Counted from the stretch's first letter, positions 1 to 37,166 are shown. The stretch is DNA of 37,166 nt from Candidatus Yonathbacteria bacterium (GCA_013334825.1 JAAXWR010000003.1:1-37166), one strand, 5' to 3'. Program-made: numbers and translations. The notes: generated by a model not told the origin, from the letters alone.

Positions 1-138
1 AAGTTTTATGAACAACACACCTTTACCTCATACAAGGACTTGCAAAAGAAGCTCCGAATGTGGAATGATTACTACAACAATCTTGAACACTGCGGTTTGG
101 ACGGCAAAACGCCCAACGAAATGTTGGCGCATGCCTGA
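1..138 (+). CDS. Integrase-core transposase, C-terminal end (partial)
   Basis: An open frame enters from the left edge and ends with TGA at 136-138, giving 45 residues. The end reads WNDYYNNLEHCGLDGKTPNEM, which matches the usual C-terminus of IS481/IS3-like transposases with an rve integrase core: an aromatic WNxYYNNxxxH segment, then G-L-x-G-K-T-P-x-E. The catalytic DDE core lies outside the window, so family and intactness cannot be judged. It is the only plus-strand gene in the first 27 kb. No downstream terminal inverted repeat could be paired because the other end is missing. The family call is by motif memory. Confidence 0.72.
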   Translation, partial: KFYEQHTFTSYKDLQKKLRMWNDYYNNLEHCGLDGKTPNEMLAHA

Positions 139-208
139 TTACTAAACCGCCATATGTGTGTACCTAAAACACCTGTCCCGAGTTCAAGTTTGCATGTAGG
201 TGCTCAAC

Positions 209-231
209 AAAAAAAGACGGGCTCTCGCCCG
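209..231 (-). terminator. Intrinsic terminator after the 93-aa orphan
   Basis: Read on the minus strand, CGGGC-GAGA-GCCCG is a 5-bp stem with a GAGA tetraloop, followed by TCTTTTTTG. It starts at the stop codon of the minus-strand orphan at 233-514. Confidence 0.75.
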
Positions 232-232
232 C

Positions 233-514
233 CTATTCATCTGTTTTTCTCAAGACATCTCCGAAGAGACGCTCAAAATCTTTTCTCTCAGAGCTACCCT
301 TCTCACAGTTGTCGAGACAGAGTTTCGCAAGAGCAAAAACATCCTCTACACTCAACCGTGAATCAGAGAGCCCACACCTACCGTCAGGAAATACCCTACG
401 GAAACGTACTGTTTCCGTCCGAAGGAATTCATCATATTCAAACGTCGCCGCCATTCCTTTTGGAAATGTGCCCTTATCCTTATTCAAAAGGACGGTATAC
501 GGATATTGTTTCAT
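233..514 (-). CDS. Hypothetical protein, 93 aa
   Basis: I do not recognise this protein. It is a small, charged, soluble protein with no membrane segment. The N-terminal half is beta-like (KQYPYTVLLNKD, ATFEYDEF, RFRRVFPDG) and the C-terminal half looks helical (SVEDVFALAKLCLDNCEKG). The ATG at 512-514 is preferred over an in-frame GTG at 515-517. An AT-rich stretch with TATACT lies directly upstream. A clear terminator directly follows the stop, which together with the regular codon use supports a real monocistronic gene between a transposase remnant and the deaminase gene. Confidence 0.6.
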   Translation of the reverse strand: MKQYPYTVLLNKDKGTFPKGMAATFEYDEFLRTETVRFRRVFPDGRCGLSDSRLSVEDVFALAKLCLDNCEKGSSERKDFERLFGDVLRKTDE

Positions 515-622
515 CACAGTATATATATGTTGTTAGTATGACAATCTTTTCAAAGACTATCATAGTATTCAGGCTTTGCAACATCATCAAGAAACACGGC
601 ACATCAAAATAAGACTGCCTTA

Positions 623-1126
623 TTATTTCATATCTTCATACATCTCTGTTGTATCCTCAATAAGTTCAAACAAAACACCAGCTTCTTTGAACAATGCTTT
701 GCTTCGCTCTCCCGCGTGATAATCCTTGGCAGCAACAACACGCACAATACCTGCGTTTACAATCATCTTGGCACAGGTATAACACGGCGTCATCTGACAA
801 TAAAGTGTCGCACCCTCAAGAGCAACACCAACACGAGCAGCTTGCACAATAGCATTTTGTTCCGCATGTGCGGTACGAATACAATGTCGCGACTGGGCAC
901 CATCTTCATGGAGAACTGTGTGCATTTCATGTCCAATGTCATCACAATGTAAAACACCTTCTGGCGCGCCAACATATCCCGTCGAAAGAATGCGCTTATT
1001 TTTCACAATAACTGCACCCGAACGACCTCTATCACACGTGGAGCGGGCACCCGCCATGCGCATAATGCCAAGAAAATATTCATCCCATGAAGGGCGTTTT
1101 TTTGTAGTGTTGTTTGTGTGCATCAT
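623..1126 (-). CDS. dCMP deaminase / ComEB-type zinc deaminase
   Basis: This is a cytidine/deoxycytidylate deaminase-family enzyme, expected to convert dCMP to dUMP and feed dTMP synthesis. The zinc site is visible: T-A-H-A-E-Q-N (His ligand and catalytic Glu) and later M-T-P-C-Y-T-C-A-K (two Cys ligands). The N-terminal RPSWDEYFLGIMRMAGARSTCDR and the GYVGAP segment are typical of ComEB/dCMP deaminases, as is the length of about 167 aa. The frame stays open upstream to a TTG at 1180, but homologues begin near the PSWDEYF block, so I place the start at the ATG pair at 1126/1123. No Shine-Dalgarno sequence is visible. Substrate specificity within the family is inferred. Confidence 0.88.
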   Translation of the reverse strand: MMHTNNTTKKRPSWDEYFLGIMRMAGARSTCDRGRSGAVIVKNKRILSTGYVGAPEGVLHCDDIGHEMHTVLHEDGAQSRHCIRTAHAEQNAIVQAARVGVALEGATLYCQMTPCYTCAKMIVNAGIVRVVAAKDYHAGERSKALFKEAGVLFELIEDTTEMYEDMK

Positions 1127-1183
1127 ATCATGTATGGCAACACGGAACACATATTTTGAAATATCAGAATACAAAAACAACAG

Positions 1184-1208
1184 AGCGGGACAAAATGCCC
1201 GCCCCGCT
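1184..1208 (-). terminator. Bidirectional hairpin terminator downstream of rplK
   Basis: AGCGGG (1184-1189) pairs with CCCGCT (1203-1208). Minus-strand reading runs into CTGTTGTTTTTG and plus-strand reading into GTTTTTC, so either direction could be terminated. It separates rplK from the deaminase gene. Confidence 0.6.
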
Positions 1209-1214
1209 GTTTTT

Positions 1215-1286
1215 CTATTTCAGTTTGTCCGCCATTCTCAGAACTTCGTTAATCTTCTTCTGTGAAGTTCCGCGTAGAGTCCGCAT
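1215..1286 (-). CDS. Possible 23-codon ORF after rplK
   Basis: A short frame follows the rplK stop and ends before the hairpin. It would encode a basic, helix-like peptide (MRTLRGTSQKKINEVLRMAD...). It occupies the place where rplA normally follows rplK. No ribosome binding site is visible. It may equally be a remnant of coding sequence or chance. Confidence 0.2.
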   Translation of the reverse strand: MRTLRGTSQKKINEVLRMADKLK

Positions 1287-1299
1287 CGTGTCCGCGTGT

Positions 1300-1722
1300 C
1301 TACTTTACTTCCACTCCCATGGAGCGTGCTGTTCCTTCAATGATACGCATTGCGGCATCAATATCGGCAGCATTTAAGTCTGCCATCTTACGTTCAGCAA
1401 TATCGCGTACTTGCGCTTTGGTAATGGATCCTGCTTTTTTTGTTGCATTCTTACCTGAACCCTTTTCAATACCTGCTGCTTTCTTGATAAGAGAAGACGC
1501 GGGTGGGGTCTTTAAGATAAAATCAAACGTGCGGTCTTCATAGACATTGATTTCAACTGGGATAATATCATTTCCCATGTCGCGTGTACGTTCGTTGAAT
1601 TGATTCACAAATTCACCAATCGCTACGCCCGCTTGTCCAAGCGCCGGACCAAGTGGAGGAGCGGGAGTCGCCTTACCAGCGATTGCTTGCACCTTTACTT
1701 TTTTGAGGATTTTTTTTGCCAT
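1300..1722 (-). CDS. rplK: 50S ribosomal protein L11
   Basis: L11 binds the GTPase-associated region of 23S rRNA. All 140 residues align with the family: N-terminal [23 protein letters not shown], the linker region around FVNQFNERT, and a C-terminal rRNA-binding domain ending in [14 protein letters not shown]. The length is normal. The gene follows nusG and secE on the same strand, the conserved bacterial order, but the nusG end is followed by a strong hairpin and the L11 start by a CTAAC-rich repeat region, so L11 may be transcribed separately. The usual partner rplA is not downstream. No Shine-Dalgarno sequence precedes the ATG. Confidence 0.97.
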
Positions 1723-1733
1723 GGTTAGTGTGT

Positions 1734-1797
1734 TAGGAGGTTAGTAAGTTAGGAGATTAGGAGGTTAGTATGTTAGGGGGTTAGGAGGTTAGTATGC
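1734..1797 (+). repeat. Degenerate GTTAGGAGGTTAGTA tandem repeat
   Basis: About 60 bp just before the L11 start codon consist of variants of GTTAGGAGGTTAGTA. On the L11 mRNA strand this reads as CTAACCTCC repeats, which copy the anti-Shine-Dalgarno sequence instead of pairing with it. Similar tracts lie next to the starts at 6873, 18823 and 33275. Confidence 0.8.
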
Positions 1798-1975
1798 GAG
1801 TAAAACGAAAATAACAAAGAAATGAGCAGATGCGAAAGGGGCGTAACAATTCCCACTCTTGGGGACCCTTTCATTCATTCCTTTAAGAAGCTTTGATACA
1901 ATACCTTATATTCGATTTCTCCGCAAGTGAAACAAAAAGCCCTTCGGGTATATGACGAAATGGCGTACGAACAAA
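1798..1975. other. Leader region of rplK, no clear gene
   Basis: The stretch holds an imperfect inverted repeat (GAAAGGG near 1837, CCCTTTC near 1866). A 29-codon minus-strand frame at 1789-1878 starts MNERVPKSGN and has a hydrophobic C-terminus; it could be a leader peptide but has weak support. I see no convincing promoter. Confidence 0.3.
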
Positions 1976-2001
1976 GCGTGGCGGACTTTCGTCCGCCACG
2001 C
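1976..2001 (-). terminator. Strong hairpin after nusG
   Basis: GCGTGGCGGAC and GTCCGCCACGC form a perfect 11-bp stem with a TTTC loop, 42 bp after the nusG stop. The minus-strand tail TTTGTTCG is only weakly U-rich. Confidence 0.6.
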
Positions 2002-2042
2002 TTTCTCTTACATCATGCTGCAAAAAGTTTCTCCTTTATGTT

Positions 2043-2588
2043 TTAAATCTTCTTAATCTGAAGGAAATCGAGTTCCACTGATGTTTCGCGACCAAACATG
2101 GAAACCATCACCTTAATCTTACCGCGCACATCATCAACCTCACTGACGGTTCCTTCAAATTCTTTGAACGGCCCATCAGTAACAATCACCGGATCACCTA
2201 CGGACAGATCAATGGTGTGGCGTGTGTCAGATCCTGCCATACGCGCGAAGAGTGCATCAATTTCTTCTTTGGCAACAGGTACCGGACGAGTTCCTGCCCC
2301 AATAAATCCCGTCACGCGTGGGGTATTGCGTACCACATACCACGATTCATCATCAACCGTCATGTCCACAAGCACATATCCGGGATAAATTTTTTCTTCG
2401 ACCTCAACGCGCTTCCCTCCCTTTACCTTGAATGTTTTTTCCACTGGAATCACAACATTGAAAATCTTGTCTTCCATGCCGAGCGACTCTATACGCTGAC
2501 GAAGGTTGCGTTCAACTGCATTTTCATATCCAACATAGGTATGAATCGCATACCAATTGCGTCCTCGTTCTACATCTTGTTTTGCCAT
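2043..2588 (-). CDS. nusG: Transcription termination/antitermination protein NusG
   Basis: NusG binds RNA polymerase through its NGN domain and links it to Rho or to ribosomal protein uS10 through its KOW domain. The NGN domain covers about residues 10-115 (RNWYAIHTYVGYENAVERNL, YPGYVLVDM, W-Y-V-V-R-N-T-P-x-V-T-G-F-I-G). The KOW domain covers about 125-181 (GDPVIVTDGPFKEFEGTVSEVD, MFGRETSVELDFLQIKKI). The 181-residue length is normal. It lies 51 nt after secE on the same strand, the canonical secE-nusG pair, and is followed by a hairpin terminator. There is no clear Shine-Dalgarno sequence. Confidence 0.97.
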   Translation of the reverse strand: MAKQDVERGRNWYAIHTYVGYENAVERNLRQRIESLGMEDKIFNVVIPVEKTFKVKGGKRVEVEEKIYPGYVLVDMTVDDESWYVVRNTPRVTGFIGAGTRPVPVAKEEIDALFARMAGSDTRHTIDLSVGDPVIVTDGPFKEFEGTVSEVDDVRGKIKVMVSMFGRETSVELDFLQIKKI

Positions 2589-2639
2589 AATGTGTATGTC
2601 TAGGGTAATGCCGATACATCGACATATGCGAATAATATA

Positions 2640-2825
2640 TTAACGGGACAAGATATACGTATCCATGAGATACGTAAAAAGTGCATCGAACAATCCCAAA
2701 TAGTACGCGACCGCGAATGCAATCACGACAACCATCACGGTATAGGAAATTGCCTGACGCTTGGTCGGCCAACTAACGTGCTTCATTTCGGCACGTACGT
2801 CTTTTAAATAGTTTGTTCCTTTCAT
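2640..2825 (-). CDS. secE: Preprotein translocase subunit SecE
   Basis: SecE is the single-pass gamma subunit of the SecYEG channel. The 61-residue product has the expected form: an amphipathic N-terminal helix (YLKDVRAEMKHVSWPTKRQ, with the W-P-T-K/R signature) followed by one membrane helix (VMVVVIAFAVAYYLGLFDALF). The frame is open to a further ATG at 2858, but the extra residues MPFYSFLFISF are unlike SecE, so I use the ATG at 2823-2825. Position before nusG supports the call. Confidence 0.93.
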   Translation of the reverse strand: MKGTNYLKDVRAEMKHVSWPTKRQAISYTVMVVVIAFAVAYYLGLFDALFTYLMDTYILSR

Positions 2826-2863
2826 AAAAGAAATGAATAAAAATGAATAAAAAGGCATTTTTA

Positions 2864-2881
2864 AAAGGCCTCGCGGCCTTT
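2864..2881 (-). terminator. Hairpin between the 142-aa membrane protein and secE
   Basis: AAAGGCC (2864-2870) and GGCCTTT (2875-2881) form a 7-bp stem with a TCGC loop. Minus-strand reading continues TTAAAAATG, so the U-tract is short. It could end the upstream gene or lie in a secE leader. Confidence 0.45.
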
Positions 2882-2967
2882 CGATATTTCAATCATACTC
2901 CTTCCCCCAAAAAAGTCAACGGGCATGCTATGCCAACAAAAAAGCGCGGTTTCCCGACGCTTTACTA

Positions 2968-3396
2968 TCATTTCCTCCATAAACTATGCCAAAAGTTCAC
3001 TGTCACAGAAAAATTTATGCGGAGCATTTCTCCAACTGATGAAAAAAACATCGGCACTACACCTTCTGCCCATCCATAACCAAGAACGATACCGATGACA
3101 CAGACAACACCTAAAATCCAGAAACTCCCACCGTCAAACTCAACAGACGGTCCTGGCATCCATCCTCCTCGACCATTCCAATCAAAAATAAGTTTATCCT
3201 TGAACAGAAAAGAGAGTACCACAGAGAGAGAAAAAACAGCAATACTTACGACGATAACACCCTCAACAACAAGGTGTAATCCCATAAAAAATCCAGGGAT
3301 ACCAACTACGAGTCCAAGGAAAATCACATGGAGAAGCGGCACGAACAGATAAATTGCAATGAGCAAAATATTCGAAAAGATCGACGGAGATTTCAT
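2968..3396 (-). CDS. Hypothetical four-helix membrane protein
   Basis: I do not recognise this 142-aa protein. Hydropathy by eye suggests four membrane segments: about residues 8-27, 29-48, 49-66 and 92-110. A hydrophilic loop (KDKLIFDWNGRGGWMPGPSVEF) lies between the third and fourth. The topology and small size resemble many uncharacterised CPR inner-membrane proteins. It sits between secE and another small membrane protein and is probably transcribed alone, given hairpins and gaps on both sides. Confidence 0.6.
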   Translation of the reverse strand: MKSPSIFSNILLIAIYLFVPLLHVIFLGLVVGIPGFFMGLHLVVEGVIVVSIAVFSLSVVLSFLFKDKLIFDWNGRGGWMPGPSVEFDGGSFWILGVVCVIGIVLGYGWAEGVVPMFFSSVGEMLRINFSVTVNFWHSLWRK

Positions 3397-3535
3397 TTGA
3401 TAAATTGTTTTTATTATTGGAAACTATAGTAACTTTCGAGATACTAAACCTTATAAAGTGGTTTGTCAATAATAGTCAATGGTAACTTTATTTTAGGGCG
3501 TAAAAATACTGAGTAACAAATATAACCAACAAACA

Positions 3536-4021
3536 CTACATCGTCCTAGTCGCGCGTGTACGGAAGACAAGAAGAAGTGCCCAGAAAAACGCAAGCGCAA
3601 AAAGTGTCGCGCCATGCAGACATGGATCTTCGACGGGAATATGGGAGCCCTCAATAACACATCCGTCAGTATTCATCCATTGCACCATATTGACTGCACG
3701 AAGTCCGGTAAACCCCCAAGCAAGAAGCGAAGACCCACCGAGCATCCATGTAAGAAATCCTTGAGAAATACTTGCATTTCCTCCACTTCGACGTTCACGA
3801 TAAATAATGAGAGACGCAATAAACAAAACAAGAAATACCCCCGCCCCGGCAAAACACGCGGACAAGACTGTTCCTCCCTGTAAACATTCCATGGGGATGT
3901 CATCTGCGCTTCCAAAATAATTAAGAAAGTCACGATACACAAACGACCACGCATACAATGCCCCCGAAAGAAGTATCGTGGACTGGGTGAGCCAAAAAAG
4001 AGATGTGGGACGAAGAGACAT
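3536..4021 (-). CDS. Hypothetical four-helix membrane protein with paired cysteines
   Basis: This 161-aa protein has four hydrophobic segments (about 9-27, 53-72, 88-108, 137-155). Two outside loops carry cysteines: ADDIPMECLQGG between helices 1 and 2, and TDGCVIEGSHIPVEDPCLHG between helices 3 and 4. That layout, with loop cysteines before membrane helices, recalls small vitamin-K-epoxide-reductase-like or DoxX-like proteins, but no family signature is certain. It is a lone minus-strand gene preceded by a GTTGCGA triplet repeat. Function unknown. Confidence 0.6.
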   Translation of the reverse strand: MSLRPTSLFWLTQSTILLSGALYAWSFVYRDFLNYFGSADDIPMECLQGGTVLSACFAGAGVFLVLFIASLIIYRERRSGGNASISQGFLTWMLGGSSLLAWGFTGLRAVNMVQWMNTDGCVIEGSHIPVEDPCLHGATLFALAFFWALLLVFRTRATRTM

Positions 4022-4022
4022 A

Positions 4023-4046
4023 GTTGCGAGTTGCGAGTTGCGAGTT
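4023..4046 (+). repeat. GTTGCGA tandem repeat, three copies
   Basis: Three exact copies of the 7-mer GTTGCGA (4023-4043) plus GTT sit immediately upstream of a minus-strand start codon. A 7-bp unit can expand or shrink by slippage and change the leader length of that gene. Nothing else is seen between here and 4238. Confidence 0.85.
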
Positions 4047-4238
4047 AATAATTATCAGATGGATATGTTATTGTCAATTTTTCCTCTGTGCTTCATTACC
4101 TTATCCAAAGCACCAAATAACAACTACCAAATCACAAGCAAATCTCAATCGTCAATCGTCAAAACCTTGCTTTAGATATTGGATTTTTGACCCAATCCAC
4201 TTCTTGAAAAAGGACGGATTCGCACAAGATATGATAGC

Positions 4239-4472
4239 TTATTTATCAGAACTATCTTGAGATTTAGGATGAGATGTTTCCTTACCTCTGTGAGAAGGAA
4301 CAACAAATACCGTCACAATATACGCAATAACTCCTGGGAAAAATCCCGTAAGCATGGTGATAATAACCCAAAGGACACGAAACATCACCGGATCAACGTC
4401 GGTGTATTCACCCAGCCCACCACACACACCAGCAAACACTTTATTATCATCACTTCGAAAAAGTCTCTTCAT
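4239..4472 (-). CDS. PspC-domain membrane protein
   Basis: The 77-residue product is a minimal PspC domain: KRLFRSDDNKVFAGVCGGLGEYTDVDPVMFRVLWVIITMLTGF carries the signature F-x-G-V-C-G-G-L-x-E-Y plus D-P-x-x-x-R-x-x-W, followed by one to two membrane helices. PspC proteins of enterobacteria regulate phage-shock envelope stress; stand-alone PspC domains are common in small-genome bacteria with unknown roles. The frame is open upstream for 64 more residues, but those overlap a palindromic repeat. The ATG at 4470-4472 has TATACT 7 nt before it, so it is the preferred, probably leaderless, start. Confidence 0.88.
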   Translation of the reverse strand: MKRLFRSDDNKVFAGVCGGLGEYTDVDPVMFRVLWVIITMLTGFFPGVIAYIVTVFVVPSHRGKETSHPKSQDSSDK

Positions 4473-4479
4473 AATACAT

Positions 4480-4485
4480 AGTATA
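4480..4485 (-). promoter_or_regulatory. -10 hexamer of the PspC gene
   Basis: TATACT ends 7 nt before the ATG at 4472, implying an mRNA that begins at or next to the start codon. Confidence 0.65.
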
Positions 4486-4563
4486 AAAAATGAATATACC
4501 CTTATCGTAACACTGTAAACGACTCGCGTCCACGGAACAATATATTGCAAGTTGTTAGTTTTC

Positions 4564-4700
4564 AGTTTCAAGGAAGACGACTCGAGTACTTCGCGGTTTT
4601 CCTCATCTCTCGAAACTTGTCCGCCGAGCCCTTTCTTAAGAAAGGGCTCGGCGGACCCGCACAATCCGCATAGCGGATATGTTGCGGGAAACTTGAAACT
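4564..4700. repeat. Nested palindromic element with inverted ends
   Basis: AGTTTCAAG (4564-4572) and CTTGAAACT (4692-4700) are inverted ends. Inside is a perfect 38-bp palindrome with no loop (4619-4656, arms of 19 bp meeting at CTTAAG), followed by a second nested inverted repeat (CCGCA ... TGCGG outside, ATCCGC-ATA-GCGGAT inside, 4657-4687). A related hairpin occurs at 34233-34260. It could act as a terminator for the minus-strand gene at 4706 or be a small miniature mobile element. Confidence 0.75.
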
Positions 4701-4705
4701 CCCAT

Positions 4706-5212
4706 CTACACATTCCTACTATCATATGCCCAATGGAGAAGGGCTTGCTTCTGTTTGAGACGGCAGTGCGTATCACCATGACGACAATTTTTCACAACGG
4801 CATCAAGGTGCCGACGAAATGCTTTCCAGCGTTTGATTTGCCTGTCATCATCAGGATGTCGCCGTCCCACATAATAGCGGCAATACCACTGAAACCACCC
4901 CCGTGGGTCATCAGGGTGTATCCACCCTTTTTCTCGCCACACAGACAAAGGCTGACTGGCATTCACACCAAAAAAATTGAGCATCGCGTCATGTTTCTCA
5001 TGACAAAGTTTTGCATGGGTGAACCAATCATCAGGAAACTCGTCTCGACAATCCGTCATATATTTTCCACCAAAGACACCAAGTGCAAGCATCTCCTTGG
5101 GAGACAAGTCAGGAGTAAAATCCGCGCGAAAATTCTTCCCCGCAGGCTCCGTGAGTATATAGTGATACCCATGTTGCATGATATCATTGACGATGATTGT
5201 CGTATTTTTCAT
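4706..5212 (-). CDS. Conserved hypothetical protein coupled to the Pif1-like helicase
   Basis: I do not recognise a named family for this 168-aa protein. It is soluble, rich in Trp, His, Cys and Asp, and contains a striking block: G-W-F-Q-W-Y-C-R-Y-Y-V-G-R-R-H-P-D-D-D-R-Q-I-K-R-W. Other potential ligand residues are in KYMTDCRDEFP and HAKLCHEKHD. Similar hypothetical proteins with the WFQWYxRYYxGRR motif are, as far as I recall, found in both bacteria and plants. The start overlaps the stop of the helicase gene as ATGA, so the two are translationally coupled and may work together. Confidence 0.7.
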   Translation of the reverse strand: MKNTTIIVNDIMQHGYHYILTEPAGKNFRADFTPDLSPKEMLALGVFGGKYMTDCRDEFPDDWFTHAKLCHEKHDAMLNFFGVNASQPLSVWREKGWIHPDDPRGWFQWYCRYYVGRRHPDDDRQIKRWKAFRRHLDAVVKNCRHGDTHCRLKQKQALLHWAYDSRNV

Positions 5213-6873
5213 AATTCCTTGGTTTCTTTCTTCTGATACTGCGGGTCTGGCTCAATGAGTCCATGCATTTCGAGACGTGCACGAATACTCCCTGGCTGAC
5301 GCCCAAAGAGATGTGGAAGTTCTTCAAGGGTCTTTCCTTCTTTAAAAAGGTTAATGAGATTGATATCGTCTTCGGGCTTCCATGGACGATACGCGTTTGG
5401 AAACGTTTCGCGGAGTTTCGCCAATCGCTCGTTCCAATCACTTTTTTCATCACCATCTTTTTCTTTTTTCTTTTTAGCCAACCGCGACTTGTCGCGGTTT
5501 AGGCTTTTCTTCGCCAGTACTCCCCCGCTCGCCAAAATAAAGTTATCATACATCTCTTTCAGTTCCTCCTGTGACAATGCCGAAAATCCTGCTTCCGCAT
5601 CCGCAGATATTGTCCGAAACCGTTCATCATCGGCAAGCACATCTGGATGCACTTGAAACGCACGTTCGTTATACCCCAAAAGAAACACCCCCGATAATCG
5701 GCGCACACGCGAAAGAGCAACATACCCTTGTCCATATTCAAATATCTGCGACAAATCCATCACTGCCTCATCCATACTCATACCCTGACTTTTGTGTACG
5801 GTAATCGCCCACGCGAGGCGAAGTGGTACTTGCTCTACCGACGCAAGCATTCTCCCATCTTCAACAACCGACCATTCCACCGGCTCCGCGGTTATTGTTG
5901 TCCCATCTTTTGTACGCACCATCGGATACTCAGAAAACGCATCAAAACCAATTACTTCTCCTGTCGTTCCGTTTACATATGCGCCGTTCTGGTCATTTTT
6001 TGTGAACATCACTTTAGCACCTTGTTTGAGTTTAAGTTCCGCGGGCGACAGACATCCTTTTTTGAGCGCTTCCACAACAGCTCCTTTTCCCCGTTCTTTC
6101 ATTGAAAACACATGTGTGTCTCCAGCAATACGCCCGAGCATTGTATCATTGACTCTATCCACGTCGGCGTTATGCGCGAAAAGTTTTGGCATATCATCTT
6201 CGCGCGCGTCGCGCGCGCGCATCCTCTCCTCAATATGCGCACGATGTTCGGGACCAAAGGTATTGCGCCTTATCGCAGAAAGAAGTGCGAGAAACCTTTC
6301 ATCGTCTTGACGATACTGTTCCGAAAGATAACACACGACAGGTGTCGCGCGTTTCCATGCCTGTGACTCATATGCAAAACGTGGTGGTTTTTCATCAGAA
6401 AAAAGACCATCATCCGTGGGAGCCATCCTTGATGAAGATACCGGTGGTAATTGAAAAAAGTCACCAACAAACACTACTTGCATGCCACCAAACGGTTCAG
6501 CATTTCCTCGCACTTCTCTACATACAGCGTCTACCATATCAAGCGTCTCGGGTCCAAGCATAGATACTTCATCAATAATAAGTATCTTTGTGCGCCGAAT
6601 ACGTTTGGCAACATATTCGCGTGTGGCGATGTTTTCCAAATCATACGCGGACAAAAAACGCTTCACGCCAATACCGCTCCACGAATGAATCGTGAGTCCC
6701 CCAATATGTGTCGCGGCGATTCCCGTTGACGCGGTAATGGATGGGTCAATACCATGCTCGCGCAAATACGACACATACGCATTTACTGTGTGTGTCTTGC
6801 CACTTCCCGGCTCCCCCGTCAAAAACACATTCGCACCAGTTTTCAGTATAGCGAGCGCTTGGTCTTGGGTCAT
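5209..6873 (-). CDS. Pif1-like / RecD2-like SF1B DNA helicase
   Basis: An ATP-dependent 5'-3' DNA helicase of the Pif1 group. Visible motifs are Walker A GEPGSGKTHT (about residues 20-29), Walker B/motif II IDEVSMLG (about 98-105), GGMQVVFVGDFFQLPP (motif III), SEQYRQ (motif IV region), and near residue 385 AITVHKSQGMSMDEAVMDL...YGQGYVALSRV (motifs V/VI). After the core, residues about 455-480 are a Lys-rich linker and 490-540 form a small helical domain (RPWKPEDDINLINLFKEGKTLEELPHLFGRQPGSIRARL) that looks like a helix-turn-helix DNA-binding tail. The 554 aa are consistent with CPR homologues. Its 3' end overlaps the 168-aa orphan by 4 bp. Confidence 0.92.
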   Translation of the reverse strand: MTQDQALAILKTGANVFLTGEPGSGKTHTVNAYVSYLREHGIDPSITASTGIAATHIGGLTIHSWSGIGVKRFLSAYDLENIATREYVAKRIRRTKILIIDEVSMLGPETLDMVDAVCREVRGNAEPFGGMQVVFVGDFFQLPPVSSSRMAPTDDGLFSDEKPPRFAYESQAWKRATPVVCYLSEQYRQDDERFLALLSAIRRNTFGPEHRAHIEERMRARDAREDDMPKLFAHNADVDRVNDTMLGRIAGDTHVFSMKERGKGAVVEALKKGCLSPAELKLKQGAKVMFTKNDQNGAYVNGTTGEVIGFDAFSEYPMVRTKDGTTITAEPVEWSVVEDGRMLASVEQVPLRLAWAITVHKSQGMSMDEAVMDLSQIFEYGQGYVALSRVRRLSGVFLLGYNERAFQVHPDVLADDERFRTISADAEAGFSALSQEELKEMYDNFILASGGVLAKKSLNRDKSRLAKKKKEKDGDEKSDWNERLAKLRETFPNAYRPWKPEDDINLINLFKEGKTLEELPHLFGRQPGSIRARLEMHGLIEPDPQYQKKETKEL

Positions 6874-6884
6874 AAGAATAGGAA

Positions 6885-6912
6885 AGGGGTTAGAGGAGAG
6901 AGGTTAGAGAGA
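6885..6912 (+). repeat. Short purine-rich repeat before the helicase gene
   Basis: The tract AAAGGGGTTAGAGGAGAGAG, repeated as AGGTTAGAGAG, lies just upstream of the helicase start. It is a diverged form of the GTTAGGAGGTTAG tracts at 1734, 18831 and 33298. The rest of the gap to 7065 is AT-rich with no gene seen. Confidence 0.5.
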
Positions 6913-7065
6913 AAAAACTCAACACAAGATAACTTTGCCGATGGATAAACATTTAAAAGATAATCATTTTTAATCACTTCTTTTTTGGTTTCCACAATTT
7001 ATCACTACGTTATGACACCTTGTTGGACGCAGAAGACAAACCGCATAACACGTTAAGACTTCATC

Positions 7066-8469
7066 CTATGAAGTATTTCCATATGTCCACGCACGCTCAT
7101 GTTCTCTCCCATCACGAACTGCTGTTTTTTCCTCCTCTTCTGTAAGAATACCTGACACGTGATCATACACGCGCCCGATAGCTCTCTTCTTTTCCTCTGG
7201 GTCTATATGTTGTTTATATATCCCAGGCATATTCACAAACATATCGGGTGTCCATACGGGCGTTACCTTAAACGTTCGCTTTTCCCCATCGATATCATAT
7301 ACTTGACGAACTGTATTGTCTTTTCTATCTAATACGAATATTGGCGTGTTTCTCTTTTGTATATTCGCAATTCTTTCCCACCACCCACCATATCTTGTGC
7401 CGTTTCCATCAAGAAGAGTGTTCTCCACGTTCTCTTTTAATACATCTTTATTCCCTTCCCCTTCCAACCAATTGAAAAACACACCCGCAATCTCAGGAGA
7501 CTGCACAACAACCTCGTTATATCCAGTATCTGTGTCATATGTATTCACCTTGGAGATAGCCTTATTCACGCTCTCGAGCGTCTGCATTTCCTCAGGCATG
7601 CTACGTTCGTTCCTATTTTTCGCGACAGACCAAGCGTCTTCATGATATCCACCCTGTGCCCGTCCACCGGATAACAATATCCCAAATCCTGATTCTTGTC
7701 CTTCAGTCTTATTATAATGACTGAAGAGACTTTCCTGAGTTCCAGGATGGATAGTTGATGTGGAAATTGGCGGCTTAATACTAAGATCAATATCCAAATA
7801 ATCTTCTACAGTAAGCCCTCTTGTATTGACACTCTCATTATCCTCGAATGGAGTGTTCTCCCCCGTTATAAATTCGTGCATAACATAGACATTGTGTTTT
7901 TTTATCAGATAGTCGATGTCGCGTTGTCTCTCTTCTTCCATCATCTCATGTGCTTCTTGTTCTTTCTGTTGTGCCAATCCATCAACATAGACCTCATATG
8001 CGTCTTCCAATGAAAGTAATTCATCGAACTTTTTCAAAATTTTTTCTTTTTCTTGTATCCCTTCTGTATAGGATTCTTCAGCATGTGTATCTCTCGCGAG
8101 TTCTTGCTGTATTTCACGAATACGTTTCCACTCCAATATCCGCGAAAGAATAGAAGCACGTTTTGATTCCACTTCACTTCGCAAAGACTCCATCTCACCA
8201 CGGAGACGCTCCAGATTACGTTCATATGATTCTTTTTCCGCGAGGACAGACTCTTTTCCTGAATACAATCGTTCTTTCTCTTCCGCGTACATTGTTCGCA
8301 CTGTTTCAATATCTCCTCCTTCAGCAAGTGTTGTTTGCACAACAGCTTTTCTCTCTGCAAGTGGATCTGGTTCTGGAGAGACAATTTGGCTATCTTCATT
8401 CAAGGCAACCCCTTGTGGGAAATCACCATCAGTAGAGTGTGTTTGTGTTTGTTGGTCTTCCAAAGTCAT
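7066..8469 (-). CDS. Large coiled-coil hypothetical protein
   Basis: I do not recognise a family. The 467-aa product has an acidic N-terminus and a long predicted coiled coil from about residue 60 to 190 (heptad-like EKESYERNLERLRGEMESLRSE..., then IQEKEKILKKFDELL). The C-terminal half is globular with many aromatic residues (YGGWWERIANIQKRNTPIFVLDRKDN, KVTPVWTPDMFVNMPG). No signal peptide or membrane helix is seen, so it is probably cytoplasmic. I prefer the second in-frame ATG at 8467-8469 because TACACT lies 6 nt upstream; the first ATG at 8475 overlaps that hexamer region. Confidence 0.72.
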   Translation of the reverse strand: MTLEDQQTQTHSTDGDFPQGVALNEDSQIVSPEPDPLAERKAVVQTTLAEGGDIETVRTMYAEEKERLYSGKESVLAEKESYERNLERLRGEMESLRSEVESKRASILSRILEWKRIREIQQELARDTHAEESYTEGIQEKEKILKKFDELLSLEDAYEVYVDGLAQQKEQEAHEMMEEERQRDIDYLIKKHNVYVMHEFITGENTPFEDNESVNTRGLTVEDYLDIDLSIKPPISTSTIHPGTQESLFSHYNKTEGQESGFGILLSGGRAQGGYHEDAWSVAKNRNERSMPEEMQTLESVNKAISKVNTYDTDTGYNEVVVQSPEIAGVFFNWLEGEGNKDVLKENVENTLLDGNGTRYGGWWERIANIQKRNTPIFVLDRKDNTVRQVYDIDGEKRTFKVTPVWTPDMFVNMPGIYKQHIDPEEKKRAIGRVYDHVSGILTEEEEKTAVRDGREHERAWTYGNTS

Positions 8470-8475
8470 ACGCAT

Positions 8476-8481
8476 AGTGTA
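8476..8481 (-). promoter_or_regulatory. -10 hexamer of the coiled-coil gene
   Basis: TACACT ends 6 nt before the preferred ATG at 8469. Confidence 0.5.
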
Positions 8482-8549
8482 CCAAAGGAGATGTTACACC
8501 ACAACGCGAACATCATGCATTGACACATTGTTCGTATTGGCAACAGCCC

Positions 8550-8645
8550 TCACTCCCCGCAAGGATCAAGAACAATGACTGCCGCATGTCCACTGGTAAA
8601 AAAGTTGTCCCCCGCGAAGTTTTCACCTGTTGTTGGAGCAACAAA
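8550..8645 (-). pseudogene. Relic of a PAP2-LssY gene 3' end
   Basis: These 96 bp match the 3' end of the PAP2-LssY gene (9658-9753) at about 92% by eye, including the same stop codon. On the minus strand it still reads PTTGENFAGDNFFTSGHAA then VIVLDPCGE, with mostly synonymous differences from the intact gene. There is no upstream remainder of the gene. It is best read as the tail of a former tandem paralogue, leaving a direct repeat on either side of the YdcF-type gene. The following 140 bp to 8786 contain nothing recognisable. Confidence 0.85.
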
Positions 8646-8786
8646 AATAATACGCGATAGTTCTCTTTACATAGTAGATATTTTGTTTAAAGTAAAGAAC
8701 CTTCATACAGAACATCAAGATGCGGAAAATAAATGCATGCTTATAGACATAAAAAATTATTTATTTTCCACAAAATACATACGCCC

Positions 8787-9638
8787 CTAACTCGTATTTA
8801 ACAATTCACTTATACGAAGACTAAAAAATTCTTTAAGAATAACACGCCTACCGACATCATTTTTGTACCACTCATTCTTTGAATACTCGGGAGAAACGAC
8901 ATCGGTATTCACTCGCCTAAATATCATAGTGTCGTCTGTCATTTTACAAAAATGTCCATATCCTCTCCGTTGAGAAAATGGTGAGTTAACCAACAGCATA
9001 CGCTGATATGGAATATTCTTTTGCTCCAAAAGATTAAGTGATCGTTTAACATTATCAGGGATAGTAATTGAATCTGTCTCCAATAAAAGAGCGTGTTGCG
9101 GTACACCTTTCTCCACTGCATATACTGCGAGTCTTTCTGCTTCTGAGATTAATTCATCGCTCATATTATAAAAAGGACCTCGACCACTTATCATAATACG
9201 CGGAGCATATCCTTCATGAAACAAGCGAATTGCCGTATCAATACGAACAATTCCCCTCGAACCAAATACAAATATAATATCTGACGATTCTGGCACATCC
9301 TCTTCGGAAAGATACTTATAAAGACGATTAAGCAATTGGCTCTTTTTCTTGTCACCATACGAATTCGCTATGTGTTCCGACAAGTTTTCAAACATACGAG
9401 ATACGACGTTGAAATATGTAGGGTCTTTACACGCATCGAACGTAAGTGATGTATCTGTAAAAAAATCAGATGGAATACTAGCATCATCAAGCAAATCAAC
9501 AATGGTTGAAAAATCAGCGTAATGCACTGACTCTTTTCCTTTGGGGAGTGAGCGTTGTGCTTCATGTGCTAATAACGCCACTAACTCTTCGTGCGTTGGA
9601 AATTCCCACGGATTGTTTCTGAGACGCTCAACCTTCAT
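8787..9638 (-). CDS. DUF218 / YdcF-SanA-type protein
   Basis: The 283-aa product carries a DUF218 fold: IIFVFGSRGIVRIDTAIRLF, ISGRGPF near residue 160, EAERLAVYAVEKGVP, LLLETDSITIPDNVKRSLNLL, then MLLVNSPFSQRRGYGHF. Family members (YdcF, SanA, ElyC) are envelope-linked and act in undecaprenyl-phosphate or vancomycin-related pathways; YdcF binds S-adenosylmethionine. No membrane anchor is seen here. The frame is open 38 codons upstream, but the ATG at 9636-9638 has TATACT 6 nt before it and no other signal, so a leaderless start is chosen. It lies between a duplicated PAP2-gene tail and the PAP2 gene itself. Confidence 0.85.
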   Translation of the reverse strand: MKVERLRNNPWEFPTHEELVALLAHEAQRSLPKGKESVHYADFSTIVDLLDDASIPSDFFTDTSLTFDACKDPTYFNVVSRMFENLSEHIANSYGDKKKSQLLNRLYKYLSEEDVPESSDIIFVFGSRGIVRIDTAIRLFHEGYAPRIMISGRGPFYNMSDELISEAERLAVYAVEKGVPQHALLLETDSITIPDNVKRSLNLLEQKNIPYQRMLLVNSPFSQRRGYGHFCKMTDDTMIFRRVNTDVVSPEYSKNEWYKNDVGRRVILKEFFSLRISELLNTS

Positions 9639-9644
9639 ATATAT

Positions 9645-9650
9645 AGTATA
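9645..9650 (-). promoter_or_regulatory. -10 hexamer of the DUF218 gene
   Basis: TATACT ends 6 nt before the ATG at 9638, inside the 19-bp gap to the upstream PAP2 gene. Confidence 0.65.
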
Positions 9651-9657
9651 CACCTTC

Positions 9658-11163
9658 TCACTCCCCGCAAGGATCAAGAACAATGATTGCCGCGTGTCCA
9701 CTGGTAAAGAAATTGTCTCCCGCGAAGTTTTCACCTGTTGTCGGGGCAACAAATGGCACCACGGATGTATATGTCACAACACTCGCGCGAACAAGATCAT
9801 TTACAAACACATCACGTTCCGTATCAATATCCGGAGAAATCTCATGGGTCAGCACTCCCCATTTGATATCAACATCCAAACTCACTGTCCCTACATACAG
9901 TCCCCCGAGTGGGGTGTCATATGCGGTACGCCAAAAACGCGCGTGATGACGCGAACGCGCGGACTGCTCCTCTGTTTCTTTTTGAAATCCATACGTATGT
10001 GGCATAGCATTAAAAAACGATGGTGTCATCGGCGCAGTTGGATATGCTTCATCAAGTGCTGCACGTTTAGCAAACGTTGTCATACTCTTCCAGTCAACAT
10101 CATCACCAAGCACCCACCCCGCACGTCTTACTTGTTCTGTAAAGCATGCCCGTGGAGCGATAACAATCAAATTAATCGGCTCTTGAGATGCCCCCATAAT
10201 ATCTTCCGTAAATTGTGGGAGCACCATGTCACTAAAAAGTACGGGAACATCAACAAGAGAAATCGGCTGCGTCTCATTCATGGTATATGATGAAAACACT
10301 GGCGCGGGAGAAAGTCCGTACATAGCAGAAGCCCCCATCGCCGCCACACCCATCACTATCGCCGTGGCGGAATATCGCGTAACGCTCGCGCGAATCATAT
10401 CACGATAATCAATCACCCATTCTGTCAGTCCGATGCCAATGATAAGAGCAGCAAACCCAAGGAGATTACCCGCGAGTACATCAGAAAGATAATGAACACC
10501 CAGATACAATCGACTAAAATCAACACCGAGGACAAGTACAACAAAGACAACCGTCGACCATCGTTTTACGCGCAGAGATGCAGTGCTTTTCCATACAAGG
10601 TACAGCATATATCCATACAATGGGACAACTGTTGACGCATGACCGCTCGGAAATGAAAATGATGTTTCTACAATAGCGCGCATTGCTTCATCAGGACGAA
10701 GACGCTGAAAAAAGAGTTTCCCCAACGATGCTCCCATCTGTCCAATAGCGACAGAGAGCCAGAGCCCTGGGATATAAACGCGATGGTGATATTGCCATAA
10801 AACAATACTCGCACCAAGCATGACCGCAACAATAACAATTCCTTCAGAAAAATAGGTAAGAAAATGAAAAAACGCGAGAAGACCGTCGCTTCGAAATGCA
10901 TACAATAAATTTGCCAAACGTGTATCAAGGAACACGAGTGCTTCATTCGTCACATACCCTTCAACAATACTGGCAAGAAACGCGAGGACGACACAGAGTA
11001 AGAGCGTAAGTAGTGTAAGTGGCAACCCTTCAAACATGTCCGCATCAACCCGTCGTTTTATAAACGCGAAAGATCGCGGATATCGCGACAAAAAACGTTT
11101 TACGAAAGATATATTCAGAGCATTCTTAAAAAATAGTTCAACGTGTGAGAGAAATGTATTCAT
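9658..11163 (-). CDS. PAP2-family phosphatase with LssY C-terminal domain
   Basis: The first half is an integral-membrane type 2 phosphatidic-acid phosphatase domain: about six hydrophobic segments and the three catalytic motifs KLFFQRLRP, SFPSGHAS and SRLYLGVHYLSDV (Arg, His and His-Asp). It probably dephosphorylates a lipid such as undecaprenyl diphosphate or a phosphatidate. A seventh hydrophobic segment (TAIVMGVAAMGASAMYGL) leads into a C-terminal extracytoplasmic LssY-type domain ending GENFAGDNFFTSGHAAIIVLDPCGE. I use the ATG at 11161-11163 (MNTFLSHVELFF); the frame is open to 11211. LssY-type domains are common in CPR and other bacteria with unknown role. The gene's 3' end is duplicated at 8550-8645. 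Confidence 0.9.
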   Translation of the reverse strand: MNTFLSHVELFFKNALNISFVKRFLSRYPRSFAFIKRRVDADMFEGLPLTLLTLLLCVVLAFLASIVEGYVTNEALVFLDTRLANLLYAFRSDGLLAFFHFLTYFSEGIVIVAVMLGASIVLWQYHHRVYIPGLWLSVAIGQMGASLGKLFFQRLRPDEAMRAIVETSFSFPSGHASTVVPLYGYMLYLVWKSTASLRVKRWSTVVFVVLVLGVDFSRLYLGVHYLSDVLAGNLLGFAALIIGIGLTEWVIDYRDMIRASVTRYSATAIVMGVAAMGASAMYGLSPAPVFSSYTMNETQPISLVDVPVLFSDMVLPQFTEDIMGASQEPINLIVIAPRACFTEQVRRAGWVLGDDVDWKSMTTFAKRAALDEAYPTAPMTPSFFNAMPHTYGFQKETEEQSARSRHHARFWRTAYDTPLGGLYVGTVSLDVDIKWGVLTHEISPDIDTERDVFVNDLVRASVVTYTSVVPFVAPTTGENFAGDNFFTSGHAAIIVLDPCGE

Positions 11164-11246
11164 GTATATACGAGATATATCATAGCATAAATAAAAAACC
11201 TTCATCCACAAAAAATTCGTTTGAAAATATGATCGCGCAATTAAAC

Positions 11247-12029
11247 TTACTCGAACACATCTTTTTTTCCCACGTCCTGATATGTTTTATATGAATGAAA
11301 TATTACATCAAGGAGAAAATTTTCTTTAAAATAAAGTACTAAATCTTCATGCGTGTTGATACCTAACGTATTTTGACCCAAAAATAAATCGAAATACTTT
11401 TTTGCAAATTCATCAACTCGTGAAGTGTCAAAAATTGCAAAATCTTGAGGGGCAATCACTTCGACATACCCTATTTTTGAGAAAATCCTCATTGTGTGTT
11501 GTCCTGACATAAATTTTCTCTCCCAATACACCAAATCACCACGTGACGGCATAAGTCCTTCCAAAAACACTTCGGGAAGATTCTCTTTTATTAAAATATT
11601 TTTCAAAATATCAGTTGGATGATAATGCCCATACTCTATTTCTGTTATCCCATGACATGTTTCTTTATTTCCTATATGAATAGAGATACTATCTTTATTA
11701 AATATCTCAAGAGTAATTTCAAATGTTGGACTTTTTTTTGAAAAACCTTCAAAAATAGCAATTAACTCTCTGTCAGAAAATCCATCGATCTTCCCAAAAA
11801 AAATCTCTACGTCTTCATTGTTCATGTTAGGGACGGGAGGGAGAAAATCAAGAACATCTTTTACAGACGCAACATATATTGGTGACTCTATACTATTTTG
11901 TGGGAGTTTTCTTTCCCAATTCTCAAGCATACGTATTTCTTCTTCCGTATAAACAATACCCAAAGTAGCTCGTATGCGATCCACTTTTTCATCTATTGAT
12001 TCACATTTCTGAATTGGTCCTTCATTCAT
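11247..12029 (-). CDS. Hypothetical protein, 260 aa
   Basis: I do not recognise this protein. It is acidic, soluble and low in GC compared with its neighbours. Segments of note are FGKIDGFSDRELIAIFEGF, GNKETCHGITEIEYGHYHPTD (a His-rich stretch in the middle) and VYWERKFMSGQHTMRIFSKIGYVEVIAPQD. There is no signal peptide or membrane helix. TATAGT lies 6 nt before the ATG, consistent with a leaderless start. Low GC and lack of relatives suggest recent acquisition, but this is inference. Confidence 0.65.
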   Translation of the reverse strand: MNEGPIQKCESIDEKVDRIRATLGIVYTEEEIRMLENWERKLPQNSIESPIYVASVKDVLDFLPPVPNMNNEDVEIFFGKIDGFSDRELIAIFEGFSKKSPTFEITLEIFNKDSISIHIGNKETCHGITEIEYGHYHPTDILKNILIKENLPEVFLEGLMPSRGDLVYWERKFMSGQHTMRIFSKIGYVEVIAPQDFAIFDTSRVDEFAKKYFDLFLGQNTLGINTHEDLVLYFKENFLLDVIFHSYKTYQDVGKKDVFE

Positions 12030-12035
12030 ATATAA

Positions 12036-12041
12036 ACTATA
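12036..12041 (-). promoter_or_regulatory. -10 hexamer of the 260-aa orphan
   Basis: TATAGT ends 6 nt before the ATG at 12029. It overlaps the last codons of the upstream VanY-type gene, so this gene has its own promoter inside an apparent operon. Confidence 0.6.
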
Positions 12042-12783
12042 TCAAACCACCTTCATACCGCCAATGCCACGGCTCGGGGATGATACCATACGGATTTCCT
12101 TCTGGATACGAGAGATGCAGATGAAAATCATTTGCATGTTCAAGAAGCCATGCATATTCAATCGTGTTTCCAAAGGGAACTGGTCGATCATCATTATCAA
12201 ACATTGTTTCTCTTACACGAAAATCCATACCTTGCTTGTTCGGATATCCATGTTCGCTATATCCAGGAATCGCGATGCGCTCAAGTGCCTCCTCAATACG
12301 ATAGGTATGTTCCGCGAGATACCGCAAAAAGACAATCGCTTGATACGCGGGCGAGCGATATCCTGACTCAACAAGCACGCGCCTGCCGATACCTGCGTCC
12401 ATCGCATCATTCATGCGGAGATACGCTTGATGTGCGTGTGCGGGAAGATATTGTGTTTGCAAAAGTTTTTTTATTCCGCATATACAATACTCTTGTCCCA
12501 CAAGTGCAACCAAATCATCCGGCACCGGAGCAATACCGAAACATTGCCCTCTAAATCCATATACTGTCGGATCTGTAGCAATAATACGTTCAATAATTTT
12601 TTTCTCCTCATCTGAGAGAAGTGCGTACAGTGTATCAAACGACATCACGCGCGCGTCGTCACCAGAAACACCCTCCCCTACTTTTGTGAGAAGTGACATT
12701 GCAACGTCTTTATCGTGCGGAGAAAAAGATACCATATCTGTGTACATACCATTTAAAAGATACTGACGTTCTTTCATCCCCAT
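12037..12783 (-). CDS. VanY-type D-alanyl-D-alanine carboxypeptidase (M15B)
   Basis: A zinc peptidase expected to trim D-Ala from peptidoglycan stem peptides. The M15 core is in the C-terminal half: VLVESGYRSPAYQ, then S-E-H-G-Y-P-N-K-Q-G-M-D-F (the SxHxxGxAxD zinc motif with His and Asp ligands), and P-E-P-W-H-W-R-Y (general base and third ligand). The N-terminal about 100 residues are unlike the usual family and hold a small Cys-containing region (EYCICGIKK). No signal peptide is visible, which is odd for an enzyme of the wall; a missed upstream start is unlikely because the AbiEii gene lies 26 bp away. Confidence 0.85.
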   Translation of the reverse strand: MGMKERQYLLNGMYTDMVSFSPHDKDVAMSLLTKVGEGVSGDDARVMSFDTLYALLSDEEKKIIERIIATDPTVYGFRGQCFGIAPVPDDLVALVGQEYCICGIKKLLQTQYLPAHAHQAYLRMNDAMDAGIGRRVLVESGYRSPAYQAIVFLRYLAEHTYRIEEALERIAIPGYSEHGYPNKQGMDFRVRETMFDNDDRPVPFGNTIEYAWLLEHANDFHLHLSYPEGNPYGIIPEPWHWRYEGGLI

Positions 12784-12809
12784 GCGCTTTTTGAGAGTTT
12801 TATTTCAAC

Positions 12810-13514
12810 TTATTTTTCAGACTCTAGTCTTAATTTGAGCTGTAAAATCGTTTCAAGTTTTAAACTTGATCGCACCCAGTCTTTTTGTTTTTCAGTCAAA
12901 AGCTCTCCGATACCATCAAGAATATTATGATTGCTCATCTCTTCTAATTCAGAGATGCATGTTTCAAGAAACGCTTTATATGTCATTTCTGTTCGTTTTT
13001 CTACGATTTCTTTATGTACCTCCCAGTTATTTTTTGAGAAAAACCACACATCAAAAATATCTCGATTTGTCTGCCCCAATCGCTCATGCATAGCAACCAA
13101 CTTATGAGCAAACATATCTGGTTGAACCATCACAAGCATAGAAACACCATTAAAAGATTTCACCTCGTATCTTGAGCCAAATGGCCTTAAATTAATCTCT
13201 ACTTTTATATTTTGCGCATGCTCTTCTTTGTTGTCATACGAGAGTAAAAAAAATAGATTAAATCTCTTTTTATGAGCATCTTTAATAGTCCCATATTTTT
13301 TTATAATTTTCTCAACATTATCAAAAACATGATTCTCTTGTGTTTCATCAAGAAGGTCAAAATCCAGGTCTATAGAAAAACGTTCAAGACCATACAAAAG
13401 ATAGGCTGCGGTCCCTCCTTTAAAACCCAAATACGGACTGATTGTCGTGTCAGTATAGATATCAATAAGTATCTGAACAAGTATATTTTTATGTATTGCT
13501 GAACGTAGTGTCAT
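12810..13514 (-). CDS. AbiEii/AbiGii-type nucleotidyltransferase toxin
   Basis: The toxin partner of a type IV toxin-antitoxin (AbiE) pair. AbiEii proteins are DUF1814 nucleotidyltransferases that block growth, in some members by modifying tRNA. Motif I is clear at residues 32-53: F-K-G-G-T-A-A-Y-L-L-Y-G, then R-F-S-I-D-L-D-F-D, giving the GG...S-x-D-x-D signature. A later KVEINLRP supplies the third acidic strand, and VQPDMFAHKLVAMHER matches the family helix with conserved Lys. At 234 aa it is slightly shorter than the classic Streptococcus AbiEii. The start is 3 nt after the antitoxin stop, so the genes are co-transcribed. Confidence 0.9.
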   Translation of the reverse strand: MTLRSAIHKNILVQILIDIYTDTTISPYLGFKGGTAAYLLYGLERFSIDLDFDLLDETQENHVFDNVEKIIKKYGTIKDAHKKRFNLFFLLSYDNKEEHAQNIKVEINLRPFGSRYEVKSFNGVSMLVMVQPDMFAHKLVAMHERLGQTNRDIFDVWFFSKNNWEVHKEIVEKRTEMTYKAFLETCISELEEMSNHNILDGIGELLTEKQKDWVRSSLKLETILQLKLRLESEK

Positions 13515-13517
13515 AAT

Positions 13518-14114
13518 TTATTTATTTGCTTTGTAGCGCTCATGATATTCTTTTACCCTTTTAATCATTTTCTTATCATTGTACATTGGTAATAACATAA
13601 ACACTTTATCCCAATCAAGAGGTGAGAGATTGTCAAAATAATAATTTTTACTTCGATAGACTGTATCAAGAAAAGCTCTCTCTTTTGAAGCAATTGCGTA
13701 TTCTCCTCTTTGATCGATACCAGCGGGATTGTGTAACACAATATCCTTAATTTTTTTAAAAGAATAAACTTGTCCATCAACAATAATTTCTCTTTTGACA
13801 TACGATGCAACAAAAATCTGGCTGTAATACTGAAATGTCATACCAAATGAACCGAGGACACTTTCAAAACTTATATATGAAGGTCTCAATATCTTTGTGG
13901 CAAATTCATATGTATCGTAATTTTTATCTTTTGCATAAATACCTCGACGCACACGAATAAGCTTGCCTGTCTTCACATAGTAATTCAACCTCTCTTGCGC
14001 GGCAGTAGTGTTTGAATCGCGCCAAAGTAAAGCAATGTCCTTTGTTGAAAAAACAGTGCTTTTCGATCTAAGCAATATGTCTAAATAATCTCCTTTTTTT
14101 ACTTTTTTATCCAT
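13518..14114 (-). CDS. AbiEi-type antitoxin / transcriptional regulator
   Basis: The 198-aa antitoxin of the AbiE pair. It starts with a winged helix (DYLDILLRSKSTVFSTKDIALLWRD...LNYYVKTGKLIRVRRGIYA, about residues 9-61), typical of AbiEi proteins that repress their own promoter by binding inverted repeats. The rest is the AbiEi C-terminal domain (YDTYEFATKILRPSYISFESVLG, IASKERAFLDTVY). I use the ATG at 14112-14114; the frame is open 89 codons upstream, but those would run through a perfect inverted repeat and a noncoding element. The proposed operator directly abuts this ATG. Confidence 0.88.
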   Translation of the reverse strand: MDKKVKKGDYLDILLRSKSTVFSTKDIALLWRDSNTTAAQERLNYYVKTGKLIRVRRGIYAKDKNYDTYEFATKILRPSYISFESVLGSFGMTFQYYSQIFVASYVKREIIVDGQVYSFKKIKDIVLHNPAGIDQRGEYAIASKERAFLDTVYRSKNYYFDNLSPLDWDKVFMLLPMYNDKKMIKRVKEYHERYKANK

Positions 14115-14157
14115 ATTTGTACTGGAACCCAGGTTTAACCTGACCTCCAGTACAAAT
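14115..14157 (-). promoter_or_regulatory. Nested palindrome, likely AbiEi operator
   Basis: ATTTGTACTGGA (14115-14126) and TCCAGTACAAAT (14146-14157) are perfect 12-bp inverted repeats. Between them AGGTT-T-AACCT forms a smaller palindrome. The whole lies directly against the antitoxin ATG, with TATATT just upstream (14156-14161 on the minus strand) as a candidate -10. AbiEi proteins are known to repress through inverted repeats in this position. It would also fold as an RNA hairpin covering the start. Confidence 0.75.
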
Positions 14158-14329
14158 ATAGCATATATGTTTACTCGTGCGCAATATGCATGACTAAAAC
14201 CCCTTATTCGCCATGAGTTACCCACCGTTCGGGATGTAATTCGCCGAATTCTGCCCTGCGTGCGCTCTTTAGACCACATCCGAGGGTTTGTCACCCTTCG
14301 GCATTTCACTGCCCCATTCAGCCGATTTC

Positions 14330-14586
14330 GGAGTAAAGAAAGTTTTGGGGTGCTTTTAGAACGAGTTTTTGTCTTTTCCACGAAGCAGTTCGGAAATCAT
14401 TTTGTATCGTCTGTCGCGGTGCAATCCATGGAACACCGCAACTTTTTGTTTGAGCAAAGAAGATGATACATCGATTGAATGAGCAGATACGGTTGTTTTT
14501 TATACATCGTCATAACTTTTTGATGTTTTAGCTCTTAACCACAACATTATACATCGATTTGAGCACCCCAAAACTTTCTTTACTCC
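14330..14586. mobile_element. MITE-like element with 25-bp perfect terminal inverted repeats
   Basis: The 25 bp at 14330-14354 are exactly inverted at 14562-14586. The 257-bp interval has no ORF of note but contains three TACATCG motifs. No obvious target duplication is seen. The right arm directly abuts the terminator of the 214-aa orphan. The rest of the gap back to 14158 shows no gene. Without a transposase it is best called a miniature inverted-repeat element or a large DNA hairpin. Confidence 0.6.
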
Positions 14587-14592
14587 AAAAAT

Positions 14593-14627
14593 AAAAAAGT
14601 CCCTTCAATTCCGAAGAATCAAAGGGA
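14593..14627 (-). terminator. Intrinsic terminator of the 214-aa orphan
   Basis: A 12-bp stem (14600-14611 with 14616-14627, with G-T wobbles) has a TTCG tetraloop on the minus strand and is followed by CTTTTTTATTTTT. Confidence 0.85.
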
Positions 14628-14658
14628 TTAAGAAAATAAGCGTCATTAGAACAAGGTA

Positions 14659-15303
14659 CTAAGCGGTCAGTTGCGGAACCACCAGACGATGGGAGTTCAC
14701 GGCAGAACAAACGAGGACGTCCTCGAACTGGCGCACGTAGACGCGCAAGCCATCAGAGTGCACGAGCACGTAAGCAACGAAGAATTGATCTTCAACCTTA
14801 AATAGGAAGAAAGTCGGATATCCATCGGTGCGTAACCAGTTGAAATGCTTTTTGCAAAAGTTCTTTATCTGGGCTTGTGTCAGACACAGCTTATCCAGAT
14901 CGGTCCCAAGGGAACCGAACATTTGTGCAAAGGTAGCGTCCTTTACCAGTTCGTGTACATCCACCACCTGTTCTTTAGTGGCGATGCCGGCTTTGTTGGT
15001 GCCCCAGTTTTTGAAGTCGCCATCAATGCCCGGAAAAACTTCCTTAGCGGTTGCCAATGTTTCTGACCCGTCACACACATCAATGACGATGGTCTCGCCT
15101 TTTGAAATGAGGCGGAGAATCGCATTGTCGGCTTTGGAAGCCTGTGTGTGGTGAAACTTGCCTTCGATGATGTCCTGAAGCGCAAGCGTTACCAGTTCGG
15201 GATCAATAGGACTACCGCCTTTCAGACGGATTTGGCGTTGGATTTCGAGCATCTGTCCTGTGATGCCGAAGTGTTGATTGCCTGTGACATCGTACTTTGC
15301 CAT
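14659..15303 (-). CDS. Conserved hypothetical protein, 214 aa
   Basis: I do not recognise a named family. The product is soluble and globular. It begins MAKYDVTGNQHFGITGQML and has a stretch KGETIVIDVCDGSETLATAKEVFPGIDGDFKNWGTNK, then a C-terminal beta-rich part (FFLFKVEDQFFVAYVLVHSDGLRVYVRQF). Similar-looking proteins of unknown function are common in CPR genomes. Its base composition is more GC-rich than the flanking AT-rich orphans. It is a stand-alone transcription unit: a near-consensus promoter, a leader of about 70-75 nt, and a strong terminator. Confidence 0.75.
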   Translation of the reverse strand: MAKYDVTGNQHFGITGQMLEIQRQIRLKGGSPIDPELVTLALQDIIEGKFHHTQASKADNAILRLISKGETIVIDVCDGSETLATAKEVFPGIDGDFKNWGTNKAGIATKEQVVDVHELVKDATFAQMFGSLGTDLDKLCLTQAQIKNFCKKHFNWLRTDGYPTFFLFKVEDQFFVAYVLVHSDGLRVYVRQFEDVLVCSAVNSHRLVVPQLTA

Positions 15304-15381
15304 GACAATATGTTTTTTGTTTTGAAAGAGCCTCTACTCGTTATACCGAAGAAAGCGAGAGGTTTACTGTATTCTCGTAGA

Positions 15382-15410
15382 ATTATAGCAATAATAGACT
15401 AAAAAGTCAA
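15382..15410 (-). promoter_or_regulatory. Near-consensus sigma-70 promoter
   Basis: TTGACT (15405-15410) and TATAAT (15382-15387) with a 17-bp spacer, the best sigma-70-type promoter seen in the window. The expected transcript start near 15375 gives a leader of about 70-75 nt that contains an imperfect CCTCT/AGAGG hairpin (15332-15365) before the orphan ATG. Confidence 0.85.
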
Positions 15411-15513
15411 TATATAGGTCAAGATGCCTTAGAAAACCTAGGTCCCCTGCTTTTTGAGAGTTTTTTCATAACTATTTCAAACAAATCTTCATAAAAAGAT
15501 TCTATCAAAACTA

Positions 15514-15549
15514 AACCAAAAAGTCCCCTTTATTGAGGACTTTTTGGTT
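15514..15549 (-). terminator. Hairpin after the 347-aa orphan
   Basis: AACCAAAAAGTCC and GGACTTTTTGGTT form a 13-bp stem with a short loop. It lies between the minus-strand gene ending at 15780 and the promoter at 15382. A run of eight G (15556-15563) directly follows on the plus strand. The remaining 15564-15779 shows no convincing gene. Confidence 0.6.
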
Positions 15550-15779
15550 GATTGTGGGGGGGGCGCCGTCGTAGAGGATATGAGAACTGTGTTCGCAGAG
15601 AAAAACAATACAACAATCTTCATTCCTCAATGTCCTCATGTATAAATAAACCCATTTCTACTCCAAAACCAAAGGGGCGGGTGCATTTCTATCGGAGTAA
15701 TACCACTTCCTTCAAATTTTTAAAAGATTATCTGTTTCTTTTTTCAATTCAAAAAGCATCATTGAAGTCATTTGTAATG

Positions 15780-16823
15780 CTACTCACGGATAGCTTTCTT
15801 TATTTTATGTATGATCAACGTGTCATTAAACATTGAAACATTATAATCTGGGCTATTTATTAACTCATCAATTGATGTTAGTAAGGCCTGTTTCCTTGAT
15901 TCAAAGGTTTCGTCTCCCCGGACATCCTCTTGAACTGTTATCGGTGAGATTCTCGCATTTCCTCCATCTTCAAGGACAGTTGCCATATTTTTTATTAAAC
16001 TTCTTATTTCATCTGACGAATCAACATAGAATGGAACGGAATACGTCGCCCAAACCTCATCAGCTTTAGGTAATGATGTATTATTTACCATTTGTCTAAC
16101 TTTTTCATCAGTTGCAGATATAGTCATAGATTCATATATATCATTTGGGTTCTTATCGAAAGATTCTTCTTTGAGAAATGGATCAAAATTTATTACTTTT
16201 TTTGGTCTTAACCTTTCATCTTTTAGTAAATCAACCACCGAATCACCTCCCCCAAACAAAAAGATTGTCTTACCATCAATGAGTCTATGAATGTACTCTC
16301 TTCCTTCTGTCGTGTTAACAAAACTCTCGGGCAAACCAAACATCATTGATACATATGAGTATGCATCTCTCTTTCTTCCTGGTACAAAAAAACTTCTTTC
16401 TTGATTTGTATTGGCATAATAATCGATACTCTCATGGACATCCCCCTGTGAAGAACTCCGACTTGACCTCTGTACTCTATTTTTTAACCTACTAAACATT
16501 TCTGTTTTTTTTGAGTCAGAAAACTTTTCTTCATTATGAACATTCAATTTAATAAGTATTTCTTTTAATTGTTGTGCACGGCCTTCACTCTTGAAAAAAT
16601 TATTTACTGACGGGTGTGTGTACCTTCCGTAGTACTCTCTTTTTTCCAATAACTTTACTGGTTCACCAAAAATATCCTCGTTCCTTGTGTGAGTATCAAC
16701 AATAAGTTTCATGAAACGACTCACGTACTCCTCAGGAGTTTCTTCTGGTAATGATTCAATAGGCATGTTGAATGCTGAATCAATTTTTGGTATTTCATTA
16801 TTGTTAAAATATGATTTTTCCAT
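15780..16823 (-). CDS. Hypothetical protein with a methyltransferase-like Rossmann core
   Basis: No confident family. The 347 aa are AT-rich in sequence and end in a Rossmann-type segment: KTIFLFGGGDSVVDLL (glycine-rich loop like motif I), KKVINFDPF (strand ending in an acidic residue like motif II), KADEVWATYSVPFYVDSSDEIRSLIKNMATVLEDGGNARISPI (motif IV to VI pattern), and NVSMFNDTLIIHK. This resembles SAM-dependent class I methyltransferases, but D-P in place of the usual acidic position and the orphan N-terminal 170 residues make catalysis uncertain. GATAAT is 6 nt before the ATG. Confidence 0.6.
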   Translation of the reverse strand: MEKSYFNNNEIPKIDSAFNMPIESLPEETPEEYVSRFMKLIVDTHTRNEDIFGEPVKLLEKREYYGRYTHPSVNNFFKSEGRAQQLKEILIKLNVHNEEKFSDSKKTEMFSRLKNRVQRSSRSSSQGDVHESIDYYANTNQERSFFVPGRKRDAYSYVSMMFGLPESFVNTTEGREYIHRLIDGKTIFLFGGGDSVVDLLKDERLRPKKVINFDPFLKEESFDKNPNDIYESMTISATDEKVRQMVNNTSLPKADEVWATYSVPFYVDSSDEIRSLIKNMATVLEDGGNARISPITVQEDVRGDETFESRKQALLTSIDELINSPDYNVSMFNDTLIIHKIKKAIRE

Positions 16824-16829
16824 ATGTTT

Positions 16830-16835
16830 ATTATC
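16830..16835 (-). promoter_or_regulatory. -10 hexamer of the 347-aa orphan
   Basis: GATAAT ends 6 nt before the ATG at 16823. Confidence 0.5.
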
Positions 16836-16899
16836 TCACTGTTCAAAGTCCACCAATTATTATACGAAAAACAAACTCAATGCTGTCACTATTACGAGG

Positions 16900-16972
16900 G
16901 GTGACTATCGGGAATCGAACCCGAATTAGAGGATCCACAGACCTCTGTGTTAACCGTTACACCATAGTCACC
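16900..16972 (-). tRNA. tRNA-His (GTG)
   Basis: Cloverleaf with acceptor GTGACTA/TAGTCAC, T-loop TTCGATT and anticodon loop CTGTGGA, anticodon GTG. An additional G (-1, complement of 16972) opposite C73 (complement of 16900), the His identity pair, is encoded. CCA is not encoded. No downstream tRNA-linked element is present here. Confidence 0.95.
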
Positions 16973-17052
16973 ATGATTTCTTTCGCACAATAGACTTGCG
17001 TAACAAGCTTTTTCTATCGTGCAGTTGTTCTGTTATAACAATTTTTGAGAGA

Positions 17053-17376
17053 TTAGTCCAGCATTTCTCTTTTTTTAGAAACTGACATTTCAACTTTTTG
17101 TGGTATCTTTCTTATAAACCGATAATACACGGCAAGAGTAACGACTAACCACGAACCAATGACGCCCACAATAAAACCCGCAAATACGACCCAATCTTTG
17201 AGTAAAAAACCGTATAATGCCCATATTGTCGTCCCGAACGCAAATATACCAAACGTAACGAGCGAAACATCATCAGCGTTTTTCTTTTGCCATATCCGAT
17301 ACGCCTGAGGAAAGTATCCCGCCGACATGAGGATACCAAGAACAGCGACGACACTTTCCCATATCATGTATTCCAT
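17053..17376 (-). CDS. SemiSWEET / PQ-loop family membrane protein
   Basis: A small transporter-like protein of 107 aa with three membrane helices (about 6-24, 38-58, 65-86). The first helix ends in the PQ motif of the family: AGYFPQAYRIWQKKNADDVSLVTFGIFAFGTTIWALYGFLLKDWVV. Bacterial SemiSWEETs are triple-helix bundles that dimerise and move sugars. It starts directly after the stop of the HD-domain gene (one base between), so the two form an operon. Substrate unknown. Confidence 0.88.
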   Translation of the reverse strand: MEYMIWESVVAVLGILMSAGYFPQAYRIWQKKNADDVSLVTFGIFAFGTTIWALYGFLLKDWVVFAGFIVGVIGSWLVVTLAVYYRFIRKIPQKVEMSVSKKREMLD

Positions 17377-17377
17377 A

Positions 17378-17986
17378 TTATTTGTTGTTATTTCTACTTA
17401 CCCACCATTCATCTTCTTTGTCCCCATACCACCACGCATCCGAGTCTATCGTGAGAACACGCTCAGCGAGATTCTTACCTTCTTCTGTTTTCAATCTCTT
17501 CACCGTGGCAGGAAGCCATGTGTTTGCACGTTCATTCCCAATATCCAACTGTTCTTTAAGCGATAGTATGAACTCAATATTATCAGCATCTTTCGCGAGA
17601 CGTGCTTCTTTGCTCTCCCGCTCTTCGTATTCATCTATCAATGCTTTCATCTTGTCTCCAAAGGGAAGAGACGCAGTAAGATCCTCATGTGCTCGATGTT
17701 CAAACCGTTCAGTATACTTTTGATGCACATAATTCAAATCAGAAATACGCGATTCGGATATATCATGGAAGAGACACAATTGTACCACCTTTCCTGTATC
17801 AACATCTCCTGCCATTTCAGCAAGACAATAACCAATATAACATGTGCGGTTGATGTGTTCGGCAACACTTTGTTCACCGCTTCCCAAAAAGAAAAATCCG
17901 CTCCGGGGTGTTTTGGCAAGAATGCCAACTTCAAACAAAAAGTCAGCGACATTCTCTAACTCTGTCTTTTCTTTGTGATTATCCAT
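17378..17986 (-). CDS. HD-domain phosphohydrolase (YfbR/HDDC2-like)
   Basis: A metal-dependent HD hydrolase, probably a 5'-deoxynucleotidase acting on dNMPs. Motifs: SVAEHINRTCYIGYCLAEMAG (first His), VVQLCLFHDISESRISDL (H-D-x-x-E), and ESKEARLAKDADNIEFILSLKEQ (final Asp). The order and spacing match YfbR/HDDC2. The frame is open upstream to 18022; of the possible ATGs, the one at 17984-17986 has TATCAT 7 nt before it and is preferred, giving 202 aa. The ATG at 17995 is the alternative. Downstream it is coupled to the SemiSWEET gene. Confidence 0.85.
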   Translation of the reverse strand: MDNHKEKTELENVADFLFEVGILAKTPRSGFFFLGSGEQSVAEHINRTCYIGYCLAEMAGDVDTGKVVQLCLFHDISESRISDLNYVHQKYTERFEHRAHEDLTASLPFGDKMKALIDEYEERESKEARLAKDADNIEFILSLKEQLDIGNERANTWLPATVKRLKTEEGKNLAERVLTIDSDAWWYGDKEDEWWVSRNNNK

Positions 17987-17993
17987 ATCCGCC

Positions 17994-17999
17994 ATGATA
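17994..17999 (-). promoter_or_regulatory. -10 hexamer of the HD-domain gene
   Basis: TATCAT ends 7 nt before the ATG at 17986. Confidence 0.45.
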
Positions 18000-18025
18000 T
18001 CACATTCACATACGCCGACCAACCA

Positions 18026-18823
18026 TTACACAAATGCGGAAAGGATAACAAGCACACCAAACGCAAGGACAAATGGACCAAATGGGACTTTTTTCGCAAG
18101 ACGAAGCAGTATGTCAATGGTGGCATATCCTACGACAAATGCCGCAAGTAGCCCCACAAACATATCGGCATCCCATGTAAACATGTCCATGTTAAGGACA
18201 ATATTTCCGGCAATCACGATGGGAATACTCAAAAGAAAACTAATATGAAGCGCGTCTTCGTCTTTATATCCTCTAAAAAGAAGCCCTGCAACAGTGAGCC
18301 CTGAACGCGATACCCCGGGAAGTGCGGCAAGCCCTTGAAGCACCCCTTGTATGAGTGCATCGGGAAGTCCCAGATCCTGCTCTGTCTTTTCCCCATGAGA
18401 CACATCTCGTCTTTTCATCTGTGCAAGCCCTGTCACACAGAGCGCCGCGCCAACAAATATCATAAACGCGGGCGTATGCGCGACAAAGAAGTCTCCGTAT
18501 CGTTCAAGTAGTTTGAGACATACATACCCCAGTACACCTGAAACAATCGTCGCAACAACATAAAACATAAGCACGCGTTTCTCCACACTCCCCGTTCTGC
18601 GAAACGAAACGAGACGTGACAAAAGTGCTTTGATTTCTTTGCGAAAATACACAATAGACGCAATCGCTGTTCCGATGTGCAAGAAGAGTGCAAGACGCAT
18701 CATATCGTCAATACGACCACCGCCAAACATATGTGTTTTGGCAAGAACAATCATGCCATCAGAGCTGATGGGCAACCATTCTGCGATACCTTGGATCGCG
18801 CCGAGGACGAGCATTTCAAGCAT
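18026..18823 (-). CDS. uppP: Undecaprenyl-diphosphatase (BacA type)
   Basis: Recycles the lipid carrier by converting undecaprenyl diphosphate to the monophosphate. The 265-aa, multi-helix protein has both conserved regions: GAIQGIAEWLPISSDGMIVLA (the family's EWLPISSxGH box, with D-G-M here where S-G-H is usual) and LPGVSRSGLTVAGLL (PGxSRSG). The changed histidine position is worth noting. Together with uppS at 24855 it completes the carrier-lipid cycle. No Shine-Dalgarno sequence; the leader has CTAAC-type repeats. Confidence 0.94.
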   Translation of the reverse strand: MLEMLVLGAIQGIAEWLPISSDGMIVLAKTHMFGGGRIDDMMRLALFLHIGTAIASIVYFRKEIKALLSRLVSFRRTGSVEKRVLMFYVVATIVSGVLGYVCLKLLERYGDFFVAHTPAFMIFVGAALCVTGLAQMKRRDVSHGEKTEQDLGLPDALIQGVLQGLAALPGVSRSGLTVAGLLFRGYKDEDALHISFLLSIPIVIAGNIVLNMDMFTWDADMFVGLLAAFVVGYATIDILLRLAKKVPFGPFVLAFGVLVILSAFV

Positions 18824-18830
18824 ACAACGA

Positions 18831-18868
18831 GGAGGTTAGGAGATTAAAAAGTTAGGAGATTAAAAGTT
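18831..18868 (+). repeat. GGAGGTTAGGAGATTAAAAAG repeat tract
   Basis: Degenerate copies of GTTAGGAGATTAAAA sit directly upstream of the uppP start, on the strand opposite the gene. They are related to the tracts at 1734 and 33298. The rest of the short gap holds no gene. Confidence 0.65.
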
Positions 18869-18924
18869 AAACAGAGAATGCAAGGCCAGATAACTATAAA
18901 CGATAAACAATGAAAAGGAAACTA

Positions 18925-19476
18925 TTACTTATCATACGCTGGCGCATGTTCGTCTATCCCTGCTTCTCTGTTCACATATCGAGCAAGGACAAAGAGAAAT
19001 GAAGAGAGACGGTTTAAGTATGCGAGTGTTTGGTCATACACAACAACCAGTCCCTCTTCAGAAACTCCAACGACACGACGCTCTGCACGGCGTGCGACTG
19101 TACGCGCAACATCCGCGAGAGCAGATAGTTCTGTTCCTCCCGCAACGACAAACGTAGTAATAGGCGACATTGTTCTTCCAAGGCTATCAATGTATGTCTC
19201 CAATACCAACACGGCTTCCGAAGAAAGATGTTTGTCAGCCCCCGCAATTTCCACTTGAATGGTAAACAGATGCGATTGTATATCCATCACAATTGTTGCG
19301 CCGATTTTCCCATTCGGCATCTCTGTGTGTGCCATGTGAACCGCAAGCAATCCGAGTACGCTCCCCGTCTCATCAAGTGCGCCGAGTGCTTCGGCAATCG
19401 CAGAGCTTTTTGAAAGACGTTGGTCACAGCCATACAGCGTTGTTGTTCCATTGTCGCCTGTGCGCGTATAATACAT
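18925..19476 (-). CDS. Cob(I)alamin adenosyltransferase, PduO type
   Basis: Transfers adenosyl from ATP to cob(I)alamin to make coenzyme B12. The 183 aa align with PduO/CobA2: N-terminal YTRTGDNGTTTLYG (ATP-binding loop), then SSAIAEALGALDETGSVLGLL, RTVARRAERRVVGV (catalytic Arg) and LAYLNRLSSFLFVLARYVN. The gene is a single unit with TATACT 7 nt before its ATG. No other cobalamin gene is in the window; the family is often seen in CPR genomes lacking B12 synthesis, so salvage is likely. Confidence 0.94.
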   Translation of the reverse strand: MYYTRTGDNGTTTLYGCDQRLSKSSAIAEALGALDETGSVLGLLAVHMAHTEMPNGKIGATIVMDIQSHLFTIQVEIAGADKHLSSEAVLVLETYIDSLGRTMSPITTFVVAGGTELSALADVARTVARRAERRVVGVSEEGLVVVYDQTLAYLNRLSSFLFVLARYVNREAGIDEHAPAYDK

Positions 19477-19483
19477 CGCTCAC

Positions 19484-19489
19484 AGTATA
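19484..19489 (-). promoter_or_regulatory. -10 hexamer of the adenosyltransferase gene
   Basis: TATACT ends 7 nt before the ATG at 19476. Confidence 0.65.
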
Positions 19490-19511
19490 CCAAACATTGT
19501 GTAGACAATAC

Positions 19512-19534
19512 AAAAAGCGGCGCTCCGCGCCGCT
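19512..19534 (-). terminator. Intrinsic terminator of cfa
   Basis: AGCGGCGC-TCC-GCGCCGCT is an 8-bp stem followed on the minus strand by TTTTG, 19 bp after the cfa stop. Confidence 0.85.
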
Positions 19535-19552
19535 CTCAAAAACATCTACCTT

Positions 19553-20704
19553 TTATCGCACCGACGTATACCCTCCTTTCACACCTTTTGGTGAAAAGAC
19601 TATTTGCCATAAATCCAGGTTTCTTGACCTGAATGCTCCGGCAAAAGAAAGAAGGTAATACTCCCACATACGACGGAAGCGTTCATCATACTTCCCCGTC
19701 GCAATCAGAGTATCCCATCGCGGTAAAAGATTTTGATACCATGCCATGAGTGTGTTGTCATAATCGGCGCCAAAATTGTGCCAATCTTCCATAACAAACT
19801 CAGCCCGTTGGAACGCTTTTGTCACCTGCTCATATGAAGGGAGCACACCGCCTGGGAAAATATACTTGTGCACCCAGGGTTCTGTTGTGCGGTACGACTC
19901 GTGTCCGGCAATCGTATGCAAAAGAAAGAGTCCATCTTTCTTCAGATACGCACGGACAGTATCAAAGTACGTTTGATAATACTTTGGCCCGACATGCTCA
20001 AACATACCGACGGACACGACGCGATCAAATTTCACGCCCAGCTGATGACGATAATCTTGAACTTTGATTGAGACACGGTCTGATACGTCATACTCCCTGA
20101 AAAGAGTTTCCGCAAGCTTCGCCTGCTCTTTGGAGATGGTGATGCCAACTCCTCGAATATCGTAATGCTTCGCAGCAAAAGCAAGAAGCTCACCGAATCC
20201 GCACCCAATATCAAGAAGTGTCATTCCCTCTTTGAGACCGAGCTTTTCGCAGATAAGACGCATTTTATGTTCTTGCGCCTCGTTCAGATTTTGAGCATCT
20301 TTCCAGTAGGCACAGGAATACACCATGTGCTTACCGAGCATCAACCTGTAAAGGTCATTGCCCACATCGTAATGATGCTCTCCCACACGGTGTGAGTTTT
20401 TCCAATGCCCACAGTCGGCAAGAACTGAAGACAATATCTCCGGACCAAGAGCAATGACCGTCTTGAGACTTTTTGCTTCTTTCTCAAGACCTCCACCAAT
20501 AACTCGGCAGAAGAAATCTGAGAGGTCATCATGGTCCCACAGACCGTCCATGTACGCCTCACCAAGTCCAAGTGACCCGCGACGGACGATCTCCGAATAA
20601 AATCGTTCATCACGAACCTGGAGACCACTACCGTTTGGGGCATTTATTGTTACTCCGACAGAATAGAGTAACTCACTCACAAAACCATTTTCCTTTTGTC
20701 TCAT
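19553..20704 (-). CDS. cfa: Cyclopropane-fatty-acyl-phospholipid synthase
   Basis: A SAM-dependent enzyme that adds a methylene bridge to unsaturated acyl chains of membrane phospholipids. The C-terminal methyltransferase core is clear: MTLLDIGCGFGELLAFAAKHYDIRGVGITISKEQ (motif I and II), RVVSVGMFEHVGPKYYQTYFDTVRAYLKKDGLFLLHTI (the E-H-V-G-x-x-Y block of CFA synthases), and FGADYDNTLMAWYQNL near the end. The N-terminal domain (about 110 aa) is present, and 383 aa is the usual length. TATAAT is 9 nt from the ATG. Lipid modification in an organism that probably scavenges lipids is notable. Confidence 0.95.
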   Translation of the reverse strand: MRQKENGFVSELLYSVGVTINAPNGSGLQVRDERFYSEIVRRGSLGLGEAYMDGLWDHDDLSDFFCRVIGGGLEKEAKSLKTVIALGPEILSSVLADCGHWKNSHRVGEHHYDVGNDLYRLMLGKHMVYSCAYWKDAQNLNEAQEHKMRLICEKLGLKEGMTLLDIGCGFGELLAFAAKHYDIRGVGITISKEQAKLAETLFREYDVSDRVSIKVQDYRHQLGVKFDRVVSVGMFEHVGPKYYQTYFDTVRAYLKKDGLFLLHTIAGHESYRTTEPWVHKYIFPGGVLPSYEQVTKAFQRAEFVMEDWHNFGADYDNTLMAWYQNLLPRWDTLIATGKYDERFRRMWEYYLLSFAGAFRSRNLDLWQIVFSPKGVKGGYTSVR

Positions 20705-20756
20705 AATTCATAGATTATATGATTGAAATAAGTACTTCTGTCTCATCTTGTACACG

Positions 20757-20784
20757 AAAAAAGAGGTTTGGTCAACCCCTTTTT
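20757..20784 (-). terminator. Terminator of the 79-aa ferritin-like gene
   Basis: An 11-bp stem whose arms end in A and T runs (AAAAAGGGGTT ... AACCTCTTTTTT on the minus strand) starts 20 bp after the stop. Confidence 0.7.
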
Positions 20785-20803
20785 CCGCTCTCTTTTTCTC
20801 TCT

Positions 20804-21043
20804 TTATGTTGTGTGATAATATTCTTCTGCAATGACAATGAGTCGTTTTGCAATAGTGATATGTCGTCTCTCATCAGACGCGATACGTTCAATAATTTCT
20901 TTGTCATGTATCTCCTCGGCAGACAACTCTTTTCCTTCAAGCATTGTGAGAAACTCTTCATAGAGCGCGAGGGAACGCTCTTCATACCCCAACCCTTGGG
21001 TTAAGTTAAATATCAAATCTTCTTTGAGTAACGGACATGTCAT
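20804..21043 (-). CDS. Ferritin-like/rubrerythrin-like mini-protein
   Basis: A 79-aa all-helical protein. It reads like half of a ferritin-like four-helix bundle: GLGYEERSLALYEEFLTMLEG (with Glu pairs), then EEIHDKEIIERIASDERRHITIAKRL, where D-E-R-R-H is the E-x-x-H-like metal motif of rubrerythrins and Dps-type proteins. Two helices could dimerise to make a full di-iron site. No iron function is proven. It sits beside a second small protein (21132-21386) of similar design. Confidence 0.65.
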   Translation of the reverse strand: MTCPLLKEDLIFNLTQGLGYEERSLALYEEFLTMLEGKELSAEEIHDKEIIERIASDERRHITIAKRLIVIAEEYYHTT

Positions 21044-21131
21044 AAATTATATATGAGTTATACATTATCTGGTCGAGTACAATATTTCATACATTAACTT
21101 TCTTTTCTTTATAGTTTATCGTTTATTATTC

Positions 21132-21386
21132 TTATTTCTCAATTCCTTGTTCATCCTTTCCATCCACTTGATACTTCTCTGCCATTCTTTTCACTGCAAC
21201 ACGATGAAACTCGGAATCACGTTTGAGTGTCTCTATACCTGACACAAATTCATCTCGAAATGAATCCGTGACACACTTCTTTATGTCCACACGTAATAGT
21301 GCATCGTAGAGCGCAATCATCGTTTGTTCGAGCGTTTCGTCTTTCAACAAGTTTGCAAGACGTACTCGCATATCATTTGTATCCAT
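21132..21386 (-). CDS. Ferritin-like helical mini-protein, second copy
   Basis: An 84-aa helical protein with the same layout as the 79-aa neighbour: LLKDETLEQTMIALYDALLRV, then FVSGIETLKRDSEFHRVAVKRMAEKY, where D-S-E-F-H-R replaces D-E-R-R-H. Probably a diverged paralogue. I use the ATG at 21384-21386 rather than the in-frame GTG at 21392 because TATACT lies 6 nt before it. Function unknown; metal binding is possible because E and H are kept. Confidence 0.65.
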   Translation of the reverse strand: MDTNDMRVRLANLLKDETLEQTMIALYDALLRVDIKKCVTDSFRDEFVSGIETLKRDSEFHRVAVKRMAEKYQVDGKDEQGIEK

Positions 21387-21392
21387 ACACAC

Positions 21393-21398
21393 AGTATA
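21393..21398 (-). promoter_or_regulatory. -10 hexamer of the second ferritin-like gene
   Basis: TATACT ends 6 nt before the ATG at 21386. Confidence 0.65.
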
Positions 21399-21437
21399 TC
21401 AAAATTTCATACAATATTTTTTTGCTGTGGAAAAAGT

Positions 21438-22790
21438 TTATTCTGGATAGACACGTGTCATGTATGCGCGGAGGGCAGTAATATCCCGTTCTGCGTCAGA
21501 AGACCCATACACAACGAAGGCAACAGGGCGTTTCATCCCCTTGTGTGTCAGCGAAAAGAGAGCGAGCGCCACGTCAGTACCATCTGGCGCGACCCCCGAC
21601 ATACCACCAAGAAAATTGGAATCTTCCGCCCCCACGATATTGTTTTCAAGCGATGCAAAGGGTGATGCTCCATATGTCGCACCGCGCTCTTTCCCCGCGG
21701 TAATATCAAACGCAAAACTTCGATTATGATACACATATCGCGCGAGTGCAAACATATCTCGTACTGTTGTGCCACTTCCTTCATCATCACCTGTCACATC
21801 TACGAAATGGCTCCCTACCATACCCAGTGACACAGCTTTTTTATTCATAAAAGAAATGAATGCACCCTCTCCTTTCACACTTGCATATGTATGCGCGACA
21901 CGGTCAGAGTCAGCAAGAAGGAGTGGATACAATAGATGAAATGCTTTATACGCTGTCCCAGGAATAAGTGCGCTCTGTTCTTTCCCTTCTTCATCTGCGG
22001 TATCTTTGAGCGTTGCATCTTTATCCATATTGATATACTCGCCAGCAACAAGCGCTGTCATGAGTTTGGTCAGCGAACCTGATGCAAACGTTTCACCCTC
22101 TCCTTTCTCGAGAAGAATATTATTCCCGTTCACATCACCGATGAGGTATCCACGCGCACCAAGGGAAGGGGGTAATGCTTCATATGCAAAGCCATCGGAC
22201 GCGAAATCTTTTTCAAACACAAGAACGGGTGTACCCACAGACACCTTGTCATACACTGCTTTGGCGTTTTCATCGGAAAGACGGATACACCCGCCAGAAA
22301 ATGTTGAAGATACAGCGGTGCCATCGGGATAATATGGCCATCCATGAATAAAGAAATTGCCTTGAAATGACATACTCCACGGCTGGTGTACATTTCCAAA
22401 CGTCGAAAAATGATCTTTTTCTTTCGTTTCAATCTGGTACAACCCCGCTGGTGTTTCCCACCAGGAACCTTCTTTTCCTTTTGTACGGATAGGGACTTCG
22501 AGTGATACAGTACCTTTCTCATATACACGCATCATCATCGCGGACAAATCTGCTTCTACAAACGTCTCACCGCTCTCCAACAATTTTCCTTTTACCTCCG
22601 CAAAAAAATCTGGGTGCGACAATGCGGGAACCGCTCCATATCCCAATTCACCTGATCCATCAGGATACATAAGAGAAAACGCTGGTCTCCCCGCGTTTGC
22701 CATATTACCAAGAATAAAAAAAATTCCCGCCGCAGCAATAAATGCAAACAGGGCAACAAAAGTAAGTCGACGGGTGTGGGAATCAATCAT
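21438..22790 (-). CDS. L,D-transpeptidase fused to a D,D-carboxypeptidase-like domain
   Basis: A 450-aa envelope protein. Residues 9-28 are a membrane anchor. About 85-195 form a YkuD L,D-transpeptidase domain with FFIHGWPYYP and S-G-G-C-I-R-L-S (catalytic Cys168, His149), able to make 3-3 cross-links. About 205-435 resemble an S11 penicillin-binding D,D-carboxypeptidase: ASGSLTKLMTAL has the SxxK motif (Ser239, Lys242), but the SxN motif reads S-D-R (295-297) and the KTG triad is replaced by M-S-G (397-399), so the second active site is probably impaired. TATACG lies 6 nt before the ATG. Confidence 0.9.
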   Translation of the reverse strand: MIDSHTRRLTFVALFAFIAAAGIFFILGNMANAGRPAFSLMYPDGSGELGYGAVPALSHPDFFAEVKGKLLESGETFVEADLSAMMMRVYEKGTVSLEVPIRTKGKEGSWWETPAGLYQIETKEKDHFSTFGNVHQPWSMSFQGNFFIHGWPYYPDGTAVSSTFSGGCIRLSDENAKAVYDKVSVGTPVLVFEKDFASDGFAYEALPPSLGARGYLIGDVNGNNILLEKGEGETFASGSLTKLMTALVAGEYINMDKDATLKDTADEEGKEQSALIPGTAYKAFHLLYPLLLADSDRVAHTYASVKGEGAFISFMNKKAVSLGMVGSHFVDVTGDDEGSGTTVRDMFALARYVYHNRSFAFDITAGKERGATYGASPFASLENNIVGAEDSNFLGGMSGVAPDGTDVALALFSLTHKGMKRPVAFVVYGSSDAERDITALRAYMTRVYPE

Positions 22791-22889
22791 GAAAAACGTA
22801 TATCAGATAATAACAACGATAGTATATCAGACACATGAGAGATATGTCATGTGTGTACATACCAATATACACAATGAGCATATCAATGG

Positions 22890-22918
22890 TTTACAAAAAA
22901 CGATAAACCGTGTAGGAT
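22890..22918 (+). promoter_or_regulatory. Promoter of tRNA-Leu (GAG)
   Basis: TTTACA (22890-22895) and TAGGAT (22913-22918) with a 17-bp spacer, ending 10 bp before the tRNA 5' end. Confidence 0.65.
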
Positions 22919-22928
22919 AGCGTGTATT

Positions 22929-23012
22929 GCGCGAGTGGCGAAACAGTAGACGCGCTAGCTTGAGGGGCTAGTGTCCATTGCGGACGTGGAGGTGCGATTC
23001 CTCTCTCGCGCA
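22929..23012 (+). tRNA. tRNA-Leu (GAG)
   Basis: Class II tRNA with acceptor GCGCGAG/CTCGCGC, anticodon stem CTAGC/GCTAG around loop TTGAGGG (anticodon GAG), a long variable arm and discriminator A. CCA is not encoded. It has an ordinary terminator and no tRNA-linked element. Confidence 0.95.
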
Positions 23013-23018
23013 CATCAA

Positions 23019-23057
23019 AAGGAAACGGGCGGCGACCTTCGGTCGCCGCCCGTTTCC
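23019..23057 (+). terminator. Long hairpin after tRNA-Leu (GAG)
   Basis: GGAAACGGGCGGCGAC and its perfect complement flank a CTTCG loop, with AA/TT extending the stem to about 18 bp. No U-run follows, so it may act as a processing or end-protecting hairpin. Confidence 0.65.
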
Positions 23058-23109
23058 TTGATTATTTAATCATAATTCTTTATGCTTAATTCGTTATTTA
23101 CGTATCTTT

Positions 23110-23191
23110 GCCCGGGTGGTGAAATTGGTAGACACGTACGCTTCAGGAGCGTATGCCGCAAGGCTTGGAGGTTCGAACCCTCTCTCGGGCA
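23110..23191 (+). tRNA. tRNA-Leu (CAG)
   Basis: Class II tRNA with acceptor GCCCGGG/CTCGGGC, anticodon loop TTCAGGA (anticodon CAG), T-loop TTCGAAC and discriminator A. CCA is not encoded. Its 3' end is repeated downstream in inverted and direct orientation (see 23227-23455). Confidence 0.95.
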
Positions 23192-23228
23192 CATATATAA
23201 AAACGCCGTAAGGCGTTTTTATATATGT
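23191..23228 (+). terminator. Perfect 17-bp hairpin at the tRNA-Leu (CAG) 3' end
   Basis: ACATATATAAAAACGCC (23191-23207) pairs perfectly with 23212-23228 around GTAA. It begins at the tRNA discriminator base and is continuous with the inverted copy of the tRNA 3' end, so tRNA acceptor, trailer and element form one inverted repeat. Confidence 0.7.
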
Positions 23229-23455
23229 GCCCGAGAAGCAAAGCAACTGCTTGCTTTGCATGAGGGTTCGAACCGAGCACCACTTTTGTCCATACAAAAG
23301 TGGTGCTCGACGTCCAGCGGTATCCAGCTCCACTTTCATAATAAACATTGTCCTTTGCGCAGAACAATAATTGCGAGTGTGAATATCAATTCAAGTGTTA
23401 AATTATTTATAAAAGTGGGGCTGGATAACCGCGGGACAACCCTCTCTCGGGCACA
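23227..23455 (+). repeat. tRNA-linked structured element, Leu copy
   Basis: Parts in order: inverted copy of the acceptor strand (GTGCCCGAG, 23227-23235); hairpin 1 at 23238-23259 (stem GCAAAGC/GCTTTGC, loop AACTGCTT); inverted T-arm copy GAGGGTTCGAAC (23262-23273); hairpin 2, a 16-bp stem at about 23274-23309; hairpin 3 from GTCCAGCGGTA (23312) to TAACCGCGGGAC (23437), carrying an AT-rich apical stem-loop; then a direct copy of the tRNA 3' end from the T-loop to CACA (23438-23455), 262 bp after the original. Related to the elements after tRNA-Val, tRNA-Arg (TCT) and tRNA-Ser. Confidence 0.85.
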
Positions 23456-23456
23456 A

Positions 23457-23484
23457 TAAAAAACGGCGCGTGAGCGCCGTTTTT
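23457..23484. terminator. Bidirectional terminator between the Leu element and rplS
   Basis: ACGGCGC-GTGA-GCGCCGT with A-run on the left and T-run on the right. It can end transcription from the tRNA side and from rplS on the other strand. Confidence 0.85.
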
Positions 23485-23494
23485 ATATTTAAGA

Positions 23495-24067
23495 TTATTT
23501 GGTTTCTTCTTTCTTCTCTTCTTCAACAAATACTTCTTCAGCAGGGGCAGTAACTTCCACAATATCTTCTGCACTTACCTCTTCTGCTACCGGAGTTTCA
23601 ATTACTTCCTCTGTTATTGGAGTTTCAATAACTTCCACCATTTCCTCTTCCGGCATCTCTTCAATTACTTCCTCGCGCTTGGCAAAGTCTGGCAATGCAA
23701 CACCAAAGAGTGTTTTCATCTTCTTGCGAATCTGCTTGGATGTCTTCTCGCGGATAAAGTAAAGTTTAGCACGGCGAGCTTTCGCGCGACGAACGAGTTC
23801 AATCTTTTCAATATTGGGTGAATACAGTGGGAACGTACGCTCAACACCAACGCCACTCGCGACCTTACGTATTGTAAATGTTGCGCCAGGTTCACTACCG
23901 TGATTACGACCAATAACCAACCCTTCAAATACCTGAAGGCGTGTTTTTCCTTTTTCGACAACTTTCGAAGAAACTCGAACGGTGTCGCCCGCGCGTAAAT
24001 CCAAACCGCGTCGATGTGTTACATCAACAGGAGAGATGGCAACGGTTGTCTTGTCAATCATATTCAT
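23495..24067 (-). CDS. rplS: 50S ribosomal protein L19 with acidic C-terminal tail
   Basis: L19 sits at the subunit interface. The core (about residues 10-115) is clear: [79 protein letters not shown]. Bacterial L19 is about 115 aa; here 190 aa are predicted. The extra 70 residues are an acidic, repetitive tail (units of EEVIETP, then [10 protein letters not shown] and EEEKKEE) that is expected to be disordered. Start candidates are ATG at 24079, 24067 and 24061. The gene follows the pseudouridine synthase with a gap of 4 to 16 bp, so it is in an operon with it and uppS. Confidence 0.93.
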
Positions 24068-24083
24068 AGTGCTGTGCATACTA

Positions 24084-24845
24084 TCATAGCTTCGCGAAAC
24101 GGGCAAGAGCATCTGTCATATCTAATGGTATAGGGGCTTCTATTGTCTTTTCTTCACCTCCCGGTAGACGCACTGTAATACGGTATGCATGAAGTGCCAT
24201 ACGTCGCATACCAAACGCACATGAGCCGTCTAATTCTTTCGTTTCCTCACGAAGGCGCGCAGGTGCATACAGTCCATCACACACAATGGGACGCTGTGCT
24301 GCTTTTAAATGCACACGGAGCTGGTGTGTTCTCCCTGTATGAGGGAAAAGCGCAAGATAGGTAAATCCTGGGCGACGATCAATGACAGCAAAGTCTGTAC
24401 GCGCATCACGTGTCTCGCCACGTGCCGATGTCCCTACTGCACGCTTTTGCACACCCTTTTTGTCTCGTCCAATTGTCCAGTGAAAACTTCCTCTGTCTTC
24501 TTTGATAACACCATACACAAGCGCGCGGTATTCTTTGTGTATTTTTCTATCTTGAAATTGTCGTTTCAAATATCGATACATTGGCTCTGTTTTTGCCACG
24601 AGCAATACGCCCGACGTATCACGATCGAGACGATGCACAATACCTGGACGTGGCACAGCTGTCCCATCAGGTGCCACCCATGATTCACCGACGTTCGTAA
24701 TATTGGGATATGTGGCGATAAGCCAGTCTACTAAGGTCTCTTCATGCTTCCCCGTCTTTCCATCCCCATGGACAAGCAACCCTGCTGGTTTATCAATAGC
24801 AAGAAGCTCGTCTGTCTCAAAAAGAATAGTTGGTTCGTGTGTCAT
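24084..24845 (-). CDS. RluA/RluD-family pseudouridine synthase
   Basis: Isomerises uridine to pseudouridine in rRNA or tRNA. Signature motif is [21 protein letters not shown] with the catalytic Asp; also [38 protein letters not shown]. At 253 aa it has the catalytic domain but no N-terminal S4 domain, unlike RluD, so target specificity is uncertain. It lies 9 bp downstream of uppS and just upstream of rplS. Confidence 0.94.
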
Positions 24846-24854
24846 AGATGAGAG

Positions 24855-25547
24855 CTATTTACCACCGTTTTGTACACGCTCTCCATACTCTGTTACCATA
24901 CGTGCAAACTCATCACGAGTAAAGGCAGGCCAGTATGTCGGTGTAAAAAATAATTCGCTATACGCACTCTGCCATAACAAAAAATTGGATAGTCGCTTTT
25001 GCCCTCCTGTACGAATAATAAAGTCTGGGTCAGAAATACCGGCCGTCCACAATTTTCTTGCAAAAGATTCTTCGGTCAGCTCGGCGCGGTCGCTCTCCGA
25101 GAGCGACCGCGCCGCCTCCACAATCTCCAAACGACCACCATACGACAGCGCAACAACAAGAGTAATGGTCATTCCTATCGCTGTCACTTGTTCAAGTGTT
25201 TCAATCTTTTGTAATGTCTTTTCGGGAAGCATGTCACGTTTTCCAATAAACTGTATGCGTACACCTTCTTTGATTGCTGTATCGGCAATATACTCCGAAA
25301 AAAATGCAACGAGATCCATGATGCCCGTCACTTCTTCTTCACTTCGTTGCCAGTTTTCTGTTGAAAATGCATAGACAATAAGCGTCTTCACCCCCATTTC
25401 ATATGCCCATCGTGTACATGCTTGGAGTGTTTCTGCACCTTTACGATGTCCTTCAATTGTTGGTAGTCCTTGTTCTTTCGCCCATCTACGGTTACCGTCC
25501 ATGATGATACCAATAGTGTGGGGGATGGATGATGTGGTCTCTGTCAT
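24855..25547 (-). CDS. uppS: Undecaprenyl diphosphate synthase (cis-prenyltransferase)
   Basis: Condenses isopentenyl units onto farnesyl diphosphate to make the lipid carrier for cell-wall synthesis. Conserved blocks are visible: GIIMDGNRRWAKEQGL (catalytic Asp), GHRKGAE, LIVYAFSTENW, VVALSYGGR, and DPDFIIRTGGQKRLSNFLLWQSAYSELFFTPTYWPAF. The 230 aa are normal length. TATACT lies 7 nt before the ATG, so the uppS-rluD-rplS operon mRNA is probably leaderless. Confidence 0.97.
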   Translation of the reverse strand: MTETTSSIPHTIGIIMDGNRRWAKEQGLPTIEGHRKGAETLQACTRWAYEMGVKTLIVYAFSTENWQRSEEEVTGIMDLVAFFSEYIADTAIKEGVRIQFIGKRDMLPEKTLQKIETLEQVTAIGMTITLVVALSYGGRLEIVEAARSLSESDRAELTEESFARKLWTAGISDPDFIIRTGGQKRLSNFLLWQSAYSELFFTPTYWPAFTRDEFARMVTEYGERVQNGGK

Positions 25548-25554
25548 GGATGTC

Positions 25555-25560
25555 AGTATA
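25555..25560 (-). promoter_or_regulatory. -10 hexamer of the uppS operon
   Basis: TATACT ends 7 nt before the ATG at 25547. Confidence 0.65.
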
Positions 25561-25609
25561 GCAAATCAAGCGAATGATGCCATGGTTATTTAAAAATGAA
25601 AGAATTTTC

Positions 25610-25734
25610 AATTTTCAATTTCTAAACAATATATCAATGATTCAATTCCTTAATGTCCTACACTATGTAGATATATTTTTTCATTGAGACATTTATTATA
25701 TTGAAAATCGTTTGAAAATTAGAAATTGAAAATT
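25610..25734. repeat. AT-rich inverted repeat in a 200-bp gap
   Basis: AATTTTCAATTTCTAA (25610-25625) is exactly inverted at 25719-25734, spanning 125 bp. Inside, CTACA-CTA-TGTAG followed by ATATATTTTTT looks like a weak terminator. No gene is seen between 25561 and 25753. Confidence 0.55.
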
Positions 25735-25753
25735 CGTCCAATATTCCTCATTT

Positions 25754-26035
25754 CTACTTCCTTATCGCTATATGAAACCCCTCAAACTCTCCCATCGCAT
25801 CCGCATATTTCACTTCCACATGCTCTACTCGCGCAAGAGGTGGACCTTTTTTGATACGTGCAAGAAGTTCAGCAAGTACTGTCTCCTCCCCTTCAGCGAC
25901 AACGGTCACACTTCCATCCTTTTCATTCCACACTTGTCCGACAATACCGAGCGCGAGAGCGCTTCGTTGAATAAAATCACGAAACATCACCCCTTGTGTT
26001 CGTCCGGATATGGTACACGTCATGCGTTTGGTCAT
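25754..26035 (-). CDS. acyP: Acylphosphatase
   Basis: A 93-aa enzyme that hydrolyses acyl phosphates. The active-site segment is complete: ISGRTQGVMFRDFIQRSALALG (substrate-binding Arg in the RxQGVxFR-type loop) and GQVWNEKDGSVTVVAEG (catalytic Asn in V-W-N-x-x-D-G-S-V). The GRTQG form replaces the usual GRVQG. I use the ATG at 26033-26035, with TATCAT 7 nt upstream, rather than an upstream in-frame start at 26062. Confidence 0.95.
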   Translation of the reverse strand: MTKRMTCTISGRTQGVMFRDFIQRSALALGIVGQVWNEKDGSVTVVAEGEETVLAELLARIKKGPPLARVEHVEVKYADAMGEFEGFHIAIRK

Positions 26036-26042
26036 ACGGGAT

Positions 26043-26048
26043 ATGATA
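26043..26048 (-). promoter_or_regulatory. -10 hexamer of acyP
   Basis: TATCAT ends 7 nt before the ATG at 26035. Confidence 0.5.
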
Positions 26049-26080
26049 CCACAAAACTCCAAACGGATACGAAATCACAT

Positions 26081-26104
26081 AAAAACCGCCCGAAAATGAG
26101 CGGT
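26081..26104 (-). terminator. Terminator of the 54-aa ORF
   Basis: ACCGC and GCGGT enclose a short loop, followed on the minus strand by TTTTTATG, 12 bp after the small ORF's stop. Confidence 0.6.
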
Positions 26105-26116
26105 CTCCTTCAACTC

Positions 26117-26281
26117 TTATTTCACAAACTGAGATTCGGGAATAGAGACATGCAGGGCAGGCACTATACCCCCTTCCCCTTTTATCAGAACAACATGCTC
26201 TTTTCTTACTTCAATAGGAGTACCATCGCTCCATATGGGGACATTTCCTCCCTCCGCGTAAGGTGTTATCTCTGCTGGCAT
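26117..26281 (-). CDS. Small hypothetical protein, 54 aa
   Basis: A short frame beginning MPAEITPYAEGGNVPIWSDG and ending HVSIPESQFVK. It is beta-rich, with an alternating pattern (PIEVRKEHVVLIKGEGG), and looks like an independent small domain. It is followed by a good terminator, and codon use resembles its neighbours, which supports a real gene. TATATT is close upstream of the ATG. No family recognised. The 100 bp between it and the IS30 end hold nothing I recognise. Confidence 0.55.
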   Translation of the reverse strand: MPAEITPYAEGGNVPIWSDGTPIEVRKEHVVLIKGEGGIVPALHVSIPESQFVK

Positions 26282-26384
26282 GGTAATATACCTTTTTTAT
26301 TAAACTGAATTTACAACTATTACGTCTTCTCTGGTTATTTTAATAGCATAAAAGTATTTGCGCGTCAATACGTTACTGGGTACA

Positions 26385-27488
26385 TTCAAGAATATACTGC
26401 AACACCTGTTTCCATTAAGAATACCTCAACGGGCGTCAACCCGCCAAGTCGTTTTCGTGGTCGTGTGTTCAACAAATACTCAATTCGCTTCAATTCTTCA
26501 TCGGACACATGCGAAAAGTCTGTCTTTTTTGGTAAGAATCTTCGGAGGAGTCCGTTGGTGTTTTCGTTCGTACCACGTTCATATGATGCATAGGCATGAG
26601 CGTAAAACACGTCGAGACCGAGTGTTGCGGTAACCTCACGGTGTCGTACATTCTCACTTCCTCGGTCGCGTGTGAGAGTAATGCGTGTATGTGCTGGAAG
26701 GCGTCCCAACGCTTTGATGAGTACTGCATCACACGCTTCCGCCGTACCATTCACTGTCTTCCCGAATAATGTGACGCCACTTCGTCGCTCTGTCACATTC
26801 TTGATGCGTACTGTAGATGTGTGAGAGAGCATGGTGTCATCTTTCCAGTCTCCGATACGAGACCGCTCTGCGACAACAGACGGACGAATATCTATGGATG
26901 GGAGTAACCTGTCCCGTTCCATCTTTTGTGCCTTTCTGAAGCCCTTTTTTGCTCGTCGTGTATGAAGTCTTGCAAGGTATGAACGTAAATCAATCTCTCC
27001 ATCCCGTATCGTTCCATTCCCACCACGGTGCACACGTCGATAGATCTCACTATAGATGCTTTCGGGAGCAATGCGCATGGTGTTGTCCAACGGAAACTCG
27101 ACAGGGAGACGGATACTTACTTGTTCAGGCGACCATCGTTCGTTGATCAGTTTGGTCTCAATGTATGTTTTGAGTTGTATAGACTTTTGTGTCTTCGGGG
27201 TATTTCCACGGTTGCCGATGCGGAGAAGTGCTTTTCTGTGTGCTGTATCCGCATTGTATCTTCCTCGACCGATACGCGGTTTTCCCGCCAATTCTCGTGA
27301 GACGGAACTCTTGTTTCTTCCCAACTCTTTGGCAATGTCGGTTACCCCTTTGTAATCACGACACCATCTGACCTCAATAATACTGCGCTCTCCCAAGGTG
27401 AGGGGGCTGCCACCTGTTCGTTTTCTTTGTATGTTCTTTGTCATACTTGTGTAGTATACCTAAACATGTGTTGCAATTAATTCTGGAA
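26385..27488. mobile_element. IS30-family insertion sequence, apparently complete
   Basis: Terminal inverted repeats of 21 bp at 26385-26405 and 27468-27488 match at 17 positions (consensus end TTC-AGAAT...GCAACAC). They enclose one intact transposase gene. The left repeat overlaps the transposase stop codon. I could not identify a target-site duplication with confidence. Total about 1104 bp. Confidence 0.8.
26386..27444 (-). CDS. IS30-family transposase
   Basis: 352 aa with the expected layout. An N-terminal helix-turn-helix is at about 15-55 (LTLGERSIIEVRWCRDYKGVTDIAKELGRNKSSVSRELAG, ending in the family's S-R-E-L). A DDE core follows: GDWKDDTM (first Asp), TLTRDRGSEN (second Asp), and YERGTNENTNGLLRRFLPK, which is the highly conserved IS30 segment with the catalytic Glu. 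The sequence is complete with no frameshift, so the element may be active. TATACT is 8 nt before the ATG. Confidence 0.95.
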   Translation of the reverse strand: MTKNIQRKRTGGSPLTLGERSIIEVRWCRDYKGVTDIAKELGRNKSSVSRELAGKPRIGRGRYNADTAHRKALLRIGNRGNTPKTQKSIQLKTYIETKLINERWSPEQVSIRLPVEFPLDNTMRIAPESIYSEIYRRVHRGGNGTIRDGEIDLRSYLARLHTRRAKKGFRKAQKMERDRLLPSIDIRPSVVAERSRIGDWKDDTMLSHTSTVRIKNVTERRSGVTLFGKTVNGTAEACDAVLIKALGRLPAHTRITLTRDRGSENVRHREVTATLGLDVFYAHAYASYERGTNENTNGLLRRFLPKKTDFSHVSDEELKRIEYLLNTRPRKRLGGLTPVEVFLMETGVAVYS

Positions 27489-27576
27489 CCTATAAACAAC
27501 ACAATTGCAAGACACTCGAAGCCATGTTACATTCCCATTGGAAGTTCTTCTTATGCAATCAAAATAACTTATAGTC

Positions 27577-27804
27577 ATGGAAACATTACGCATAATCACT
27601 CACGGTATGTTGATGCTTATTATTGTGGGAATTGGTGAATGGGTTACCCTTGTGGTTAAAATGTATTTCGATGTAAAACCACAGCTGCTCATATTAATTT
27701 TCGCGATTTTCACATTTTTATGGATTCTCGCCTATATTGGGGTGGAACGTATATTCCTCCCACGACAAAAATTCATAATGAAGGAGCGAATGTGTTCACT
27801 CTAG
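27577..27804 (+). CDS. Small two-helix membrane protein, 75 aa
   Basis: I do not recognise a family. There are two hydrophobic segments (about residues 9-27 and 37-56), separated by a short basic-acidic loop and followed by a basic tail (ERIFLPRQKFIMKER). The gene is on the plus strand, has TAACTT 6 nt before its ATG, and is followed by a strong terminator at 27818. That context supports a real, singly transcribed gene next to the IS30 element. Confidence 0.55.
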   Translation: METLRIITHGMLMLIIVGIGEWVTLVVKMYFDVKPQLLILIFAIFTFLWILAYIGVERIFLPRQKFIMKERMCSL

Positions 27805-27817
27805 AAACTAAGCTACG

Positions 27818-27840
27818 GCCAACATTTGTTGGTCTTTTTA
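27818..27840 (+). terminator. Intrinsic terminator of the 75-aa membrane protein
   Basis: GGCCAAC-ATTT-GTTGGTC stem-loop followed by TTTTTATAT. Confidence 0.85.
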
Positions 27841-27886
27841 TATACCTATTTGTACAAAAAACAAACATGGGGTATAGTATTCGAAC

Positions 27887-27959
27887 GGGCGATTAGCTCA
27901 GTTGGTAGAGCAACTCGTTTACACCGAGAAGGTCGGGGGTTCGAATCCCTCATCGCCCA
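27887..27959 (+). tRNA. tRNA-Val (TAC)
   Basis: Acceptor GGGCGAT/ATCGCCC, D-arm TAGCTCAGTTGGTAGAGC, anticodon loop TTTACAC (anticodon TAC), T-loop TTCGAAT, discriminator A. CCA not encoded. TATAGT about 9 bp before the 5' end is a likely -10. A structured element follows. Confidence 0.95.
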
Positions 27960-28006
27960 CAGACACACACTCGCAAGGAGAATCCTTGCGAGTGTTTTGT
28001 GTCTGT
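27959..28006 (+). terminator. Long hairpin at the tRNA-Val 3' end
   Basis: ACAGACAC...CTCGCAAGGA pairs with TCCTTGCGAG...TGTGTCTGT around GAA, about 22 bp with small mismatches. It is continuous with the inverted copy of the tRNA 3' end that follows. Confidence 0.7.
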
Positions 28007-28008
28007 GC

Positions 28009-28154
28009 GGCGATGAGGGATTCGAAAAAGCCGCGCGCGAAGCCCGACAAGATTTATCTTGTCAGAGCGCGGCGACGGGGTCGCGAGTTCTTAGCGGATA
28101 AGCGGGCGCTTGCGACCGCGCATCTGCTTAGAACTGGTGACCGAATCCCTCATC
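28009..28154 (+). repeat. tRNA-linked structured element, Val copy
   Basis: An exact 18-bp inverted copy of the tRNA 3' part (28009-28026, rc of 27940-27957) without hairpin 1; hairpin 2 at 28030-28073 (GCCGCGC/GCGCGGC outside, GACAAGAT/ATCTTGTC inside); hairpin 3 at 28079-28142, from GGTC to GACC with internal mismatches; then a direct copy GAATCCCTCATC (28143-28154), exactly 200 bp after the original in the tRNA. Confidence 0.8.
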
Positions 28155-28183
28155 ACACCAACACGGAACATGACTCCGTGTAC

Positions 28184-28260
28184 GTTTTGTGTCTGTGCGG
28201 CAATGAGGGATTCGAACGGCGGAGCATGTCTCGTGCAAGCACGAAATATGCTCCGCCGTT
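28184..28260 (+). repeat. Second, partial Val-type element
   Basis: The 33 bp at 28184-28216 repeat 27994-28026 with one difference, so the inverted tRNA-Val end is present twice. A strong hairpin follows, CGGCGGAGCAT paired with ATGCTCCGCCG (about 28216-28260). It then runs into sequence shared with the Arg element. A short hairpin (CACGGA/TCCGTG, 28162-28180) precedes it. Confidence 0.65.
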
Positions 28261-28378
28261 CGCTTCCTGACTTGTCTCGCCGAAGCTTTAGCGAAGGCGG
28301 GACGCGAGCAAAGCAATTTGCTCACTCCGGGGGCACATATGAAAAACGCGCATAATGCGCGTTTTTCATATGTGGCCA
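28261..28378 (-). repeat. Partial duplicate of the Arg element without its tRNA
   Basis: The sequence repeats the distal part of the tRNA-Arg element (28699-28780), including hairpin 1 (loop AATTGCTT on the minus strand) and the ACATATGAAAAACGCGCA hairpin. The tRNA gene itself is missing, and about 31 bp (near 28272-28302) are inserted. Confidence 0.7.
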
Positions 28379-28583
28379 CGAGTCACTAAGCATAATGCTT
28401 CGCTAAAGCTTGCATTCTGCAAAGTGCTCGCCTCCTTACAGGAGCAGTACACCTTTTGGACGTATTGTTCGGACAAGTCCTCCAATCCGTCTCAAAAGGT
28501 CTTGCGAAAGCTCCATGTGTTCGCTTTCTCACCCCGGCTCGGCTTTTCATTCTCAAGCAAGTTGAGAATGAAATATGCCTGCG
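28379..28583. other. Linker inside the Val-Arg interval, no gene
   Basis: About 205 bp with short hairpins, such as CATTCTCAA/TTGAGAATG (28548-28570) and CTCC/GGAG near 28435. The frames crossing it show no protein-like composition, and its extent matches the spacing between element copies. It probably consists of decayed element sequence. Confidence 0.5.
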
Positions 28584-28740
28584 CCCGGCAGGAATCGTCC
28601 CGCGGTTACTAATGGAAATGCTTCGGGCGCTCGCATTTCCATAAGTACCGCTGGACGCGGCTCGCCGTTTCGTGCAAGCACGAAACATGCTCCGCCGTTC
28701 GCTTCCTGACGCGAGCAAAGCAGTTTGCTCGCTCCGGGGG
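28584..28740 (-). repeat. tRNA-linked structured element, Arg (TCT) copy
   Basis: Read on the minus strand: inverted acceptor copy GCCCCCG; hairpin 1 at 28711-28732 (stem GCGAGCA/TGCTCGC, loop AACTGCTT); inverted T-arm copy; hairpin 2 at about 28657-28696; hairpin 3 at 28597-28656, 60 nt and 58/60 identical to the Ser copy; direct copy GATTCCTGCCGGG (28584-28596), exactly 200 bp from the original. The copy diverges after CGGG. Confidence 0.85.
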
Positions 28741-28741
28741 C

Positions 28742-28780
28742 ACATATGAAAAACGCGCATTATGCGCGTTTTTCATATGT
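28742..28780 (-). terminator. 18-bp hairpin at the tRNA-Arg (TCT) 3' end
   Basis: ACATATGAAAAACGCGCA and its perfect complement enclose a 3-nt loop. The hairpin begins at the tRNA discriminator and joins the inverted acceptor copy. Confidence 0.7.
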
Positions 28781-28851
28781 GCCCCCGGCAGGAATCGAAC
28801 CTACATTGAGAGATTAGAAGCCTCTTGTTCTATCCATTGAACTACGGGGGC
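28780..28851 (-). tRNA. tRNA-Arg (TCT)
   Basis: Acceptor GCCCCCG/CGGGGGC, anticodon loop CTTCTAA (anticodon TCT, reads AGA/AGG), T-loop TTCGATT, discriminator A. CCA not encoded. Convergent with tRNA-Val. Confidence 0.95.
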
Positions 28852-28902
28852 AATGTATGTTTCCCATCAAGACATCCAGACTATCAGCCTACACTATATA
28901 GG

Positions 28903-29301
28903 TCAATAGGTAGATTCCGGCTTAGAAACAACAGGAACTTCAATGAAACTTTTTTCCGTCTTTCTGTCTGGTATCTCCTCTTTTTCATCTTCAGATAACC
29001 TTCCTACAATCATTTGAAAACGCTCTTCTTTTGCATGATACAACGCTGCTGTTTTTGTTATACTTTCCACATCAAGGTCATATTCCGCAATTGATTGTAT
29101 ATCAATCGCATCATTCACTTCCTTTTTTTCACCATATAATACAACAAGATTCACTGCTACTGTTAGAAACATAATAACACTCACAAGAAATAACCAGTCT
29201 CTTTGAGGGTGCATACGTGGACTGGAAGAAATTCTCTTATTCATCCGCGGAATCTTTCCTATTTTCCCAAAAAGTGTTGAGAATATATTGTGTATATCCA
29301 T
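28903..29301 (-). CDS. Hypothetical protein at the end of the pilus operon
   Basis: A 132-aa protein with one membrane helix (about residues 39-57) after a basic N-terminus and a charged C-terminal part ending in a Pro-rich tail (FIEVPVVSKPESTY). It starts 1 nt after the stop of the PilO-like gene, so it is part of that operon. In other bacteria pilP follows pilO, but PilP is a lipoprotein and no lipobox is seen here; this is probably a lineage-specific partner. Function unknown. Confidence 0.65.
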   Translation of the reverse strand: MDIHNIFSTLFGKIGKIPRMNKRISSSPRMHPQRDWLFLVSVIMFLTVAVNLVVLYGEKKEVNDAIDIQSIAEYDLDVESITKTAALYHAKEERFQMIVGRLSEDEKEEIPDRKTEKSFIEVPVVSKPESTY

Positions 29302-29302
29302 A

Positions 29303-29839
29303 TTATTGTTCTTTAAAATTACGGATAATACATTCTACATCTCCTTCCCACACACCTTCATCAGACACATCCATGCTCACATGTGTAAACGATAACGCAT
29401 AGGGGATATCAGCAAGGATTGTTATGAAGCGCAATACATGTTCACGAGATCCACGTATCATTATATGCATAGACAAAAACGCTGAATGTTCATCTTTTTC
29501 TTCAACACCAATCGACTTCATTGATAGAGAAACACTGGTAGCTCGTGCAATATCTTCAAAATCAGTAATCGTTTTTATCACATCTCTGTCTTTAAGAATA
29601 AGCCCACGCAAATACTCCCTCTCTGCACCGGTCTCCTCAATCTGCCTTGCGACCATGCGTGCATTATGCCACCGTGCTTCTTCTGTAAGTGTCTTTTCCA
29701 TAAGAAAACGCACTGACTCTTTCTCTGTATATAAAAAATATATAACAATCCCGTATATAACACACGCAATAAAAGCGAACATGATAGCAAAAAATGTTTT
29801 TCTATGTTTCTTTAGTGTAGTGTTTATATTCATAAGCAT
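29303..29839 (-). CDS. PilO-like type IV pilus inner-membrane protein
   Basis: A 178-aa protein: short cytoplasmic N-terminus, one membrane helix (about residues 17-36), a coiled segment (EKTLTEEARWHNARMVARQIEETGAER), then a ferredoxin-like domain (SVSLSMKSIGVEE, AFLSMHIMIRGSREHVLRFITILADIPYALSFTHVSMD). This is the PilO architecture. PilO pairs with PilN in the periplasm or outside the membrane to hold PilM. It is placed directly after pilN, which supports the assignment. Confidence 0.8.
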   Translation of the reverse strand: MLMNINTTLKKHRKTFFAIMFAFIACVIYGIVIYFLYTEKESVRFLMEKTLTEEARWHNARMVARQIEETGAEREYLRGLILKDRDVIKTITDFEDIARATSVSLSMKSIGVEEKDEHSAFLSMHIMIRGSREHVLRFITILADIPYALSFTHVSMDVSDEGVWEGDVECIIRNFKEQ

Positions 29840-29845
29840 GCGTTA

Positions 29846-30373
29846 TCAATATGTCATCGAGAGAGAAAAAGGGATATCTGATTCCTCAACAAAACTCGAT
29901 ACGGGAACTCGTGTTCCTAGAAATCCTATGTGTTCAAGACGAACAGAAAAATCAATCAATGCGGAGCGAGAAGGAGCAATCCCTTGAACAGCAACCGAAA
30001 CATCTCCCTCTGAGGAAACACTGTACGAAATACCCTCGATAACTATATCTTTTTGTTCAGAAAACACTTTCTCTATAACGACAACGGGGACACGTTCCTT
30101 GTCTCCATCGCTCGACAATAATGTAAGTGCTTCTTTTGTCTCAATAATATCTTTCTCGGCAATACGACCTTCCTCTGCTGAGGGTGCTTCATTACGTGAT
30201 GCTATTGATTTGGTTAATATATCTTTTTCTATCCCCAAAGAAACAAAAGAAATCCAAGCCACAACCGTCGAAAAAAGAGCAGCCACACCAACCATCACAG
30301 CAGTCACAACGAAGAGACGTTCTCTGTAGACGTGCACAAGTCTCTTTTTCTGTTCAGGAGGAAGAAGATTCAT
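29846..30373 (-). CDS. pilN: PilN-like type IV pilus inner-membrane protein
   Basis: PilN binds PilM with its conserved N-terminal peptide: here MNLLPPEQKKRL, close to the family's INLLP motif. A membrane helix follows (about residues 21-43), then a coiled segment and a ferredoxin-like domain (VVVIEKVFSEQKDIVIEGISYSVSSEGDVSVAVQGIAPSRSALIDFSVRLE). I place the start at the ATG at 30371-30373, overlapping the pilM stop; an ATG at 30376 or 30382 is possible. Overlap with pilM and 6-bp spacing to pilO show a tight operon. Confidence 0.88.
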   Translation of the reverse strand: MNLLPPEQKKRLVHVYRERLFVVTAVMVGVAALFSTVVAWISFVSLGIEKDILTKSIASRNEAPSAEEGRIAEKDIIETKEALTLLSSDGDKERVPVVVIEKVFSEQKDIVIEGISYSVSSEGDVSVAVQGIAPSRSALIDFSVRLEHIGFLGTRVPVSSFVEESDIPFSLSMTY

Positions 30374-31461
30374 CATATACATACATGCCGTTCTGGAAGG
30401 GCAAGTCCAATAACTGTCGCATATCCAAGCGCAGCATGTTTTTCAATAGGTGGAATATATATATCAAAGGAATTAACATTCTCCCATGGATTTCCTACGG
30501 AAACAGGAATATTGGCTTTCTTTCCGAGATACTCAGCAAGACCTTGTAGATTTGCTCCACCACCTGACAACAACACATGATACACTGGTGTTTCGCCTGT
30601 TCTTCCCGCTTGATAGGTATGCCAATACTCATACAGTTTGATTATCTCGTCAGACATACGTTCGAGTGACGGACGAAGTACTCTCTCAAGTTCATGCTCT
30701 CGGATATTCAATGTATGTTCATTTTTCATACGTTCTGCCTCTACTTCATCAACACCAAGTGCATCTATTATATCATGTGAAAATGAATCACTCCCAATAT
30801 CAACAGTCGACGTAAAACGCACAACCCCCTCACGTACAATTGAGACACCTGTGCGAAGCCGTCCAATATCGACAATCATGTATGTTTGATTATCACACTC
30901 GGGAACAATCGCACGCGCCATCGCTTGTCCTTCAATATGGAGAGCAATTGGTGTCATACCAACCTGGTCAAGCACATCAAGATATGTCTGCACGTCTTCT
31001 TTTGGCATCACAGCCGCCAGAACATGTATGGTACCAGCTGTTTCTCTCGTCTCTGAAAGTGGAATAAAATCAAAGACGACTTGATCTGGTTTAAACGGTA
31101 CATACTCTTCAAGACGAAAACTAATAGCGTCATACAGATTTGTATCCTCTACGTACGGAACATCCATATGTACGATATACGCGCGCTCTTCCGGAAGAGA
31201 AACACGCACAAATTCAAATCCATACTTACGCTTCATACTTTGTAATATTGCGGCAAATTCAAGAGGTTTCTTAATTGTTCCACCAACAATAATACCTGGA
31301 GCAATAGGAGATTCTCCATAACGTGTCACTTCCATTGACCCTCGTGAACCCGAGAGTTCAAGGAAACGAACTCGTCGATCAGTAATATCCAAACCAACAG
31401 CAGACATCGCAAGAAGTTTCGGAACGGGAATATGAGAAAAAAAATGTTCTGCACGCATCAT
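30373..31461 (-). CDS. pilM: Type IV pilus assembly ATPase-like protein PilM
   Basis: PilM is a cytoplasmic actin-like protein (FtsA fold) that anchors PilN-PilO and links pilus and assembly ATPases. The fold is clear: AVGLDITDRRVRFLELSGS (phosphate-1 region), MIVDIGRLRTGVSIVREGVVRFTSTVDIGSD (phosphate-2), and HVLLSGGGANLQGLAEYLGKK (adenosine motif). The frame is open 52 codons upstream, but the ATG pair at 31461/31458 has TATACT 6 nt upstream and fits PilM length (362 aa). No major pilin or PilB/PilC is in this window. Confidence 0.93.
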   Translation of the reverse strand: MMRAEHFFSHIPVPKLLAMSAVGLDITDRRVRFLELSGSRGSMEVTRYGESPIAPGIIVGGTIKKPLEFAAILQSMKRKYGFEFVRVSLPEERAYIVHMDVPYVEDTNLYDAISFRLEEYVPFKPDQVVFDFIPLSETRETAGTIHVLAAVMPKEDVQTYLDVLDQVGMTPIALHIEGQAMARAIVPECDNQTYMIVDIGRLRTGVSIVREGVVRFTSTVDIGSDSFSHDIIDALGVDEVEAERMKNEHTLNIREHELERVLRPSLERMSDEIIKLYEYWHTYQAGRTGETPVYHVLLSGGGANLQGLAEYLGKKANIPVSVGNPWENVNSFDIYIPPIEKHAALGYATVIGLALPERHVCI

Positions 31462-31467
31462 AGGTAT

Positions 31468-31473
31468 AGTATA
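31468..31473 (-). promoter_or_regulatory. -10 hexamer of the pil operon
   Basis: TATACT ends 6 nt before the ATG at 31461. Confidence 0.65.
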
Positions 31474-31534
31474 CAAAACATCGCATATAAATGCGATGTG
31501 TACGTCGAAAAACTTTTCTTTTTCTTTTGTTCTT

Positions 31535-31957
31535 CTATGTTTTTTCGAAACCTGTCGTCCTTTCCGCATACTTATCAAGGTATCGCTGTAAAATAAGTGC
31601 CGCAGCAGAAGCATCATTTGTTTCGGTCATTCCTTGTGTACGACGCGCCTCTTGCGAAGTCCAATATTCTCGCTCGAGAATAACAGGAATATCCATGCGC
31701 GAAGAGACATCCGCAACAAAACGATCAATATCATCTTGCACGGAATTGCGTTCCCCTTTAAGGGTAAGTGATTCTCCCACAACAAGAGTCGTCGCACCGC
31801 GTGTAGCACATATCTCGACAATAACATCCGCAAGCATCGGTGATTGCGGAATTACTCGCTCTGGAAAAGCAATTTTTGCGCGGTCATCAGACACTGCCAC
31901 ACCGACACGACGCGTGCCATAATCGATACCAATCATAATGTTTTTCTTTTCTTGCAT
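31535..31957 (-). CDS. ruvX: RuvX/YqgF-type Holliday junction resolvase
   Basis: A 140-aa RNase H-fold nuclease also implicated in 16S rRNA 5' processing. Motifs: MIGIDYGTRRVGVAVSD (catalytic first Asp), LVVGESLTLKGERNSVQ (the family's VVGxPxxxxG segment, with E-S in place of P), ILEREYWTSQEARR (second acidic residue), and NDASAAALILQRYLD (final Asp). TAATAT lies 7 nt before the ATG. It is transcribed separately from pilM. Confidence 0.93.
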   Translation of the reverse strand: MQEKKNIMIGIDYGTRRVGVAVSDDRAKIAFPERVIPQSPMLADVIVEICATRGATTLVVGESLTLKGERNSVQDDIDRFVADVSSRMDIPVILEREYWTSQEARRTQGMTETNDASAAALILQRYLDKYAERTTGFEKT

Positions 31958-31964
31958 AATAGAT

Positions 31965-31970
31965 ATATTA
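31965..31970 (-). promoter_or_regulatory. -10 hexamer of ruvX
   Basis: TAATAT ends 7 nt before the ATG at 31957. Confidence 0.5.
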
Positions 31971-31973
31971 CTA

Positions 31974-33275
31974 CTATTTCACAGATGCACGATACATGAC
32001 AATTGCCTCACGAATTTTTTCTACAATGTCATCAAACTGTGCATCATCAGTTTCGAGAAGTGTCATACGAAATCCAACAAGATCTGTATTAAATCCAGAA
32101 AGTGGTACCACGACAATACCCGTTGCACCAATGAGATAGTGCGCAAAACGCTTATCCGCTGTAACACCCATCACTGCGTGTTCCACCTCTCGACGAACAG
32201 TATCATCTTTGATTGGTAACGTACCATTTTCTGGCAAGTCATCAAAAACGACAGAATAATAAAATGCTCCTTCAGGACGTGGAGCCATGACACCAGGGAT
32301 ACTCGCAAAGGCTTTATATGCACGGTCAGCACGAGTAGCGTATTGAGCGACACGCGACGCAACGGTATGATCATATCGTTCATCACCCAAGATTGCGGGC
32401 AACACATGTTGTGGAAGTGCGGTAGCACACACCTCGAGCATCTTCGCATCATTCAACGTTTTCACATATCGCGCAAAATCAGCGTCAATATCTTTGTTAT
32501 ACACTTCAATCCATCCGCAACGCGATCCAGGCCATGGCACTTCTTTAGAAAGTCCCCGCATCACAATTGCTGGCACATCACTTCCGAGAACATCATACAG
32601 TGGCGTGAACTCTTTTGGTTCATATGCCAATCGTGCATATGTCTCATCAGCAATAAGAAAAAGTCCATGAGTACGCGCAATGGCAACGATTTGTTCAAGC
32701 ACTTTCCGTGGATATACCATACCCGTTGGATTATCTGGGTTGATAATGAGAATACCCGCAACAGACGGATTGTATTTCACTTTATTGCGAATATCCTCTA
32801 TATCCGGGAGCCAGTTACGATGTGGGTCAAGATGATAGGTAATGTGTGCCGCACCAGCATGAGCCGCCTCAGCAGATGAATGTGTTGGATAGGCAGGAGA
32901 CGGACCGATAATCCGCGCGCTACGACGTAGATAGGTATACACAACAGAGATGGCGTCACCAAGACCATTGAAAAAAAGTATATCATCGGGAGAAAGAGTA
33001 ACCCCCGATTCTTTTTTGCGAGACTGTGCGATGTAGTGACGTGTAGCAAGTACCCCCTTTGTTGGTGTATACCCAAAACATACATCTGTTTTCGTATGTT
33101 CAGCAATAATATCCTTAATCCACGGCGCGATATGTTCGCCCTTTGCGATTGGATCACCGATATTTTCCCATACAATAGGCACACCTAACGTCCCGAGTTT
33201 TTCAGCAAACGCAACAATGCCACGTATTTCATACGACAATTCGTCTGCTCCTTCGTGAATAATATTCGTACGCAT
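31974..33275 (-). CDS. PLP-dependent aminotransferase, class I/II
   Basis: A fold-type I aminotransferase of 433 aa. Visible motifs: IGDPIAKGEHIAPWI (substrate region), DVCFGYTPTKGVLATRHYIAQSR, ILIINPDNPTGMVYPRKVLEQIV (conserved NPxNPTG), LIADETYARLAY (Asp contacting the pyridine nitrogen, then Tyr), IVMRGLSKEVPWPGSRCGWIEVY (Lys forming the Schiff base, then Arg), and a C-terminal GFRMTLL Arg. The nearest known relatives are alanine/aspartate-type aminotransferases; the substrate is not deducible. TATACT lies 7 nt before the ATG at 33273-33275, chosen over upstream in-frame starts. Confidence 0.9.
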   Translation of the reverse strand: MRTNIIHEGADELSYEIRGIVAFAEKLGTLGVPIVWENIGDPIAKGEHIAPWIKDIIAEHTKTDVCFGYTPTKGVLATRHYIAQSRKKESGVTLSPDDILFFNGLGDAISVVYTYLRRSARIIGPSPAYPTHSSAEAAHAGAAHITYHLDPHRNWLPDIEDIRNKVKYNPSVAGILIINPDNPTGMVYPRKVLEQIVAIARTHGLFLIADETYARLAYEPKEFTPLYDVLGSDVPAIVMRGLSKEVPWPGSRCGWIEVYNKDIDADFARYVKTLNDAKMLEVCATALPQHVLPAILGDERYDHTVASRVAQYATRADRAYKAFASIPGVMAPRPEGAFYYSVVFDDLPENGTLPIKDDTVRREVEHAVMGVTADKRFAHYLIGATGIVVVPLSGFNTDLVGFRMTLLETDDAQFDDIVEKIREAIVMYRASVK

Positions 33276-33282
33276 GAGCATT

Positions 33283-33288
33283 AGTATA
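33283..33288 (-). promoter_or_regulatory. -10 hexamer of the aminotransferase gene
   Basis: TATACT ends 7 nt before the ATG at 33275. Confidence 0.6.
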
Positions 33289-33297
33289 TCAGTATGA

Positions 33298-33356
33298 TAG
33301 GAGGTTAGGAAGTTAGTTAAAAGGTTAGTATACAAGAAAATTAGGAGATTAGTATG
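33298..33356 (+). repeat. GGAGGTTAGGAAGTTAGT repeat tract
   Basis: Degenerate copies of GGTTAGTATACAAG and TTAGGAGATTAGTATG. Related to the tracts at 1734 and 18831. It ends in AGGAGATTAGT-ATG, a Shine-Dalgarno-like sequence plus ATG that opens the 23-codon frame below. Confidence 0.75.
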
Positions 33357-33425
33357 AAAGAGGAGAATATCACAGAAAAATACCAACGTGCTCGCAACCA
33401 CAGCATTTTTAAAAAAGAGCTGTAG
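33354..33425 (+). CDS. Possible 23-codon ORF with a Shine-Dalgarno sequence
   Basis: ATG at 33354 is preceded by AGGAG with 6 nt spacing, the best Shine-Dalgarno layout seen in the window. The frame encodes MKEENITEKYQRARNHS then IFKKEL. The ORF arises inside a repeat tract, so it may be chance. It lies upstream of the DUF5652 gene on the same strand. Confidence 0.25.
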   Translation: MKEENITEKYQRARNHSIFKKEL

Positions 33426-33453
33426 CGGCTCGCAACTCAACATTTGTTTGTGC

Positions 33454-33459
33454 TATACT
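33454..33459 (+). promoter_or_regulatory. -10 hexamer of the DUF5652 gene
   Basis: TATACT ends 7 nt before the ATG at 33467. Confidence 0.65.
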
Positions 33460-33466
33460 TTTCTTC

Positions 33467-33721
33467 ATGGACATCATCACCGCACTCAACGACCCTTATA
33501 TATTACTTCTTATCCTCCTTTGGGTTCTCCCCTGGAAAGGTTACGCGCTTTGGCTTGCCTCACGTCGTGGACAGAAATGGTGGTTTATCGCACTTCTTAT
33601 CGTAAACACACTTGCGATTCTTGAAATTATATACATCTTTTTTGTTGCACCACGATACGCGGAAATCGATACACATCTTCCTGAAAAAACATCGGAGGAA
33701 CACACCGATACAACCAGTTAA
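33467..33721 (+). CDS. DUF5652-family two-helix membrane protein
   Basis: An 84-aa protein with two membrane helices (about residues 10-26 and 38-57). The pattern PYILLLILLWVLPWKGYALWLASRRGQKWWFIALLIVNTLAILEIIYIFFV matches the CPR-typical DUF5652 family, with the basic RRGQK loop between the helices. The acidic C-terminal tail is short. Function unknown. The mRNA is probably leaderless. Confidence 0.85.
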   Translation: MDIITALNDPYILLLILLWVLPWKGYALWLASRRGQKWWFIALLIVNTLAILEIIYIFFVAPRYAEIDTHLPEKTSEEHTDTTS

Positions 33722-33754
33722 TTTAGATGGTCTTGATTCTCATTCGCAAACAAT

Positions 33755-33775
33755 GTACCCTATGGGTACGTTTTT
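33755..33775 (+). terminator. Intrinsic terminator of the DUF5652 gene
   Basis: GTACCC-TAT-GGGTAC stem followed by GTTTTTGTTT. Confidence 0.8.
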
Positions 33776-33822
33776 GTTTATAAGAACGTTTTCGAATATT
33801 TTTGTTTACAAAAATGTTTTAA

Positions 33823-33907
33823 GGAGGGGTGGCAGAGTGGTCTATTGCACCGGTCTTGAAAACCGGAGTGCCGCAAGGTACCAAGAGTTCGAATCTCTTC
33901 CCCTCCG
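33823..33907 (+). tRNA. tRNA-Ser (TGA)
   Basis: Class II tRNA with acceptor GGAGGGG/CCCCTCC, anticodon stem CCGGT/ACCGG around CTTGAAA (anticodon TGA), a long variable arm, T-loop TTCGAAT and discriminator G. CCA not encoded. A structured element follows. Confidence 0.95.
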
Positions 33908-33913
33908 CATTTG

Positions 33914-33945
33914 AAAATCCCACCCTTTTTGGGGTGGTGATTTTC
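33914..33945 (+). terminator. Hairpin at the tRNA-Ser 3' end
   Basis: GAAAATCCCACCC pairs with GGGTGGTGATTTTC (one bulge), with a T-rich loop. It is continuous with the inverted acceptor copy that follows. Confidence 0.65.
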
Positions 33946-33949
33946 TTAT

Positions 33950-34113
33950 GTGGAGGGGAGCGAGCCAACTGCTTGGCTCGCGGAAGAGATTCGAACGGCG
34001 GAGCATGTTTCGTGCTTGCACGAAACGGCGAGCCGTGTCCAGCGGTACTTATGGAAATGCGAGTGCCCGAAGCATTTGCATTAGTAACCGCGGGACGAAT
34101 CTCTTCCCCTCCG
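33950..34113 (+). repeat. tRNA-linked structured element, Ser copy
   Basis: Inverted acceptor copy GGAGGGG (33952-33958); hairpin 1 at 33960-33981 (stem GCGAGCC/GGCTCGC, loop AACTGCTT); inverted T-arm copy GGAAGAGATTCGAAC (33982-33996); hairpin 2 at 33997-34036, including GTTTCGTGC/GCACGAAAC; hairpin 3 at 34037-34096, 60 nt; direct copy GAATCTCTTCCCCTCCG (34097-34113), 206 bp after the original in the tRNA. Confidence 0.85.
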
Positions 34114-34135
34114 CTCGTTTGTGAAAAGGTCTTGC

Positions 34136-34232
34136 CCAGCCCTACTTTTCAAAAAAATCTTTCACTATTTTCCTAAAATCAAAATACAAAAAAATATCTC
34201 TATCAACTTATGTTACTAAAAAGTAGAGCTGG
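34136..34232 (+). repeat. AT-rich-loop hairpin related to the Leu element
   Basis: CCAGCCCTACTTTT (34136-34149) pairs with AAAAGTAGAGCTGG (34219-34232) at 13 of 14 positions around a 69-nt AT-rich loop. The apical part of hairpin 3 in the Leu element has a related stem. Immediately after it, 34233-34260 resembles the hairpin at 4657. No gene is seen in 34114-34396. Confidence 0.6.
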
Positions 34233-34396
34233 ATCCGCGCACTCCGCATAGTGAGGATATTATGGAAAAAGGTCTGACCCCCCTTCGCATCAGTATCATA
34301 CACACACGCTGTTTGATATCTATGTCTTGTATGTAGTATGATACATATGTATGAGTACTTTGACCTCATAACTGTGTCAAACCTCAGCAAACATCT

Positions 34397-34879
34397 ATGG
34401 AACACATTTTATGGGAACAATGGGCAGCCCCAGAATATATCCAAAAAGAACACTCCGTCGATTGGTATTGGGGGATAAGTCTTTCGTCCCTTGCCCTCAT
34501 TGGCATTGCTCTTCTTATGGATAATATATTATTTGCTGTGTTTATTGTTATTGCAGTAATAGTTGTTTTTTATTTTTCCCGCAGAGAACCACACATCATC
34601 ACTTATTCACTGTATGAAGATACGTTTATGATCGATAAGAAAGCATATTCATATAATGATTTTTCTTCTTTTTGGATACGTAAACCAACCCCTGGACAGG
34701 GGCACATCTCTCCTACTCTCGTACTTCAAGAAAAAAAGTTTTTTCTTCCTCTCCTTTCTATTCCTCTTCCTGAAGATATGGACATCCCCGCACTGCATGA
34801 TTTCTTTCTCGACCAACTCCCCGAAGAAGAACATCCTGAACATGTGTCGGAAAAAATAATGGATAGACTAGGATTCTGA
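34397..34879 (+). CDS. Hypothetical membrane protein, 160 aa
   Basis: I do not recognise a named family, though the layout is common in CPR genomes. Residues 1-20 form a short aromatic N-terminus (WEQWAAPEYIQKEHSVDWYW). Two membrane helices follow (about 24-42 and 43-62), then a PH-like beta-rich cytoplasmic domain (HIITYSLYEDTFMIDKKAYSYNDFSSFWIRK, LVLQEKKFFLPLLSIPLPEDMDIPALHDFF). The start lacks an obvious Shine-Dalgarno sequence or -10 hexamer. A terminator follows at 34941. Confidence 0.75.
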   Translation: MEHILWEQWAAPEYIQKEHSVDWYWGISLSSLALIGIALLMDNILFAVFIVIAVIVVFYFSRREPHIITYSLYEDTFMIDKKAYSYNDFSSFWIRKPTPGQGHISPTLVLQEKKFFLPLLSIPLPEDMDIPALHDFFLDQLPEEEHPEHVSEKIMDRLGF

Positions 34880-34940
34880 CACTGTACAGATACATACGGA
34901 TTGGACATATGTATCCAAAACTTCAAGAGAATTTACTACA

Positions 34941-34975
34941 AACGAAAAAGGCGCCCACAGGCGCTCTTTTTCGTT
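34941..34975. terminator. Bidirectional terminator
   Basis: AACGAAAAAGGCGCC pairs with GGCGCTCTTTTTCGTT (one bulge). It can end the plus-strand 160-aa gene and the minus-strand tRNA-Arg (GCG). Confidence 0.75.
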
Positions 34976-34979
34976 CTTG

Positions 34980-35051
34980 TCCCCTCGGCAGGAATCGAAC
35001 CTACATTGCAAGCTCCGCAAGCTTGTGTCCTATCCGTTGAACGACGAGGGG
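34980..35051 (-). tRNA. tRNA-Arg (GCG)
   Basis: Acceptor CCCCTCG/CGAGGGG (a C1-G72 pair), anticodon stem CAAGC/GCTTG around TTGCGGA, anticodon GCG; T-loop TTCGATT, discriminator A. CCA not encoded. Most bacteria use an ACG anticodon with inosine for CGN codons, so GCG is unusual. No tRNA-linked element. Confidence 0.93.
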
Positions 35052-35093
35052 AGAACCCGCTTCGCTATTGCTCTTGCGGGACAATTGTCTCTA

Positions 35094-35360
35094 TTATTTT
35101 ACCGCTTTCGCGACAGCCGTGGCGAGACGTGATTTTTTGCGGGCAGCAGTGTTTTTCTTGATAACTCCACGCTTTGCCGCTTTGTCAATTGCTTTGTACG
35201 CCTTTGACAATTCTTTTGCGGCATCACCCTCAACTTTGCCTGCAACAATAGATTTCACAACTTTCGTTTCCTCACGCATAACGCGACGACGACGATCATT
35301 GAAGACCTTCTTGCGGGCCGACACCTTCACGGCCTTTTTTGCTGATTGTGTGATAGGCAT
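35094..35360 (-). CDS. rpsT: 30S ribosomal protein S20
   Basis: S20 is a three-helix rRNA-binding protein. The 88-aa product starts MPITQSAKKAVKVSARKKVFNDRRRR and ends AAKRGVIKKNTAARKKSRLATAVAKA, matching the family's N-terminal SAxKxxR and C-terminal GxIHKNxAxRxKSRL pattern. The frame is open 12 codons upstream, but the ATG at 35358-35360 has TACTAT 7 nt before it. It lies just upstream of tRNA-Arg (GCG) on the same strand. Confidence 0.95.
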   Translation of the reverse strand: MPITQSAKKAVKVSARKKVFNDRRRRVMREETKVVKSIVAGKVEGDAAKELSKAYKAIDKAAKRGVIKKNTAARKKSRLATAVAKAVK

Positions 35361-35367
35361 GGGGATG

Positions 35368-35373
35368 ATAGTA
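35368..35373 (-). promoter_or_regulatory. -10 hexamer of rpsT
   Basis: TACTAT ends 7 nt before the ATG at 35360. Confidence 0.45.
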
Positions 35374-35564
35374 CCAAGAAAACACTTAAAAGGCAAGCAA
35401 ATACATCATAAGAAATAGGCACTAAAAAAATTCTTATTTTTCAAGACAAACAACATCAACAAAATTACAAAAAGAGAATTCTTTCGATTTTTAACACGCA
35501 CGTACTTCAGGATAACTATCAAGGAAACTAATGACTCACTGCTAACAACTAACAACGCATATGC

Positions 35565-35570
35565 TATACT
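35565..35570 (+). promoter_or_regulatory. -10 hexamer of ruvA
   Basis: TATACT ends 6 nt before the ATG at 35577. No gene is seen between 35374 and 35564. Confidence 0.65.
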
Positions 35571-35576
35571 ACTCCT

Positions 35577-36158
35577 ATGATAGCCCATATTACTGGTACT
35601 ATAGCGTTCCGTGGATCCACCTATGTCGTCATTGATGTCGAGGGTGTTGGGTACAAAATATTTGCCACTCCAGAAACAATCCTCGGTATTGGTGAAGAAA
35701 ATGCATCTACCACTCTCTATACACATATGGCGGTACGAGAAACAGCTATGGACTTGTACGGATTTCGTGCTCGCGCCGAACTTGCATTTTTTGAGCTTCT
35801 TATCACTATCTCTGGTATCGGACCAAAGTCCGCACTTGGCATACTTTCCGTTGCTCCCGTGGATACACTCAAAAAAGCCATCGTCTCCGGTGATACTTCA
35901 TATCTCATCAAGGTCTCGGGTATTGGCAAAAAAAATGCCGAGAAAATAGTCCTCGAACTTCGTGACAAACTCACAGGAGGCATATCCACCACCTCGTCAT
36001 CCACGGAACTCCGAGAAGAAACCGACACTCTTGAAGCCCTCCAATCACTTGGATACTCTCTTGCAGAAGCACGTAGTGCACTCAAAGATATTCCTGAAAA
36101 TATTGTGGGTACCAATAAACGAATTGGCGAAGCACTGAAACGATTAGGACGCCAATAG
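35577..36158 (+). CDS. ruvA: Holliday junction DNA helicase subunit RuvA
   Basis: RuvA binds four-way junctions and loads RuvB. The 193-aa product has the OB-fold N-terminal domain (MIAHITGTIAFRGSTYVVIDVEGVGYKIF), the two helix-hairpin-helix motifs (FELLITISGIGPKSALGILS; YLIKVSGIGKKNAEKIVLELRDKL), and the C-terminal RuvB-contact domain (ALQSLGYSLAEARSALKDIPEN...IGEALKRLGRQ). Length is normal. TATACT 6 nt before the ATG suggests a leaderless mRNA. ruvB is not in the window. Confidence 0.97.
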   Translation: MIAHITGTIAFRGSTYVVIDVEGVGYKIFATPETILGIGEENASTTLYTHMAVRETAMDLYGFRARAELAFFELLITISGIGPKSALGILSVAPVDTLKKAIVSGDTSYLIKVSGIGKKNAEKIVLELRDKLTGGISTTSSSTELREETDTLEALQSLGYSLAEARSALKDIPENIVGTNKRIGEALKRLGRQ

Positions 36159-36304
36159 AGAGAAAACTACAAATCCCAAGTACCAAATATCAAACAATAC
36201 TTTAATAATTGACGCTTGAGATTTTTTTGTGATTTAGTATTTATGATTCCACATTTTATATAAAAAATTACCCTATTGTATATATTATCCATAACAACTC
36301 ATCT

Positions 36305-37166
36305 ATGCTCAACGACGTCCTTCACATCATAAAGAAATTCATCCCTCGCAAACTCTTTGCGGCTCTTCAGCCCTTCTATCATTACACTCTTGCGCTTATA
36401 GGCGCAATACGCTATCGCTTCCCCTCCCGCGCACTTACTATCATTGCCATCACGGGCACCAAAGGTAAAACAACAACCGCTGAATTCATAAACGCAATAC
36501 TCGAAGCAGATGGTAAAAAAACCGCACTTTCTTCAACGCTTCGCTTTAAAATCGGCAATACCTCTCGCCCCAATATGTATAAAATGAGTCTTCCGGGACG
36601 TTTTTTCTTGCAACGCTTTCTTCGCGAAGCAGTTGACGCAGGGTGTAGCCACGCCATTATAGAGATAACCTCTGAAGCCGCCAAACAATACCGTCATAAA
36701 TTCGTCTCACTCGACGCACTCCTTTTTACCAACCTTGCGCCAGAACATATCGAATCACATGGCTCATTTGAAAAATATGTCGAAGCAAAACTCTCTATCG
36801 GTCGCGCACTCATTACCTCTCACAAACGTCCTCGTATCATGGTTGTAAACGGTGATGACTCATATGGGGAACGCTTTCTTTCTCTTGGAGCCGACGTAAA
36901 CATCCCCTATCACATGACTGATGCAACTTCAGTTGAAGACTCAGCACATGGTGTCTCTTTTGTATCACAAAATACTCGCTTTTCTCTGGCTATCCTCGGG
37001 CACTTCAATATCGCAAATGCGCTCGCCACAATTTCATACGCACGTGCAATTGGTATCTCTGACGAAACAATCGTACGAGGACTCAGCGCCATGACAGGCG
37101 TCCGTGGACGTATGGAACATATTGAAGCTGGTCAAAACTTTTCCGTCATAGTTGACTACGCACACA
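36305..37166 (+). CDS. MurE-like Mur ligase (partial, runs off the right edge)
   Basis: The open 287 codons encode an ATP-dependent Mur ligase: AIAITGTKGKTTTAEFINAIL (P-loop, about residues 48-68), ALLFTNLAPEHIESHGSFEKYVEAK (the Mur segment with conserved N and E-H), IMVVNGDDSY, GHFNIANALATISYAR, and GVRGRMEHIEAGQNFSVIVDYAH, close to MurE. The P-loop is at residue 51, so the about 100-residue UDP-binding N-terminal domain of MurE is replaced by a short hydrophobic helix (residues 17-45). The protein may be MurE or a paralogue that amidates or extends other wall precursors. The right end is cut by the window. Confidence 0.87.
   Translation, partial: MLNDVLHIIKKFIPRKLFAALQPFYHYTLALIGAIRYRFPSRALTIIAITGTKGKTTTAEFINAILEADGKKTALSSTLRFKIGNTSRPNMYKMSLPGRFFLQRFLREAVDAGCSHAIIEITSEAAKQYRHKFVSLDALLFTNLAPEHIESHGSFEKYVEAKLSIGRALITSHKRPRIMVVNGDDSYGERFLSLGADVNIPYHMTDATSVEDSAHGVSFVSQNTRFSLAILGHFNIANALATISYARAIGISDETIVRGLSAMTGVRGRMEHIEAGQNFSVIVDYAH

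Follow-up and report, generated by a model that had tools for sequence, protein, structure and literature searches.

A 60-nt hairpin shared by two tRNA loci of Candidatus Yonathbacteria is likely the conserved end of a small gene-less integrative element

Two copies of a 60-nt hairpin, differing at two positions, lie beside tRNA genes in a 37,166-nucleotide stretch of a Candidatus Yonathbacteria genome (GCA_013334825.1 JAAXWR010000003.1:1-37166; hereafter the window), one at 34037–34096 on the plus strand and the other at 28597–28656 on the minus strand. We asked what this hairpin belongs to and how it came to stand at different tRNA genes. The pair, identical at 58 of 60 positions, was first noticed in an initial annotation, in which it was called hairpin 3; the observation was real, yet the hairpin (here hairpin C) only closes a longer unit, the start of which is within the T loop of the tRNA. 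We consider it likely that hairpin C forms the conserved terminus of a mobile, integrative element that carries no genes, measures approximately 150–210 bp and is located at gene 3' ends; one copy of the gene end (R) would restore the gene and a second copy (R0) would be displaced.

Plan of the unit downstream of tRNA genes

The unit at the Ser locus comprises 207 nt (33890–34096, plus strand) and begins inside its host gene, tRNA-Ser(tga), which was predicted by ARAGORN at 33823–33908 (plus strand). As delimited from sequence and coordinates, it opens with the 3' segment of the tRNA, which begins at C56 of the T loop and includes the tRNA end (R, 33890–33908). On the same strand there follow a terminator-like palindrome that ends with the 3' strand of the acceptor stem in inverted form (33910–33958), hairpin A with an invariant AACTGCTT loop and a covarying stem (33959–33982), an inverted copy of the T-arm 3' strand that matches tRNA-Ser (R', 33982–33996), hairpin B (GGCGGAGC...GCGAGCC; 33997–34034) and hairpin C (34037–34096). 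Immediately beyond the unit lies R0, a second, displaced tRNA-Ser 3' end (34097–34114).

The unit at the Arg locus (28597–28797, minus strand) has the same plan. Its R (28779–28797) is the 3' segment of tRNA-Arg(tct) (28779–28851), and it is followed on the minus strand by the terminator palindrome with the inverted acceptor strand (28734–28780), hairpin A (28709–28733), R' as an inverted T-arm strand (28697–28708), hairpin B (28659–28696), hairpin C (28597–28656) and R0 (28581–28596). The array that follows tRNA-Arg(tct) contains an additional C-type hairpin, detected with a covariance model at 28380–28429 (minus strand). Around the two 60-nt hairpins, a block of 110 nt shows 96% identity in inverted orientation between the loci (28592–28701 and 33992–34101), and the outer arms belong to different tRNAs, tRNA-Ser(tga) and tRNA-Arg(tct), as had been annotated. 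The initial annotation did not include the other parts of the unit, namely hairpins A and B, the tRNA 3' segment in inverted form and the second tRNA 3' end that is displaced.

Sequence comparison established that the single plan R, R', B, C, R0 recurs at many tRNAs across many genera. The unit starts with R, the 3' end of the occupied gene, which is followed by a terminator (not always present), by R', an inverted copy of R that is usually accompanied by hairpin A, and by hairpins B and C; R0, the second 3' end, is located beyond C. Units of 153–207 nt carry no genes.

Two further loci in the window follow this plan with modifications. The element at tRNA-Leu(cag) (23174–23454, plus strand) consists of R (23174–23192), the terminator with the inverted acceptor strand (23191–23236), hairpin A (23237–23259), R' (23262–23273), a hairpin B that is a perfect CGAGCACCACTTTTG palindrome (23274–23309), the arms of hairpin C (23312–23322 and 23426–23437) and R0 (23438–23454). 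This copy of hairpin C (23312–23437) has the ends reported for it, and the insert between its arms, previously given as 100 nt, measured 103 nt (23323–23425). The description of this insert as variable cargo is not supported: the insert is a palindromic element in its own right that is nested within hairpin C. It has terminal repeats like CCAGCTCCACTTTCAT...GTGGGGCTGG, which are also present elsewhere in the genome, and it occurs alone next to other tRNAs as well. A two-gap pattern search for the Leu copy gave no match. The element at tRNA-Val(tac) (27942–28154, plus strand) comprises R (27942–27960), a terminator (27961–28007), R' (28009–28026), a B-like hairpin (28028–28074), a C-like hairpin (28079–28142) and R0 (28143–28154), and has no hairpin A. 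Its C-like hairpin is related to a second C type, GTCGCGA...CTTAG...CGTGAC, but has diverged from it.

Other repeats were observed around these sites. A second family of palindromic repeats, with CCCAGCYCYACTTTCAT...ATGAAAGTRGRGCTGGG as terminal repeats, occurs in the window at 23323–23425 and at approximately 34133–34232, and at loci L009, L015, L023, L027 and L035; some members stand next to a tRNA by themselves, and others occupy the terminator position or the tip of hairpin C. Hairpin B is replaced, or capped at its tip, by a related palindrome, CGAGCACCACTTTTG...CAAAAGTGGTGCTCG. On contig C3 of the same genome, tandem 3' parts of tRNA-Ile(gat) (L033, approximately 1576–1920) each contain a T-loop palindrome, TGCCATGAACC...GGTTCATGGC, a different insertion type at the same spot. 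After tRNA-Leu(taa) of genome G028 (L251), two tandem elements possess R' and R0 arms around different hairpins, AGAACTTTTTAAAAGC...GCTTTTAAAAAGTCC; as these hairpins differ from A, B and C, other core types share the arm plan. Further, two elements with Ser-tRNA-like arms have no adjoining tRNA gene (L008, C1:154923-155087; L012, C1:190530-190679) and are probably relics left after tRNA loss.

Folding of the unit and its possible route of insertion

Hairpin C has the feet GTCCA...GTACTT and TTAGTAAC...GGGAC, and it keeps an A.G mismatch, a bulged A and a T.T mismatch, together with a variable tip and paired positions that covary. In an alignment of 113 distinct sequences that was fitted to the covariance model, 93.3% of the cells were paired, compared with 29–48% when the pairing was slid (26–48% over both alignments), and 508 cells were changed on both sides, compared with 155 ± 8 in shuffles. 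An independent MAFFT alignment of 26 sequences gave 92 double changes versus 27. A frequent apparent C.A mismatch, counted in 26 rows, looks like a register shift of the bulge. In hairpin A, the fixed loop AACTGCTT is flanked by 29 different, perfectly complementary 6-nt arms, and most scrambled loops gave none. When the region 27800–34300 was compared with Rfam, only tRNAs reached gathering scores, and the hairpins matched no family. Matches of the microRNA type were below the cut-off and reflect long palindromes.

When units were folded as circular single-stranded DNA, the R.R' pairing (with hairpin A), hairpin B and hairpin C formed separate stable domains, with z values of −6 to −14 relative to dinucleotide shuffles. 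We propose that the unit would probably insert as folded single-stranded DNA. Pairing of R' with R would re-create the target sequence as a duplex, providing a double-stranded core, and hairpins A, B and C would serve as folded arm sites, on which a trans-acting recombinase (a host Xer-like enzyme or one from another element) may exchange one strand. R' extends 2–4 nt into the host sequence upstream of the junction. By covering these bases R' may act as a guide to the target, and a joint change of R and R' would explain retargeting. There are precedents for folded single-stranded DNA: in CTXphi, two inverted sites hybridize into a forked hairpin of approximately 150 bp and Xer exchanges one strand in single-stranded DNA (PMC3089051), and attC sites are used as folded single-stranded DNA (PMC2668188). 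We raise, tentatively and as somewhat less probable than its converse, the broader idea of a programmable gene-less element, in which R' is a rewritable guide, the folded strand is the substrate of a trans-recombinase, and one core is directed to the 3' ends of tRNA, tmRNA and essential genes and spreads between species, perhaps as single-stranded DNA through natural competence.

In the main rival, RNA-guided insertion, a transcript of the element would use R' as a guide that is complementary to the target across the junction, and an enzyme would be bound by B and C, in a bridge-RNA-like or retrohoming-like manner. R' does span the junction by a few nucleotides and is always complementary to the target, and the hairpins look like structured RNA, with a tolerance of G.U similar to that of tRNA stems. 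The frequency of G.T pairs was similar in element hairpins and tRNA acceptor stems (4.4% versus 4.2%), so that pairing cannot separate DNA from RNA. However, at many tRNAs R'-B-C is located past a strong terminator, a non-systematic look found no associated gene or reverse transcriptase, and R' also matches R, which is unnecessary for a guide alone. We therefore regard RNA guidance as unlikely, although it deserves more weight than any other alternative.

Target genes, empty sites and restored gene ends

Among 183 tRNA genes of five genomes, an inverted T-arm copy was found within 900 nt downstream of 68 and upstream of only one. In two genomes, all matches of the covariance model (18/18) were downstream of a tRNA on the same strand. 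The initial annotation had tied the module to tRNA arms. Non-tRNA sites exist: the tmRNA gene is also a target (L129, L256, L267 and L269), as are the genes of FtsZ (L255), ClpP (L257) and ribosomal protein L7/L12 (rplL; L137), in which the unit follows the stop codon directly. However, the arms there match those genes. At tmRNA they match tmRNA; in the ftsZ, clpP and rplL units R' matches the end of the respective gene, and a distal copy of the coding tail is present. The finding is thereby generalized beyond tRNA, and a restored proximal 3' end together with a displaced distal 3' end was seen at ftsZ, clpP, rplL, tRNA and tmRNA.

Orthologous sites that are occupied or empty, an exact tandem unit, synonymously recoded gene ends and reuse of the core with different arms give good support to the proposal of a module that moves or recombines and has arms matching the host. 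In the Cys-Leu(taa)-Lys-Trp cluster of one genus, one species lacks an element at Leu and Lys, whereas the other has one at each; both species carry an element at Trp, with the same foot of hairpin C and different tips. In a sister species (G001), an exact tandem duplication of a 176-bp unit at tRNA-Pro, extending from the T loop to the end of hairpin C, defines the borders of the unit. The junction inside this exact tandem is the one that a circle would have; neither a circle nor an excised form was seen. For ftsZ, approximately 17 of 29 species in one genus were occupied and 12 were empty.

The ftsZ tails indicate where one of the two gene ends came from. At nine loci, which were chosen for an intact distal tail so that the synonymous count is biased, the proximal and distal 12 codons differed at 68 nucleotides, all synonymous, including serine codon-family switches. 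Other ftsZ loci had one change, a frameshift or truncated tails. Random substitution would be nonsynonymous in approximately 74% of cases, and 0/20,000 simulations were all-synonymous; a drifting, non-coding relic is very unlikely to have acquired the 8–13 synonymous differences seen at six of the loci. Both tails must have been coding while they diverged, so that one of them came from another genome. R' fits R better than R0 at seven of the nine loci, and R, rather than R0, would be the copy borne by the element, although the ftsZ relatives are too diverged to tell which copy is foreign.

The same core was found at different genes. The B-C core at clpP in genome G113 is identical at 106 of 115 positions (92%) to that at ftsZ in G574, whereas the third positions of the hosts' ftsZ are only 45% identical; likewise, it matches the core at ftsZ in G567 at 93 of 110 positions, with only 49% identity at the hosts' third positions. 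Because the cores are alike while the hosts' ftsZ genes have diverged, the core moved between species and target genes and its arms changed. By comparison of sequences, the data support site-specific placement, a common unit plan, restoration of the gene, horizontal spread and retargeting of one core. The best reading is that these elements are horizontally mobile, retargetable and integrative, and that they restore the gene they enter.

Three alternatives without such an element are far less probable. Fold-back replication, that is, template switching at gene ends, would account for inverted copies beside direct copies, for the perfect terminator palindromes and for nested hairpins. However, the B and C cores are conserved in many genera with their irregular features kept, the order and the junction are conserved, and the synonymous recoding of R and R0 needs an outside source, leaving this explanation with very little probability. 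An equally slight chance is given to REP-like hairpins moved by a RAYT (Y1) transposase, despite the facts that REP recognition uses folded single-stranded DNA with a bulge (PMC8266576) and that RAYT genes were present in 14 of 20 element-positive genomes: they were also present in 9 of 16 element-negative genomes and absent from strong carriers, and REPs do not restore gene ends. Further, at four RAYT loci in carriers (L186, L187, L184 and L171) the flanking palindromes were not A, B or C. These RAYT-like Y1 genes (L186, 1120–1340; L187, 1180–1260 and 1995–2020; L184; L171) have short flanking palindromes of their own, ACCAAGGTTAAACCTTGGT, AGATTAAGGTCAGACCTTAATCT and CCCGGAGTCCCGGTCTCCGGG, which are genome-specific. 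A cis-acting RNA or DNA structure that is passed on with the tRNA gene and serves the maturation or expression of the tRNA would fit the location mostly downstream of tRNA genes, the arms that match the host tRNA and the strong covariation, but it is already contradicted by the occupation of tmRNA, ftsZ, clpP and rplL with the arms of those genes, by orthologous tRNAs that are both empty and occupied, by one core at different genes and by tandem copies, and is the least credible of all.

Distribution, search for a mover and known systems

For the integrative element, the covariance model detected 20 hairpins C in the genome of the window (839 kb, 3 contigs). An exact search of this genome for the end motifs of the hairpin, with 30–59 nt between them, returned five matches, and a reversed control pattern returned none. 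The exact foot pattern was present in 7 of 297 genomes of the order (control matches, 0), and the covariance model detected the element in 42 of 148. A class-wide sample contained it in only six genomes from outside the order, and its occurrence in other orders is sporadic. Among 84,980 bacterial and archaeal species, 16 stretches matched the foot pattern; all named sources were Patescibacteria, including Campbellbacteria (with the complete genome CP011215), Paceibacterota and one Woesebacteria bin, and one record was named only "uncultured bacterium". No match to the pattern was found in viral contigs (IMG/VR) or in phage and plasmid collections, and there is thus no known carrier.

The initial annotation had proposed looking for a tyrosine recombinase or HUH nuclease gene whose presence tracks the motif. 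No recombinase was found to do so: carriers and non-carriers alike have approximately one Phage_integrase match per genome, and the carrier G106 has none. The sole PF00589 match in the genome of the window is XerC/XerD-like and scored 129 bits against the integron integrase model, whose cut-off is 265. Tracking of integrase and RAYT genes across genomes revealed no enzyme that moves the element. The nearest IS30 transposase (26389–27444) was also considered and rejected; the sequence around it holds no copy of the unit.

The likeness to integrons that had been noted is an analogy only. The core motifs do differ, as annotated: the element has neither an attC core motif (RYYYAAC/GTTRRRY) nor cassette genes nor an integron integrase, the only recombinase match in the genome of the window is XerC/D-like, and no recombinase tracks the element. 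Hairpin C resembles attC in its structured fold, in the unpaired bases that it conserves and the tip that varies, in the occurrence of tandem units and in its possible use as folded single-stranded DNA. Unlike integrons, the element is located in gene 3' ends and has target-derived arms. CTXphi and other Xer-exploiting single-stranded DNA phages (IMEX) form their attachment site from two inverted copies, as R and R' could; however, the phage targets dif, has genes and restores no host gene, whereas the element is gene-less and occupies many gene ends. Reading of the sequences for a dif-like core revealed no motif common to the cores, which are T loops or, at ftsZ, clpP and rplL, the 3' ends of the coding sequence. 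Tyrosine-integrase elements and satellites at the 3' ends of tRNA, tmRNA and protein genes share insertion at the T loop or gene end, restoration and a displaced distal copy, but they comprise kilobases with an integrase gene, in contrast to 150–210 bp without genes, an inverted target copy and one core for unrelated targets. REP/RAYT repeats are likewise small, bulged, extragenic palindromes in many copies, but the element lacks the GTAG foot and its arms match the host gene. MITEs are also gene-less, non-autonomous and palindromic, but the element has no fixed terminal inverted repeats and its ends vary with the target gene. At these defining features the element departs from integrons, REPs, MITEs and Xer phages alike, and we file it as a new kind, working like a folded-strand integrative element.

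The mobile elements of Patescibacteria are poorly known. If our reading is true, the element is among the smallest integrative elements known, gene-less and retargetable with exact restoration of essential genes, and it shows a route of gene flow in these bacteria; the synonymous recoding of ftsZ offers a means to trace transfers. It also raises the questions of which enzyme moves the element and whether its arm is a natural rewritable guide. A search of the literature on tRNA-associated palindromes in these bacteria found nothing fitting; the nearest case, a short palindrome after tRNAs of Methanopyrus kandleri, is unrelated (PMC5217627).

Three further repeats were observed. In genome G106 (L197), two partial 5' copies of tRNA-Lys(ctt) lie upstream of the intact gene. 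In the window, 97-nt direct copies at 8549–8645 and 9657–9753 are 93% identical and overlap the 3' part of an ORF that looks PAP2-like, and octamer tandem repeats, GTTAGGAG-like, are located at 1716–1807 and 33280–33367.
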